From Candidatus Bathyarchaeia archaeon (GTDB lineage: Archaea; Thermoproteota; Bathyarchaeia; Bathyarchaeales; Bathyarchaeaceae): DNA of 64,000 bases. Positions 1 through 64,000 of this stretch are shown here, in pieces. The notes under the pieces were generated by a model. The model saw nothing but the letters and a program-made list of their open reading frames with translations. It was not told the origin of the DNA and searched no databases. The position numbers and the translations under genes were made by a program. Every line of letters begins with the position of its first letter. Positions within the stretch are counted from its first letter, which is position 1. The DNA is taken from contig DATETJ010000012.1 in assembly GCA_035283685.1 (NCBI GenBank), forward strand, positions 1-64,000. The letters are read 5' to 3'.

Positions 1-317
1 GGCACGATGTTATAGCCTATCTCCGTTTCGCCCGCTGACAGAAAATGGGAAATAAAACCGATTTTTGTTCCATCCTTCTTCTCAATGAAAAACCATTGTG
101 CATCTTTAATATTGTCGTAGAGTCTTTCCAAGTCCACCATCGTCTCTTGTTTGAGATTCTCAAATTGACCACGGAAGTCAACGTTGTTGTCCCATTCGAG
201 GAGGATGGGCAAGTCTTGTTTCTCGACTATTCTGAGGCTAACATTCTTGCCTTCAAGCAACTTGATCCACTCATCCACGTGGTTACTTTTGGTTCCGCTA
301 TAACTTTTCTGCAGCAT
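1..317 (-). CDS. GNAT-family N-acetyltransferase, C-terminus cut by window edge
   Basis: The reverse strand is open from an ATG at 317 to the left edge of the window (105 residues, no stop seen). After about 20 residues it reads LEGKNVSLRIVEKQDLP, the usual opening of ribosomal-protein-type GNAT acetyltransferases. It ends with strands containing GFISHF and ETEIGYNIV, which normally lie just before the acetyl-CoA-binding motif A. That motif would be beyond the edge. A TTG closer to LEGKNV (KLLEGKNV) is an alternative start. The substrate cannot be told. The family call rests on this N-terminal half only. Confidence 0.7.
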   Translation of the reverse strand, partial: MLQKSYSGTKSNHVDEWIKLLEGKNVSLRIVEKQDLPILLEWDNNVDFRGQFENLKQETMVDLERLYDNIKDAQWFFIEKKDGTKIGFISHFLSAGETEIGYNIV

Positions 318-401
318 CGCAAAATTTGGGTTGGGGATAGAAATTCTATCCAACAAAATCAGCGAGCCGAAAAGACCATGGTTTATGGTTAATGTAGTTC
401 T

Positions 402-655
402 TGTTTCTCTTTGAGTGAGTCTAGGAATTTCTTGTTTGTTACTTGGAACCATAGGTCTCGTACTGTGTATAGTGGCTTCTCTGCGAATCTTGGTTCAACC
501 TTATAATCCGTTGAGTTCAAAGTATCTGCGTTCCTTCATAAGCTTCTCCAGCATCCTTGCGTTTTCAGCCGGGTCTTCAGAAAGCTTCACAACTGACTAC
601 ATCACGGGTCTTAGCCTCACCTATCTGAACAAAGCCATGGACAAACGGCGCCTCG
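402..655 (-). pseudogene. Frameshifted remnant of a DUF35 OB-fold protein (C-terminal part)
   Basis: About 250 bp on the minus strand closely match the 3' end of the intact DUF35 gene at 2393–2983. Shared stretches include those coding VQFWLD, KEAFR-like and the LMKERRYFEL region. In this copy one extra base lies within the stretch around 510 (aaccttataatccg against aacctttaaaccg), so the frame is broken, and there is no start or zinc ribbon. It lies directly downstream of the membrane-protein gene at 660. It is best read as a partial tandem duplication that has decayed. Confidence 0.75.
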
Positions 656-659
656 TCTA

Positions 660-1226
660 TTATTGAATAATGAAACTTCTCTCACGCCCAAAAACCCAAA
701 CATAATAATGGCCAGGAGGAGCCTGATATCGCGCTTCCGAGCCAATCCCACAAGTTTGATTCCAAACGAATCTTTCATGAGTATTAGCGTAAAATAACAT
801 TCCTAAGTATTCGCTGCCGCCTCTCTCAGACCACACCGCCATATACTTATTGAATTCTACAGTACTATTGGGTTTGGTATCATAGTATATCATGAAGCCC
901 CTCGGAACATGTATAGAAACAGGAATCACATTCATGTAGAATATTGAATAATCAATTTCCACTGGTTCCCCTATGCCATAGACTTCTTTGTTGATACTAA
1001 CAGAATACACCGGTCCACCAATCCACAAAACATGCGGGACCAAGATAACAACAATCAGAACAGCCCGAAACAAAATTCTTTTCACAAATGCAAAAAACAG
1101 AAAAATCAGTCCGCCTATAGTGAAAAAAAGACCATACATGAAAAGACCAATAGCTCCCACCCCTCTGCTTCCTCCAGCCAAAAAAAGCAAAATAATAGAA
1201 ACCCAAACCCACAGAAAATGACACAA
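660..1226 (-). CDS. Membrane protein with C-terminal extracytoplasmic beta domain
   Basis: This 188-residue protein has three predicted membrane segments (about residues 3–18, 24–46 and 51–72). A polar, beta-rich tail follows, with IGEPVEIDYSI and PVSIHVPRGF, resembling Ig-like proteinase-inhibitor folds. No function is recognised. The only start in this frame is a weak TTG at 1226. A better start lies upstream in another frame: ATG at 1260 with GGGAGG seven bases before it, reading MNMRVFFAVLGIVSFSVG. The two frames would join by loss of one T in a run of seven T, so the true gene may begin at 1260. Confidence 0.55.
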   Translation of the reverse strand: MCHFLWVWVSIILLFLAGGSRGVGAIGLFMYGLFFTIGGLIFLFFAFVKRILFRAVLIVVILVPHVLWIGGPVYSVSINKEVYGIGEPVEIDYSIFYMNVIPVSIHVPRGFMIYYDTKPNSTVEFNKYMAVWSERGGSEYLGMLFYANTHERFVWNQTCGIGSEARYQAPPGHYYVWVFGRERSFIIQ

Positions 1227-1536
1227 TTCCTAAAACAGCAAAAAATACTCTCATGTTCATCAAACATCCTCCCTAACGTCATGCTTTCTCATCCAGCGAA
1301 CCAGCTTGTAGACAAGAGAGAACATTGCTAAGAACATGTTCCACTAATCCTCAATCGTGCCATCCATATTAAAATCCCAGCTAGTCGCTCAAATGATTTT
1401 CCATGGGAATGCCTTTACAACGAAATGCAGAAAAGAGAACAGAATTTCTGTGCAAGCACACGATGCACATGATATGCAATACAACCAAAAACAAATAAGC
1501 GCGGCAGCCTTGGAAACGTCAGAAGAGGGCGTCGCA

Positions 1537-2097
1537 TTGAAGGTGCTCGTTGCCTACTACAGTGAAACTGGAAACACGGAGAAAATCGCAAAGGCGATAT
1601 ATGCAGAAGCTTCAAAAAAACATGACGCGCACATGAAGAGAATAAAGGACATCAACGCAAACACGTTGAATGATTATGATCTGGTTTTTCTGGGTTCCGC
1701 CTGTCACTCCTCAGATTTGGCAACGCCAGTCAAGAAAATCTTGAGGGCACTTCCAGAATCGCCAAAGTTCAAATTAGCAGGGTTCTTCACACACTCAACA
1801 TGGACTCCTGAACAAGACGGACATAGCACGCGCGCTCAAGCTCTTTTCGACAAGTGGGCATCCAAATGCATACACTCCTTCGAGAGCATATGCAAAGAAA
1901 AGCAAATCGCTTTCAAAGGATACTACCACTGTCAAGGTGCACCCAGCCGCCCAATCCAAACATTCATACGCACTACAATAATCAAGTCGGATGATGAATG
2001 GGAACCGTACATGCGAGAAGCCCAAAAACATCCTAATCAAGAGGATATTGAAAAGGCTTCAGATTTCGCACGAAAGATAATGTCCATGTCAAATTGA
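1537..2097 (+). CDS. Flavodoxin-family protein
   Basis: The product (186 residues from TTG 1537) opens with KVLVAYYSETGNTEKIAKAI, the FMN phosphate-binding loop S/T-x-T-G-N-T of flavodoxins. LVFLGSACHSSDLATPVKK and the FTHSTW loop follow, at the positions of the two flavin-flanking loops. It is likely a cytoplasmic FMN electron carrier or NADPH-dependent FMN-reductase-like protein. The frame is open back to 1357, but those 60 residues look non-coding. TTG 1537, with GAGGG about seven bases upstream, places the start just where the family begins. Confidence 0.75.
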   Translation: MKVLVAYYSETGNTEKIAKAIYAEASKKHDAHMKRIKDINANTLNDYDLVFLGSACHSSDLATPVKKILRALPESPKFKLAGFFTHSTWTPEQDGHSTRAQALFDKWASKCIHSFESICKEKQIAFKGYYHCQGAPSRPIQTFIRTTIIKSDDEWEPYMREAQKHPNQEDIEKASDFARKIMSMSN

Positions 2098-2165
2098 TGC
2101 AGGCAATCTACTGTAGGCGCACATAAGAATTCTGTCCACAGTGCGTATTTCTTAAACAATCGCCT

Positions 2166-2396
2166 TCATTTGCTTTCTTCCTTGTCTTCTACCCACCAGA
2201 CCCAAGAATCCGTGGAGCGCTTTCCTTTAATCGTCCCGCGGAGTCTCATCAGGTTCAATACAATTATATTGTCAGACATACAACGCGGAACTCGTTTATG
2301 AACCTCCAGCGACAGTTCCTTCGTGGTCAAGGGTTTTTTCGCTTCCCTTAGGATAGACACAATGAGCGCTGGTCCAACTTTTTTTGATTCACTCAT
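2166..2396 (-). CDS. Small winged-helix-like protein of the thiolase operon
   Basis: The gene codes for 76 residues. The segment LIVSILREAKKPLTTKELSLEVHKRV followed by a basic RLRGTIKGKR and SWVWW turn reads like a winged helix-turn-helix with a short wing. Its ATG overlaps the TGA of the DUF35 gene (ATGA at 2393–2396), so the two are translationally coupled. It may be a DNA-binding regulator of this operon or a small structural subunit. No named family is recognised. Confidence 0.6.
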   Translation of the reverse strand: MSESKKVGPALIVSILREAKKPLTTKELSLEVHKRVPRCMSDNIIVLNLMRLRGTIKGKRSTDSWVWWVEDKEESK

Positions 2397-2983
2397 TTAA
2401 TTCTGTGTCTCTCTTTCAGTGAGTCCAGGAATTTCTTGTCTGATACTTGGAACCACAGGTCGCGCACAGTGTAAAGCGGTTTCTCTGCGAATCGGGGTTC
2501 AACCTTTAAACCGTTGAGTTCAAAGTATCTGCGTTCCTTCATGAGTTTCTCCAGCATCTGTGCGTTTTCAGCTGGGTCTTCTGACAGTTTAACAACTGAT
2601 GACATGACGGTTTTGGCTTCCCCGATCTGAATAAAGCCCAAGATAAACGGTACTTCATCTATGAAGGCTCTTCCAGCAAACGCACAGATCGACGACGTCT
2701 TTATGTGAGCTGGCTGCTTCGTGTAGTCAACCCACTCCATATTCGTTGTCTGACAGTCGGGGCAGAAGGGTCGCGGTGGCAGAAAGACTCCGTGCTCCTT
2801 GCAGCGCGTAGCGTAAATCTTCTTTTTCTCAGCTAAAGCACGGAAATATCGACTATTCTTCCCATACGCCTTAAACTGGTAAGTCGTGTAATCCCGCATC
2901 GAAACAACTAAGTCGTCGTGTCCCATCAAGCGCTTACTGCCAGGCTGCACAATACCTTTAACATTGAGTTTCTTCGTGTCCAT
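2393..2983 (-). CDS. DUF35 OB-fold/zinc-ribbon acyl-CoA-associated protein
   Basis: The product (196 residues) has a rubredoxin-like zinc ribbon (C61, H64, C74, C77 within TRCKEHG…FCPDC) followed by an OB-fold domain (about 85–170). This is the architecture of DUF35 proteins that sit beside thiolases and, in methanogens, bridge acetoacetyl-CoA thiolase and HMG-CoA synthase around a shared CoA site. It starts one base after the thiolase-like gene ends, so a complex with that protein is the natural reading. A decayed partial copy is at 402–655. The second ligand is His rather than Cys, which is unusual. Confidence 0.85.
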   Translation of the reverse strand: MDTKKLNVKGIVQPGSKRLMGHDDLVVSMRDYTTYQFKAYGKNSRYFRALAEKKKIYATRCKEHGVFLPPRPFCPDCQTTNMEWVDYTKQPAHIKTSSICAFAGRAFIDEVPFILGFIQIGEAKTVMSSVVKLSEDPAENAQMLEKLMKERRYFELNGLKVEPRFAEKPLYTVRDLWFQVSDKKFLDSLKERHRIK

Positions 2984-2984
2984 C

Positions 2985-4457
2985 TTAGTTTGGCCTCCTG
3001 ATCAAACCTGACTCCCAACCCGCAAGCGGTTTCATGCGCTCCAAATCGCTCTCAACATTGCTCAGTATCGTGTACGTGACGTGAGAACCCGTGCCAGCGT
3101 GAGAATGCCCTGCGCCTCTCTTAGCATTCGATATCTGAATAGGTCTTGGAACATTACGGTTACCGTTGTATGGTTTGAATTTTTCATTCCACTTCTTGAA
3201 AACCTTGTCAACGTCGCCGCGCAGTTGCAAGTATGTGAAGTAGATTTGCCACACGCCTGATGAACCAACCCCGTGTCCCATGCCGATTAAGCCCCCGCTT
3301 GGGTTTATGGGCACTTCGCCGTCAAGGTCAGCTGCGCCGCTCATTACGAATTCGCCGCCTTTTCCATATGGACACAAGCCTAAATCCTCGTAGGTTTGTA
3401 TCTCAGATGAGCTGAAGGCGTCGTGAATTTCGATGATGTCCAGTTCTTTGAGCGGATTCTTGATGTCTGCCATGTAGTAGGCTTGTTTCGCCGACATTCT
3501 TCCTGCTCTGAACGAGTTTTGCCCAGGATATCTCAACTTCTTGTAGCGTTCCTGCGTTGCCTTATCCTCGTGACGCAGAACCAGGTCATATTTGTGCAAG
3601 CCGCCGACTGTATCGTACCTGTCGCCGGGTCGCATGGTGTCTGTGCCCATGCCTGTTCCGGTGATCCATATCGGCTTGTCCACAAGTTTCTCAGCTGTTT
3701 CCTTTGAAGCCAAGAACACGACGGCGGCTCCATCGGACATGAGGCAGCAGTTTCTCAGCCGTAAAGGCGTAGCACAATAGCCGGATTCAAGGACTTGTTT
3801 AACTGTTATTTCGCCAGTGACGTTTTCTTTGGAATCTTTGACACACCACGGATTAAGCCAGCTTGTCTGCGCAAAAGGATTTGACTGAGCATTCTTTCGG
3901 TTCTTAACCGAGACTTCTGCCATGTGGCGCTCAAAGGTGTCGACTGGTATCTGGAATGTTTTGGCGTATTCCGCAGCCATCGCAGCATAGTAAGCCGTGT
4001 AGTAGCCGCCGTTTGCAAAGTCCCAATCTGTGTCAGAAGCTAACGCGATGTACTCGTTTCCTTCAGCAGTGTCGACTAACGACATTTTCTCGAATCCCAT
4101 AACAGCAACCAAGTCAGCGAGACCCGAGGCTACTAGGGCGTAGCCGTTTTGAACGCCGATGCCGCCTGTTGCTCCTCCTCCTATGGCTCTGTAGCTTCTT
4201 TTTGGGTTGAGTCCAAGTGAATCAGCGATCATTGCTTCGCCCAGCAGTTGCCCTGCAAAATGGTCGCTGAAATAAGAGACAACCAGCGCGTCGATGTATG
4301 CGTTGGAGAAAGGCTTTCCCATCTGTTCGCTGAGGTCTTCGCGCGCCATGTTGTAAGCTTCGACACATTGATCAGTTATGTTGAGATCCGGTCTGGCTTT
4401 CGAATGCGCTATAACTCCGCCACCTATGACCGCAACTTCCCTTGGCTTGAAATTCAT
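2985..4457 (-). CDS. Thiolase-family protein lacking the nucleophilic cysteine
   Basis: This 490-residue protein has the SCP-x/archaeal thiolase fold: GFEKMS (about 121–126), EIHDAFSSSE (343–352) and NPSGGLIGMGHGVGSSG (385–401). Against archaeal acetoacetyl-CoA thiolases without gaps, the nucleophile (RVEAAC) falls on Gly95 in RAIGGGATGG. His345 and His395 are kept. Without the cysteine, ordinary Claisen condensation or thiolysis seems unlikely. It may be a structural or acyl-CoA-binding partner of the DUF35 protein encoded next, or a different C–C enzyme. The start ATG 4457 agrees with the family N-terminus. Confidence 0.85.
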   Translation of the reverse strand: MNFKPREVAVIGGGVIAHSKARPDLNITDQCVEAYNMAREDLSEQMGKPFSNAYIDALVVSYFSDHFAGQLLGEAMIADSLGLNPKRSYRAIGGGATGGIGVQNGYALVASGLADLVAVMGFEKMSLVDTAEGNEYIALASDTDWDFANGGYYTAYYAAMAAEYAKTFQIPVDTFERHMAEVSVKNRKNAQSNPFAQTSWLNPWCVKDSKENVTGEITVKQVLESGYCATPLRLRNCCLMSDGAAVVFLASKETAEKLVDKPIWITGTGMGTDTMRPGDRYDTVGGLHKYDLVLRHEDKATQERYKKLRYPGQNSFRAGRMSAKQAYYMADIKNPLKELDIIEIHDAFSSSEIQTYEDLGLCPYGKGGEFVMSGAADLDGEVPINPSGGLIGMGHGVGSSGVWQIYFTYLQLRGDVDKVFKKWNEKFKPYNGNRNVPRPIQISNAKRGAGHSHAGTGSHVTYTILSNVESDLERMKPLAGWESGLIRRPN

Positions 4458-4564
4458 GTGTTATCATACTCCGAAGAGATTTAGCATATACCCTAGGAGC
4501 GTTTTAAAATGTTTTCGCAGATAACTCGGTTCTAATCCTGCTTCAAGTACTCGTTTTTTCCAGC

Positions 4565-5005
4565 CTAAAGGCGGCTCATCTGAGGCCTGGTGAGCATGCT
4601 GACAACCACAAAATACATGCAGCCCAAAGCTATCCTCAACAACAATATCTGCGCCAAAGCCGGAGAAAGCGGAACCAAGAAATTCATGATCACCGTAGAA
4701 ACATATACTCCCTGAAGTATGAAAAACCAGTAGATTGGAATCATCAAGATCTGTCTTGTCCACCTGAGCTTCCACTTTTCAACAAAGAGCTTTTTGATGC
4801 GGATCACGGTGTACATGAAAGCTAGGAATATAACGGAGGCTGAGACTGCGAGAGGAAACAGCCCATAAGATCCATATTGCTCTAGCATCGGTCGAGCCAA
4901 GATTCCTACTTCCTGCCCACCCCGCGCTAACGAGAAAAGCGTTGACAACAAGTCGGCGGCTGGAAGAAGCGGCAAAACTAAGAGAACCTTGTCGATCCTG
5001 TCCAC
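4565..5005 (-). CDS. Four-helix membrane protein, unknown
   Basis: The product (146 residues) has predicted membrane segments near residues 7–25, 47–67, 85–107 and 113–137, with a basic loop (RIKKLFVEKWKLRW) between the second and third. It lies 107 bases upstream of the thiolase-like gene on the same strand and could be the first gene of that transcript. No family or function is recognised. Confidence 0.6.
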   Translation of the reverse strand: MDRIDKVLLVLPLLPAADLLSTLFSLARGGQEVGILARPMLEQYGSYGLFPLAVSASVIFLAFMYTVIRIKKLFVEKWKLRWTRQILMIPIYWFFILQGVYVSTVIMNFLVPLSPALAQILLLRIALGCMYFVVVSMLTRPQMSRL

Positions 5006-5133
5006 GCAATTCCCTTCTCTCTCAGAAGCATTATGTTGGGCATGTAGAGGTATTAATGCCTAATGTTCACCAGCGTGAAGATAAGCAGTTTAATAAACAC
5101 GGGAATAAGCTTGTAATGAAACTCTGATTTAAT

Positions 5134-5221
5134 GCCGGGGTGGCGGAGTGGATAACGCGCAGGCCTTGAGAGCCTGTGGCCTTTCGGGGCCGCATGGGTT
5201 CGAATCCCATCCCCGGCGCCA
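5134..5221 (+). tRNA. tRNA-Ser(UGA), CCA encoded
   Basis: The acceptor arm pairs GCCGGGG (5134–5140) with CCCCGGC (5211–5217). G is the discriminator and CCA is encoded (5219–5221). The anticodon stem CAGGC/GCCTG encloses loop CTTGAGA, giving anticodon TGA. A long variable arm (GGCC-TTTC-GGGGCC region) and T-arm GGTTCGAATCC confirm a type II serine tRNA. No intron is seen. Its 3' end is repeated at 5793–5806. Confidence 0.95.
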
Positions 5222-5222
5222 A
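5209..5222 (+). repeat. Putative attachment-site copy 1 (tRNA-Ser 3' end)
   Basis: The last bases of the tRNA, TCCCCGGCGCCAA (5210–5222), recur exactly at 5794–5806. tRNA 3' ends are classic archaeal integration sites. This would be the copy retained in the functional tRNA. Confidence 0.6.
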
Positions 5223-5238
5223 AATATATCTCATTTTA

Positions 5239-5481
5239 TTAAGCTGTCACAGCCAACTTTTCCGTATTTAGTATCTTGTTCACAAGTTGTTTCCCTAAAT
5301 TTCTTGATGCGTCAAGAATCTCTATTCCAATTATACGCCCACGTTTATCAAGATCTATGATAACGTTTTCCGCAAGCTCTTCGCTAATTTCGTATCTGGC
5401 TTTTCTAAGCCAGATATACATCGCGTCGGCTTTCGAGTCGTATTCAACCCTTATCATCTTCGCAAAGGTCTCCTCGTCCAA
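5239..5481 (-). CDS. DUF2283 domain protein (antitoxin-like partner)
   Basis: The product (80 residues) carries the DUF2283 pattern: IRVEYDSKADAMYIWL at the start, then ISEELAENVIIDLDKRGRIIGIEILDAS. In other genomes DUF2283 genes commonly pair with DUF4258 genes in toxin–antitoxin-like units. Here it overlaps the end of a DUF4258 gene by 28 bases, in the same order. MIRVEYDS, eight residues in, is an alternative start. It lies between the tRNA-Ser gene and a second copy of that tRNA's 3' end. Confidence 0.8.
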   Translation of the reverse strand: MDEETFAKMIRVEYDSKADAMYIWLRKARYEISEELAENVIIDLDKRGRIIGIEILDASRNLGKQLVNKILNTEKLAVTA

Positions 5482-5687
5482 TAAACTGTAACAACTGTTA
5501 TTTTATCATTACTCTTTTCATAAATTACCTTGAGAAACTTATCGCCATACTTCTTCAATGCAACCGACCTGCCAAGACGCGCAATAAAACTGAAATCCGG
5601 GTTTTGAATGGTGCCTTCTACATTGGCTTCTGATATCATTCTATGCCTCATCCGAAATATCGCGTGTTCCGTGTAGTCAATTGCCAT
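5454..5687 (-). CDS. DUF4258 domain protein (RelE/BrnT-like toxin candidate)
   Basis: The product (77 residues) starts with DYTEHAIFRMRHRMISEANVEGTIQNPD and ends with LKVIYEKSNDKITVVTVYW. This is the DUF4258 layout: the H-A-x-x-R-M-x-x-R helix, then a small beta sheet, similar to RelE-type mRNA interferases. It is the upstream member of an overlapping pair with the DUF2283 gene. Toxin activity is inferred from the pairing, not shown. Confidence 0.8.
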   Translation of the reverse strand: MAIDYTEHAIFRMRHRMISEANVEGTIQNPDFSFIARLGRSVALKKYGDKFLKVIYEKSNDKITVVTVYWTRRPLRR

Positions 5688-5792
5688 TTCTATTCGATAC
5701 GTGTTCTTCAGCGCTGAACATAAAATACTTACTGAATGCTTGCGTTCTAAGATTTTGAATTCGCCGAGAATTTAAACCGAGATGTAAACCTA

Positions 5793-5806
5793 TTCCCCGG
5801 CGCCAA
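5793..5806 (+). repeat. Putative attachment-site copy 2 (tRNA-Ser 3'-end repeat)
   Basis: TCCCCGGCGCCAA at 5794–5806 duplicates the end of the tRNA-Ser gene, without the rest of a tRNA around it. The repeat spans 584 bases and brackets only the DUF4258/DUF2283 pair. That suggests the remnant of a small or mostly deleted integrated element. Confidence 0.6.
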
Positions 5807-5899
5807 CCACACGGTTAATCTCATAGAGCCTTAGAAGGTTTTAAATTCGGTTTGAAAGCATCTTTGAACGATTTATGGTTTGGGAGGTGAAAGCAGAGA

Positions 5900-6109
5900 A
5901 TGACGCAGGTTGTTGAGAAAGGCCTTAGGAAAATGGGTGTGACCGTGTCCAAGCCTATTCTTGCTGCCATAACATTGATCTTTGGACTCTTGGTGATTTT
6001 CGTGCCGTGGTCGCTGAATTTCGTTGTGGGCATCTACTTGATAATCCAAGGTGTTCTGCTGTTGACTGAGTATTACGAGCTTCAGAGTCGCCCAGCAACA
6101 AGCACCTAG
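5900..6109 (+). CDS. Small two-helix membrane protein
   Basis: The product (69 residues) has two hydrophobic segments (about 18–34 and 36–55) joined by a tight turn, with a PWSLNFVVGIYLIIQGVLLL pattern like the DUF3096-type small membrane proteins found in many archaea. A strong Shine-Dalgarno (GGGAGGTGA) lies about 10 bases before the ATG. Role unknown. Confidence 0.7.
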   Translation: MTQVVEKGLRKMGVTVSKPILAAITLIFGLLVIFVPWSLNFVVGIYLIIQGVLLLTEYYELQSRPATST

Positions 6110-6172
6110 CTGCGAGCTAGAATACCTAGAATCAGAAACTCGACATTCTTGACCCTTAGCCGTGCGCCTAAA

Positions 6173-6182
6173 GCCTTATAGG
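6173..6182 (+). promoter_or_regulatory. TATA box for the nfnA-nfnB transcript
   Basis: GCCTTATAGG lies about 45–54 bases before the ATG at 6227, which gives a start of transcription near 6207 and a short leader. Confidence 0.45.
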
Positions 6183-6226
6183 CTTAATGTTGTTTTTTAT
6201 AGACTTCAACATTCCAAAGGCGCCTC

Positions 6227-7096
6227 ATGTTGTACAGAGTGCTTGTTAAGCAGGACCTTGCTCCTCAAGTCAAGCTTTTGAAGGTACGCGCGCCAGCAAT
6301 CGCCCAAAAGGCCAAACCGGGGCAGTTTGTTATAGTAATCGTGGACGAGCGCGGCGAGAGAGTTCCGTTGACGCTGGTGGATTGGAATAAGGAGAACGGT
6401 GACGTAACACTTGTTTTCCAAGAGGTGGGCATGTCAACTCGAAAATTGGGCTCACTTGATGTCGGCGATGAAATACTGCACGTTCTTGGTCCGTTGGGAA
6501 ATCCCAGCGACACAAATTACCAAGGCACTGTAGCTGTTGTCTGCGGAGGCGTGGGCACTGCGGCTGCTTATCCCGTAGCAAAAGCGCTCAAAGCCCAAGG
6601 CAATGAAGTGATCTCAATAATGGGCGCTAGGAATAAGGATTTACTGATTCTAGAGAGTGAAATGAAAAACGTTTCCGACCAGCTCCATATTTCAACCGAC
6701 GACGGCTCGAAAGGACACAAAGGCTTCGTCAGCGAAGTGCTGAAGTCGCTGATAACGCAAGGAACCAAACTGAACTCTGTCTACGCTGTCGGACCACCAC
6801 TCATGATGAGGGCTGTGACTGAGGTTACACGACCGTACGGCATCAAGACAATTGTAAGCCTTAACCCCATTATGGTGGATGGCATGGGAATGTGCGGCGC
6901 GTGCCGAGTAGGCGTGGGCGGACAGACTAAGTTCGCGTGTGTTGATGGTCCAGAATTTGACGGACATAATGTTGACTTCAACGAATTGATTAACCGTCTT
7001 CGGATGTATCAGGCTGAAGAAAAGTTAGCCAACCAGTTCCATGAGAGTCATGATGGACTTGTCGCGTCAAAAACTAAGAGAAAAAGCGTCCCCTAA
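6227..7096 (+). CDS. NfnA/SudB-like ferredoxin–NAD(P) reductase alpha subunit
   Basis: The product (289 residues) is a ferredoxin-reductase-type flavoprotein. An FAD-binding barrel (about 1–95) is followed by a nucleotide-binding fold with VAVVCGGVGTAAAYPVAKAL (about 103–122). A C-terminal [2Fe-2S] loop, MVDGMGMCGACRVGVGG…FACVD, has C223, C226 and C238 with D218 as likely fourth ligand. This is the alpha subunit of NADH-dependent ferredoxin:NADP oxidoreductase (flavin-based electron bifurcation) or of sulfide dehydrogenase. The beta partner follows 32 bases downstream. Confidence 0.88.
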   Translation: MLYRVLVKQDLAPQVKLLKVRAPAIAQKAKPGQFVIVIVDERGERVPLTLVDWNKENGDVTLVFQEVGMSTRKLGSLDVGDEILHVLGPLGNPSDTNYQGTVAVVCGGVGTAAAYPVAKALKAQGNEVISIMGARNKDLLILESEMKNVSDQLHISTDDGSKGHKGFVSEVLKSLITQGTKLNSVYAVGPPLMMRAVTEVTRPYGIKTIVSLNPIMVDGMGMCGACRVGVGGQTKFACVDGPEFDGHNVDFNELINRLRMYQAEEKLANQFHESHDGLVASKTKRKSVP

Positions 7097-7128
7097 TTGT
7101 CCCTTTTGGAGATATCGGTGACCACGCC

Positions 7129-8544
7129 TTGACTGAAGCCAAACCCAAAGTAAAAATTCCAAAAGAATCAGTGCCAATGCCGAAGCAGAAGCCAGAGGTT
7201 CGCAGGCATAATTTTGGCGAGGTCGCTTTGGGTTACAATGAGGAACAGGCGATTGCGGAAGCCAACCGTTGTGTACAGTGTCCCCAGCCCAAATGCGTGC
7301 AAGGCTGCCCCGTGGAGATTGAGATTCCAGCGTTCATCAAGCTGCTCAAAGAGAAGAGGTTTGATGAGGGCATAAAGAAAATCAAAGAGAAGAACAGCTT
7401 GCCCGCCATATGCGGACGCGTATGTCCCCAAGAGGACCAGTGTCAAAAAAACTGTGTGATTGGAAGAATAGGCGAACCCGTCAGCATTGGCAGACTGGAA
7501 AGGTTTCTAGCTGACTGGGAGAGAAAAAACGGTTTTCAAGCTCCCGAGAAAGCGTCGCCAACCGGCAAGAAAGTCGCAATCATTGGTGCCGGTCCAGCCG
7601 GACTGTCAGCCGCAGCTGATCTGGCGAGATTAGGGCACCAAGTTGTAGTCTTTGAGGCGCTTCATCTGCCCGGCGGCGTGCTTGTGTACGGAATTCCTGA
7701 GTTTCGCTTGCCCAAAAGCATTGTTCAAGCCGAAGCTGAATACGTGAAAAAGATCGGGGTTGAAATCCGTCCAAACTGCCTAGTCGGACGAACATATACA
7801 ATTCCTGAGCTTCTGAAGAGTGGATTTGACGCCGCTTTTATTGGAACAGGCGCTGGCTTGCCTCAATTCATGGGCGTGCCCGGCGAAAACCTGGGCGGAA
7901 TCTACTCGGCGAACGAATTTCTAATACGGGTTAACTTGATGAAATCCTACGTCTTTCCTGAGTACGACACACCAATTCGCATTGGGAAGCACGTAGTAGT
8001 TATCGGTGGCGGCAACGTAGCCATGGATTCGGCTCGTTCAGCTCTGCGCTTGGGCGCTGAAGAAGTTTGCATAGTTTACCGTCGAAGTCGAGAAGAATTG
8101 CCAGCTAGAGCCGAGGAAATCGCCAACGCTGAAGAAGAAGGCATGGTGTGCAAGTTCCTAGCAGCGCCAATTCGGTTCATCGGCGATGAGAAAGGCTGGG
8201 TCAAAGCCATGGAATGCATCTGCATGGAACTCGGTCAACCAGACGAATCGGGAAGGCGTAGACCCTGCGCCGTAAAAGGCTCTGAATTCGTTATGGACGT
8301 TGACTGCGTAATCGTGGCTATAGGACGCACGCCGAACCCGATCATCCAGCGCACAACCGAAGGTTTGGCGACAACCAAGTGGGGCACCATCGTTGTTAAA
8401 GATGAATCGGGCAAAACAAGCTTGGAAGGCGTCTACGCGGGCGGCGACATAGTGACCGGTGAGGCAACAGTCATCAGCGCTATGGGCGCGGGCAAGAAAG
8501 CAGCAAAAGCAATACACGAACACTTGGTGAAAAAAGGCAACTAA
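7129..8544 (+). CDS. NfnB/GltD-like FAD-dependent NADPH oxidoreductase beta subunit
   Basis: The product (471 residues) matches the glutamate-synthase small-subunit-like family. Two N-terminal iron–sulfur motifs, CVQCPQPKCVQGCP and CGRVCPQEDQCQKNC (the first 110 residues), precede an FAD fold with IIGAGPAGLSAAADLA and an NADPH fold with VVIGGGNVAMDSA. The C-terminal VYAGGDIVTGEATVISAMGAGK closes the FAD site. Beside the alpha subunit it should form NfnAB, coupling NADPH, NADH and ferredoxin. Stand-alone homologues can act as glutamate synthase, but the pairing favours Nfn/Sud. The start is TTG 7129 with GGTGA upstream. Confidence 0.88.
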   Translation: MTEAKPKVKIPKESVPMPKQKPEVRRHNFGEVALGYNEEQAIAEANRCVQCPQPKCVQGCPVEIEIPAFIKLLKEKRFDEGIKKIKEKNSLPAICGRVCPQEDQCQKNCVIGRIGEPVSIGRLERFLADWERKNGFQAPEKASPTGKKVAIIGAGPAGLSAAADLARLGHQVVVFEALHLPGGVLVYGIPEFRLPKSIVQAEAEYVKKIGVEIRPNCLVGRTYTIPELLKSGFDAAFIGTGAGLPQFMGVPGENLGGIYSANEFLIRVNLMKSYVFPEYDTPIRIGKHVVVIGGGNVAMDSARSALRLGAEEVCIVYRRSREELPARAEEIANAEEEGMVCKFLAAPIRFIGDEKGWVKAMECICMELGQPDESGRRRPCAVKGSEFVMDVDCVIVAIGRTPNPIIQRTTEGLATTKWGTIVVKDESGKTSLEGVYAGGDIVTGEATVISAMGAGKKAAKAIHEHLVKKGN

Positions 8545-8603
8545 CTGCATTGCTTTCTGTTCTAGAAGCCGTAGCCAGCGACAATGGTCTTAGCACCAAA
8601 ATG

Positions 8604-8612
8604 CCTTATATT
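8604..8612 (+). promoter_or_regulatory. TATA box for archease
   Basis: CCTTATATT is centred about 40 bases before the TTG start at 8649. Confidence 0.45.
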
Positions 8613-8648
8613 TTCAGCTCCATCCATCAATGCTAATAGTGGCGAACT

Positions 8649-9083
8649 TTGCAGAAACGGTTTGAGTTTCTCGAACACACAGCTGACCTCTACATAGCTG
8701 CGTTCGGCAACAGCCTAGAAGAGGCATTTGAAAACGCTGCAGCAGCCATGTTTGAAGGCATGACTGATTTAGATTCGATAAAGGCTCAAACTGAAGACAA
8801 TGTTGAGGTTGAAGGGCATGACGAAGAAGCCTTGCTTTACAACTGGTTAGAGGCGCTATTGGTGAAATTCGAAACCACGAACAACCTTTACTCCAAGTTC
8901 AAAATCACCCACATCGAAAGGACGCCCACTGGGCTAAGGTTGAGAGCTCATATCTGGGGTGAAACCTTTGATCCAAAACGACATTTGTCCAAAGTTGGAG
9001 TAAAAGCGGTCACGTACCATCGCATGGAAATCCCAAAAGACAAAAAACGCGGCGTAACAATCAGGTTTATTCTAGACATTTAG
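8649..9083 (+). CDS. Archease, activator of the RNA ligase RtcB
   Basis: The product (144 residues) carries the archease signature: FEFLEHTADLYIAAFGNSLEEAFENAA at the N-terminus and AVTYHRMEIPKDKK near the C-terminus. The acidic His/Asp site that binds metal is in HTADL and near the C-terminal ILDI. The family speeds guanylylation of RtcB in tRNA splicing and repair. RtcB itself is 1.7 kb downstream on the same strand, with two unrelated genes between. The start is TTG 8649. Confidence 0.93.
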   Translation: MQKRFEFLEHTADLYIAAFGNSLEEAFENAAAAMFEGMTDLDSIKAQTEDNVEVEGHDEEALLYNWLEALLVKFETTNNLYSKFKITHIERTPTGLRLRAHIWGETFDPKRHLSKVGVKAVTYHRMEIPKDKKRGVTIRFILDI

Positions 9084-9159
9084 GATTGCTGCCGACCATG
9101 AACAAGAAAGCCGCTGAGCTGAACGTCAAGCAAGAAATACCTCAAGTAAAAGTCAAAGA

Positions 9160-9630
9160 CTAGCGAATCAGCAGCGTAATTTCCTCAACTAACGTCTCGG
9201 GAACAATGTTTCTCCTGCCTCGTTTCCTGAACGACACAAAACCCAATGCTTTCAGCAACTTCAAATCTAGGTAAACGTTCTTCACATCTCGCCTAGTCTT
9301 GCGCGCCAAATCATTTATCGACTCAGGTCTCAAGCTAGCCAAACTGTAAAGCAACTCGAGACGTTTCGGCGATAAAAGCGCAGACTCTCGTGGTTTGAGC
9401 TCGCGCAATTCTTCGACAACGTAGTCTAGCTCGCCACCTTCCACATAAGCCCTGTAAGCGTGAACCAAACCAGCCCACTCAGAATACTCATCCATGAACC
9501 GCCTGTCCAGCTGCTTCTTCCAAAACAGCTCCTCAAACTCGTCAAAAGACACACCGCGATCCTTCTCAAAACCTCGAATGCGCACTTGCACCTCGTCCAA
9601 CGTTAACCTTCGAACCACACGGACCAGCAT
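9160..9630 (-). CDS. Winged-helix DNA-binding protein, HVO_A0114-like
   Basis: The product (156 residues) ends in a winged helix (about 85–150): SPKRLELLYSLASLRPESINDLARKTRRDVKNVYLDLKLLKALGFV, typical of HVO_A0114-type archaeal regulators. The first 80 residues are charged and helical, without a recognised fold. It is transcribed against its neighbours archease and the MBL hydrolase. The target is unknown. Confidence 0.75.
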   Translation of the reverse strand: MLVRVVRRLTLDEVQVRIRGFEKDRGVSFDEFEELFWKKQLDRRFMDEYSEWAGLVHAYRAYVEGGELDYVVEELRELKPRESALLSPKRLELLYSLASLRPESINDLARKTRRDVKNVYLDLKLLKALGFVSFRKRGRRNIVPETLVEEITLLIR

Positions 9631-9779
9631 GCCATATCCAACAAGTCACCTGTGCCGCCAGCATTAAAACTTCTTTGGTCCAAACACCATAAAAGACATC
9701 CACACAGCCAACCTCAACCAGTTAGGTTTACAGAATAAATAGCACTTCACGGCTATTGCATACTCCAACGTGAACGCCT

Positions 9780-10697
9780 ATGCACACAAAGCAACTCAAT
9801 GAACACCTACACATCATAGACCTGAAACCCACAGGCGTAGACAACTTCATCGCCTCCTACGTCCTCAAAGGACCAAAAGCCACAGCAATAATCGAAACAG
9901 GACCAACATGCTCCATCCCAAACCTACTCACAGGACTCAATGAAATCCGCGTTAAAAACGACGACATCGACTACATCATGGTCTCCCACATCCACATCGA
10001 CCACGCAGGCGGAGCAGGCACACTAATGCGGCACCTGCCCAACGCCAAACTAATCGTACACCCAAGAGGCGCACCCCACATAATCAACCCACAAAAACTC
10101 TGGGAACAATCCCAACTTGTATTAGGCGAAGTAGCCACAGCCTACGGAAAAATCGAACCAGCCCCAGAAAACAGGGTCATCACACCATCGGACGGGACAC
10201 TCTTCGACCTAGGCGGCTCAGTTCAGGTAAAAGTCTTAGAAACACTTGGCCACGCTTCACACCACCTAGGATATTATGACCCAGACAGCCAAGGCATCTT
10301 TCAAGGCGACGCAGCTGGCATCTATTTCCCACACCTCGACGTCACCATACCCACCGCACCCGCACCATTCCAGTTCGAAATGACATTAGCATCACTCGAA
10401 AAACTGACTCAACTACAACCCAAACGACTCTACTACACACACTACGGACCAGTCGACAACGCAGTTGAAAGAATAAAACGATACGAGGCACAATTGCATC
10501 TTTGGGCAAACGTAGTTTCGGAAGCTGTAAAACGCGGTGACACCAAAGAAAGCGTTCACGAACAAATTCTGAAAACAGACCCACAAATGAAAGCAGCAAT
10601 CGACTTCATCAACAAGCATCTCGTGCTACGCAAAGGCGTAGTCATGCAAAACATCCACGGCTACGTGGAATACTACAAGAAAAAATTATTGGTTTAA
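9780..10697 (+). CDS. MBL-fold metallo-hydrolase
   Basis: The product (305 residues) contains the metallo-beta-lactamase motif HIHIDHAGGAG (about 71–81), with further metal ligands in TLGHASHHLGYY, IFQGDAAGIYF and YYTHYGPVD. This subfamily includes glyoxalase-II-like and other thioester or phosphodiester hydrolases, and no specific substrate is evident. The coding strand is strongly biased to C and A at third positions, unlike the preceding Nfn genes, a bias also seen in the DNA ligase and macro-domain genes. Confidence 0.87.
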   Translation: MHTKQLNEHLHIIDLKPTGVDNFIASYVLKGPKATAIIETGPTCSIPNLLTGLNEIRVKNDDIDYIMVSHIHIDHAGGAGTLMRHLPNAKLIVHPRGAPHIINPQKLWEQSQLVLGEVATAYGKIEPAPENRVITPSDGTLFDLGGSVQVKVLETLGHASHHLGYYDPDSQGIFQGDAAGIYFPHLDVTIPTAPAPFQFEMTLASLEKLTQLQPKRLYYTHYGPVDNAVERIKRYEAQLHLWANVVSEAVKRGDTKESVHEQILKTDPQMKAAIDFINKHLVLRKGVVMQNIHGYVEYYKKKLLV

Positions 10698-10707
10698 ACA
10701 CCAAAAT

Positions 10708-10717
10708 CACTTATATT
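10708..10717 (+). promoter_or_regulatory. TATA box for rtcB
   Basis: CACTTATATT lies 42–51 bases before the ATG at 10759. A Shine-Dalgarno-like GGTGAT stands six to seven bases before the ATG. Confidence 0.5.
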
Positions 10718-10758
10718 CCCGCCCGCCCATCCTTTCAGATACCTGATGGTGATTTTCC

Positions 10759-12246
10759 ATGGGAGAACAAGCAGGCGAACACCGCGGACCACCTCCTAAG
10801 GTTCCGCTAGAGAGAATCGACAACTACACTTGGCGCATTCCACAGAAATACAAGTCAGGCATGAGAGTTCCAGGCTTAGTTTTCGCAGATGACGACCTGT
10901 TGGACAAAATGAGAACTGACCACACTCTAGACCAATGCGCCAACGTCGCCCACCTGCCAGGAATTTACAAGTATTCGATAACCTTGCCAGACGGACACGA
11001 AGGATACGGCTTTCCAATCGGCGGAGTGGCAGCCACAGACTACACTGAAGGAGTAGTAAGCCCAGGCGGCGTAGGCTACGACATCAACTGCGGCGTACGC
11101 CTACTAACCACAAACCTGACAGAAAAAGACATTCGCCCAAAACTTGTGGATTTGACAACCACGATTTTCAACAATGTGCCCAGTGGTTTGGGGAGCCGGC
11201 GCAAGGACTTCCACATTACCTTAAACGAACTGGACCGCATAGCAGCCGAAGGTGTCCCCTACATAGTGGAACGCGGCTTGGGCTGGCCTGAAGATGTAGA
11301 ACATTGCGAAGAGAACGGACACATGGAAAACGCTAATCCAGACAAAGTGTCCACAAATGCCAAAAGCCGCGGGCTACCGCAACTTGGCACACTGGGTTCA
11401 GGCAATCACTTTCTCGAAATTCAAAAAGTAGACAAGATCGTTGACCCCAAGATTGCCAAAGTCCTTGGCATAAACGATGTTGGCCAGGTCACGGTTATGA
11501 TTCATTGCGGCTCACGAGGATTCGGACACCAAATCTGCTCCGATTATCTGCGCGTCATGGAAAGGGCGACCCAAAAATACAAGATATCTTTACCAGACCG
11601 AGAACTAGCCTGCGCTCCGGGGACTAGTCAAGAAGCTCAAGACTATTATCAAGCCATGTCATGCGCGGTTAACTATGCCTTTGCCAATCGCCAAGCCATA
11701 ACTCACTGGGTACGTCAAAGCTTTGAACAAGTGTTCAAGCAGCCCGCCGAAACCTTTGGCTTGAAACTGGTCTATGATGTAGCTCATAACATTGCCAAAA
11801 TCGAAGAGCACAAGATAAACGGTGGCACCAAGAAAGTCTGGATTCATCGAAAAGGCGCTACCAGAGCATTCGGACCTGATCGTCCCGAGGTTCCAGCAGA
11901 CTACAGATCTTATGGGCAGCCTGTGCTGATCCCGGGAAGCATGGGCACAAGCAGCTGGGTGCTAGTAGGCACACACAAGGGCATGGACGTTTCATTTGGC
12001 TCAACGGCACATGGCGCTGGTCGCATGATGAGCCGAACGGCAGCAAAACGAAAGTATTGGGGCGGAGAAATCAAGAAGGAACTAGAGAGCAGAGGCATCG
12101 TTGTGCGAGCGGCAAGCGCTCTCGTGCTAGCCGAAGAAGCTGATCCTGCATACAAAAACGTTGACAAAGTTGCTGAAGTCAGCGACAAAGTAGGTATAGC
12201 AACCCGCGTTGTCCGATTGCTGCCAATCGCAGTGGCAAAAGGCTAA
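10759..12246 (+). CDS. rtcB: RNA-splicing ligase RtcB
   Basis: The product (495 residues, normal length) has the RtcB landmarks: GYDINCGVRLL (Mn-binding Asp/Cys), HCGSRGFGHQ, HNIAKIEEH, GSMGTSSWVLVGT and AHGAGRMMSR, whose His is the one guanylylated in Pyrococcus RtcB. It seals 2',3'-cyclic phosphate and 5'-OH RNA ends with GTP, chiefly tRNA exons after intron removal. No intein is present, although many archaeal RtcB genes carry one. It works with archease (8649–9083). Confidence 0.96.
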   Translation: MGEQAGEHRGPPPKVPLERIDNYTWRIPQKYKSGMRVPGLVFADDDLLDKMRTDHTLDQCANVAHLPGIYKYSITLPDGHEGYGFPIGGVAATDYTEGVVSPGGVGYDINCGVRLLTTNLTEKDIRPKLVDLTTTIFNNVPSGLGSRRKDFHITLNELDRIAAEGVPYIVERGLGWPEDVEHCEENGHMENANPDKVSTNAKSRGLPQLGTLGSGNHFLEIQKVDKIVDPKIAKVLGINDVGQVTVMIHCGSRGFGHQICSDYLRVMERATQKYKISLPDRELACAPGTSQEAQDYYQAMSCAVNYAFANRQAITHWVRQSFEQVFKQPAETFGLKLVYDVAHNIAKIEEHKINGGTKKVWIHRKGATRAFGPDRPEVPADYRSYGQPVLIPGSMGTSSWVLVGTHKGMDVSFGSTAHGAGRMMSRTAAKRKYWGGEIKKELESRGIVVRAASALVLAEEADPAYKNVDKVAEVSDKVGIATRVVRLLPIAVAKG

Positions 12247-12265
12247 ATTGACAGCGTCGATTTCC

Positions 12266-12271
12266 TTTTTT
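12266..12271 (+). terminator. Oligo-T terminator after rtcB
   Basis: A run of six T with further T-rich sequence follows the rtcB stop by about 20 bases, as in archaeal intrinsic termination. Confidence 0.4.
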
Positions 12272-12334
12272 CTTCTTTATTGGAACTGTTTTATATTCAC
12301 AGATCTGACAACATTATCCTAGGGCGTTTTGTCA

Positions 12335-12784
12335 ATGAAATCGGCAGTTGATAAGAAAGCGAAGTCTTTGCCAACTGTGGTCAAGGTGAAGTGGATAGAC
12401 GGCATGCGTTTTGTGGCGAACGACGATAAGGGGCATTCAGTGGTCATGGATGTCTCCAAGGAGTATGGAGGTGAAGGATCAGCGTTCGGTCCGATGCAAT
12501 TATTGTTGGTTGCACTAGGCGGCTGCACAGGAACCGACGTGGTGAATATATTACGAAAGCAGAGGCAGAAGCTGGCTTCACTTGAGATCATAGTTTCTGG
12601 AGAACGCGTCGGTGAACACCCCAGAGTCTACGGAAAGGTTCACGTAGAGTATCGACTAGAGGGTCAGAATCTGAAAGAGAAAGCTGTGCAACGTGCAATA
12701 CAACTATCTGAAGACACATACTGCTCTGTGGGCGCAACAATAAGGAAAACCGCGAAGCTGTCGCACAACTACATCATACAATAA
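12335..12784 (+). CDS. OsmC-family peroxide-reducing protein
   Basis: The product (149 residues from ATG 12335) has both redox cysteines of the OsmC/Ohr fold: LLLVALGGCTGTDVVNIL on the central helix and SEDTYCSVGATI near the C-terminus. The family reduces organic hydroperoxides in the cytoplasm. It is preceded by its own T-rich terminator and stands alone. A TTG two codons upstream is possible but less likely. Confidence 0.88.
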   Translation: MKSAVDKKAKSLPTVVKVKWIDGMRFVANDDKGHSVVMDVSKEYGGEGSAFGPMQLLLVALGGCTGTDVVNILRKQRQKLASLEIIVSGERVGEHPRVYGKVHVEYRLEGQNLKEKAVQRAIQLSEDTYCSVGATIRKTAKLSHNYIIQ

Positions 12785-12877
12785 ACATAAATCCTCTTGC
12801 GACAGAAAATCCAAAGTAACTTCAGGGAGTGAACGAAAACGTCAACAACCTTTACGAGAATTGGAACCGACCGACCC

Positions 12878-13351
12878 TTGCAGGACCATTGGTTGCGAAG
12901 ACTGATAGCAGTCATAATTGACGGTGTCATAATGTGGATAGTGACTAGGATAATCGCATTATTCATTGTGCTGCCCGCCTTGCTTCAGGGCGTTCCATTC
13001 TTCTTCACTGCATTTGATTTCCTTCAAGGATTGCTCTTCTTCCTGTATGCAGCGCTTCTTGAATCCATGTGGGGAGCGACTCTGGGAAAACAAATCATGA
13101 ACTTAAGAGTGACAACGACTGATGGCAAACTGCCAACTCTTGACAGAACCTTGATTCGAAACGTAAGTAAGATCAACGGGCTATTGTTGCTCATTGACAC
13201 CCTAGTAGGTATGGCGACAGTCGGCGATCCACATCAAAAAATCAGCGACAGATTCGCAGGAACAACCATTACCTCAACGATCCAGCGAAACATGCTTCTG
13301 CCCGGACCGCCAAGTCCACCTACACCGCCTTCAACTCCATCCGCAACTTAG
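12878..13351 (+). CDS. RDD-family membrane protein
   Basis: The product (157 residues) follows the RDD pattern: WLRRLIAVIIDGVIMW at the start of the first helix, a second helix pair (about 40–62), then GATLGKQIMNLRVTTTDG and a third segment before HQKISDRFAGTTI. The C-terminus is proline- and threonine-rich (PPSPPTPPSTP). Function in transport or envelope is not established for the family. The only start in frame is TTG 12878, without a clear ribosome-binding site. Confidence 0.75.
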   Translation: MQDHWLRRLIAVIIDGVIMWIVTRIIALFIVLPALLQGVPFFFTAFDFLQGLLFFLYAALLESMWGATLGKQIMNLRVTTTDGKLPTLDRTLIRNVSKINGLLLLIDTLVGMATVGDPHQKISDRFAGTTITSTIQRNMLLPGPPSPPTPPSTPSAT

Positions 13352-13411
13352 CCCTGTAGGAGCGAAAGACACATCACAGAAAAACCCAGAGGCGAAGTTG
13401 ACAAGGCAATC

Positions 13412-13747
13412 GTGGGTTTTCAATACGTAGAGCGAGTCAAGTCTGAACTTATAATTGCCGCCAAAATGCTTGATCAGCTAAATGAGCTAGGTGGCGATGA
13501 GTTGAAGGGCGCCCTCAAACTCTATGTCTTCTTTCTTGCAGCATTGGAAGGCGAAATAAACATCGCATATAACGTAGTGGGCAGGAAAGAATTCGAAACG
13601 GCTGCTGCAAAGGTCAGAGACGCCACAGACAAGGCACAACTCAGCCAGTATGATGAAGCCATGAAGCTGTTATCCGAAGCCATATCGCAAGTAGCGTCAA
13701 GCGGTCAATGGGCGATGCAGACACTAAAGAACACAAATCTCCTCTGA
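13412..13747 (+). CDS. Helical protein, unknown
   Basis: The product (111 residues from GTG 13412) is almost wholly alpha-helical by composition, with amphipathic stretches such as VKSELIIAAKMLDQLNELGGDELKGALKL. It lies 60 bases after the RDD gene on the same strand and may be co-transcribed. No family is recognised. Confidence 0.6.
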   Translation: MGFQYVERVKSELIIAAKMLDQLNELGGDELKGALKLYVFFLAALEGEINIAYNVVGRKEFETAAAKVRDATDKAQLSQYDEAMKLLSEAISQVASSGQWAMQTLKNTNLL

Positions 13748-13753
13748 TCTCCA

Positions 13754-13760
13754 TTTTTTT
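13754..13760 (+). terminator. Oligo-T terminator
   Basis: Seven T residues follow the stop of the helical protein at 13747. Confidence 0.45.
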
Positions 13761-13860
13761 GGAACAAAAAAGGCATTTCCGTCCTGAGCCAGCAATGCCC
13801 AAAAGGCTTATTTTTCCGCTTGTTAATTAGCGGTTTAGTTGGCAGGTACAGAGCCATATT

Positions 13861-15057
13861 ATGTACGAGATGCTCGAAGTCTTAGGACCTGAGCACGAAT
13901 TCTCTGTGATCGATGAAAAATTGACGCCGCTCCCAATTGTGGATAAGGTTATCCATGACGTTCACGGACGCATCGTCAATTGTGCCTCTTTAGGCGCTTG
14001 TTCCTTTGGAAAGGAGCTGCAAGCACATGTGGCTGAATTCAAGGCAAACAAGCCTTTCGGCTCACCGAAAGTGTTTGAGGAAACCATGCAGTCGACGGTA
14101 GAAACTATTTTGAGTCTTCTGGAAGAAAAGTACAAGGCGCGCTTGCTCGGTTTGGGCATGCACCCCTTCTTGAGGCTCAGCGATGCCAGAATGTGGTCTC
14201 ACAGAGACCGGGGAATCTATGCAGCTCTAAGTAGAATATTCAACCTTAACCAACATGGATGGCTTAATATCCAGAGTTTTCAACTCAACTTGCCCTACAA
14301 CGACAAGAGCGAAGCTGTTCGGCTTTACAACGCGGTAGCAGGTATTCTGCCCTATCTGCCCGCGGTGGCTGCATCGTCTCCAGTTTTTGAATCCAACATA
14401 GGCAGTTACTTGGACAACCGCTTACATTTCTACATGCAGAATCAGTTAGAAGTGCCGTCTATCACTGGAAACCTGATTCCAGAATATGTGAACTCCTTCA
14501 ATGAATACGAGAGGACGACTGTGCAGCAGTACTCGAAGGACTTGGACAGACTAAACGCTCCACGCTGCTTGCTCAACAAAGAATGGTTGAACTCCAGAGG
14601 AGCCGTGATACGACATGACAGAAAAGCTATCGAAATACGGATCTTAGATGAGCAGGAGAGTGTCAAGTCTGACGTTGCCTTGAGCTGCTTTATCCGCGCT
14701 ACCCTGCGTGGAATTCTAGACGATTTAGAGCATCCGCATGTCAATCATGATGTTCTAGTGTCGGATTTTCATCAGGTAATGAGAGACGGCTTAAACGCTC
14801 ACGTTCAGCACCCTAAAGGCCGAACAGCCAAGCAGGTTTGCCACTACCTGCTTAAGATAGCGTCAAAAAATGCAACACGTGAAGAGAAAGAATACTTGCC
14901 TCTAGTTAGTAACCGAGTAGAACATGGAAGCCTTTCCAACCTAATCTTGAAAAGAATTGCTGCCAAGTACCAGAGAACAGATTTGCAGCAGGCAATCTTC
15001 GCCGTCTACTCGGAGTTAGCCGATTGCCTTGAAAAGAACCAAGCGTATGTGAACTGA
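13861..15057 (+). CDS. Glutamate–cysteine-ligase-like carboxylate-amine ligase (GCS2/YbdK family)
   Basis: The product (398 residues) has the GCS2 landmarks: LGPEHEFSVID at the N-terminus (metal-binding glutamates), LLGLGMHPFL, the FQLNLPY strand, and HDRKAIEIRILDEQE near 260. The family joins glutamate to an amine in an ATP-dependent reaction, making gamma-glutamylcysteine or related compounds. Which amine is used here is not visible. The stop is separated by one base from the GTG of the downstream YkgJ gene, so the two form an operon. Confidence 0.82.
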   Translation: MYEMLEVLGPEHEFSVIDEKLTPLPIVDKVIHDVHGRIVNCASLGACSFGKELQAHVAEFKANKPFGSPKVFEETMQSTVETILSLLEEKYKARLLGLGMHPFLRLSDARMWSHRDRGIYAALSRIFNLNQHGWLNIQSFQLNLPYNDKSEAVRLYNAVAGILPYLPAVAASSPVFESNIGSYLDNRLHFYMQNQLEVPSITGNLIPEYVNSFNEYERTTVQQYSKDLDRLNAPRCLLNKEWLNSRGAVIRHDRKAIEIRILDEQESVKSDVALSCFIRATLRGILDDLEHPHVNHDVLVSDFHQVMRDGLNAHVQHPKGRTAKQVCHYLLKIASKNATREEKEYLPLVSNRVEHGSLSNLILKRIAAKYQRTDLQQAIFAVYSELADCLEKNQAYVN

Positions 15058-15058
15058 T

Positions 15059-15613
15059 GTGTCGGTCAGGACCCATAACAAACCTCGAGAAGCCGATTTC
15101 TTCAGTGTCTGCAACGCATGCCAACACTCGGGATGTTGCACCGGGACCAGACCCCCGCTCACGAAGAAGCGTATGCAAATAATTGAGAACTTTTTGAAGG
15201 AGAATCGCGTCTACATTGATAACCCTTTTCAGAAGAAACAATATGCATTTCCTGATGAAACATCTGAAGGCCGATGCATATTCTTCGACCCCTTTACAAG
15301 GAAATGTCGAATACATCTTGTGAAGCCAGAAACGTGCGTGGCAGGACCGTTCACATTTGACATCAACAGAGAGACTCGAAAGATTGAATGGTTCCTGAAA
15401 AAGGATTCAATTTGCCCCTTAGCCGAACTGCTGTACAAGGATCTGGAAGCTCACAAAAAACATGTGAAGTCTGCTAAACGTGAGCTTCGTCGACTTGTGC
15501 GGGACCTAGAAGCTGAGGAGCTCCGCGCAGTTCTGACGGTGGATGAACCTGAGACGTCCAAAGTAGGCGAAGAGAACGTCGCCCCAAGCGTGTTAGCCAA
15601 ATTGAAAAAGTGA
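15059..15613 (+). CDS. YkgJ-family cysteine-cluster protein
   Basis: The product (184 residues) has the cysteine series C18NAC21…C26C27, then GRCIFF…RKCRIH…PETC…ICP, typical of YkgJ (CxxxCxxCC) proteins thought to bind zinc or an Fe–S cluster. It is tightly coupled to the GCS2-like ligase gene (GTG 15059, one base after its stop). The C-terminal 45 residues form a charged helix. Confidence 0.85.
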   Translation: MSVRTHNKPREADFFSVCNACQHSGCCTGTRPPLTKKRMQIIENFLKENRVYIDNPFQKKQYAFPDETSEGRCIFFDPFTRKCRIHLVKPETCVAGPFTFDINRETRKIEWFLKKDSICPLAELLYKDLEAHKKHVKSAKRELRRLVRDLEAEELRAVLTVDEPETSKVGEENVAPSVLAKLKK

Positions 15614-15686
15614 ATCGAAAATCGATTTGCTTTTAAGTCGACTTTGTGTTTCTTTTCGAATTCTCACAGCGGGGCTGCTTGGCTGA

Positions 15687-16991
15687 ATGAAACAGAGTCA
15701 ATCTGAGGATGAGTCTTCAAACTCCGCAGACTTGAAGCCGCTTTACGTTAGATCTATTGTGAGTTCTTTTGGTTCGGGCACAGTCAGCCCCTTTCTAAGT
15801 GCTTATTCTGTGAAATTGGGCGCATCTGCTTCTGAGATGGGTGTCTATCAGTCCATATCAAGCTTGGCGCCGAGTTTGATGCAGGTTCCTTGGGGTAAGC
15901 TAAGCGATAGGATGGGTAGGAGGGTTCCGCTGATAGTCTTGGGGAGCATCATCGCTTCGGTTCTTTGGATTCCAATGATGTTTGTGACCTCTGCCAATCA
16001 GTTGATTGTTGTCATTGGAGTTCAAGCTGTATACGGTTCAATGGCTACACCTGCGTGGACAGCGTTGATCGGAGATCTTGTTCATCCGTCTAAGAGAGGC
16101 AAAATCGCAGCTTCAATAAACCGTTTAGCTGGAATTGGAAGTCTACTTGCAACGCTTGTCGCAGGCTACTTCATGATTCTTGTAGTGGGAACTGTGCAAG
16201 CGATGTTCTTCATCCCACTGTTAGTTGCCGCTTTACTAGGCGCTGTGTCATCTCTGGTGATTCTTCTGGTCAAAGAAAAACCTCATCCAGACAATTCATC
16301 AGCGAAGTCCATTTTCAGCCTCAGGGACGTAACAAAGAACGTAAAGAGTAACCCAAACTTCCTGCGATTCTGCATCGTAAGCTGCATCTTTGGGTTCTTC
16401 ATGTCTTTCGGCTGGCCGCTGTTCACAATAACCACAGTGCAAGTCCTGAATGCTTCGATGTTTGAAATCGCATTATTAGGCGTCATTGAGGGCGCCGTTA
16501 CAATTGCGCTACGACCCTATGGCGGAAGACTAGTGGACCGAGTTGGGAGGAGGGAGTTAATGGTCATCTACAGACTTGGACTAGTACTTGTTCCGGTTTT
16601 CTACGCGTTGTCTACAAGCGTTCATCATCTCTACATGGCCAACGTGATTTTCGGTGTTCTGGTTGCATTTGGAGATGTAGCCATGTTCGCCTATCTCTTA
16701 GACGTCATGCCTGAAGAGTTGAGAGGAACCCTTAGCGCTTTCTACAATTTGGTTACAGGAATCGTCTTCTTCTCAGGCTCTTTGATTGGCGGATACTTGG
16801 GCAGTTATTTCATAGGCATCTTCGGGTTAGCGCTGGGACTTCAAATTGTCTATTCCATGTCAGCGATCGGTCGAATTGCAGGCGCGCTTGCCTTCACGAC
16901 TCTTAAAGAGCCGTTCCGATATCCGACCACTTTGAAAAAAGAGCTGTGGCAAGTCATGATGAAAATTCCTTCAGTTTGGGAGAGAGACTGA
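15687..16991 (+). CDS. MFS transporter
   Basis: The product (434 residues) has twelve predicted helices and the MFS motif A twice: GKLSDRMGRRVP after helix 2 and GRLVDRVGRREL in the second half, a hallmark of drug/metabolite:H+ antiporters. The substrate is unknown. The downstream JAMM gene begins six bases after the stop, so both are probably on one transcript. Confidence 0.88.
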   Translation: MKQSQSEDESSNSADLKPLYVRSIVSSFGSGTVSPFLSAYSVKLGASASEMGVYQSISSLAPSLMQVPWGKLSDRMGRRVPLIVLGSIIASVLWIPMMFVTSANQLIVVIGVQAVYGSMATPAWTALIGDLVHPSKRGKIAASINRLAGIGSLLATLVAGYFMILVVGTVQAMFFIPLLVAALLGAVSSLVILLVKEKPHPDNSSAKSIFSLRDVTKNVKSNPNFLRFCIVSCIFGFFMSFGWPLFTITTVQVLNASMFEIALLGVIEGAVTIALRPYGGRLVDRVGRRELMVIYRLGLVLVPVFYALSTSVHHLYMANVIFGVLVAFGDVAMFAYLLDVMPEELRGTLSAFYNLVTGIVFFSGSLIGGYLGSYFIGIFGLALGLQIVYSMSAIGRIAGALAFTTLKEPFRYPTTLKKELWQVMMKIPSVWERD

Positions 16992-16997
16992 ATCAGC

Positions 16998-17411
16998 TTG
17001 ACTCTTAGGCTAACTAAGCAACAGCTGAACTGTCTTGAAAGTGAGGTTAACAAAGCCTATCCTGTCGAAGCGTGTGCCCTCCTATTTGGAATGCTCGTGC
17101 AGGAAGAAGCTACAGTCAAAAGGGTCATTGCCACCAATAACGTTCTTCAATCGACCACGCGTTTCGAAATCGACACCAAGGATTTCTATGAAGCGTTCAC
17201 AAAAGCTGATAAAGACGGCTTAGTCTTTCTTGGTTTCTTTCATTCTCACCCAGCGAGCGCTGTTCCATCAAGGGTCGACTTGCATTTCATGCGACTGTGG
17301 GGCGATGCAATCTGGCTTATCTTCTCTACAACTGAGAACAGGTTTGCAGCTTTTCATATGAGGAATAACAAGGTTCACACTTTGAGATTGAGAGTTGAAG
17401 GGAAAAATTAA
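16998..17411 (+). CDS. JAMM/MPN-domain metalloprotease
   Basis: The product (137 residues) has the JAMM zinc-protease residues: Glu in YPVEACALLFG (about 24) and FFHSHPASAVPSRVD (about 79), the H-x-H…S-x-x-D motif, with one residue fewer than usual between H and S. Archaeal members cleave SAMP/ubiquitin-like conjugates or act in cysteine and molybdopterin sulfur transfer. A TTG is used as start. It is likely co-transcribed with the MFS gene. Confidence 0.87.
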   Translation: MTLRLTKQQLNCLESEVNKAYPVEACALLFGMLVQEEATVKRVIATNNVLQSTTRFEIDTKDFYEAFTKADKDGLVFLGFFHSHPASAVPSRVDLHFMRLWGDAIWLIFSTTENRFAAFHMRNNKVHTLRLRVEGKN

Positions 17412-17454
17412 GGAACAACTATTCGGTAATTGATATCTCTAAGGTGTTTCACAC

Positions 17455-18015
17455 ATGCCTGAGAAAATCGAAGTCGACATAGAAGACATCAGGAAATCCA
17501 ACTTGAAAAACATCCCTAACAGCTGCAGAGGCTGCGTGTACTGGGAATTTCCAGATGATTTTGAAAAGAACAAAAGCGCTCCGCAGAAAAAAGGCGGTCT
17601 GGAGACCAAGAAGCGCGAGTGGTTCGAGAAGAGCTTGGAGGAATTTGGCACCTCCGGCAAAATAGTGTATTACAACGGCGAACCTATAGCTTATGCCCAG
17701 TATGCTCCTTCAACCCGACTGCCTAACACTAATGCATACGAGTCGAAACCTGTTGGCAAACCAGAGGAAGGTGTAGTCTTCCTATCATGCTTGTATGTGA
17801 CTGATGAAACGATGCGTGACAAAGGAATAGGCAAATTATTGCTTCAGAACATCGTCGAAGACTTGCGGAGGAGGGGATTCAAAGCCATCGAGACCTTTGC
17901 TCGAAGAAATCAGGCGCAAAATCCTTCTGGGCCTATGGCGTTCTACGTGAAAAACGGGTTTCACATCAAAGACAAAACAAATCCAGAGTTTCCTTTGATG
18001 CGGCTTTTCCTTTGA
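17455..18015 (+). CDS. GNAT-family N-acetyltransferase
   Basis: The product (186 residues) has the acetyl-CoA motif A in VVFLSCLYVTDETMRDKGIGKLLLQNIVEDL (about 100–133), with the Q/R-x-x-G-x-G/A loop as R-D-K-G-I-G-K, then AFYVKNGFHI at the C-terminus. The N-terminal 40 residues carry CRGCVYWEFP, a motif of a GNAT subgroup common in archaea and clostridia. The substrate is unknown. Confidence 0.85.
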   Translation: MPEKIEVDIEDIRKSNLKNIPNSCRGCVYWEFPDDFEKNKSAPQKKGGLETKKREWFEKSLEEFGTSGKIVYYNGEPIAYAQYAPSTRLPNTNAYESKPVGKPEEGVVFLSCLYVTDETMRDKGIGKLLLQNIVEDLRRRGFKAIETFARRNQAQNPSGPMAFYVKNGFHIKDKTNPEFPLMRLFL

Positions 18016-18112
18016 CAGGATTAAGTTAGGCGTATGTCAGGGCGGACATCCCTCACCTCGAGAGGAGAGAGGAGATTAAAACCATCGCGATCAGTCATTT
18101 GTCTTGGTTGCC

Positions 18113-18147
18113 ATGGCATACGTCATGATAAGAATGACATACGTCAT
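18113..18147 (+). promoter_or_regulatory. Twin operator ATGRC-ATAC-GTCAT upstream of XRE regulator
   Basis: ATGGCATACGTCAT (18113–18126) and ATGACATACGTCAT (18134–18147) are two copies of a 14-bp inverted repeat (ATGAC…GTCAT) placed 21 bases apart, two helical turns. They end just before the TATA box CTTATATAG (18149–18157). A dimeric repressor bound here would block TBP/TFB. Confidence 0.65.
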
Positions 18148-18148
18148 G

Positions 18149-18157
18149 CTTATATAG
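18149..18157 (+). promoter_or_regulatory. TATA box of the XRE regulator gene
   Basis: CTTATATAG is 40–48 bases before ATG 18197, in the right register for a start of transcription near 18180. Confidence 0.6.
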
Positions 18158-18196
18158 GTTTCTGAGCATTACAACTGTCTTATCCGGAGAATCATT

Positions 18197-18574
18197 ATGC
18201 TAACACCTTGCGAAGTAGCGGTGAAATCAGTGATTCCCGCAATCCGCGCTTACATCGCCAAAGAGCTGACCCAGACATACAAGATGAAGCAAACCGATGT
18301 GGCGCTTCTTCTTGGTATAACACAAACAGCCGTGAGCAAGTACATCAGCAATGTGCGCGGGCAAGCCATCAGAATTGATCACTCAGCAGAAATCCAAAGC
18401 ATGATGAATGACATGTCCGCAAGGATAGCACACAAAGAAACCTATGGCACACAGCTCATACTCAAGTTTTGCGCGATTTGCGAGTCAGTAAGGCAAAAGG
18501 GACTGATGTGCGAGTTGTGTGAACGCACCAATTCTTTGATCGAGAGTGGCTCATGCCGCATCTGCATGGAATAA
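18197..18574 (+). CDS. XRE-type transcriptional regulator with C-terminal zinc ribbon
   Basis: The product (125 residues) has a helix-turn-helix at about 28–58: YKMKQTDVALLLGITQTAVSKYIS. A four-cysteine C-terminal motif, CAICESV…MCELCER…SCRICME, follows. This is the COG2522 archaeal regulator layout. The twin inverted repeat directly upstream of its TATA box is a natural target, so autoregulation is likely. The promoter is strong and the gene is monocistronic, as the next gene faces it. Confidence 0.85.
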   Translation: MLTPCEVAVKSVIPAIRAYIAKELTQTYKMKQTDVALLLGITQTAVSKYISNVRGQAIRIDHSAEIQSMMNDMSARIAHKETYGTQLILKFCAICESVRQKGLMCELCERTNSLIESGSCRICME

Positions 18575-18614
18575 AAGCCCAAAGCTTCTGAGTTGTCCTT
18601 GAATTCTCAGGTTA

Positions 18615-19346
18615 TTATGGCAACCCAAAAAGGAAAACAGTGAACACGAATCCAATAACTGAAACTATGCTCGCTTTTACCCAGCTGATTTCGCGCAGGC
18701 TCTTTACTGCTACTGTGCCTAATAGTACAAGCCATGCGAAAGCGATTAAAGTGAAATAGTTTCCGAATTGATAAATGAGTTGAGGCTCCCAGTTCTGTGT
18801 TATGAGGATTAAGGCGGCATCTCTTTCGACTTGTTCCACTGGGGGCCACGAAGTGGTTTGGAAGGCTATCGAAGGAAGCCCTAGGTACATCACTGCTCTT
18901 ACAGTGTAGAGGACTAGGAAAACTGAGAGCAAGTATCCAAGAACCACAAATGAACTGCGCAATGATGCATCTCTGCCTCCGAAAGCTCTGCCGAACAAAG
19001 CCAAGCCCACCGCAAGTACAAGCCAGTACATTGCAATGTAGAGGATTGTTGTCGAGAAGGTGCCTGTAAACCAGACAGCGAAGCCATCCGTTGCCAAGAA
19101 ACTTGTGGGTTGCCCGCTAATCGTCAGTATGATCCTTGTTGCGCTTGCATATTGTGCAGCAGCTGTAATCAACAAGATCAGCGCGGCAAGGGTTATCAAT
19201 CCTTTAGCAGTGGGTTTTTGAGCCAACTGGCTAAATGCTCTCAAAGGCATGATCAAAACTCGGAAAGGCAAAACTAAGTCCTTCACAGTTGAGCCTTCAG
19301 GAACTTGGCTTACTGCTGGAGGTTCTGGCGTTGGGTTCTCGCTCAA
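18615..19346 (-). CDS. Yip1-family membrane protein
   Basis: The product (243 residues) opens with a proline-rich cytoplasmic tail and then LVLPFRVLIMPLRAFSQLAQKPT, the amphipathic start of the Yip1 domain. Five hydrophobic helices follow (about 47–65, 85–115, 130–150, 195–213 and 223–243). The segment FGGRDASLRSSFVVLGYLLSVFL is characteristic. The prokaryotic role is unknown. It lies just downstream of the HMG-CoA synthase fusion gene on the same strand. Confidence 0.75.
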   Translation of the reverse strand: MSENPTPEPPAVSQVPEGSTVKDLVLPFRVLIMPLRAFSQLAQKPTAKGLITLAALILLITAAAQYASATRIILTISGQPTSFLATDGFAVWFTGTFSTTILYIAMYWLVLAVGLALFGRAFGGRDASLRSSFVVLGYLLSVFLVLYTVRAVMYLGLPSIAFQTTSWPPVEQVERDAALILITQNWEPQLIYQFGNYFTLIAFAWLVLLGTVAVKSLREISWVKASIVSVIGFVFTVFLFGLP

Positions 19347-19388
19347 CTTATTCAGTGTGCTCCATTTGAAATGGGTTGTAGAGTATGT

Positions 19389-20900
19389 TTACATTCCTAG
19401 TTTAAGTCTTCGGTATGTTTCGTAGTCCACATACTCGACGTTTTTGTTCTCTGCCTGATGTCGAATCGTGAACTTCTGTCGACTTCTTTTGCCGAGAATC
19501 TGATTCGTGACCATCAACGAGTATGCATCGCTTCCTGCTCCCGAGCCATAGCTCACAATAACGATTCTGTCATTTGGCTTGGCAATGTCCAACACCGCTG
19601 CCAACCCGATTGGTGATGAGGCTGAATAAGTGTTGCCGAACCTGGAAACCTGCAAACCAGGCATGAACTGTTCCTCCTTGAAGCCTAATTGCGACGCCAC
19701 TTTGACTGGAAAAGCCACATTGGGCTGGTGTGAAACAAAATATGTGATGTCCTTCGGCTGCAATCTCATTTTGTCCATGAGTTTCTCAGCGGCTTTAGTG
19801 ACATGTTTGAAGTAGGCAGGTTCACCTGTGAATCTTCCACCATGCCGTGGATAACATTCTTGGTCTCGTCTCCAGAAGTCCGGCGTATCCGAGGTGCAGG
19901 AGCACCAGTCCTCCATCTCGGCTATAACATCGCTCATGCCAAATATGAATGCGGATGCGCCGTATCCAACAAAGAAGTCCAACTCGCCACCGACCTCGTT
20001 TCTTGGCGCGGCTTGGGAATTGTCTGTACCCACCACTATTGTGTAGTGCCCACGTGCTGTAGGATAATACACCAGCGCTGCAGCGTCCTTAAACATACAT
20101 GTTGCTGCTTTGCATGCGAATTCAGTGTCCACTGCATCAACTGTTTGCACGCCTATCTCTTTGTCTTCTTCGCCGAGTTTGAGAACTTGCGCCACCTTGG
20201 AAGCTATTGGCTTGACAGCGTATGGGTTGGATTCTGAGCCAACATAGACTTTCGCTACCATCAACGGGTCTATTCCTGAGTGGATAAGTGCCATTTTGCC
20301 TGCTTCAACAGCTGCCGTAATCGAGTCTTCGTCAATGAATGGTACGCTTCGCTCTATGGCGCCCTCTTTGATTCTGAACTTCGATGTATATACTCCGTAG
20401 CCAACTATGCCTGGTTTTTCATAGTCTTTCTCCAGCTTTACAATGTTGTGTTCTTGGAATGGATAGTACTCGTCTGCAAGAGTGAAAGTCAACGCAATTG
20501 TTGGAATGACCTCGCTTTGCTCGACGGCGTAACGTCTTCTAAACCGTGGAACAACTTCTCTGCCTTCGAACGCAGTAAAATCCATTTCTTGATCTTGAAC
20601 GAGTCTATCGGTTAACCGACCTGGCACACGAACTCGTCCATTGTCGAAAGACACGATGCCGTAGAGGTAGGGTCCAAGCTTAGTGAACTTGTTTGTGGGC
20701 TCTTTAATCAGCGTACAGACTTCAAGTTCGCCTTTGTCGTAGAAGAAGTCGACATCCTGCATTTTTCCGAAGCTTTTCCTTCCACATGTGCCGCAATAGT
20801 CGCGAGGACGGAAGTATTCCTTGCCGCATATTCCACATTTGCTTCCACGAAGGCGGTCTCCAATGTATGAAACTCGCCTCTCGATTGGCTCACTGCTCAT
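19389..20900 (-). CDS. DUF35–HMG-CoA synthase fusion protein
   Basis: Two proteins that are usually separate are joined. Residues 1–150 are a DUF35 zinc ribbon (C22, C25, C36, C39) plus OB fold. Residues about 165–503 are an archaeal HMG-CoA synthase with E191 (IDEDS), C263 (DTEFACKAA), H391 (VSHQPN), TPDFWRRD, HGGRFTGEPAYFKH and SYGSGAGSDA, so the synthase site looks intact. About 18 residues between the first strand and ERSVP are missing compared with methanogen enzymes. It makes HMG-CoA for the mevalonate pathway to isoprenoid lipids. The start is ATG 20900, after GGAGGGGTGAT. The thiolase-like gene ends just upstream. Confidence 0.9.
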   Translation of the reverse strand: MSSEPIERRVSYIGDRLRGSKCGICGKEYFRPRDYCGTCGRKSFGKMQDVDFFYDKGELEVCTLIKEPTNKFTKLGPYLYGIVSFDNGRVRVPGRLTDRLVQDQEMDFTAFEGREVVPRFRRRYAVEQSEVIPTIALTFTLADEYYPFQEHNIVKLEKDYEKPGIVGYGVYTSKFRIKEGAIERSVPFIDEDSITAAVEAGKMALIHSGIDPLMVAKVYVGSESNPYAVKPIASKVAQVLKLGEEDKEIGVQTVDAVDTEFACKAATCMFKDAAALVYYPTARGHYTIVVGTDNSQAAPRNEVGGELDFFVGYGASAFIFGMSDVIAEMEDWCSCTSDTPDFWRRDQECYPRHGGRFTGEPAYFKHVTKAAEKLMDKMRLQPKDITYFVSHQPNVAFPVKVASQLGFKEEQFMPGLQVSRFGNTYSASSPIGLAAVLDIAKPNDRIVIVSYGSGAGSDAYSLMVTNQILGKRSRQKFTIRHQAENKNVEYVDYETYRRLKLGM

Positions 20901-20904
20901 TCGA

Positions 20905-22107
20905 TTAATCACCCCTCCTCAAAATGTGAATGTAAGCTTTTGTGCCAAAGCCTTCCAGCTCCGACGCACATCCATATTTCAGTTCGGTGTCAGTTTTCAC
21001 TTGCCGGTTGCCTGCTTCGCCCTTGAGTTGCTGTACGATCTCATAAATTTGCGCTCCGCCAGTGGCACCAAGCGGATTACCGTCAGCTTTCAATCCACCA
21101 TCTGTGTTTACATAAAGCTCTTGTCCATTGAGTCGGTAGAAGCGTTGCGATTCTCGGAGGCTCTGGGCAATGTCTTGCCAACCCATGCCGTGTTTGGAGA
21201 AGCCCAGGTCTTCAAGCGACACCATCTCGAGAAAAGTAGACTGGTCGTAGAGCTCGGCGATTTGAAGATCACTTAGCGGGATTCCTGCCATTTTGAGAGC
21301 GTTTTTCATAGCTATTGAGCTGGCTGCAAAACCTGTTCTATCATCTCGAGCAGGATACGTGACAAAATCCGTCGCTGAGGCTGAAGCTGCAACACAAATC
21401 GGCTTGTCCGACAGTTGCTTGGCTTTCTCCAAGCTGCCTAGGATTATGGCAGTGGCTCCATCTGATACAGGTGCGAAATCGAACAGTCCTAACGGGCGTT
21501 GCGCTTTCTTTCGCTCTTTGAGTACTGTTTCCACGCTGATTTCACGTTGATATTGTGCATATTCGTTCTGAGTCGCGTTTTTGTGGTTCTTAACTGCGAT
21601 CTGGGCAAGAGCCATGTTGAATGTTTCGAGTTCACCTGCTGAAAGATGGTAGTGTTTAACGTATTCCCGTAGCATGAGTTCATGGTTAGCTTCGGGCGTG
21701 CATCCGGCGTAGTAGCTCCATGGATCTTCCAGAAGCATAAGGTCGTCTCGGATTTTGTCCCATCGGTCTGTCATCTTTTCGACGCCCCCGACTAGGACTA
21801 GGTTGTATCTTCCAGCTTGAATGGCTGTGCAAGCATTGAGTAAGGCTGAACTGAATGAACGTGTTTTCTCCATAGGCATATGGAGCTCAGTGAGCTCAGA
21901 TAAGAAGCCCTCTTCGATCCCGATTTTATTGGTTATTGGAAGAAAATAATCAGCCAAGTATCCGGCGTCTAGATTCTTTCGTTCTAAGCCGGCGGAAACA
22001 GAGGCTTTGAGCCATGCTTCTTCAATGAGTTTCTCAGGCTCGCGCTCGTAGTGTTCACCGAACTTGGTTCTGCCAACACCAATGATGGCTGGACAAGAAT
22101 GTGTCAT
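20905..22107 (-). CDS. Thiolase-family protein with degenerate active site, partner of HMG-CoA synthase
   Basis: This 400-residue protein aligns along its length with archaeal acetoacetyl-CoA thiolase (GVGRTKFGEHY, LVLVGGVEKMTD, APVSDGATA, NPLGATGGAQIYEIVQQLKGEAG). However, the stretch that carries the nucleophile (VEAACASGSLA…) is replaced by RSFSSALLNACTA with about six residues lost. The usual His of the HDCF motif is Tyr287, and the GHP histidine is Asn344. Catalysis by the normal thiolase route looks lost. It may keep a structural or channelling role in a thiolase/DUF35/HMGS complex. Confidence 0.85.
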   Translation of the reverse strand: MTHSCPAIIGVGRTKFGEHYEREPEKLIEEAWLKASVSAGLERKNLDAGYLADYFLPITNKIGIEEGFLSELTELHMPMEKTRSFSSALLNACTAIQAGRYNLVLVGGVEKMTDRWDKIRDDLMLLEDPWSYYAGCTPEANHELMLREYVKHYHLSAGELETFNMALAQIAVKNHKNATQNEYAQYQREISVETVLKERKKAQRPLGLFDFAPVSDGATAIILGSLEKAKQLSDKPICVAASASATDFVTYPARDDRTGFAASSIAMKNALKMAGIPLSDLQIAELYDQSTFLEMVSLEDLGFSKHGMGWQDIAQSLRESQRFYRLNGQELYVNTDGGLKADGNPLGATGGAQIYEIVQQLKGEAGNRQVKTDTELKYGCASELEGFGTKAYIHILRRGD

Positions 22108-22420
22108 GAAAAAACCCCGTTTTCGTCTTTCTCTAGACTTTCTTTTACCTTCCCATGGAGAGTCTATTAAAGCTTATGCGTTTCTCGGCAAACCATGTCA
22201 AGGCATAGGTCTTGTGCACAGTGAAACTACTTAGAAATGCCTGGGGTCCTTCCTTACCGCCTAATACTGTATAGAAGTTATTAACTTCCGGGCGCACAGT
22301 AGTAACAACTTCTGATCCAGGAGAAGAAGACGTAATGTATATTATTTCCTTCTTTTGAACTGGTTTTCCACCGACGCCTTGAAAATATAAGTGGGAGCGC
22401 TACTGCTATAGGCTCGTTTG
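22108..22420. other. Intergenic region between thiolase-like and HAD genes
   Basis: This 313-base stretch carries the promoters of two divergent genes, including the TATA box at 22382. No conserved protein, tRNA or repeat was seen in it. Confidence 0.5.
22382..22391 (+). promoter_or_regulatory. TATA box of the HAD gene, near-leaderless
   Basis: AAAATATAAG lies 30–39 bases before ATG 22421, predicting a very short leader. Confidence 0.5.
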
Positions 22421-22939
22421 ATGAGGCAGACAAGGTTGATTCGAGCTGTCTTCTTTGACCTCGGCGACACATTAATCGTTGAGGAGACGGTCGAAGGCAG
22501 ACACTTGTGGGAAGCAACCCTGCAGAAACTTCCGTACCTAGACGAGGTTTTGACAGAGCTGAAAAGGCAAGGCTTCAAGCTGGGCATCATAACGAACACA
22601 GTTACGTCGCGAGAAGAACATGTCCGAACCGCGCTGCGGAAAATAGACGTTGAAAAATACTTCAATCTGATCATAACGTCAGTTGATGTGGGACATGAAA
22701 AACCTGATGAACGAATATTTGTCACTGCCTTGAGAGCATTGAAGGTCAAGCCTCATGAAGCCGTTATGGTGGGCAACCGCATAAGCGCCGACATTGTGGG
22801 GGGCAACAGAATTGGCATGAAAACCATACTTCTTAAGTGGAATAAACGCTACCCCGAAAAAATAGCGTCCCCACAAGAGCAGCCAACCCGAACAATCAAG
22901 TCACTCGACGAATTGCCTCAAGTGCTTCAGGAAATCTGA
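22421..22939 (+). CDS. HAD-family hydrolase
   Basis: The product (172 residues) has the four HAD motifs: FFDLGDTLI (nucleophile Asp), GIITNTV, the Lys in GHEKPDERIF, and VMVGNRISADIVGG. It has only a small cap, like subfamily IA phosphatases of unknown substrate. The motif I second Asp, usually DxD, is D-L-G-D here, as in many archaeal members. It is transcribed alone from a near-leaderless promoter. Confidence 0.87.
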   Translation: MRQTRLIRAVFFDLGDTLIVEETVEGRHLWEATLQKLPYLDEVLTELKRQGFKLGIITNTVTSREEHVRTALRKIDVEKYFNLIITSVDVGHEKPDERIFVTALRALKVKPHEAVMVGNRISADIVGGNRIGMKTILLKWNKRYPEKIASPQEQPTRTIKSLDELPQVLQEI

Positions 22940-23113
22940 ACTGGCGAAAAAGTATGCTGAGTAAGACCAGTCTAATCGCAAATGCGTTGTTTAACCAAAG
23001 CTCAGCTCCTAAGAGAACTTAGCAAACTAATCATGCATCAAAACGCCGACACCAATAGGTCTGGAAGAGCACAGGAGCTGAATATCAAACTGCGCGTTCT
23101 ATGAGAAGGATAT

Positions 23114-23121
23114 AAAAAAAA
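23114..23121 (-). terminator. Oligo-T terminator of the decapeptide-repeat gene
   Basis: Eight A on the plus strand (eight T in the transcript) lie about 35 bases past the stop at 23155. Confidence 0.55.
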
Positions 23122-23154
23122 GACAGTGAGAGCGTGGTTGAGGATTTTCTAGAA

Positions 23155-24168
23155 TTATGCTGGCAAAGCTAAGACGGTTAAAGTTCTGTCGGAGACACTT
23201 ACCGAAGTTCCAGTCCAAGATCTCCATTGCATTTTGACTGTGTAGAAACCGGCTGTGACTTCGGGCAAGTAGAAGATGTAGGAAAAAGAACCATTGTTGT
23301 CAAACGTTACCCTTGTCAAAACCACAAGTGCCCCAGTAGCACTTGGATAGGCTAGGGTTGAATTAACCAAAGCTTGCACGATGAGATACTCTCCAGCTGT
23401 GGTTGTCCAAGCTTCGCTGCTGAACATGATTAACACATGACTCGTCCTACTCAAAGTAATATCGACAGATGTGTCCGGCATGTCTGCAAACGATGTTGAT
23501 GTTGTCGAATCAGAACCAGTGCTGTACGTGGAATTGAATGGAATTGCCCCCGCAGCAAGTTTCATGTTAGTAACAGCGAAATCAGCTATCTTAACTGTGG
23601 TCACGGCACCGTTGGCTATCTTGACCTCGCTGATTGAACCATTAGCCAAGTCTGCCGTTACTAGAGTCCCGTCAAGTATCTTGGCTGAAGTCACTGCACC
23701 GTCAGCCAATTTGATTGTCACAATTGCGTTATTTGCAATGTCGTTTGCAGTTACATTTCCATCTGCTATTTTCGCTGTTGTGACGGAGCTGTTTGCCAGC
23801 TTGACGGTTATTATAGCGCTGTCTGCAAGTTTGGCTGTTGTGACCGAGCCGTTCGCTATCTTGCCAGTTATGATAGCTCCATCTTGGATTTTCAGGCTTA
23901 TTAAAGAGCCGTCGGCTATGTCTGTGGCGGTTATAGTTCCGTCTAGAATTTTTGCTGACGTTACAGTACCGTCATCCAGTTTAGTGGTTATTATTGCTCC
24001 GTCCGATATTTTTTCTGAAGCAATTGCATCGTCACTTATGTTACTTGTGCCCAGCGGTGGAAAGATGCTGGGCGAAACATAAACTAACGCTAATGTCGTA
24101 ATCAACGATAGAATCCACGTTAAGACGATTATTGGAACTGTCTTTTTGGAAATCATTCCTTCACTCAT
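23155..24168 (-). CDS. Secreted fibre-like protein with 16 decapeptide repeats
   Basis: The product (337 residues) starts with a signal/anchor segment (about 11–32). Residues 48–208 then form some sixteen tandem ten-residue repeats of the form A-[IV]-x-T-x-K-[IL]-x-D-G (for example GAIITTKLDDG, GSVTTAKLAD). Such regular repeats form beta-helical, often trimeric stalks in phage tail fibres and adhesins. The last 125 residues (STSTSFADMP…SVSDRTLTVLALPA) look like a beta-sandwich head domain. It is probably an exported surface fibre or adhesin. The copies are not identical in DNA, so the array is old. No neighbour suggests a partner. Confidence 0.75.
   Translation of the reverse strand: MSEGMISKKTVPIIVLTWILSLITTLALVYVSPSIFPPLGTSNISDDAIASEKISDGAIITTKLDDGTVTSAKILDGTITATDIADGSLISLKIQDGAIITGKIANGSVTTAKLADSAIITVKLANSSVTTAKIADGNVTANDIANNAIVTIKLADGAVTSAKILDGTLVTADLANGSISEVKIANGAVTTVKIADFAVTNMKLAAGAIPFNSTYSTGSDSTTSTSFADMPDTSVDITLSRTSHVLIMFSSEAWTTTAGEYLIVQALVNSTLAYPSATGALVVLTRVTFDNNGSFSYIFYLPEVTAGFYTVKMQWRSWTGTSVSVSDRTLTVLALPA
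23545..24027 (-). repeat. Tandem 30-bp coding repeats (decapeptide array)
   Basis: About 16 diverged units of 30 bases encode the repeats of the fibre protein. Units carry recurring words such as GTTCCGTC-like and GCTGTTGTGAC on the plus strand. Confidence 0.7.
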
Positions 24169-24335
24169 TCACTCTTCACCTCCTACCGACTCACGGCTAC
24201 GTGATTAAGACGGTTCATTTAAAACGCTAATGCATATGGTACAATATCTCTTCTAGATATGTGGCAAGGTTAGAAACGACGGAGAAGGGCTACGCCCACT
24301 TTTTGAAAAAGAAGCGAACGGTAAGTTTTGTACTT

Positions 24336-24671
24336 CTAGCCAAAGAGCGCGCCTAAGCCTTCGATTGCTGCCTCTTCTTTCTTCTTTTCTTCTTCCTCTT
24401 TCTTTTTCTTGTCCTCTGCTGAGGCTGCTGGTTTGGCTTCCGCTCCCTGTGCTAGTGCAGTTGTGGCTGGTCCGGCAATCGGTGCGAAGGTTGCTGCTTG
24501 CTTCAGGGCTTCTTCTATGTTGACTTCGGCTAGCGAAGCGATCAAGGCTTTGATTCTCACTGGATCCGCTGTTAAGCCCGCTGCTGCTAGTACTTGGGTT
24601 AAGCTGCCTTCATCGATTTGCTTGCCTGCCTTATGCAGTAGGATGGCAGCGTGGACGTATTCCATACTCAT
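24336..24671 (-). CDS. rpl12: Ribosomal protein P1 (archaeal L12)
   Basis: The product (111 residues) begins MEYVHAAILLHKAGK, has an alanine-rich hinge, and ends in a Lys/Glu-rich run before GLGALFG, the invariant C-terminus that recruits translation GTPases. It forms dimers on P0 as the ribosomal stalk. It is the last gene of the SecE–Spt5–uL11–uL1–P0–P1 operon. Confidence 0.96.
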   Translation of the reverse strand: MSMEYVHAAILLHKAGKQIDEGSLTQVLAAAGLTADPVRIKALIASLAEVNIEEALKQAATFAPIAGPATTALAQGAEAKPAASAEDKKKKEEEEKKKEEAAIEGLGALFG

Positions 24672-24710
24672 TTGTTTTTCACCTCTCCCTCAATTACAGC
24701 TTCTTGCTTT

Positions 24711-25601
24711 TCAACCTTTCTGAGTTGACGGCTCTGATGATGGTTTCTCTTCTGCCTTGGGCAGTTTGGCGTTCAAAGCCGATGCCTCTGCGTGAGCCTT
24801 TCTTAACAGGTCGCCGATGGTTTCCTTTGTGAGTACACCCGCGTTTATGGCCAAGTTGAAGGCTCTTCGATGGGCTGTCTGCAGTAACAGTGACATGGTT
24901 TCGAGTGTGGGATAAGCCGCGTTCAAGGATAGATTCAACGCGCGTGATGCGGCTTCGATGAGGCTTTTTCTGAATCCGTCGACATCTATGTGCAACTGCT
25001 CATCAGTTATTATGAATCCGTCTTCGTAAACCGCCTTCAGGTTGAGCCCGACCTCAACGGGTTTGATGCCCAATTTTGAAAGCACGCCGGCCAAGCGAGC
25101 GTCGATTAGGTCGCCTTTCTTAGCCACCATGGTGTCTTTATTTATCCACACGCTGCCCGCCTCGATACGTGTAGGCAAGCCAACTGCACCTAGCTGACTT
25201 ATCACAGGACCAGGCGGTTGGCCTGTGTTGCCCGCTGGAACAAGCACATCTATGGCGGCTACGTCTCCAGCCTTCGCTGTGGTCCTAACTCTGCCTTTCT
25301 CTAGGAGAAGTGACAGTTTGAAAGGATTGAGGTTGGTGAACAGAAAAATATTGGAACCACTTAGCATCGGCTCGAGCTTTTCCAATCCAGGCTTGCTTTT
25401 TGATTCGGCGACTGCTCGCCTCATCAACGTGTTCTTGATCACGCGAACGTGGGCCATGTCTTGTAGTTTCTTTTTCATTTCCTGTAATTGCGCTGCTCGC
25501 ACTTTTTGCAGGTTGGCTATTCCCAAAGCCTTGTACTCTGTTAGCAGTTTTCTGATTTCCTCGACCTGAGCGGCCTTCTGCACTACAATTTGCTTGGACA
25601 T
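24711..25601 (-). CDS. rpl10: Ribosomal protein uL10 (P0)
   Basis: The product (296 residues) has the rRNA-binding N-terminus (VEEIRKLLTEYKALGIANLQKVRAAQLQ), an archaeal insertion domain, and the helical spine where P1 dimers bind (about 205–275). The terminal acidic GLGALFG tail typical of P0 is absent: it ends EKPSSEPSTQKG. It is the stalk base, between uL1 and P1 in the operon. Confidence 0.95.
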   Translation of the reverse strand: MSKQIVVQKAAQVEEIRKLLTEYKALGIANLQKVRAAQLQEMKKKLQDMAHVRVIKNTLMRRAVAESKSKPGLEKLEPMLSGSNIFLFTNLNPFKLSLLLEKGRVRTTAKAGDVAAIDVLVPAGNTGQPPGPVISQLGAVGLPTRIEAGSVWINKDTMVAKKGDLIDARLAGVLSKLGIKPVEVGLNLKAVYEDGFIITDEQLHIDVDGFRKSLIEAASRALNLSLNAAYPTLETMSLLLQTAHRRAFNLAINAGVLTKETIGDLLRKAHAEASALNAKLPKAEEKPSSEPSTQKG

Positions 25602-25613
25602 GGCCTCTTCCGC

Positions 25614-26264
25614 CTAGATCTTCAGTCGGACAGGTGGACCCATGGCTGTTTTCACGACAATTGACCTGATGTTTCTTAGTCCACGTTTCAATTTGCCTTC
25701 AAGCCGTCTGATCACGGCTTCAATGTTCTGCGCAATATGCTCGTCTGGCATATCTTCTGTGCCAATGCGACACTGTAGAACTGGTTGACTGCGCAGACGA
25801 ACCTGCACAATCTTGCGTTGTTTTTCAATTGCGCCAACTATATCGACATTGGGCGGCACAGGGGTCGGCATACGTCCCTTAGGGCCTAAAACCGCGCCTA
25901 AGACTCGACCAACCGTGGGCATTAAGGGCGCTTCGGAGATGAAATACTCGTATTCATTGACCAAGGTTTTTTGCCTTTTTTTGTCGCCAACCAGTGCTTC
26001 TAGATCAGCTCGTTCTATGACGAGGTCGGCGCCAGCTCTTTTCGCTTTCAGGGCCAATTCGCCTGAGGCTATGACACACACTTTGCTTTGCTTGCCAACT
26101 GGATATGGCAGTTCAACGGATTCCTGAATCTTGCTCTCAGGCTTCTTCATATCGATGTCCCGCAGGTTAATGATCAATTCTACTGACTGTGTAAACTTCC
26201 TTTTCTCAGTCTTGCTCTTGGCTTCTCTGACCGATTCAAGAATCGACTTGCTGTCCAATGACAT
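25614..26264 (-). CDS. rpl1: Ribosomal protein uL1
   Basis: The product (216 residues) has the L1 landmarks FTQSVELIINLRDIDMKKPE, VLGPKGRMPTPVPPN and the C-terminal RSIVVKTAMGPPVRL. It binds the L1 stalk of 23S rRNA. In archaea it often represses its own operon by binding mRNA, but I did not see a clear mimic site here. Confidence 0.96.
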   Translation of the reverse strand: MSLDSKSILESVREAKSKTEKRKFTQSVELIINLRDIDMKKPESKIQESVELPYPVGKQSKVCVIASGELALKAKRAGADLVIERADLEALVGDKKRQKTLVNEYEYFISEAPLMPTVGRVLGAVLGPKGRMPTPVPPNVDIVGAIEKQRKIVQVRLRSQPVLQCRIGTEDMPDEHIAQNIEAVIRRLEGKLKRGLRNIRSIVVKTAMGPPVRLKI

Positions 26265-26335
26265 CGTCGAAAGCCTCGTGCCTTCAAACCGTATGGAACC
26301 CAGTCATAAAAATCTTGCTATGTCAACTAGAAGCG

Positions 26336-26830
26336 CTAGGCTTCTTTTGCAAGCATGGAGTCGTATTTTCCGTCGTCGATTTCTCCTTGAACTTCCTTGG
26401 GATCCTTGCCTTCGACCGTTACGCCCATGCTGACGCAGGTGCCCAAAACTTCCTTTGCCGCTTTCTTCACGTTAGGCGCTAGGAGCTCAATACGTTTCAT
26501 TTTTGCGATTTTCACGACTTGTTCCATGCTTAAGTTGCCTATTTTCTGGGCTTTTGGCGATCCTGAGCCCTTCTCAACTTTCAACTCGCTTACGATTAAT
26601 GCTGATGCAGTGGGTGTGCCAACGGTTACTTCGAACTCTTTGGTCTCAGGGTCAACGATGACTTTGACCGGCACTTTCATGCCGGCATAATCTTTGGTGA
26701 CCTCGTTGATTCTGTTCACTATAGCGAGAACATTGACGCCTAATGGTCCTAACGCAGGTCCAAGCGGTGGTCCAGCGGTTGCCTGTCCACCTGCGACCAG
26801 AGCCTCTACAACTTTCTTGGTTTCGCTCAA
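26336..26830 (-). CDS. rpl11: Ribosomal protein uL11
   Basis: The product (164 residues) contains [25 protein letters not shown] at the N-terminus and the C-terminal rRNA-binding domain ([29 protein letters not shown]). Its ATG overlaps the Spt5 stop (ATGA), so translation is coupled. Confidence 0.96.
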
Positions 26831-27321
26831 TGCTGCGTCACTTCTCCTTCTTTCTTTGCTCTCTCAACCAACCGCACATAGTCAGCGTGAACTGTAATTG
26901 GCAAGGTGAACGTTGCCTCAAGCAATTCAAGAGTCACTTCTTCCTTAGTCTTGTCTATCCGGGTGATTTTGGCTCGCATGCCCTTGAACGGACCACCAAC
27001 AATCTCTACAACATCGTCTGTGCCTAACTCCTCAATAATAGGCTTGCTCACTATGTAGCGTTCCACCTCAGAGAATGTTATCAAACCGGGCACTCTTGAC
27101 CGCACATGTTTAACGCCTGCAATGACTTGCTCCACAAAGTGCGGACCTTGGGCTTCAACAAAAACGTAGCCCTTCATCATTTCCGGCACAAGCACCGCCT
27201 TAATCGGCAGTTTGGTGGTCTCCACCCTTGAGGCAATCATGTCTGCAACGTTTTTCTCCTGTCCAGCCGTTGTACGAACGGCAAAGACTGATGTAGGCGC
27301 TTTCTGCGTTTCCCCAGCCAT
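26827..27321 (-). CDS. spt5: Transcription elongation factor Spt5 (NusG homologue)
   Basis: The product (164 residues from ATG 27321) has the NGN domain ([19 protein letters not shown] to about 90) and a KOW domain ([21 protein letters not shown]). It binds the RNA polymerase clamp with Spt4 and keeps it closed. The frame is open 40 residues further upstream, but that part overlaps SecE. ATG 27321 lies 14 bases after the SecE stop and fits the family. Confidence 0.95.
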
Positions 27322-27335
27322 TATGCGTGAACCCT

Positions 27336-27479
27336 CTAGTAATTGCTCCACACCTGAAGCGTTGCCGAAAGAAACTTGATGATGAAGCCCACAACGCCTA
27401 TTACAGCAATGCCCAAAATACAGATTTTTATCGACAGCCACAGCTCATCCCTGCCTGGCTTCTTGGCCAGTTTCATCAT
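27336..27479 (-). CDS. secE: Preprotein translocase subunit SecE (Sec61 gamma)
   Basis: A short frame of 47 residues was found by hand: MMKLAKKPGRDELWLSIK, then CILGIAVIGVVGFIIKFL, stop TAG at 27336. The basic amphipathic helix with P-x-x-x-E/D-x-W followed by a single membrane helix is SecE. Its place directly before Spt5 is the standard archaeal order. It clamps SecY in the membrane. Confidence 0.92.
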   Translation of the reverse strand: MMKLAKKPGRDELWLSIKICILGIAVIGVVGFIIKFLSATLQVWSNY

Positions 27480-27548
27480 TTTTGCGGCCGAACTGAAGAA
27501 GGATCTGAGACCCAACGTTGCTCAACCGTCAAACAACAAATAGAATCT

Positions 27549-27558
27549 AATATTAAAG
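27549..27558 (-). promoter_or_regulatory. TATA box of the SecE–ribosomal stalk operon
   Basis: On the minus strand the sequence reads CTTTAATATT, about 70 bases before the SecE ATG. Confidence 0.45.
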
Positions 27559-27724
27559 CCTTCTCAACCACAGATCTCAGAGAACTAGATTGTAGAATCA
27601 AGAAAAGTGTTAACTCTCTCATCCACCAATCACTGCAGCTTCATGAATCAAGGTGTCAGTGTCACCAAGCGATGTCAAACACAAACACCGGCGTAAAAGT
27701 CCAGCCTCGACCTGATCATTCAAG

Positions 27725-27734
27725 CTTTAATACT
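27725..27734 (+). promoter_or_regulatory. TATA box of the DNA ligase gene
   Basis: CTTTAATACT lies 46–55 bases before ATG 27780. This supports that start over the much longer open frame. Confidence 0.5.
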
Positions 27735-27779
27735 AAACCAGAATCACTGATTTACTCGCTTGAGAAGCGTGCCCCATTG

Positions 27780-29561
27780 ATGAAATATTCATTCATGGCC
27801 GATGCCTACAAAAAAATCGAATCAACAACAAAACGGTTGGAGATGACCGATTACCTCGTTGATTTTCTCATGAAAACGCCACCAAACATAATCGACAAAG
27901 TGGCCTACCTAACACAGGGCAAACTGTACCCAGACTTCGTCGGCATCGAAATAGGCGTAGCGGAAAAACTCGCTATACGTGCCATAGCGAAAGCCACAGG
28001 CATCGGCGAAACCACAATCGAACTAGACGTGAAAAAAACCGGTGACCTCGGCGCCACAGCCCAAACATTCCTAGAAAAAAGAAAACAACAAACCTTCTTC
28101 ACTCAACAGTTGACAGTCGAAAAAGTCTACGACACCCTAGACAAAATGGCGCGAGCAACAGGCCCAGGCTCAATGGACATGAAGATCAACCTGCTCGCAG
28201 CCTTACTTACTGACGCCACACCAAAGGAAGCAAAATACCTTATCCGCACTGTCACAGGCGAACTCCGCCTAGGCATAGCCGACATGACGGTCTTAGACGC
28301 TTTAGCGATAGCATATGGAGGCGGAAAAGATGCTCGAGCCGAAATAGAACGCGCCTACAACATTAGCAGCGATTTGGGCAGAGTAGCCAAAACAGTGGCT
28401 GAAAAAGGAATAGAAGGAATAACAAACTTCACAGTTAGCATAGGCGAGCCCATACGACCCATGCTCGCCGAACGACTAGGCGACCCCGATGAAATCCTAG
28501 CCAAACTAGGTGGAAAATGCATAGCCGAATACAAGTACGACGGCGAACGTGTTCAAGCACACAAAAACGACACCTTGATTATTCTATTCTCACGGCGGCT
28601 AGAGAACATAACTGAGCAGTATCCGGACGCCGTTGAACTGATTAGCAAACACGTTAAAGCAAAACAAGCCATAATCGAAGCCGAAATCGTAGCCATCGAC
28701 CCAGACACAGGCGAGATGAGACCCTTTCAAGAACTAATGCACCGGCGTCGCAAATACGGCATACAACAGGTCATGCAAGAATACCCAATCTCACTACACA
28801 TCTTCGACACGTTATACGTTGACGGAAAAGACCTGACACAAGAACCCTACCCACGCCGACACAAAGTGCTACAAAAAATAATTGAGAAAAGCGACCGCGT
28901 CCGACCCGCCGAATACCTAATCACCAACAATGCTGGCGAACTCGAGAAATTCTTCGAGGAAGCCATCCAAAACGGCTGCGAAGGCGTAATATGCAAGTCA
29001 CTGACCCAAGACTCCGTATACCAAGCTGGCGCTAGAGGCTGGCTCTGGATAAAATACAAACGCGACTACAAAAGCGAAATGACAGACGCCGTCGATCTAG
29101 TCGTAGTCGGCGCCTTCCATGGAAGAGGCAAACGAGGCGGAACCTACGGCGCCCTGCTCCTAGCCGCCTACGACCCAGAAGAAGACGAATTCGAAACCGT
29201 AACCAAATGCGGCACAGGATTCACAGATGAAGACTTGTCCAACCTGCCAAAAATGCTGGAGAAACACAGGCTGCCACACAAAAGCCCAAGAGTCAACTCC
29301 GCACTTGAAGCCGACGTTTGGTTTGAACCTAAAGCCGTCATTGAAGTCATTGGCGCCGAGATTACGCTCAGCCCTATTCATACTGCGGCTATGGACAAGA
29401 TAAGAAAAGCAAGCGGTCTGGCAATTCGGTTTCCACGGTTCACAGGAAGCTACCGGCTAGACAAATCGGCTGAGGATGCCACTACAACCGATGAGATCGT
29501 TAAGATGTACCAGAGTCAGCTAAAGAAAGTTACAGAGCAACCTTCGGAACCCAGCGTCTAA
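27780..29561 (+). CDS. lig: ATP-dependent DNA ligase
   Basis: The product (593 residues) has the archaeal ligase DNA-binding domain (MADAYKKIESTTKRLEMTDYLV at the start), the nucleotidyl-transfer motif I YKYDGERVQAH with the AMP-linked Lys, FSRRLENIT (motif III), EAEIVAID, EGVICKS (IV) and WIKYKRDY (V). An OB domain ends it. It seals nicks in replication and repair. ATG 27780 matches the family N-terminus, although the frame is open another 151 codons upstream across the secE promoter. The coding strand is A/C-rich at third positions. Confidence 0.95.
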   Translation: MKYSFMADAYKKIESTTKRLEMTDYLVDFLMKTPPNIIDKVAYLTQGKLYPDFVGIEIGVAEKLAIRAIAKATGIGETTIELDVKKTGDLGATAQTFLEKRKQQTFFTQQLTVEKVYDTLDKMARATGPGSMDMKINLLAALLTDATPKEAKYLIRTVTGELRLGIADMTVLDALAIAYGGGKDARAEIERAYNISSDLGRVAKTVAEKGIEGITNFTVSIGEPIRPMLAERLGDPDEILAKLGGKCIAEYKYDGERVQAHKNDTLIILFSRRLENITEQYPDAVELISKHVKAKQAIIEAEIVAIDPDTGEMRPFQELMHRRRKYGIQQVMQEYPISLHIFDTLYVDGKDLTQEPYPRRHKVLQKIIEKSDRVRPAEYLITNNAGELEKFFEEAIQNGCEGVICKSLTQDSVYQAGARGWLWIKYKRDYKSEMTDAVDLVVVGAFHGRGKRGGTYGALLLAAYDPEEDEFETVTKCGTGFTDEDLSNLPKMLEKHRLPHKSPRVNSALEADVWFEPKAVIEVIGAEITLSPIHTAAMDKIRKASGLAIRFPRFTGSYRLDKSAEDATTTDEIVKMYQSQLKKVTEQPSEPSV

Positions 29562-29887
29562 CGAGCTACTGAGCCCTTCAACTCTTTCAACCGTTTAGAA
29601 ACAAGAAAGTAAAGACGGTCTCGAAGGGCGTTTCCAACGACTTTCTGAACTCTCAAGTTCCTTATTTCTTCAGCGAGTCTGCTGTCGCCCAAGGTCTGAG
29701 CAATCCATTTTTCAAAATCTTCGCGAAAGAGATGAAACTCCAAGGACTTGATATCCATATCCTTGATCTTCTGAAGAAACTCGTCCAAAGAAGCCGCGCT
29801 TTGACCGGTGTAGTTGCCGATGGAAGTGAAGAAGTAAAAGGCTTCCTCCCGCATCACGCTCCTTAACACTCGAGAAGATGAAGCCAT
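29558..29887 (-). CDS. DUF5752-family protein
   Basis: The product (109 residues from ATG 29887) reads EEAFYFFTSIGNYTGQSAASLDEFLQKIKDMDIKSLEFHLFREDFEKWIAQTLGDSRLAEEI, the pattern of DUF5752 (F-x-F…G-x-x-T-G-x-x-A-x-S-L). It is an all-helical protein of unknown function. Its 3' end overlaps that of the DNA ligase by four bases on the other strand. Confidence 0.8.
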   Translation of the reverse strand: MASSSRVLRSVMREEAFYFFTSIGNYTGQSAASLDEFLQKIKDMDIKSLEFHLFREDFEKWIAQTLGDSRLAEEIRNLRVQKVVGNALRDRLYFLVSKRLKELKGSVAR

Positions 29888-29947
29888 CACGTACAAACCC
29901 TTCTAGGTTTCTGAACGAAAAAATATTGCCCGTTCTTTTCTTATAAG

Positions 29948-30454
29948 CTATTCCTTCGATTTTGGCAACTTCCGTTCGAAACTGATACTGAACCGCTCTT
30001 CCTTGAACTTCTTGGTGACGATCGCAGTTCTGATTCTCAGCACGCCTGGAAGAGGAGCAATGGACCGAGCTATAAATGAATGTAATTCAGCTTGATCCTT
30101 TGCAGCAACTTTGGCGATGATCACAAGTTCCTCAGAAAACGAAGTTGCTACTTCAAGCACTTGATCAAACCTAGTCATTTTCTTGGCAATATTCTCAGTT
30201 TCCTTTGGATCAGAGGTGATGATCATATGGGCCATTATCAGTGGTATGCCAATTCTCTCGGTGTCAACCATAGCCTCGTACTTCGTTATGAAGCCGCCTT
30301 GCTTCATCTTCTGAATCCGGTCGTAAACAGTTGAGTGCGCCACACTGAGTTTGCTGCCAATCTCGCTATAAGTCTGCTTCGCATTTCCCTGCAAAAGCCT
30401 AAGAATCTGCCTATCCAAGTCGTCTATGGCAAAGTCTTGACCTTTTGACTTCAT
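29948..30454 (-). CDS. Lrp/AsnC-family transcriptional regulator
   Basis: The product (168 residues) has the N-terminal helix-turn-helix DLDRQILRLLQGNAKQTYSEIGSKLSVAHSTVYDRIQKMKQGGFI and the C-terminal RAM/ligand domain (IPLIMAHMIITSDPKETENIA…VATSFSEELVIIAKVA). Such proteins sense amino acids or act as global regulators. The ligand is not predictable. Confidence 0.92.
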   Translation of the reverse strand: MKSKGQDFAIDDLDRQILRLLQGNAKQTYSEIGSKLSVAHSTVYDRIQKMKQGGFITKYEAMVDTERIGIPLIMAHMIITSDPKETENIAKKMTRFDQVLEVATSFSEELVIIAKVAAKDQAELHSFIARSIAPLPGVLRIRTAIVTKKFKEERFSISFERKLPKSKE

Positions 30455-30707
30455 TAGGACAAGCCCTGACGTTATCTCCTGATTGGATTGAACCGCGATT
30501 TATCCTTTGTTGTCGGAAAAATGTTGAGATTTGATGACTTCTCCGTAAAATCTCCAAATCTAAGCCTGTCGGAAATTCTCCGTAAGAGGCTCCTTTCTTC
30601 TGCATTTTTTCAAAAATCGATCACTGTACCGAATGAATTGCGCCCAAAGTGTCGAATAGGCTTAAATTTTTCGAATAGAAGTTTGTTCTAGAACAATTGT
30701 TTCAAAG

Positions 30708-31181
30708 GTGAAGTCATTGGGAGTTCCTCGGCTCTGGGATCTGATCCGATCCTTCAAGCAAGAATGTGAGTCGCAGGGCTGGAAGACTTCACAAAATGAG
30801 GATTGGATTCATTCGGACAACCAATATCACAATTTCCTCTGGACACGAACCATTCATCCATCCACGTTCAGGAGAATAGCAAAGACATCCAAATGCGCCA
30901 TGCGAGAAGGCATCGATTATCACGTGGTCGATATTGCGTACACGGCTTGGCTATTCTCCGAGTCACCACCAGAGGAATTGTGGAAAATGATCACCGAGGA
31001 TCGGAACTTGGCTGAGAAGGTTGCGGTTTACGATTTGAGCCGCTTGCACTCGGGTGAACCAGTTTGCTTAAGGTTGAATTCAACAAAAAGCAAGGTTTTC
31101 AACGAATTTGAGAGCTTCTTACAGAGAAAGCTCGGCGCCAAGTTCAAAACGCCCAAAGACATCGTGACAGCTCAAATCTGA
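30708..31181 (+). CDS. Conserved-looking protein, unknown
   Basis: The product (157 residues from GTG 30708) is rich in Trp and charged residues (DLIRSFKQECESQGWKTSQNEDWIHSDNQYHNFLW). No known domain was recognised. The middle AYTAWLFSESPPEELWKMI suggests a compact helical fold. A candidate TATA (CTTAAATTT) lies about 45 bases upstream. Confidence 0.55.
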   Translation: MKSLGVPRLWDLIRSFKQECESQGWKTSQNEDWIHSDNQYHNFLWTRTIHPSTFRRIAKTSKCAMREGIDYHVVDIAYTAWLFSESPPEELWKMITEDRNLAEKVAVYDLSRLHSGEPVCLRLNSTKSKVFNEFESFLQRKLGAKFKTPKDIVTAQI

Positions 31182-31324
31182 AAATCCGTCCGACCGACAA
31201 ACCTATGCCCTTTCACATAATGTCAACCTTATCATCAAGACTTCGTTTTATCACAGCGTTAGTCTATGGTCTGACCTAACGCAGATAAGCAACACATTCA
31301 CTAAAGAGAATCTGGTGACCAGCG

Positions 31325-31951
31325 TTGACCGTGGGAGCAAAAGACTCAGACGAAGACAAAATGCGGAAAATGGCTGAACTGCGAACCACGCTAGAGAAAC
31401 GAGCCAGTGAGCTACAAGCTGAACTGGAGCAGCTCAAGACACTTATGGACTTCGTCAATTTGACGCTGATTGAAAGAGGGTTCAAGAAACCAGAGATCAG
31501 ACCCATCGCTCCAGCTCCTGTTGCCGGAGAACCAGTTTCACCAAGCGCACCTGCGCCGAAACCAATCACAACTACTCCGCCCCTCGGAGAGCAAACACCA
31601 GCAATACCAATCAAAACAGTCGCAGGCGATCTACTTGCAGAATTGTACACAGACGACGAGAACATGCGCGTAGTTCTTGCAAAGGACAAGCAGTTCACCG
31701 CTGACACTCCGCCTTTCACCGCCTTCCTAGTCCAGCGTGTACTAGCAAAGATGCAGGAAAAAGACCGCGAGGCCGCAAGCGTTGGCGAAATGCCACCGGA
31801 GAAAATTCTTTCCTACGAAATAACCAAAGATGGTGACATAATCCGCGAGATTAACATAGCAAACATTGGCCCAGACAGATCCAGGGAACTCAAATCATCA
31901 ATACGCTGGACTTTGGAGAAGATGCATGAAAAAATGAAGGCAGCACCGTAA
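31325..31951 (+). CDS. Coiled-coil protein with proline-rich linker, unknown
   Basis: The product (208 residues) has an N-terminal coiled coil (about 10–55: DEDKMRKMAELRTTLEKRASELQAELEQL), a proline-rich linker (about 60–100), and a C-terminal alpha/beta domain (DLLAELYTDDENMRVVLAK…SYEITKDGDIIREINIANI). The start is TTG 31325. No function is recognised. Its layout suggests an adaptor or scaffold. Confidence 0.65.
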   Translation: MTVGAKDSDEDKMRKMAELRTTLEKRASELQAELEQLKTLMDFVNLTLIERGFKKPEIRPIAPAPVAGEPVSPSAPAPKPITTTPPLGEQTPAIPIKTVAGDLLAELYTDDENMRVVLAKDKQFTADTPPFTAFLVQRVLAKMQEKDREAASVGEMPPEKILSYEITKDGDIIREINIANIGPDRSRELKSSIRWTLEKMHEKMKAAP

Positions 31952-31958
31952 GAGTGAC

Positions 31959-32666
31959 CTAGCCCCGCAAACACGCGGTTGGAACAGCTTTCTTCGCAGC
32001 TCGAAGAAAAGACTCCATCTGAGCTGTGGAGAACGGTCGTAACGCTTGAAACCTTGGGTCTAGAGTTTCGACATCGGATTTGAAGTTTTGCAGCATGTAT
32101 TTCCTACAACCCTTTATAGTTTGGCAGATTCTATCCACACTTTCGGTTTCAACCAGCGTTGGAACTAGGGTCGTTCGAAACTCGTAGTCAACATTGCCTG
32201 CAAGCAAAAACTCGATCGTTTCCGTGATTTTTTCAAGGAATGAAGCTGCCTTAACACCTGCGGCCAAAGAGTAGTCTTTTTCGGTTAGGGGAGACTTCAC
32301 ATCTAGCGCGACATAGTTGATGAGTTGGCGATCAACCAAGTCACGTAACATAAATGGATTAGTGCCATTGGTATCCACTTTGACGCAGTAGCCCATCGCT
32401 TTCAATCTGTTGCAGAGACTGGGCAGCTCCTCGTGTCGGGTTGGTTCCCCTCCTGTTATGACAACTCCGTCAATCCACTTTTTGTTTGCCTGAATATGCT
32501 TCTCAACCCGTTCCAGAGCTATTGTTGACATTGTCTGAGGCTGCAGGACCAACCTCTTGTTATAGCAGAAAGGACATCGGAAGTTGCACTCTGGCAGAAA
32601 TATGACTGACGATACTTTACCATCCCAGTCCGAAAGACTGACATCGATAAAGCCTTTAATTTCCAT
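31959..32666 (-). CDS. nrdG: Anaerobic ribonucleotide reductase activase-like radical SAM protein
   Basis: The product (235 residues from ATG 32666) carries the radical SAM motif ECNFRCPFCYNK (CxxxCxxC), then DGVVITGGEPTRHEELPSLC (the GGEP SAM-binding motif) and a VDTNGTNP strand. It matches the NrdG/PFL-activase group that makes a glycyl radical in an anaerobic partner enzyme. No class III reductase gene lies in this window. It converges with the coiled-coil gene, leaving seven bases between stops. Confidence 0.85.
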   Translation of the reverse strand: MEIKGFIDVSLSDWDGKVSSVIFLPECNFRCPFCYNKRLVLQPQTMSTIALERVEKHIQANKKWIDGVVITGGEPTRHEELPSLCNRLKAMGYCVKVDTNGTNPFMLRDLVDRQLINYVALDVKSPLTEKDYSLAAGVKAASFLEKITETIEFLLAGNVDYEFRTTLVPTLVETESVDRICQTIKGCRKYMLQNFKSDVETLDPRFQALRPFSTAQMESFLRAAKKAVPTACLRG

Positions 32667-32740
32667 TGAAGCTCGCGCCAACTGTATCTCTAGCCCACGA
32701 CCTTTATCTGTTGCGCGTCTTCGCTGCTTTACGCTTAGTC

Positions 32741-34168
32741 TTAGAATGCAGCAAAGAAACCTCGGATGCAGTCTTTTGCAGACTGAATGAATGTGTGTCT
32801 GATTTGCTTATTCGCATCAAGTTTTTCCAAACGTTCAACTCGAAAATAGATTGGGGGATGTGGATCCCATGAAATCCAGTCCGAAATCCGACCGCCTGGG
32901 GAACGTTCAAACTGCAGCCTACGAAACCCAATCTTCCTCAATGCCGCCGCCAAGACTTTTGGGTTGCCGATTTTCGTTGAAGAGTCAAGGTCGGCACGAG
33001 CTTCAAAGAACTTGGCAAAAAAATAGATAAAACCCAGAATGAGTATCAAATATAGAAAACCGAAGTCTTGGATGTAAGGCCAGAGGAAAAAAATTCTCAA
33101 GAGGTATTCGCCGCCTACAAGTCCGAACAATATGAAGGGATCGCGTGCATTGAGGTGGCTGAGTTCATGACCCAACACACCCAAGATTTCATCTTCCTCC
33201 AGTTGAACAAGCAAACCTGTTGTTAGAAGTATTACGCCACGTTTTGGACTTGGACCTGCTGCTGCAGCATTTGGAATCATTGTGTTGGAGAGGGCTATCT
33301 TTGGAATGGGCAAGTTGAATTTCTGGGTTGTTTTCCGAACAAGCTCAAAGACATTGATTGTTTTAGTTGACATGTTTTCCGAGGAACATGATAGCCCCGA
33401 TTCTGACATAATGTCTCGTGCTGTTGCGCAGTCTATCGGTTTGCCCACCGCTATGGTTTGGTCGTAGATCCTTTTTTTCATGGCAAGAAGCTGCTCACGA
33501 CTGTATTTCTGCATGAAAGCTTCTCTATCTTGAGTTGGTAGATGATATTGCAGAAGGTGAACCGTAGGATTTTGAACCGAAATCGGCCAATCGCTTAGAG
33601 TACCCACGAGTCTATCAGAAAAAATCACCGTAACAAACTGAGAAGCCACGATGAAAATTGCTGTCGCGTAAATTCCGATCACAAAAACCAAGAAGATGCT
33701 TACGGCAAAGAACATCACATATAAGATGAGGATGTTGCCGAAGAGTATTCTCTCAAGTACTCTTGCACGTCTAAAGGGCGACTTCTCAGGCACAACTTCG
33801 CGACCTTGCACCCACGCAAAATAGAGCGTTGAACGCCGTACTTGTTCTTCGAAATATTGCAGAACAATGATAAGGTCATCCTTCAGGCGATCCAAAGCTG
33901 ATTGTGGGACACCTGCAGTACTCGGTCTCATGAAGACTTTAACAGGGACACCTGTCTTCATCTTGACATTAATGCTCCACTTGTTTTCAGAATCCAAAAA
34001 AGTGAAATCTAGAACAGGCTCTCCGTCTTCAATGCTTCTCCTAACGTCGGAAAAAAGTTCTAGACGAGGCTGGATGTAGTTCTGATACGTGTATTTCAGA
34101 ATCTCCTCGTAGTACGATGGCGTTACCTCAGTCTCAATGTCAAATGACACAGCTTCTGACTCAGTCAT
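32741..34168 (-). CDS. M48-family membrane zinc metalloprotease (HtpX-like)
   Basis: The product (475 residues from ATG 34168) has an N-terminal soluble domain (about 1–135), two membrane helices (about 140–185), then the peptidase domain with GHELSHLNARDP (HExxH zinc motif), two further helices, and EARADLDSS, which supplies the third ligand. HtpX-like proteases degrade misfolded membrane proteins. The 130-residue N-terminal domain is an addition to the plain HtpX form. The frame continues five codons upstream to a TTG. Confidence 0.87.
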   Translation of the reverse strand: MTESEAVSFDIETEVTPSYYEEILKYTYQNYIQPRLELFSDVRRSIEDGEPVLDFTFLDSENKWSINVKMKTGVPVKVFMRPSTAGVPQSALDRLKDDLIIVLQYFEEQVRRSTLYFAWVQGREVVPEKSPFRRARVLERILFGNILILYVMFFAVSIFLVFVIGIYATAIFIVASQFVTVIFSDRLVGTLSDWPISVQNPTVHLLQYHLPTQDREAFMQKYSREQLLAMKKRIYDQTIAVGKPIDCATARDIMSESGLSCSSENMSTKTINVFELVRKTTQKFNLPIPKIALSNTMIPNAAAAGPSPKRGVILLTTGLLVQLEEDEILGVLGHELSHLNARDPFILFGLVGGEYLLRIFFLWPYIQDFGFLYLILILGFIYFFAKFFEARADLDSSTKIGNPKVLAAALRKIGFRRLQFERSPGGRISDWISWDPHPPIYFRVERLEKLDANKQIRHTFIQSAKDCIRGFFAAF

Positions 34169-34362
34169 TGCACGCGCCTTCAACTTGAAATAGAGTTTGC
34201 TCTTGCCTTTAAAATTGTAGATGGCTTACGCAGGGTTCCAGTCCTAGAGCGGTTCAGAAGCCGCCCGTTCCGGTCTAGTTTAATCCAGACTCTGAGAGGC
34301 TCTTCTTGGTCTGCAACCGCTGATCAGCTAGCCATTGTTGGTAAGAGTTTATTTTCATAAGG

Positions 34363-34372
34363 CTTTTATATG
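34363..34372 (+). promoter_or_regulatory. TATA box of the Sm-like gene
   Basis: CTTTTATATG lies 48–57 bases before ATG 34420. Confidence 0.5.
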
Positions 34373-34419
34373 AAGATGGTTTGGTGATTAGTTAGCTTTG
34401 AAATGTTGGCGGTGCATTT

Positions 34420-34659
34420 ATGGAACCTAGCAAAAAGCCCTTGAACGTTCTAACGAAGAACTTAAACACTTATGTGGTTATCACGCTGAAAAACGGTATT
34501 GAGTACCATGGTACAATGGTGCGGTGCGACGGTTACATGAACCTGTTGTTAGATGGTGCTTCAGAACACGTAAACGACACGTTAGTCGCAAGTTATGGTA
34601 ACGTTCTGGTTAGGGGAAACAACATACTTTACATAGCTATAGATGTGCCGCACAAGTGA
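34420..34659 (+). CDS. Archaeal Sm-like (LSm) RNA-binding protein
   Basis: The product (79 residues) has both Sm motifs: VVITLKNGIEYHGTMVRCDGYMNLLLDGA (Sm1 with the D-x-φ-M-N loop) and GNVLVRGNNILYIA (Sm2). Archaeal SmAPs form heptameric rings that bind U-rich RNA and tRNA precursors. It is transcribed alone from a clear TATA box. Confidence 0.95.
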   Translation: MEPSKKPLNVLTKNLNTYVVITLKNGIEYHGTMVRCDGYMNLLLDGASEHVNDTLVASYGNVLVRGNNILYIAIDVPHK

Positions 34660-34701
34660 AGACAAAGGCAGCAAGGTTTTAACTGCGTTTAATTCTGTCA
34701 T

Positions 34702-34708
34702 AAAAAAA
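34702..34708 (-). terminator. Oligo-T terminator of the winged-helix gene
   Basis: Seven A on the plus strand lie after a short hairpin (CCCTGCCCTAAGGG), about 60 bases beyond the stop of the gene at 34770. Confidence 0.45.
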
Positions 34709-34769
34709 GAGGAGACCCTGCCCTAAGGGACTTCGATTCTCAAAAATAGAAGAAGACGAGCCGGCTGCC

Positions 34770-35111
34770 TTAATATAAGCTTGGTGGCAGTGGCCTGTTA
34801 GTGATTGCGTTTGCTCCTGCCCTTGCTTCCTCGATTATTGGTAGCACGGATCTTAGTTCTCTGAAGTATTTGAGCACTGTTGAACCGCGTTCGGTTATGG
34901 CGTAGACTATGCGTTTCTTGCCCACGGTTTTTTCTTCAACTAGATTGTTGGCGATTAAGAAGTCTAAGTATTCTTTCAAGACGCTGCAGTTGACGTTGGC
35001 TTTGTACATTATGTGTGTAAGTTTCAGTGGACCGTGTCGTGCCAAAACCTTGAGTATATCAATGTACATTTCGAGTTTGGATCTTCGCACGATTTTTTTC
35101 CACCTTTCCAT
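34770..35111 (-). CDS. Winged-helix transcriptional regulator
   Basis: The product (113 residues) is a compact winged helix: SKLEMYIDILKVLARHGPLKLTHIMYKANVNCSVLKEYLDFLIANNLVEEKTVGKKRIVYAITERGSTVLKYF. This is the archaeal COG3432 pattern (ArnR/Sso-type). A small basic protein is encoded 28 bases upstream and is probably in the same transcript. Confidence 0.85.
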   Translation of the reverse strand: MERWKKIVRRSKLEMYIDILKVLARHGPLKLTHIMYKANVNCSVLKEYLDFLIANNLVEEKTVGKKRIVYAITERGSTVLKYFRELRSVLPIIEEARAGANAITNRPLPPSLY

Positions 35112-35139
35112 CTTGTTTTGGTTTTCGCATATAAATGAT

Positions 35140-35355
35140 TTATGGATTCAAAATACGTTTTGTGCGGGTGTACCGCCCAGTTTTCGCCTCTATTTTGATG
35201 AATAGGCTTATTCTGTTGAGGAAAGCTGTGACGATGTCGTCTGCTAGCACGGACTGCATGTCTTGGCTTAGGCTCTTCATTTCATCCTTGAAGACTTTTC
35301 TCATCTTGGTTTGCAATTGCTGTCTTCGTGTTTGAGTTAAAGCCATTGCTTGCAT
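35140..35355 (-). CDS. Small helical protein upstream of the winged-helix regulator
   Basis: The product (71 residues) includes QTRRQQLQTKMRKVFKDEMKSLSQDMQSVLADDIVTAFLNRISLF, two amphipathic helices with a basic tail. ATG 35355 has AGGAGA eight bases before it. No family is recognised, but the ribosome-binding site, composition and short gap to the regulator support a real gene. Confidence 0.6.
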   Translation of the reverse strand: MQAMALTQTRRQQLQTKMRKVFKDEMKSLSQDMQSVLADDIVTAFLNRISLFIKIEAKTGRYTRTKRILNP

Positions 35356-35878
35356 GAGGCGAATCTCCTATTGCGCTTGACTGCATGCTTTGACGGTTTC
35401 TGTTTAAGTAAATTATGAATTTAGAATTCACGTTCATGTTTACGTTAGGGGTGGAGAGTCTATTAGTATGTGTGCTGAAAAAATTTTTGAGGTTGGGTTG
35501 AGTGGTTTCTGTTTGTGGTTTGGGTGCTGTTTGCCGTTGGATTGACGTTTCAGCGTCTGTTGGCTGGTGTTTTGTGGTGTGGTTCTGCATGGTTTGTGGT
35601 GCGGTTCAACATAGTTATGCGTGATTATGGCATGTAGCCGAGTTCTGCGGGAAGAGAAATTTCAAAAGAAGAAGGAAACAATCGCTTAGCGCCTTCTTCT
35701 ACCAGAATGTTCCGTTAAGACAGAGAGTTGCGCTTGTTCTGTTTTGTGTTTTGACTGCGTGTTGCTTCGCTTTGACTGGTGTGTCAGGCTCTGATTGGCT
35801 TGTAAGGCTTCCAGTCGTCGCCTCATATCATTCGTCAATAATTGCAGGCGTAGCCTACGTAATGCGTTTGTTACGGGT
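35356..35878. other. Gene-free stretch, T/G-rich on the plus strand
   Basis: These 523 bases are strongly T/G-rich between 35480 and 35630 and show no recognisable protein on either strand. A reading frame at 35686–35925 on the minus strand overlaps the dehydrogenase and has a low-complexity basic product, so it is not called. A terminator-like hairpin is at 35667–35700. Confidence 0.5.
35660..35700 (-). terminator. Hairpin terminator downstream of the 3-hydroxyacyl-CoA dehydrogenase
   Basis: On the minus strand AGAAGAAGG and CCTTCTTCT (35667–35675 and 35692–35700) form a nine-base stem with a 16-base loop, followed by TTTT. It lies about 180 bases past the dehydrogenase stop. The word GCGCCTTCTTCT recurs in a similar hairpin at 53464–53497. 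Confidence 0.45.
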
Positions 35879-36730
35879 TTAGTATTCGTAGAATCCTTTT
35901 CTAGTTTTAATTCCCAGGTGTCCATTCTTCACTTTTTCAACTAGGATTGGGCAGGGCTTGAATTTTTCTCCAAACGCTTCGTACAGATGCTCCAGCACTG
36001 CTAATGCCACATCCAACCCGACAAAGTCAGCAAGTCGGAAAGGGCCAGCTGGAAAATTCATGCCCAGAGTCACAGCCTTATCCACGTCTTCCATGGTAGT
36101 CTTCTTCTCCTCAAACACCAGCTGCACTGCCTCATTTAGCATGGGCAGAACCAGACGATTAACAATGAACCCAGGCGAGTCCATGACAGTCACTGTTTCT
36201 TTGCCCAATCCACGTATGAAACCGTCAGCGGCTAATCTAGTTTCCTCGCTAGTTTGTTCAGCTATGACAACTTCAACCAGTTTCATAGCGTAGGGTGGGT
36301 TAAAGAAGTGCAGACCAATGACTTTGTCTGGACGCTCTGTGGTCTTTGCCATTTCAGTTATGCTTAACGCGGAAGTGTTAGAGGCTAAAACAGTGTGCGC
36401 AGGGCAGTTTTCATCAAGCTTCTTGAAAACCTCTTTCTTAACGTTCATGTCTTCATTGACTGCTTCGATGACAATGTCGACGTCTCGGGCGGCATCTGCC
36501 ATATTTGTTGTGCCTTTGACTTTGCTCATTACCGCTTCAGCTTCTTTGGGCATGAGTTTTCCACGGCTCACTCCGTCCACTATCATCTGTCGAATTCGGG
36601 TTACGCCTCGTCTCAATAGTTCTTCGTTTACTTCGGTTATCGCTACTTCGCAGCCTTTCATCGCACAGATGTACGCTATGCCTGACCCCATTGCGCCGGC
36701 GCCGATGACGGCCACTTTCTTAATTTCCAA
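35879..36730 (-). CDS. 3-hydroxybutyryl-CoA dehydrogenase
   Basis: The product (283 residues) begins with the NAD fold VAVIGAGAMGSGIAYICA and has the 3-hydroxyacyl-CoA dehydrogenase signature GLHFFNPPYAMKLVEVV with the catalytic His, then SPGFIVNRLVLPMLNEAV and the helical C-domain (GMNFPAGPFRLADFVGLD). It oxidises 3-hydroxyacyl-CoA with NAD(P). It stands alone, but acyl-CoA genes recur in this window (thiolase-like, DUF35, SCP2). Confidence 0.94.
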   Translation of the reverse strand: MEIKKVAVIGAGAMGSGIAYICAMKGCEVAITEVNEELLRRGVTRIRQMIVDGVSRGKLMPKEAEAVMSKVKGTTNMADAARDVDIVIEAVNEDMNVKKEVFKKLDENCPAHTVLASNTSALSITEMAKTTERPDKVIGLHFFNPPYAMKLVEVVIAEQTSEETRLAADGFIRGLGKETVTVMDSPGFIVNRLVLPMLNEAVQLVFEEKKTTMEDVDKAVTLGMNFPAGPFRLADFVGLDVALAVLEHLYEAFGEKFKPCPILVEKVKNGHLGIKTRKGFYEY

Positions 36731-36879
36731 GTTTCTTGGTCCTCCAATAGTCAGAGATGCCAGAGAGATGAAGCCTAGTTTCCCTTTTTATGCTTAAAAC
36801 ATTATTACTCGATTCTTTGATTGGGATTTCGGCAAATTTAAATGCCTAGCGTCTGTAACTTCACACGGGATTGAGGGGC

Positions 36880-38295
36880 ATGAATTCACATATCGAAGAC
36901 TTGATGGGCAAAACCATTAAGCATGCGCTGACGAATGGAGCAGACTTCGCTGAAGCCAAAGGCGAAGACACGACAACGCGAAACATTGAAGCTGTGAACA
37001 AAGAGACGCGGACAGTGTCGCAAGTCCGCAACATAGGCATTGGGATCAGAGCCTTCTGTGGAAAAGCAAACGGGTTCTCATTCTCAAACATGTTGAACGA
37101 AGAAAATGTTTTTCATGCAGCTGAAACAGCCGTGAAAATCGCCAACGCTTCCTCCAAGAAGACGCTTATGAAAATGAAACTCGCAGAAGTTAAAGCAGTC
37201 CAAGAAAAACGGTCAACAAACGTGGCTAAGCATCCAAAGGATGTTTCGCTTGACGAGAAGAAGGACCTGTGCTTTCGGCAATGTCAAACCGCTATGGAAG
37301 CAGGTAAGCAGATAGCCAACGTTCGAAGTCTTTTCGGAGAATATTATGGTACCATATTCTATGCAAACAGCGAAGGAACAAGCGTTGCATACGAGCCCCT
37401 TCTAGTAGGCTTGACGGTCTCATGTGTGGCTAAGAAAGGCGAGCTTATAGTTGACGCTCGAGACGCTCACGGAGGAACAGCCGGGTTGACGGCATTCGAG
37501 GAAGAAAAGCACACACCAGAAAAAATGGCTGAAAACGCTGCAAAGTGGGCGCTTGAGAAACTGAAGGCGAAGCCGGCGCCCGCGGGAAAATTCGACGCAG
37601 TGATTGATCAATCACTTGCCGGAGTGCTTGCTCACGAATCTTTTGGACACTTGTCGGAGGCAGATTTCGTGGTTGTGGGCGGTTCACCGCTAACAGGAAG
37701 AATCGGTCAAAAACTGGGAACAGACATCGTGTCAATTGTTGATGAAGGTCTTCCACAAAATGGAGGTTACAGTGTGCATTTTGACGACGAAGGAGTCCCG
37801 TGCTCACGCGTCGAGATTCTAAAGAACGGAGTATTAACCCATTTTCTCCAGAACAGGCTCACCGCGAGAGTTTTGAAAATGGAGCCCACGGGAAACGCTC
37901 GAAGCCAAGATTACTCCTTTGAACCAATTGTTAGGATGAGAAACACCTATTTTGCTTCAGGCGACCGCAAACCCGAGGAAGCCTTAAGCGAGCTGAAACA
38001 GGGAATTTACGCGATTGACACTGCAGGCGGACAAGTTCAGGAAACTGGCACGTTTCTATTCAAAGCGATAAGAGGCTACTGGGTAGAAAACGGAGAGAAA
38101 AAGTATCCGCTACGAGATGTGGCGTTAACAGGGAACATTCTTGAGCTCCTTAAGAATGTGGAAGCTGTCTGTAACGATCTTGAACTGCACAGCACTCCTT
38201 TTGGAGGTTGCGGAAAGATCGAACAGCGCGCATTCGTGGGCACAGGTGGACCGCATATGCGGATAAAGAACGTTCAGTTTGGAGGTGCACGGTGA
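36880..38295 (+). CDS. tldD: TldD metalloprotease subunit
   Basis: The product (471 residues from ATG 36880) has the TldD zinc motif AHESFGHLSEAD (H-E-x-x-x-H) and downstream NGVLTHFLQNRLTA and the GNILELL region. TldD and TldE form a protease that trims unfolded peptides through a narrow pore. A TTG three codons earlier is an alternative start, since GAGGGG is very close to the ATG. TldE follows immediately. Confidence 0.93.
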   Translation: MNSHIEDLMGKTIKHALTNGADFAEAKGEDTTTRNIEAVNKETRTVSQVRNIGIGIRAFCGKANGFSFSNMLNEENVFHAAETAVKIANASSKKTLMKMKLAEVKAVQEKRSTNVAKHPKDVSLDEKKDLCFRQCQTAMEAGKQIANVRSLFGEYYGTIFYANSEGTSVAYEPLLVGLTVSCVAKKGELIVDARDAHGGTAGLTAFEEEKHTPEKMAENAAKWALEKLKAKPAPAGKFDAVIDQSLAGVLAHESFGHLSEADFVVVGGSPLTGRIGQKLGTDIVSIVDEGLPQNGGYSVHFDDEGVPCSRVEILKNGVLTHFLQNRLTARVLKMEPTGNARSQDYSFEPIVRMRNTYFASGDRKPEEALSELKQGIYAIDTAGGQVQETGTFLFKAIRGYWVENGEKKYPLRDVALTGNILELLKNVEAVCNDLELHSTPFGGCGKIEQRAFVGTGGPHMRIKNVQFGGAR

Positions 38296-38296
38296 G

Positions 38297-39742
38297 ATGG
38301 AAGAGCAACTGAAGTCAGTTGGAAACAAAGCAATGAATCACGCTCAGAAACTTGGCGCCCTCGAAGCCGAAATCTTCCTTTACATTGAGAATCACACATC
38401 TGTGAAGTTCGTCGGAGGCATTTTCGCTTCGAGAAGCAAAGCCATCAAGGGCTTAAAGGGCACTTTTGCACGGATTGCTGAGCCATGGATCAAGAAGAAA
38501 GGCATTCCAATAGTCAGTAGTGGAACCAAAGCGGGCGTGGGCGTAAGAGCCGTAATAAATAAGGCGATCGGATTCTCCAGCGTGTCAAGCCTTGAGGAAA
38601 CCAAAGTGCTGGAGGCAGTGGAAGAAGCCGTTAAAATAGCCAAAATCCGACCGCCTGACCCTAATTGGATTTCGCTGCCTGACCCGAAAACACCAAACGA
38701 GAAAGGAGGAATCTTCGACAACAAGATCGCGGACTTGAGCGCTGACCGAATTCTGGAAATGAGCGCTAACTGCTGCACGGCGGCTGGTGACTATGATAAA
38801 AGAATCATGCAGGCAATGTCGATGATTACAGCTGACTCGTTAACGTGGGGCATAGTCAACACGAAAGGCATTGAAGTGTTTGACAAGGGAACAGCGTTCT
38901 CAGCTTACGTTGGAACAAAGGCGAAGTCCAAAGGCGAAGAAGTGTCTAGCGGCGACTTTCTTATCTCAAGAACTCTAACTGAGAATGTGACACCAATTGC
39001 TGTTAGCGCTTCAAAGAGAACCGTTGAATGTTTTGGCAAAAGAACACTGCCAGAGAAGCATGTGGGTCCGGTTGTTTTTGAAAATGAAAGTTGGGCTCAG
39101 CTCTTCGCTGTGATATTCACCGCCGGTATTTCAGGCTACAATGTACAGGAAAACCGCTCAGTGCTCAAAGATAAACTGAGCCAAAAGGTTGCAGAAGAGA
39201 AGGTGTCAATTCTTGATGATGGAACACTGCCCGAAGGCATTGGAACAGCCAAAATGGACGACGAAGGCGTTCCCAGACAAAAGACTCCAATAATCGAGAA
39301 AGGCGTGTTAACTAGCTTTCTGTATGATAACTACTCTGCAAGGCGGGAGTCTCGAGAAAGCACAGGCAATTCAAGCAGGCGTAGAGACCCCGTGGCTGCT
39401 TACTCAAACCAGCCTATGATCAGGCCTTCGAACATGATACTAGAGCCTGGAGCACGCAGCCTAGAAGCATTGATAGGTGAAGTCAAGAATGGAGTGCTGG
39501 TGAAAGGTTCGTTGATTGGCGCGGGACACTCAAACGTTGTTACTGGCGATTTCTCAGTGACCGCGGACAACGCCTTCAAGATAGAGAACGGCGCGGTTGC
39601 ATATCCGCTCAAGGCATGCAGTGTGGCGGGAAACCTTTACCAAGCCTTGAATTCTATAGTGGCTATAGGAAATGATTCAAGAACCTTTGGATCTGTGATC
39701 AATCCCTCAGTTGCCATAGAGAAAATAGTTGCATCTACCTAG
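38297..39742 (+). CDS. tldE: TldE/PmbA protease subunit
   Basis: The product (481 residues from ATG 38297) is a TldD/PmbA-family protein without an H-E-x-x-x-H motif, as expected for the non-catalytic TldE partner. It has KRTVECFGKRTLPEKHVGPVVFENESW and KTPIIEKGVLTSFLYDNYSARRE. GGAGGTG, inside the last codons of tldD, lies nine bases before the ATG and couples the two genes. Confidence 0.92.
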   Translation: MEEQLKSVGNKAMNHAQKLGALEAEIFLYIENHTSVKFVGGIFASRSKAIKGLKGTFARIAEPWIKKKGIPIVSSGTKAGVGVRAVINKAIGFSSVSSLEETKVLEAVEEAVKIAKIRPPDPNWISLPDPKTPNEKGGIFDNKIADLSADRILEMSANCCTAAGDYDKRIMQAMSMITADSLTWGIVNTKGIEVFDKGTAFSAYVGTKAKSKGEEVSSGDFLISRTLTENVTPIAVSASKRTVECFGKRTLPEKHVGPVVFENESWAQLFAVIFTAGISGYNVQENRSVLKDKLSQKVAEEKVSILDDGTLPEGIGTAKMDDEGVPRQKTPIIEKGVLTSFLYDNYSARRESRESTGNSSRRRDPVAAYSNQPMIRPSNMILEPGARSLEALIGEVKNGVLVKGSLIGAGHSNVVTGDFSVTADNAFKIENGAVAYPLKACSVAGNLYQALNSIVAIGNDSRTFGSVINPSVAIEKIVAST

Positions 39743-39816
39743 ACTTCATTGATATTTATCCACAGTTCGACGGGATTTGAGCGATACGCTGTTCCTCCAT
39801 CTCTAATGGGTAAAGG

Positions 39817-39823
39817 TTTTTTT
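39817..39823 (+). terminator. Oligo-T terminator after tldE
   Basis: Seven T lie about 75 bases past the tldE stop. Confidence 0.45.
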
Positions 39824-39876
39824 GTCGTGACGCTTAAGCACATGCTTCTCAAAAGTGTTTAACCACCGGTGACATA

Positions 39877-41142
39877 GTGCTCCACGCTTTCAAGACTGAT
39901 TTAGGCGCGCTGTTGAAATATTCGCAGTTATTTCCGCTCTGCTTCGCGGTGTTTGTGAGCATGCTAGGCTTCGGATTAGTGATGCCTCTTTTGCCCTTAT
40001 ACGCGAGGGATTTTGGAGCAACGGGGTTGCAGTTGGGCATGTTAACTGCGTCTTTTGCATTGACCAGGGCAGTGGCTACTTTGCCTGGAGGATGGGTTGC
40101 CGATAAAGCTGGCAGGAAAAAACCGATAGTATTTGGATTGCTCATGTACTCCGTTGTAATGGCGTTGTACGGCTTTTCTCAAGACGTTAACCAACTAATT
40201 CTGCTGAGGGCTATTCAAGGCTTGGCTTCCGGGGTGGTCTGGCCCGTTATTAGCACCATGGTTGTTGACATTGTGCAGCCGAATGACAGAGCCAAGGCGC
40301 TGGGACTTTACGAAACCATGTGGTTTCTCGGCATGATAGTGGGTCCAGCATTAGGAGGCATATTGGCAGGCTTATTCTCAATTAGCGTGCCGTTCTTCGT
40401 GTGCGGCGGCTTAGCCTTCATGACAACAATCCTCATGGTTTTCACAGTTCGCGAAACCATCCCAACAATAAACGATAATCATGACGCGTTTCATGCACGA
40501 AAGAATGCTTCAACAGTGTTAACTTCCAGCACCAATGTGCGAGGGAGACTTCAGGGAATAAGGCAGTTGACACCTTATCCTCGCATCTTCTGTGGCCTTT
40601 GCGTTGCACGGTTCATAATCGCTTTTTCCAATTCGCTTATTCAGCCTGTGCTATCCGTGTACGCTAATGAAGTGTTGGGCATTTCAGAAATCGGTGTTGG
40701 AATGCTCTTCACAGTTATGAGCATCGTGACTTTGCTGGCGACCTTGCCCATGGGAGTGATTGCGGATAACACGGGAAGAAAGCCGATGCTTATGATGGGA
40801 AAAGTCTTCGATGGGGCTTCCGCGTTTCTCGTCATATTTTCGGGGAGCTTCTGGCCTTTGCTTTTGGTCATGATGTTAAGAGGTTTCGGACGTGGAGCAA
40901 CAAGCCCGCCGATAACCGCAATGTTCTCAACTGTTGTGCCTTCGTCGATGAGGGCAAAAGGCATGGGGGTCTTTAACAGTTTTCAGAATCTCGGTCTAGT
41001 TGTAGGTTCCTTCATTGCAGGCTTTCTCTATGAATTCTACTCTCCGGTAACTCCTTTCATCGCTTGCGGCGTTATCAGTTTCATCGGTGTGGCTCTAGTG
41101 TGGCTCATGGTATCTGAACCCAAGCCACACCAGAATTGCTGA
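39877..41142 (+). CDS. MFS transporter
   Basis: The product (421 residues from GTG 39877) has twelve helices, motif A GGWVADKAGRKKP after helix 2 and GVIADNTGRKPM in the second half, and the antiporter-type LGLYETMWFLGMIVGPALGG in helix 5. It is likely a drug or metabolite exporter. The substrate is unknown. Confidence 0.88.
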   Translation: MLHAFKTDLGALLKYSQLFPLCFAVFVSMLGFGLVMPLLPLYARDFGATGLQLGMLTASFALTRAVATLPGGWVADKAGRKKPIVFGLLMYSVVMALYGFSQDVNQLILLRAIQGLASGVVWPVISTMVVDIVQPNDRAKALGLYETMWFLGMIVGPALGGILAGLFSISVPFFVCGGLAFMTTILMVFTVRETIPTINDNHDAFHARKNASTVLTSSTNVRGRLQGIRQLTPYPRIFCGLCVARFIIAFSNSLIQPVLSVYANEVLGISEIGVGMLFTVMSIVTLLATLPMGVIADNTGRKPMLMMGKVFDGASAFLVIFSGSFWPLLLVMMLRGFGRGATSPPITAMFSTVVPSSMRAKGMGVFNSFQNLGLVVGSFIAGFLYEFYSPVTPFIACGVISFIGVALVWLMVSEPKPHQNC

Positions 41143-41156
41143 GCTCTTGCGATTTT

Positions 41157-41516
41157 CTAGACTTCAAGCATTACTGTGGTTACAAGCCTTCCTAAAGCGA
41201 AGCCTTCATGTCCAGCGCCGACCAGAACGAGTTCCCATGCTTTCATGGCGTCGCCGATGCGTTTTCTGCCTGTGAAAACCTCTGAAAGAGTTTTCGATGA
41301 GCTTTTGAAGGTCAGATCGGGCGCGGGATATTCTCCGTCTAAGACCTTCATTTTTCCATTCTGGACGACCAAATAGAATTTTTCAGCGTCTGTCTCGAAC
41401 TGAATGACTTTGCCGTGGTAATGGTCTACCCAGTCTTTCATGATTCTCTGTCCATCATTGCTTCTGTTGGCCTTCATGGCGACGGCGTCAAAGAGCTTTT
41501 TTGCCGCCATGCTCAT
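41157..41516 (-). CDS. SCP2 sterol-binding-domain protein
   Basis: The product (119 residues) fits the SCP2 fold: GKVIQFETDAEKFYLVVQNGKMKVLDGEYPAPDLTFKSSSKTLSEVFTGRKRIGDAM. The fold binds lipids or acyl-CoA in a hydrophobic tunnel. It is the last of four coupled genes (nitroreductase, two small unknown proteins, SCP2). Its ATG overlaps the stop of the gene before it. Confidence 0.85.
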   Translation of the reverse strand: MSMAAKKLFDAVAMKANRSNDGQRIMKDWVDHYHGKVIQFETDAEKFYLVVQNGKMKVLDGEYPAPDLTFKSSSKTLSEVFTGRKRIGDAMKAWELVLVGAGHEGFALGRLVTTVMLEV

Positions 41517-41800
41517 GTTGCTTCCACTCCTTCAACCCAGGCTTTGATCGCTTCTAAGGCTGCTTTGTCCACATTGATGTGTGATATGTTTCCGAATTTT
41601 CTCCTGATTGCTTGCAGGAAGCGATTGTAGAAGTCTTGTTCCATTATGAGGTTGACTCTTCCTTTTCTGTTGTCCACTAGCGCTTGGGAAACGTATTTTG
41701 TGAACTTGAAGGATTCGTGTTCGATGTCTTCGAGTTTTAGGTCGGGGAAGCCAAGCCATTCGCCAGACGGTTGCTTTCGGTACTTTGGCGCTGCGCTCAC
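41513..41800 (-). CDS. Small unknown protein of the nitroreductase–SCP2 operon (b)
   Basis: The product (95 residues) reads YRKQPSGEWLGFPDLKLEDIEHESFKFTKYVSQALVDNRKGRVNLIMEQDFYNRFLQAIRRKFG, an alpha/beta domain with no recognised family. It ends by overlapping the SCP2 start (41513–41516) and begins three bases after the previous stop. That is strong evidence of a joint function. Confidence 0.7.
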   Translation of the reverse strand: MSAAPKYRKQPSGEWLGFPDLKLEDIEHESFKFTKYVSQALVDNRKGRVNLIMEQDFYNRFLQAIRRKFGNISHINVDKAALEAIKAWVEGVEAT

Positions 41801-41802
41801 CT

Positions 41803-42048
41803 TTATTTCACCTCTGTCATCTTAACGAGTTCTTCGCCTGTGGCTTTAGCTAATCCTGTGAGGAAAGGCCACTGAACAACAAAGTATAGACCGTTTCCTT
41901 CACGCCACCTGCCCGTGTAAACTCGTCCGCCAGTTACAGTGGCAAACTGGGACAGTATGATTTCGCATGCCCGTTCAACAGGTAAGTTGCAGTCTTTGGC
42001 TATCTCCCGCATTTTTTCTTTAGCTTCAGATGTTAACTCTATGTTCAT
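41803..42048 (-). CDS. Small unknown protein of the nitroreductase–SCP2 operon (a)
   Basis: The product (81 residues from ATG 42048) begins MNIELTSEAKEKMREIAKDCNLPVERACEIILSQF, two helices like a ribbon- or iron–sulfur-assembly-type small protein, then GRVYTGRWREGNGLYFVVQWPF. ATG 42048 overlaps the nitroreductase stop as ATGA, which fixes the start against the longer open frame. Confidence 0.7.
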   Translation of the reverse strand: MNIELTSEAKEKMREIAKDCNLPVERACEIILSQFATVTGGRVYTGRWREGNGLYFVVQWPFLTGLAKATGEELVKMTEVK

Positions 42049-42746
42049 TTCTTTTCCTGCTCCTTGCTGAAGGCTAAGCGGCGATACGGGTTGCCCCAAC
42101 GTTCATTGTACATGACGCCTTCCATTGGAAAACGCGACGGTCCTAACATGCGTTTCTCCTTTGGCACGCCTATACAGAGGACCCCTATAGGCTCCCAAGT
42201 TCTGGGCACTCCGAGTTTGTCGCATAGCAGTTCTTTGTGTCTGTAATCGGATATGGCGAGCGCCATCCAGCCGCAGCCGTAGCCTAAAGAGTGCGCCGTT
42301 AGCCACATTTGAAGCATACCCATGGCTACGACAACTGAGCCGAACAGCTCCATTGCATATGGCAGATGAGCATCGTGGAAGAATTCTGAGCCAAAGCCGA
42401 TGACCACCGTGTCGGAGTATTTTGGATACGCGAAAAGGCTACCGTCTCTTATGTTTGCGAATTCAGTTGGTCTTGCGTGATCGGGTAAATACCAGAGTCT
42501 TCCCGCTGTCAACTCGTAGGGTTGGGCGCCGAAGACTTCACGCGCCGTTTCCATTGAAACTTCAGCGATCAAGTTCTTCATTTCTTGGTCTTCTCGAATG
42601 ACGACGTAACGCCACATCTGCAGGTTTTCTGGCGAAGGCGCATAGCGTGCTGCATCCAGAATCATTTCAATGTGTTCGTCTGGGATGCGTTGACCAGTAA
42701 ATTCTCTTACACTTCTCCTAGTTTTGATGGCTTCCAACAACTCCAT
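42045..42746 (-). CDS. Nitroreductase-family FMN protein
   Basis: The product (233 residues) has the nitroreductase N-terminus LLEAIKTRRSVREFTGQRIPDEHIEMILDAARYAPSPENLQMWRYVVI, with the FMN-binding RRSVR and the S-x-x-N-x-Q-x-W region. GMLQMWLTAHSLGYGCGWMA and the GVPKEK turn come near the end. It is the first gene of a four-gene operon ending with an SCP2 lipid-binding protein. The substrate is not known and could be a lipid-linked or quinone-like compound. Confidence 0.87.
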   Translation of the reverse strand: MELLEAIKTRRSVREFTGQRIPDEHIEMILDAARYAPSPENLQMWRYVVIREDQEMKNLIAEVSMETAREVFGAQPYELTAGRLWYLPDHARPTEFANIRDGSLFAYPKYSDTVVIGFGSEFFHDAHLPYAMELFGSVVVAMGMLQMWLTAHSLGYGCGWMALAISDYRHKELLCDKLGVPRTWEPIGVLCIGVPKEKRMLGPSRFPMEGVMYNERWGNPYRRLAFSKEQEKK

Positions 42747-42825
42747 GAACGAGTTCCACCCCGAACCGTAGCTTTATTCAGATTTACGCTTATAGAATTG
42801 TTGTCGTCTTCTGTCAGAAACTGGT

Positions 42826-43620
42826 TTAGCGCGGAGTCAATAGAAACCGTAGAAGTATCCAGATCAAGTCGCCAAGTAGAAGGGCAATTATAAGACCCGC
42901 CGTGATGAAAATCAGCAAAGGCAGACCGGGCGTGACCCAGATGTGGTTCCGAATCTTACCTTCACGTCCAGCCGACAATATCCTAGCCACGATTGCTTCT
43001 CGAGTCTCGTCTTTGGGAAATGTTAGCAGCATTCGTTTGTTTTCGCCGTTTTTTTCGGCTGTTATGTCCTCTAAGGGGTAAATGTGGGGATTTCTTTCCA
43101 GTTGAGTTGGTTCGACTTTGTAGCCCGTTAGCAGGGCTGTTAGCTTGCGCCATAGTGATTCGTTTTCCAATCCTGCAAAAAGCTTGGCGTTGTTTCTAAG
43201 CCTCCACAACGAGTTACGGACGAGAGCGTAGACCGCGGTGAACGCAGCCAGCAACACGGCATTGCTGAAAACCGTAAACGGAAAGACAGGAAGGAACAAT
43301 CTAACGCTAGGCATCAGGTAAATGGGGGATGGCAACGCCAAGGCTAGGCACATCAATGCTTTGGCGTCTGCCCCACCGAAGGCACCAGCGTAAAACAGCG
43401 CTACGGACATCGCAGAGGTTATGACAAATGAGAGGGCGTAACTGAACAGCAACCGCTGGGAGTAGAACACGAACTGAATAATCGTTAGCAGAAAAGCTAG
43501 GGGTGCGAACAGTATCCAGACTTTGTTGCTTACTTCTCGTTGTTTCCAGTCGCTCCAAGAGGCGTATAGCAAGAATGACAGACTTAGGATAACTCGTGCG
43601 GCCTCTAGGATTTCATTCAA
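42826..43620 (-). CDS. Archaeal prepilin peptidase (A24 family, FlaK/PibD type)
   Basis: The product (264 residues) has the two catalytic aspartates of A24 peptidases in WSDWKQREVSN (about 22) and GAFGGADAKAL (about 84, G-x-x-D motif), within six or seven membrane helices. A soluble loop of about 75 residues separates the last two helices. It cleaves class III signal peptides; a substrate pilin is encoded next door (43726–44172). Confidence 0.9.
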   Translation of the reverse strand: MNEILEAARVILSLSFLLYASWSDWKQREVSNKVWILFAPLAFLLTIIQFVFYSQRLLFSYALSFVITSAMSVALFYAGAFGGADAKALMCLALALPSPIYLMPSVRLFLPVFPFTVFSNAVLLAAFTAVYALVRNSLWRLRNNAKLFAGLENESLWRKLTALLTGYKVEPTQLERNPHIYPLEDITAEKNGENKRMLLTFPKDETREAIVARILSAGREGKIRNHIWVTPGLPLLIFITAGLIIALLLGDLIWILLRFLLTPR

Positions 43621-43725
43621 ACGTGATGCACACTCAACAGTGGCTCACGCAAGATTATGAGAACTTGGCATTTAAGAGTTAAACAGAAAGCGAAGATGCT
43701 CAAAATAGTGTGGGGCTTGGGATTG

Positions 43726-44172
43726 CTATGGTGCAACTCTGTCGAAAGGAACTTGCTGTCCTGCTTCAGTTACGAACTTGAAGTAGTATCTTTGTCCAGA
43801 GCTCCAAGCATATGTCCAAGTGGCGTTGATTGATCCACCGTTGGCTTTGACAATGTTTGTGCTAGGAGTGAAGGTAACGCTGCTTGTTAAATCAACAAGA
43901 TTCGCAGATGAAGTGCCCAAATAGACTTGAGTGATTTTGGCGTCAGCTGTTCCCGAGTTCAGCAAGGTGACTCCAATGTATTTTGTGCTTGAAATGTTGT
44001 AGAACCTTGTGTTGGCCTCTGTTAGGATTGCGCCTGCTTGCTGGGTTTGGGTTGTCGTGAACGTCATGACCCAAGCGTAAGTCACTATTACGGCGGCCAC
44101 TGCTATTACTATCAATAGAAGCGTTGCTAGGATAGGTGAAATCCCTTTCTTAGCTTTCAACATTTTGTTCAA
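43726..44172 (-). CDS. Type IV pilin-like protein with class III signal peptide
   Basis: From TTG 44172 (GAGGTGG seven bases before) the product is 148 residues. It opens MNKMLKAKKG then ISPILATLLLIVIAVAAVIVTYAW, the archaeal pilin N-terminal domain with cleavage expected at KKG|IS. A beta-rich domain follows, with VTLLNSGTADAKITQVYLG, as in archaellum-like and adhesion pilins. The peptidase gene lies immediately downstream. Confidence 0.88.
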   Translation of the reverse strand: MNKMLKAKKGISPILATLLLIVIAVAAVIVTYAWVMTFTTTQTQQAGAILTEANTRFYNISSTKYIGVTLLNSGTADAKITQVYLGTSSANLVDLTSSVTFTPSTNIVKANGGSINATWTYAWSSGQRYYFKFVTEAGQQVPFDRVAP

Positions 44173-44268
44173 TTTAATTCCACCTCTACTGCCCAAATGC
44201 TCTAGTCATGATGATATTTAACAAGTATGAAGAACGAATAATGATTAGAGCTAAAACTGCCAAAGGCG

Positions 44269-44724
44269 TCACTGCGCTGGAACTGGAACATCGACTTGTT
44301 GCTTTCCAAATTGACACCGGGCGCAAAGAGACCCAACGACATGCTCGAAGTAAGCAAGTGAACGGACAATATCGGTAATCGACAAGAGTCCAAGCAGTTG
44401 TTCTCCTTCGACTACAGGCAGTTTTTTGATTCGTCTTTCATTCATAAGGTTGATGGCGTCTCGAAGGTCAGTTTGAGGCGAGGTTGTTATCAGCGGCTTG
44501 GACATTATGTAGCTGACACGCGTTCTTCTGGGATCGCGCAGTTGAAGCACTACTCTTTTCAACATGTCGCGTTCGGTCACAATGCCAACAGGTCGGTCAG
44601 AGCTGATTACGATTAGGCATCCGATATCGTGGTGATTCATAAGTTCAGCTGCTTTCCTCGCAGTTGCTCCGACTTCAATCGTTATGAGGTTTGTTACCAT
44701 CACGTCTTCAACTTTCAGCGACAT
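44269..44724 (-). CDS. Two-CBS-domain protein
   Basis: The product (151 residues from ATG 44724) contains two CBS repeats: VEDVMVTNLITIEVGATARKAAELMNHHDIGCLIV…VGIVTERDML and VSYIMSKPLITTSPQTDLRDAINLMNERRIKKLPVVEGEQLLGLLSITDIV. Such pairs bind adenine nucleotides and regulate partners. It ends with an unusual tail, SLCARCQFGKQQVDV, carrying a CxxC. Fourteen bases separate it from the upstream membrane-anchored protein. Confidence 0.9.
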   Translation of the reverse strand: MSLKVEDVMVTNLITIEVGATARKAAELMNHHDIGCLIVISSDRPVGIVTERDMLKRVVLQLRDPRRTRVSYIMSKPLITTSPQTDLRDAINLMNERRIKKLPVVEGEQLLGLLSITDIVRSLAYFEHVVGSLCARCQFGKQQVDVPVPAQ

Positions 44725-44738
44725 GAGCTCAAGTCTCC

Positions 44739-45272
44739 TCACTGTTTCTTTTTCGTGATTAGGCAATCAACTATTTTTTCACAGCCAAAGCATTCTCCAG
44801 GAATGGGCGTATTCTTAGGCAGCCCGCCTAAGTAGCCGAAAAAGTGGAAGCAGTCCTTTCCGTTAGAGTTCTTGGGAACCGGTTTAGGCGAAGTTGTCGC
44901 CTTTGTCGATCTAGTCGACCCCACATACTCATTTGACCTAGTCGGCTGCTCCATGCTTGTCTGGGAAGTGCCCTCGGTCGTTGCGCCGACCACAAGTCTG
45001 GGTGGCTCTTGAGTTTTGTAAGAAATTGGCTTTCCACCACTCTGCCAAGAATCAACGCGGCTTGGCGGAGCATTTTGCTGCGGATTTGCTGGATTTTGCT
45101 CATGTGGAAGCCTGGGAAATTCCTGTTCATCATTATAAGCCTCCTCGTCCTGTGGCTGTTTGTTTTCGCCTGATGGGTTGAGCTTCCACAGCGTGGTAGC
45201 AAAGAGAACTATGAGGACGATTACGCCTAATGAGAGTACTAAGTCGAAGACAGAGAATTCGAAGGAAAGCAT
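44739..45272 (-). CDS. Membrane-anchored protein with disordered linker and Cys-rich tail
   Basis: The product (177 residues) has one N-terminal membrane helix (about 9–27), a long low-complexity Pro/Ser/Thr/Asn/Gln linker (about 32–140), and a C-terminal motif DCFHFFGYLGGLPKNTPIPGECFGCEKIVDCL with four cysteines likely to bind metal. Precise function is unknown. It lies upstream of the CBS gene in the pilin region. Confidence 0.7.
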   Translation of the reverse strand: MLSFEFSVFDLVLSLGVIVLIVLFATTLWKLNPSGENKQPQDEEAYNDEQEFPRLPHEQNPANPQQNAPPSRVDSWQSGGKPISYKTQEPPRLVVGATTEGTSQTSMEQPTRSNEYVGSTRSTKATTSPKPVPKNSNGKDCFHFFGYLGGLPKNTPIPGECFGCEKIVDCLITKKKQ

Positions 45273-45375
45273 ATGTTTCCCTTTAGAAGATTTCGGATTT
45301 GCCTAGATATAGACTTGATGAACTCTACATAATGAGTACATGTATGGAGTCTAGATAGAACGAAGGAAATCGCAG

Positions 45376-48300
45376 TTACGTAAATTCAAAGGTCAGAATA
45401 TACTGGGCGTACGTTGTTTTGTCTGGAACGAGAATTTCCAGATAGACGTCAACGTATGAAACTTGTGAGTTGCTTGCATCAAGTGTGACAACTATATATC
45501 TTTCGGCTGGTGAGGCTGGCAGGTCGTACCATGGTCCTGTTTGGTTTACGTAGGCTCCGTTTTGGATGTAGATTTGTCGTGAGGTGCCATCGGTTGAGTT
45601 GCGGAAGTATATTGTGCAGTTGTTTAGGCGAGCGATGTTTGATTGCGAGTATCCTCTGAGTCGAATCTTCCATGTGTCGGAGACCTGGTTGATGGCTTTT
45701 AGGACGTAGTTGTAGTTTGAGGAAGAAGCGTAACTGTAAGCGAGTTTAACCTGATTTGCCTTCTGCTGGTACTGCGTGGGGGTTACCAAAACTCCTGTGA
45801 CTCGAATTCTTGCATTTCCGTTTGATGTGTAGAACTGGGGACTTATGCTTATGCTGAGTAATTTAGTTTCGTCTGTGCCGCTGGACGAATAGGTTAGGTA
45901 GCCTTGACCGCTTGTCACGTAGGCTGAGGACGAGTAGTTCCAAACTTGAATTGTCACTGAAACGCTTGCAATGTCGTATTCGCTCACGACGGTAAAGTTG
46001 AGCTGTGTCGGTGTATTTGTCGTCGTAGATGAGAACAAGAACTCGGTTGAAGCCGTGAATTCGGTAGACTGTAAAGACTTGAACTCAACCCAATCCGCAT
46101 TAAAATCAAACTGAGTAGTTGTGGTCTTCACGCCTTTGACTTTTATTCTCCAGTTTCCCGAAGCATCTCGGAATTGGGTTGGGTTTGTTGTTATGGTTTG
46201 GTTTTTTGTTTCGTCTGTGTTGGCTGTGGCGCTTGACGTGTAGCTTTCATATCCGTTGCCCGATGTTGGATATGCACCCAAAGTGTAGTTGTATAATTGA
46301 ATTGTGGCTGACACTGATCCTGTGGTCCAGGCTGAATCAACTGTTCTGACAAGTTGAGACCATACTTCTGTGTTACTTGAACCGGTGAATTCAACTTCAG
46401 ACGTGAACTCGCTTGGCAGAATAATGTTGAGGGCTCTTGTTTGATCAGTTGTGGCTAACGTATTGTCGTCTATTCTGAGATAAACAGACCTGCCACTCTG
46501 TGAGCCAGTGACTTCAACGTAATAGTCAATTTCTAAATAATCGGTTTGGGAAACAACTGTATAAGCTGTCCAAGAGTAGGTTGCTGAAAGCGTAGACCAA
46601 GAGGTGCCTAGACTGCTTGAGTTTGCTACATTCGTGGCTATGGCTGTCCTCACCGTGCCATTTGACATTCGCACTAAGATGTCTACGTCGCCATGCGCCG
46701 TCACGCTTCCTGAATCTCGGTAGACTCGGTAATTAATTGTCCAAGTGCTTGCAGGTATGGAGGAAACGCCTGTTAGCTGATGGACAAATCTGCCCATCAA
46801 CTTCCTTCCTGTGGTTGCAGCGCTGGCTGAAAGTGTTGTTCCCGCAGCGTCGGCACTCGTGAGTCTCTGAAAATAATAGCTTGAACCACCAATCGTCGTC
46901 GTCTCCTGATGAGCATAGAGTGTTTGACCCGAAGTTGCGCTGGCATAGCTCCGAAAAGTCATGTAAACGCCATTATTAGAACTTAAGTTTCCAACTGCTC
47001 CTGAAACAAGAGCGGTACTTCCAATCAGGTTGTACCCCGAAGGGTTGTATACTGCTGTTGAGTTTGCTGAGCTTGCGCTTCTAACGATAAAGTAGTTGGA
47101 GTCTACTGTTTGCACACTTGCAGGGACAGTACCTGAAACCCAATTTCCCGTGAGTATGTTGTAGTTTGCTGGATAGTAGCTTCGCAGTTCCTCAGATCCG
47201 AAATCAAGCAGATTATCTCGTTCACTTTCGTAGCCAGCTCTGATCCAAGCAGCGCTTCTAGTGGTGTTGGAGGCACGTACCTCATCAATAATACCATCTG
47301 ACAAATCTGCGCCTGATCTTCCTCCGATGTATACCGCTCGCGTATCTGGAGTGATGCTTCCAGTCTTGGAGCCGGAACCATTTTCAGAACCATTCAGATA
47401 GACTTTTCTTGTTGACCCATCCCATGTTCCAGTCACGAAATACCATATGTTTGCTGACAAACTGCTAATGCTGTTAAGACCTTGATCGTCGTTTTCTTCT
47501 ATCATTAATGCGAGCTGTTGATTCTCGCCTGCAAGCTGATAATCGTTTGGATTCGCTTCCCCTTTTCGTAGTATAGCGTCTACTTCTGAACCAGACCCAA
47601 AGGAGTCTAGTTTAATCCAAGCTTCAATAGTTAAAGAGCTAGTTAACTGCAGGCTTGCAGAGTTTGGAATGCTAATGTAGTCATCAACGCCATCAAAATT
47701 TATGGCGTTATCTATCTGCCCAGTGGCTCCAAGAGTTGGGGTTCCATAGGTGGTTCCGTTATTATTGTTTGATGTTGAATCCTTTATCGAACCAGATCCA
47801 CCAATTGTCTCGCTCAGATGCCACACTCCTTTGAAGTTAGAGTCCCAAACGTTTTTCGCGGCATTTGAACCTGTATCGCCAACATAACCAGTGTTGTCAG
47901 GCTGATTCTTATCGTAATACAGGTAAAGATACGTATCTACAACACTGCTAATGCTTGGAACCTTAACCCACAACCACGCTTGCTCTCTTGTAGCGTTCCA
48001 TCTTTCAATTTCCACGTTAATCTGAGTTATTCCGTCACTTGTTGTAGCAGCAATCTTCCCTCGGTTAGCGTTACTTTGCAGTTCATCAAACACAAAGGAA
48101 ATATCCTCATTATTGCGGCCCGAAGAGGAATTGCTCAGATAAATCAAAACTGGGAAGTTAGACAAATCGGCATCGACATCATTGTTGTCAATTGCGATTT
48201 TGACACGTTTTTCCCAGCCGTTTAACCAGTTTCTGGGCGACACAGCGCTGACTTTGGCGCTTGTGTTGTTGACGTAAATCGTGTTGCTGCCAGCAGTGCC

Positions 48301-48480
48301 GGTCTGCAGAGAAACGGGCGGCGAAGTAACATTTGTTCCAGCCTCAGAATATGGAGCGTAAACCTTTGCCCCGTATGCGATTCCCGTGAAAACTAACAAA
48401 ACAAATACATCAGCGACCAACAAAAAGGAACAAAGGACTTTCCCTAGTTCGTCCAAACGGTTTGACTTATGCAACCACAC
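45376..48480 (-). CDS. Large secreted DUF2341/LamG surface protein
   Basis: The product (1034 residues) has an N-terminal signal/membrane segment (about 15–38). A DUF2341 domain follows (about 83–210: WLNGWEKRVKIAIDNNDVDADLSNFPVLIYL…YLYYDKNQPD). A LamG/concanavalin-like domain (about 217–430) contains GVWHLSE…DSTSNNNNG…INFDGVDDYI and ends IDEVRASNTTRSAAWIRAGYESE. Beta-rich repeats make up the rest. It lacks a C-terminal anchor. These modules are typical of carbohydrate-binding exoproteins of archaea. It is Ser/Thr/Asn rich, probably glycosylated. GTG 48480 follows GAGGG by eight bases. Confidence 0.85.
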   Translation of the reverse strand: MWLHKSNRLDELGKVLCSFLLVADVFVLLVFTGIAYGAKVYAPYSEAGTNVTSPPVSLQTGTAGSNTIYVNNTSAKVSAVSPRNWLNGWEKRVKIAIDNNDVDADLSNFPVLIYLSNSSSGRNNEDISFVFDELQSNANRGKIAATTSDGITQINVEIERWNATREQAWLWVKVPSISSVVDTYLYLYYDKNQPDNTGYVGDTGSNAAKNVWDSNFKGVWHLSETIGGSGSIKDSTSNNNNGTTYGTPTLGATGQIDNAINFDGVDDYISIPNSASLQLTSSLTIEAWIKLDSFGSGSEVDAILRKGEANPNDYQLAGENQQLALMIEENDDQGLNSISSLSANIWYFVTGTWDGSTRKVYLNGSENGSGSKTGSITPDTRAVYIGGRSGADLSDGIIDEVRASNTTRSAAWIRAGYESERDNLLDFGSEELRSYYPANYNILTGNWVSGTVPASVQTVDSNYFIVRSASSANSTAVYNPSGYNLIGSTALVSGAVGNLSSNNGVYMTFRSYASATSGQTLYAHQETTTIGGSSYYFQRLTSADAAGTTLSASAATTGRKLMGRFVHQLTGVSSIPASTWTINYRVYRDSGSVTAHGDVDILVRMSNGTVRTAIATNVANSSSLGTSWSTLSATYSWTAYTVVSQTDYLEIDYYVEVTGSQSGRSVYLRIDDNTLATTDQTRALNIILPSEFTSEVEFTGSSNTEVWSQLVRTVDSAWTTGSVSATIQLYNYTLGAYPTSGNGYESYTSSATANTDETKNQTITTNPTQFRDASGNWRIKVKGVKTTTTQFDFNADWVEFKSLQSTEFTASTEFLFSSTTTNTPTQLNFTVVSEYDIASVSVTIQVWNYSSSAYVTSGQGYLTYSSSGTDETKLLSISISPQFYTSNGNARIRVTGVLVTPTQYQQKANQVKLAYSYASSSNYNYVLKAINQVSDTWKIRLRGYSQSNIARLNNCTIYFRNSTDGTSRQIYIQNGAYVNQTGPWYDLPASPAERYIVVTLDASNSQVSYVDVYLEILVPDKTTYAQYILTFEFT

Positions 48481-48525
48481 GCCGGCGCCCTCTAAACTGC
48501 AGCGAATTGAAAAGCAAGAGGGAAA

Positions 48526-49107
48526 CTACTCTTGCACGTCTACGGCGATTTGTATATTAGCCACTATGTTGCCGTTAGCATAAGCTGCAGCTTTTGTTTC
48601 AACATAGATTACCCACTGTGTATTCGCTGGCAACGTCAGATACGATGTTGTTGAGGGCGTAGTCCAAGTGTCACCGGACGTCGTGTAGTTGAACGAAGCT
48701 TGCGAGACTCCAGCAGTGTTCTTCACGACAAAGCGAATGAACGTGAAATTGCTCACTTGCTGATTTGCGTCCGGGGGAGTTATTGACACGTGCCTCAGTC
48801 TGAACTGGTGCGAGTTGGATCCATCAGTGTTGCTTATGTTCAGCGGCTTGTCATACACCAAGGTTGCGTTCGGATAGGCTTTAAGAGCTAAGCGAACCCA
48901 AGTCGAGTTAGCCCCAAAAGTAGAGCCTGTGGGCCAATCGGCCCCTTGTGCAAACCTTATCGTAGCTGGCGTAATGGTCACATCGGGTTGCATGCTCAGC
49001 GAATAGTAGACTGCAGCAACAGCAGCGGCGATGAGCGCTGAAGCCAAAACCAGCGTAATAAATACGGATCTTTTCAGAGACTGCGCATTCTTACTCTTCG
49101 TCGTCAT
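48526..49107 (-). CDS. Secreted beta-sandwich protein A (TasA/pilin-like candidate)
   Basis: The product (193 residues) has a basic N-terminus, one hydrophobic segment (about 13–35: SVFITLVLASALIAAAVAAVYYSLSM), then a beta-rich domain with ALKAYPNATLVYDKPLNISN and FRLRHVSITPPD. It shares this layout with the gene at 49375–49932, so the two are paralogues. The form (signal helix, short turn, Asn/Thr-rich sandwich) recalls TasA/AbpA-type strand-donating pilins, but this is inference. It lies 45 bases upstream of the large DUF2341 gene. Confidence 0.7.
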   Translation of the reverse strand: MTTKSKNAQSLKRSVFITLVLASALIAAAVAAVYYSLSMQPDVTITPATIRFAQGADWPTGSTFGANSTWVRLALKAYPNATLVYDKPLNISNTDGSNSHQFRLRHVSITPPDANQQVSNFTFIRFVVKNTAGVSQASFNYTTSGDTWTTPSTTSYLTLPANTQWVIYVETKAAAYANGNIVANIQIAVDVQE

Positions 49108-49374
49108 AGCCTCCTTGATTTCCTAGACTGAGCTTATGCCAAGAGGATTTAAGACATATGAATTCGAAATTCAGAATCAGAATCGAACGCAAGAACCTAC
49201 AACTGCAATATTCTGATACTCGAAGGCAGTTGTGCTGTTTCATTTGTGTATGTCCTAACGCAAACTCATGCGTATATGCAGGCAAGGCGTTCTGAGAAAG
49301 ACAAAAAGCAGAAGCTATCATTCGTCAGACGCTCGCTTACCTTAGCGTAGAATAGAAAGAAAAGAAGGGGAAAG
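49108..49374. other. Intergenic region between the two paralogous surface genes
   Basis: No convincing gene is seen in these 267 bases. They include the A/T-rich stretch 49150–49190 that may be the promoter of the downstream copy. Confidence 0.4.
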
Positions 49375-49932
49375 TTATTGCTCGACATCAATAGCGATTT
49401 CTATAGTTGCTGTTTGACCGGATGTGGCAGTTGCACTTGCTTTTGTTTGAACGACGATTGCGTAACTAGTGTTTGCGTTGACTGTCGCCCAACCACTCGT
49501 CGAAGGACTGGTCCAGCTGACTCCGTTTGACGTGTAATTCAGCGATCTCAATGTTGAAGTCTGTAGTGTGAAGTTGATGAAGGCGAAGTACTGTGCGTCA
49601 CCGGTTAGCGAAACAGGTCTAAGCCTAACGTTGAATGTCGTAGCACTGTTGTTGTTCCTCACTCTGATTGGATCATCGTAACTCGTGGTCATGTTTGGGT
49701 AGGCCTTAAGGCTTACCAGTGTTGCACTCTTGTTGTTGTTGAAGATGCTAGTTCCCGCCTCGGTAGCGTCCGCGCCGACTATGAAGTAAACATCGTTTGT
49801 TGCAGTAGTTATCGTTGACGTCATACTCAAAGAATAGTAAACGGCGGCGCTTGCTGACGCGATAAGCATTGATGTAAGTACTAGGGTAAAAAATTTCGCT
49901 GATCTGCTTGACAATATTCTTTTCACTTCCAT
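49375..49932 (-). CDS. Secreted beta-sandwich protein B (paralogue of A)
   Basis: The product (185 residues) has a hydrophobic segment FFTLVLTSMLIASASAAVYYSLSM (about 15–38), then VYFIVGADATEAG, SLKAYPNMTTSYDDPIRVRN, NVRLRPVSLTGD and ends VQTKASATATSGQTATIEIAIDVEQ. This matches the other copy's order SLKAYPN, RLRHVS, TKAAAYA, IDVQE. ATG 49932 overlaps the stop of the upstream membrane-protein gene (TAATG), with GGAGGTGA inside that gene. Confidence 0.72.
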   Translation of the reverse strand: MEVKRILSSRSAKFFTLVLTSMLIASASAAVYYSLSMTSTITTATNDVYFIVGADATEAGTSIFNNNKSATLVSLKAYPNMTTSYDDPIRVRNNNSATTFNVRLRPVSLTGDAQYFAFINFTLQTSTLRSLNYTSNGVSWTSPSTSGWATVNANTSYAIVVQTKASATATSGQTATIEIAIDVEQ

Positions 49933-50435
49933 TAGTTCACCTCCTTCCTTCTTCTGAGCTTTGGCAAAAGGTCTGGGCTGAGGAACAGAGCTGCACTAAT
50001 GCCTATTACAATGGCGGAGATGACGAGTCCAACTTGAAGCAGCAGGAATGGAAACTCAGCGCTGGCGACATAGCCATAGTTGGAAACAAAGAACACAGAG
50101 ATCATGATCGATGGAAACGTCACTGTTCCAGCCCAAGCTTTGGCCATAGTCCACATTTTCAGCGAAGTGGCAAAGTAGACATTGAGTGCAACGATGTTGA
50201 TCAATGCAATGAGTAGGTAGAAGAAACTGTACCAGAATCGCATGTACTCGCCGAAGATAGCGAAGAACTCTTTGCTGATGAGTAGGTGACCGAAGCCCAT
50301 TACAGCCGCGGCTTGGAAGACATATGGCAGAGCCTTTGGAAATCGGTTGTCAAGTAGGCAAGTTAGCAGGCTTAGCAGTAGGAAGAGGTCAGTGCCGAGG
50401 AGTATAAAGAACTCTGGCAGAATCGCTGGTGCCAT
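49932..50435 (-). CDS. Polytopic membrane protein of the surface-protein operon
   Basis: The product (167 residues) has five predicted helices (about 6–26, 34–55, 65–92, 97–115 and 128–152) with a basic C-terminus (LPKLRRRKEVN). It is translationally coupled to the secreted protein B gene, so it may anchor or assemble that protein. No family is recognised. Confidence 0.65.
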   Translation of the reverse strand: MAPAILPEFFILLGTDLFLLLSLLTCLLDNRFPKALPYVFQAAAVMGFGHLLISKEFFAIFGEYMRFWYSFFYLLIALINIVALNVYFATSLKMWTMAKAWAGTVTFPSIMISVFFVSNYGYVASAEFPFLLLQVGLVISAIVIGISAALFLSPDLLPKLRRRKEVN

Positions 50436-50569
50436 TCTTTCTCCTAGTCCAGTCTATTTTTGCATCGCTACGGGAACGTTATGACCCCGTGAATAATTTA
50501 AGAAGTATGAATCTCAAATCTGAATCATATCTACTGCAAGAAAACAGTTTTTCGCGTTTTTATTTTATG

Positions 50570-51121
50570 TTAGCTTTTAGTCTCCTCTAAGACCGCAAAA
50601 ACAAATGGCGCCGCGGGCGTTCTGACTTCAAGCTTGACGCCCAGAAGTTTCTCAAGGAAGCCGCATAACACTTCGGCATTGCTTATGAATGGAGCCTTAA
50701 CGATAAAGTACTTGTCTCTTGGATAGAAGTCGCCGAAGCCTTGAACACGCAGACGTTTGAGAACGTCGTCCCATTTTTCCCTAGACGTGGTTTCAAGGTC
50801 AAGCGTGGCTTCCATCGATACGCGTGCGGCTTCACCCATCTTATGTCCTACCTCGCGCCATTTGTTCTCAGGAACGTATTGCAGCAGCGTGTTGATGAAT
50901 TCAACATTAACAAAGGCAACGCGGCTGACGCCCACATAGTACTCGCCTGGAAAACGCCAGTCATAAACGCTCATACTGCGGTATATGTCGAGCATTTTTG
51001 AAATCAAGGGCTTGATGCCGGGCTCTCTGCCCTCTCGGATCAAAGTATCTATATACTTGCGTTCGTCATCCTCCAAAATTATCGTGGTGCGCTTAACAGG
51101 CTCCTTTGATTCCTTCGCCAT
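50570..51121 (-). CDS. Ribbon-helix-helix-like regulator with C-terminal sensor domain
   Basis: From ATG 51121 the product is 183 residues. The first 40 (EPVKRTTIILEDDERKYIDTLIREG) look like a ribbon-helix-helix. About 60–180 forms an alpha/beta domain with FVNVEFINTLLQYVPENKWREVGHKMGEAARVSMEATLDL, similar in outline to 4-vinyl-reductase/heme-NO-type small-molecule domains. It may be a ligand-sensing regulator. The neighbouring surface operon is the obvious target, but no operator was identified. Confidence 0.65.
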   Translation of the reverse strand: MAKESKEPVKRTTIILEDDERKYIDTLIREGREPGIKPLISKMLDIYRSMSVYDWRFPGEYYVGVSRVAFVNVEFINTLLQYVPENKWREVGHKMGEAARVSMEATLDLETTSREKWDDVLKRLRVQGFGDFYPRDKYFIVKAPFISNAEVLCGFLEKLLGVKLEVRTPAAPFVFAVLEETKS

Positions 51122-51165
51122 GTTTCCCAACAACTGCCCTTACATATCCGAATATATCAGAGCAT

Positions 51166-51176
51166 ACTTTATATGG
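51166..51176 (-). promoter_or_regulatory. TATA box of the RHH-like regulator
   Basis: The minus strand reads CCATATAAAGT, 45–55 bases before ATG 51121. A further AT-rich CATATAT-type stretch lies between. Confidence 0.5.
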
Positions 51177-51297
51177 CTTGCGTATTTCAGACAAACTCTT
51201 ATTAATTCGAGCAGAAGCGTTGTTATTGCCGATGAAGAAAAATCAAATCTGAAAACAGATGACGCGATTTTCCCTGGGGTATCGGAGGCACAAACGA

Positions 51298-51927
51298 TCA
51301 GACAAGGCGACGCTTCCTAAGCTCCTTCTTAAGCAACTGAAAATCCTTCTTCAGCTCATCCCTGTATCTAGGATTATGCAAAACAGACGCAGGATGATAC
51401 ATTGGCACAATAACCAGAGGCACATTGAGAAACTTCACCTTGTAGATTTTGCCGCGGAATTTGGAAATGCCGTCAGTTTCCTTAAACCCTGCTTTGGAAA
51501 GAACATAGGTTGTGGAGTGCCTGCCCAAGGTAACAATGACTCTGGGCTCAATCAGGCAAATCTGACGATCAAGGTACAACGAAGTACACGTGGCGATCTC
51601 TAGCTGTCTTGGATCACGATTTTCAGGCGGCCTGCATTTCACAACATTAGTGATGAAAACGCGTTCACGTGGAAGACTTATACCCTTCAGAAGCCCGTCA
51701 AGAACTCTGCCAGCAGCGCCCACAAAAGGCAAACCCTTAACATCTTCCCAATGCCCCGGCGCCTCACCCACAAAAACAACCGCGGCGTCAATATTGCCCT
51801 CGCCAGCAACCGCCTTCTTGCGCCCTTTCCAAAGAGGACACTTGACACAGACTCTAACCTCGCCGGCAATCTTCTCCATCAGCTCAGCCTTAGACAAGTG
51901 AACCACGTTTCTCAGTTCTTGTAGCAT
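51298..51927 (-). CDS. udg: Type 4 uracil-DNA glycosylase (Fe–S)
   Basis: From ATG 51927 the product is 209 residues. It has VFVGEAPGHWEDVKGLPFVGAAGR (motif 1 with GEAPG), MYHPASVLHN (motif 2), and four cluster cysteines: CVKC near the N-terminus, C in NVVKCRPP and C in EIATCTSLYL. It removes uracil from DNA in base-excision repair. The frame is open 14 codons further upstream to a weaker start. Confidence 0.93.
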   Translation of the reverse strand: MLQELRNVVHLSKAELMEKIAGEVRVCVKCPLWKGRKKAVAGEGNIDAAVVFVGEAPGHWEDVKGLPFVGAAGRVLDGLLKGISLPRERVFITNVVKCRPPENRDPRQLEIATCTSLYLDRQICLIEPRVIVTLGRHSTTYVLSKAGFKETDGISKFRGKIYKVKFLNVPLVIVPMYHPASVLHNPRYRDELKKDFQLLKKELRKRRLV

Positions 51928-52000
51928 GTGAGAATTTACAACTTGCGAGGAATTTCGCGTCGTCAGCACGCGCGCAGTCGCCCGCGTAAGGACTGCGCAA

Positions 52001-60187: not shown

Positions 60188-60922
60188 CTATTCTCTTCTT
60201 TTTCTTCCTCGTCCAGCCCTACGTGCAGCGATCAATCCAACTTTTTGACCTGGCGGCGCATGCCTGCTGACCGTTGTGACTTTGCGTGCGCCTCTGTGGC
60301 TACTGCCGTATGGGTGAACCGCCGCTATCATGGCTACGCCTCTTGGACGCTGATATTTGTGTCCTTTGGCGTGCATCAAATGATAACGTGGGCCTGCTTT
60401 AAGGAACGGTTTATCAACTCTTCCTGACCCGGAAACTAAGCCAACCATGGCTCGGGACAAGTTGTTCAAGTATGTGGTTTTTCCGCTGGGAAACTTGATC
60501 ATGGTGCCCAAAGGTGTATGTGCCACCACTGTGGCGTAGGCTCCGCTTGAGCGGCAGACTTTTCCTCCGTCCCCGGGTTGAAGTTCAATGCTGCATACCA
60601 TGGTGCCTGGAGGTATGTCGCCTAATGTGAGGATGTTACCGACATCAACCGATGCTTTGCTGCCCATTTGTATGGTTTGACCTTGAAAGACGCCTTCAGG
60701 TACAACTGTGTAGAAGTCTTTGTCGTTTTCAAGTTCTATGAGCGCTAGTGGGCTGCCTCTTCCGGGTTCATGGACTATTTGTTGGATTCGGCCTTGAACC
60801 AAGTTTTCAATCTCTGCTTTTGACAACGGTGGATACTGAGCGGGGGCTACTCTCTTGTGTGTGGCAGCTCTGAATGTAGATCCGCCTCGTCCGCGGCGTT
60901 GGACACGAATGCGTTTGCCCAT
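60188..60922 (-). CDS. rpl2: Ribosomal protein uL2
   Basis: The product (244 residues) has the uL2 core: GRGGSTFRAATHKR at the N-terminus, GDIPPGTMVCSIELQPGDGGKVCRSSGAYATVVAH and the peptidyl-transferase-proximal GVAMIAAVHPYGSSHRGARK. Elsewhere rpl2 sits in the S10 cluster; here it stands alone, flanked by non-ribosomal genes. It has a clear promoter of its own. Confidence 0.96.
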   Translation of the reverse strand: MGKRIRVQRRGRGGSTFRAATHKRVAPAQYPPLSKAEIENLVQGRIQQIVHEPGRGSPLALIELENDKDFYTVVPEGVFQGQTIQMGSKASVDVGNILTLGDIPPGTMVCSIELQPGDGGKVCRSSGAYATVVAHTPLGTMIKFPSGKTTYLNNLSRAMVGLVSGSGRVDKPFLKAGPRYHLMHAKGHKYQRPRGVAMIAAVHPYGSSHRGARKVTTVSRHAPPGQKVGLIAARRAGRGRKRRE

Positions 60923-60957
60923 GGATGATCTCGCCTTCGATTAACCTATGCAAGCCA

Positions 60958-60966
60958 CTATATAAG
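60958..60966 (-). promoter_or_regulatory. TATA box of rpl2
   Basis: On the minus strand the sequence is CTTATATAG, 36–44 bases before ATG 60922. Confidence 0.55.
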
Positions 60967-61091
60967 ATTACTATTTTCCGGGCAAGTGGGAAAACTGTGT
61001 GGAAGAAGAAGGAACTGACCCTTAAGGGCTGTTTCTGTAATGTCGACCAATGGGCGGGCTCACCTTTTCTGGTAAGCTGGTGGGAGAGAAT

Positions 61092-61101
61092 GCTTAAATA
61101 C
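61092..61101 (+). promoter_or_regulatory. TATA box of the ArsM-like gene
   Basis: GCTTAAATAC lies 45–54 bases before ATG 61146 and directly precedes the palindrome. Confidence 0.5.
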
Positions 61102-61104
61102 TTT

Positions 61105-61126
61105 ACTACTACTGTCTGGTAGTAGT
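61105..61126 (+). promoter_or_regulatory. Palindromic operator ACTACTAC-N6-GTAGTAGT
   Basis: A perfect eight-base inverted repeat (61105–61112 and 61119–61126) sits between the TATA box and the ATG, over the likely transcription start. A repressor bound there would stop transcription, as ArsR/SmtB-type regulators do. No such regulator gene lies in this window. Confidence 0.65.
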
Positions 61127-61145
61127 CTATTTGGGGGGATAAATC

Positions 61146-61988
61146 ATGAATGAAGACGAAGATGAAAGCTGTTGCGAAACCAGTTCACAGGAAAGCTGTT
61201 GCGAGCCCACATGCGGGGAGCCAAGTTCTAGTACAAGCATGGAGGAAACCGTGAAAGAGTCGTATGGAAAGAGGTGGGCAAGCCTCAAAGCAACGAAGTC
61301 CTCTCAACCCAAGAGCCTGGCAAGCTTACACTCAGCACATGAAGTACTTCTTGAAGAACTGAAACCTCGCGAAGGAATGCAAGTGCTTGACATCGGGTCT
61401 GGAAGTGGCGAAACCGTGCTGGCAATTGCCGAGAAAGTTGGCACGACAGGAAAGGCCGTGGGCATAGACTTTTCAGAGGAAGGCATAGAACTAGCACAAG
61501 AAAAAGCCAAGAAGAGAGGATTAGAAAACGTCACAGAGTTTCGCCTAGGGAACGCTGTGAAGTTGCCGTTCCCCGACAACTCGTTTGACGCCATCATCAG
61601 TGAATGCGTTGTCTGCCTGATTCAAGACAAACAGAAGACATTGAATGAGAAAGTGCGCGTTTTGAAGCCCGGTGGACGCGTTATCATGCACGATGTTGTA
61701 ACGTGGGCGCCCATGCCCCAAGCCATGCGAGAAGACAAAGGATTATACTGCGAATGTGTCGGCGGAGCCGTCAGCATAAGCGAATATGTGGAAATGATGA
61801 AAAAGGCTGGACTAGCCAACATCAAGACTGTAGACTTCACTAAAGATGCCAAGAAAATGATGAACCCCAGCACAATCACCCAAGAACTAAGACAGAGAAA
61901 GGACAAATCAGCCTGTGAAATAGTCGACTTTGTCAACAAGGGCGGCATAGGTTACGCACTATTGATCGGCACAAAGAAAAAGACATAG
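61146..61988 (+). CDS. ArsM-like arsenite S-adenosylmethionine methyltransferase
   Basis: The product (280 residues) has the SAM motif MQVLDIGSGSGETVLAIAEKVG (about 78–99), DNSFDAIISECVVCL (motif II with Cys), a VRVLKPGGRVIMHD post-motif, and DKGLYCECVGGAVSISEY, the second conserved ArsM cysteine region. Before these, residues 9–23 hold CC…CC…C, a cysteine-rich tail likely to bind As(III) or another soft metal. It methylates arsenite in the cytoplasm. GGGGGG lies eight bases before the ATG. Confidence 0.85.
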   Translation: MNEDEDESCCETSSQESCCEPTCGEPSSSTSMEETVKESYGKRWASLKATKSSQPKSLASLHSAHEVLLEELKPREGMQVLDIGSGSGETVLAIAEKVGTTGKAVGIDFSEEGIELAQEKAKKRGLENVTEFRLGNAVKLPFPDNSFDAIISECVVCLIQDKQKTLNEKVRVLKPGGRVIMHDVVTWAPMPQAMREDKGLYCECVGGAVSISEYVEMMKKAGLANIKTVDFTKDAKKMMNPSTITQELRQRKDKSACEIVDFVNKGGIGYALLIGTKKKT

Positions 61989-62230
61989 TCAGATCGAGTT
62001 AAATGGTCTTTAGAGGTTTCAGACAGTCGCCCCTGATTTTTCCCTTTCAAATCCCAAACGCTTCTGCAAAACGTCTGCGCCTCAACTTGCGAAGGCTGCA
62101 TCAAAGCAAACTGGTTTCCTTCGGGATCAACGGCTGTTGCGACACAACCCATGTTTGGAAACTCCTGCTTTGGCGAAATGATCTTCCTCCAGAAGCTGTG
62201 ATTTTCTTGATACATTGATTGTTGCTGCAC
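61952..62230 (-). pseudogene. C-terminal remnant of a glyoxalase/VOC-domain gene
   Basis: On the minus strand about 60 residues match the second half of a VOC module: ENHSFWRKIISPKQEFPNMGCVATAVDPEGNQFALMQPS. The D-P-E-G-N-Q-F-A-L strand is the classic C-terminal piece. The N-terminal half and metal-binding His are missing, and the frame then runs over the end of the ArsM-like gene. It is a relic. Confidence 0.6.
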
Positions 62231-62314
62231 AGTCGCATCAGCAGCGTTTAATGTTTCTCATAATCCTTAAATCAGACGCAACTGAATTTTCTTCAATCTT
62301 CATGGTGAAACGGA

Positions 62315-63250
62315 ATGAGCAAGGCTGTCGTGCAAGTTGATTCTCTTGTCAAGCAGTATGAAAAATTGAGGGCTGTCGACGGCATTTCTTTCGAAGTGTA
62401 CGAGGGGGAGGTCTTTGCATTTCTGGGTCCTAACGGAGCCGGGAAAACGACCACTGTTGAGATTCTTGAATGTATAAAACCCCTTACAAACGGAACTGCT
62501 AAAGTTTTCGGATATGACGTGACTAAGAGGGACGATGTTAAAGAGATCAAGAGAAGAATAGGAGTCTTACCACAGGAGTTCAGCGCTTTAGATAAGCTCA
62601 CTGTCAAAGAAAACATAGAACTCATTGGGGATATGTATGAGAAGCATCTTGATGTCGCCGAGGTTATCAAGCTCCTTGACTTGGAAGACAAGACTAGGGA
62701 GAGATTTGAGAATCTCTCGGGCGGTTTGAAGCAAAGGGTCGGCGTTGCAGCCGCCTTGGTTAGCGATCCACAACTTGTGTTCTTGGATGAGCCTACAACG
62801 GGTCTTGACCCCAAAGCACGGAGGGAAGTTTGGACTGTGATTGAGAATCTCAGGAAGCTGAACAAAACTGTGTTCTTAACGACTCATTATATGGAGGAAG
62901 CGCAGGTGCTGGCTGACAGAGTAGCCATCATAAACAAGGGGAAAATAGTCGCGATTGGTTCTCCTCAAGAGTTGGTATCGCAGTACGGTGGGTCGAAAGT
63001 CCTTGTTATACGGAAAGGAGACGAGCAGTTAGCAGGTGTGTTGCAGAAAAAATACGGTCAGACCACTTTGAACCATGGTGGAGATGTCCTAGTTAAGATA
63101 GATGACGTGAACGAATTGTGGCAGGTTATGGCTACATTGACTGAGATGAAAATTGGCAGAGATATCGAAATTCAGACGCCAACCATTGAAGATGTGTTTC
63201 TCAAGGTAGTTGGTGGACGAATAACAGAAGAAGGTGAACTGAAAGGATGA
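62315..63250 (+). CDS. ABC-2 type exporter ATPase (DrrA-like)
   Basis: The product (311 residues) has Walker A GPNGAGKTTT (about 44), the Q-loop LPQEFSALDKLTVKENIEL, signature LSGGLKQRVGVA (about 133), Walker B LVFLDEPTTGLD (about 151) and switch H LTTHYMEEAQ. The C-terminal 80 residues are the usual DrrA-type regulatory extension. It pairs with the permease that starts within its stop codon (ATGA at 63247–63250). The substrate could be a drug or lipid-like compound. Confidence 0.93.
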   Translation: MSKAVVQVDSLVKQYEKLRAVDGISFEVYEGEVFAFLGPNGAGKTTTVEILECIKPLTNGTAKVFGYDVTKRDDVKEIKRRIGVLPQEFSALDKLTVKENIELIGDMYEKHLDVAEVIKLLDLEDKTRERFENLSGGLKQRVGVAAALVSDPQLVFLDEPTTGLDPKARREVWTVIENLRKLNKTVFLTTHYMEEAQVLADRVAIINKGKIVAIGSPQELVSQYGGSKVLVIRKGDEQLAGVLQKKYGQTTLNHGGDVLVKIDDVNELWQVMATLTEMKIGRDIEIQTPTIEDVFLKVVGGRITEEGELKG

Positions 63251-64000
63251 GGACCCTAACTATTTTCAAAGCTGTTACTAGGAATTGGATGAGAAGCCGA
63301 TCAGGACTATTCTTCAGCATACTATTCCCAGTGCTACTGCTGCTAGTATTCGGGGCAGTCTTTTCAGGCATCGGCGGGTCTTCAAGATCCACGCTTTTCG
63401 TCCAAAATCTTGACATAAGCGCATCTACCGGAGAACCTAGCAGTTTCTCGGAAGACTTTATTGATGCCTTGAACAGCACCGAGACTTTCAACATAAGAGA
63501 AGTGCCCACTGATGCAAATGCTTCAACTTATACGCGGAATGCGCTTGGACCTTTAGGCGGGAATATCCGTATCCTCGTAATCTCAGAAGGATTTCAAGAA
63601 GACTTGTTGAATGGTACATTCAAAGTCAGAGTTGGAATAACTTACGGCACACTCAACATCTCATATCAGTACCTAGCACCAAACATGAGCGACACTCAGA
63701 AGATAGCTTTCCAGCAGGGATTAGTCCAGCTGCAACAATTCAACCAGAGTTTGCCGGACACGAAAACGTCTCTAACCGTCATGGTTGACTCTTCCGATCA
63801 ATCAGCGGCAGTGATAAAGAACATTATAGTCAGTGTAGCCAACGCTTTCAATTACGAGCTGATAGGCGCGGAAAACGTGATTCAATTCGAGGAAGCGTCT
63901 GTGACAGCTACACGATTCTCAAATGTGGACTACTACGTTCCAGGCATCACGGCAGCTTTCATAATGACCAACGGCATAATTGCCTTGACATCGAATACGA
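63247..64000 (+). CDS. ABC-2 type exporter permease, 3' end beyond window
   Basis: The frame is open from ATG 63247 to the right edge, 251 codons. It starts MRTLTIFKAVTRNWMRSRSG then a first helix LFFSILFPVLLLLVFGAVFSGIGG, followed by a large extracytoplasmic domain (about 45–235) rich in Asn/Ser/Thr, and VDYYVPGITAAFIMTNGIIAL beginning the next helix. That is the ABC2_membrane_3 layout. The remaining helices lie outside the window. Confidence 0.88.
   Translation, partial: MRTLTIFKAVTRNWMRSRSGLFFSILFPVLLLLVFGAVFSGIGGSSRSTLFVQNLDISASTGEPSSFSEDFIDALNSTETFNIREVPTDANASTYTRNALGPLGGNIRILVISEGFQEDLLNGTFKVRVGITYGTLNISYQYLAPNMSDTQKIAFQQGLVQLQQFNQSLPDTKTSLTVMVDSSDQSAAVIKNIIVSVANAFNYELIGAENVIQFEEASVTATRFSNVDYYVPGITAAFIMTNGIIALTSNT

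Follow-up and report, generated by a model that had tools for sequence, protein, structure and literature searches.

The window, by which we mean the whole 64,000-nucleotide stretch of Bathyarchaeia DNA that was analysed, carries on its minus strand a gene for an SCP2-type thiolase homologue and, directly downstream of it as the preliminary description had noted, a gene for a fusion of a DUF35 domain with HMG-CoA synthase (HMGCS), the two open reading frames overlapping by 8 bp (Table 1). The reading frame of the thiolase homologue runs through all 400 codons without interruption. Its product matched the Pfam domains Thiolase_C_1 (5.9e-26) and Thiolase_N (2.4e-9), and the top match of its AlphaFold model, in which the active-site loops have a pLDDT below 50, was 6esq_A (TM 0.81), so that the thiolase fold is indeed retained. 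The thiolase of 6ESQ, an archaeal thiolase/HMGCS complex, was the best PDB relative both by sequence (1.9e-46) and by fold. In the fusion, the N-terminal DUF35 domain (zf-ChsH2) occupies about residues 1-150 and the archaeal HMGCS about residues 165-507, and the catalytic Glu, Cys (EFACKAA), and His (HQPN) of HMGCS are intact in the window protein and in all the sequences aligned with it. The locus thus links the genes of all three components of a thiolase/DUF35/HMGCS complex.

Table 1. Coordinates of the two genes and of the altered active-site segments in the window
Feature	Position	Strand	Basis
SCP2-type thiolase homologue, Cys-less, HMGCS partner, 400 aa	20905..22107	-	ORF and translation, Pfam, AlphaFold model
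DUF35-HMG-CoA synthase fusion, 507 aa	19389..20912	-	domain matches, alignment
Nucleophile-loop remnant, residues 79-90 (MEKTRSFSSALL), Cys and three neighbours deleted	21838..21873	-	alignment with intact thiolases
N141-H142-E143, fixed, replacing canonical L-Y/N-A	21679..21687	-	alignment
YDQS (287-290), canonical HDCF	21238..21249	-	alignment
G343-N344-P345, canonical GHP catalytic-base motif	21073..21081	-	alignment
E383-L-E385, canonical N-x-G of last active-site motif	20953..20961	-	alignment

We then compared the active site with that of intact thiolases. The nucleophile loop has suffered a four-residue deletion that includes the Cys (E88-A-A-C91-A-S-G-G has become R83-S84-F85-S86), and both R83 and the gap are fixed in the alignment of 59 homologues. 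In the HDCF motif, His290 is replaced by Tyr287 (98% of the homologues), and His340 of the GHP motif by Asn344, which is invariant (59/59). The preliminary description had reported alterations at these three sites, and each of them was borne out; its count of three changed catalytic positions turned out to be too low, since about a dozen residues of the site are substituted in concert. The last motif, HN.GG, reads ELEG (N376 to Glu383 and G378 to Glu385), and the positions fixed to new residues among the 59 Cys-less homologues comprise R83, P138, N141, E143, F211, Y287, Q289, S290, N344, E383, and E385, with H142 invariant as well in a set of 21 sequences. None of the 59 proteins has the nucleophilic Cys of the ACASG loop. 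The only Cys near the lost nucleophile, C93, was ruled out as a displaced nucleophile, being out of register, located in the following helix, and not invariant. Judged by its active-site residues, the window protein would fall outside the class of SCP2-type acetoacetyl-CoA thiolases (EC 2.3.1.9). Two sequences depart from these patterns. One Cys-less homologue (L135, 6001-7194) has HDQS where the others have YDQS, so position 287 tolerates His without the Cys, and an HMGCS-operon thiolase with an intact Cys (L267, 1210-2382, genome G067) has GNP in place of GHP, which means that the GHP His can be lost alone.

The Cys-less gene or a fragment of it is present in about 54 of the 61 Bathyarchaeota relatives by our own count, and the protein was also found beside the same fusion in further families of the phylum (L203, L205, and L208-L211), which rules out an oddity confined to one genome. 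The median pairwise dN/dS was 0.074 for the Cys-less gene and 0.068 for HMGCS, and the Cys-less protein is thus under strong purifying selection. With the changes fixed in its homologues at such a dN/dS (about 0.07), the active site has been replaced under selection rather than left to decay, and a frameshift, a pseudogene, or an assembly error is ruled out by the same evidence. In one genome (G003, contig C1) the gene is split into two parts separated by about 260 kb, at 182835-183590 and 441966-442496, reflecting either a rearrangement or an assembly error.

Of the 41 Bathyarchaeota loci whose length allowed a judgement, 38 by our count have the fusion gene directly after the Cys-less gene, and most of these genomes have no other strong match of the archaeal HMGCS type; HMG-CoA reductase was present as a single copy in the genomes checked. 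The protein that lacks the nucleophile and both active-site His residues is tied to a DUF35-HMGCS fusion whose own catalytic site is intact. Weaker HMGCS-like matches with a thiolase of their own occur in a few genomes: in G002, G004, and G055 and at loci L223 (G150) and L224 (G208), a second, divergent HMGCS-like gene lies beside a Cys-intact thiolase (RCASGH), and at L223 DUF35 is fused to the C terminus of the HMGCS-like protein. In G030 and G037, HMGCS, an intact thiolase, and DUF35 are encoded by separate genes and the fusion form is absent.

The same DUF35-HMGCS fusion is found in family f22 (L225-L227) next to a thiolase in which ACASS, HDCF, and GHP are all intact. On a thiolase tree from which the active-site columns had been left out, f22 was sister to the Cys-less clade with support of 100/99, and the HMGCS tree was concordant. 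The Cys-less subunit hence descends from a lineage whose sister retains an intact thiolase beside the same fusion, and the most parsimonious order is that the fusion arose first and the site was lost second.

The loss of the Cys is not unique to this clade. In HMGCS-operon thiolases it is replaced by N in Heimdallarchaeota (L145-L150) and, in Thermoproteota, by G (families f40, f27, and f37), Q (f14 and f32), D (f30, f24, f46, and f39), or E (f25, f52, and f49), the case of L279 (f49) being less clear because a Cys lies one position further on. At least six changes of state are needed on the tree, four of them forced by well-supported branches, a number that several long branches make a rough minimum. 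A single clade of all the Cys-less proteins was rejected (p-AU 0.0007), and a grouping of the fusion clade with the Heimdallarchaeota proteins to the exclusion of f22 was weakly rejected (p-AU 0.033). The independent losses use different residues and have no single origin, and therefore imply no common new chemistry; the other Cys-less lineages moreover retain the HD of the HDCF motif. In f17, f31, f43, and other families of the class, no thiolase adjoins HMGCS, which there often bears a C-terminal DUF35. At L235, L236, L237, and L242 (and L213-L217), HMGCS is fused to a C-terminal DUF35 and the flanks that were read contain no gene for a thiolase; the form at L237 groups with lineages that have a Cys-less thiolase. 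In Thorarchaeota (L161, 3806-6280) we observed a tandem pair of thiolase-fold genes, both Cys-less, one of them with YDPF and GNP.

The preliminary description had placed the true thiolase elsewhere. This fits the genome of the window, where four SCP2-type thiolases are intact and a separate DUF35 gene adjoins each of them, and intact paralogues of this type occur in nearly all the fusion-bearing genomes; in the relative G033 no other thiolase was found. Among the fusion-bearing relatives, a strong PF00108 match was lacking only in G024 (84% complete), G033 (97% complete), and G056, and G056 has a contig-edge fragment of the paralogue with DUF35. In G033, two thiolase domain models matched the Cys-less gene only, with an assembly gap as a possible cause. 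The window itself contains another thiolase homologue that lacks the nucleophile Cys, at 2985-4457 (minus strand; 490 aa, with GGGATGG, HDAF, and GHG; nearest NCBIfam model PRK06365), directly followed by a DUF35-type gene of its own at 2393-2983 (minus strand).

A protein whose catalytic site is gone but whose gene is strictly retained next to that of HMGCS, in a setting where such loss recurs, seems to be needed for something beyond the old chemistry, and the Cys-less subunit is, from its sequence and gene context, likely a working part of an HMGCS complex. The preliminary description had left the choice between a structural or channelling subunit and different chemistry. That choice was well framed, and conservation, the intact sister group, and the recurrent losses favour the first. 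The best explanation, which we hold with moderate confidence, is a subunit dead as a thiolase but kept in a thiolase/DUF35/HMGCS complex for its assembly and shared CoA site. The Cys-less subunit would still join the DUF35 domain and HMGCS in a complex and contribute its part of the CoA-binding interface that they share. HMGCS would thereby be folded, held in place, and able to bind (acetoacetyl-)CoA, and the acetoacetyl-CoA would come from another thiolase, an intact one paired with a DUF35 protein. Two observations count against this explanation: about a dozen concerted, newly fixed residues, several of them charged (R83, H142, E383, and E385), are more than a scaffold needs, and G033 offers no other thiolase to supply acetoacetyl-CoA.

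The same two observations speak for a rebuilt active site with a new CoA-thioester chemistry, for instance an aldol/retro-aldol-type step like that of Ltp2 and Sal, with Tyr287 as the base. Ltp2, Sal, and SLP all have a Tyr at the position of the HDCF His (YDHF, YDCY, and YDCF, respectively), and Tyr302 of Sal and Tyr294 of Ltp2 are the catalytic bases (PMC12329534); the window protein agrees with them at this position, its YDQS being fixed. The second acid, however, is Cys304 in Sal or Tyr344 in Ltp2, and at the essential Cys304 of Sal (the only one of the two positions mapped; His296 in Ltp2) the window protein has Gln289. Its sequence and fold are nearest to the 6ESQ thiolase and not to Ltp2 or Sal, His has returned at position 287 in L135, and the HD kept by the other Cys-less lineages also argues against such a chemistry, which we consider unlikely but a serious contender. 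Somewhat more doubtful is the specific form in which the new site (Tyr287, Arg83, His142, Asn344, and Glu383/385) and the fused HMGCS would together yield HMG-CoA without a separate acetoacetyl-CoA thiolase; were it true, G033 would depend on that site.

Two further possibilities are less likely than a new active site. The Cys-less chain could form a heteromer with an intact paralogue, as CLF does with KS, and so help to build a working acetoacetyl-CoA thiolase. Such paralogues are available in nearly all the fusion genomes, but they are encoded elsewhere with a DUF35 gene of their own, and none was detected in G033, so that we regard this pairing as improbable. That HMGCS itself makes acetoacetyl-CoA from two molecules of acetyl-CoA, rendering any thiolase unnecessary, would suit its KASIII-like fold, its intact site, and the situation in G033, but no sequence feature points to it and intact thiolases persist in nearly all the genomes, which makes it highly improbable.

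Archaeal isoprenoid (membrane lipid) synthesis is taught as beginning with two steps carried out by a thiolase-HMGCS complex, in which acetoacetyl-CoA is handed from one active site to the other. Across a large group of archaea, the thiolase half is, by its residues, dead as a thiolase but no less conserved than HMGCS, and such losses have recurred. If the thiolase-dead subunit is what we propose, assembly would be separable from channelling, and the intact, dead, and absent thiolases would constitute natural variants for testing the purpose of the complex. The annotation "acetyl-CoA acetyltransferase" beside an archaeal HMGCS would often be wrong as to activity. In the open-access literature, which does not include the PNAS article of 2018 describing the complex or the article on Ltp2, we found no previous account of HMGCS-operon thiolases that lack the Cys. 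The assembly itself is already known; what would be new, going by the residues, is an assembly with a thiolase-dead subunit.

The 6ESQ complex has the same three components as the window pair, the fusion matching both its HMGCS and its DUF35 chains, and in it CoA is bound where the three subunits meet (PMC6392133). The window pair differs in that the catalytic Cys and both active-site His residues are absent and HMGCS carries DUF35 as an N-terminal fusion. ST0096 of Sulfolobus tokodaii (PDB 4YZO) resembles the window protein in its SCP2-thiolase fold and in lacking the Cys, with a Ser aligned at the nucleophile position, but, unlike the window protein, it keeps the HD and GHP motifs. The aldolases Ltp2-ChsH2(DUF35) and Sal-Shy(DUF35) (PDB 6OK1 and 9MYR) share with it the thiolase fold, a DUF35 partner, and the Tyr that replaces the HDCF His; they differ from it in the rest of that motif (YDHF or YDCY as opposed to YDQS) and in having a hydratase, not HMGCS, as a partner. 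In PhlABC (PpATase, PDB 5M3K), likewise a thiolase-like and an HMGCS-like protein bridged by DUF35, one partner is dead but needed: the HMGCS-like PhlA lacks the catalytic Cys and Glu and is still required, and only the thiolase-like PhlC is catalytic (PMC6392133). The complex that we propose for the window pair would be the mirror image of this arrangement, with the HMGCS at work and the thiolase-like partner dead.
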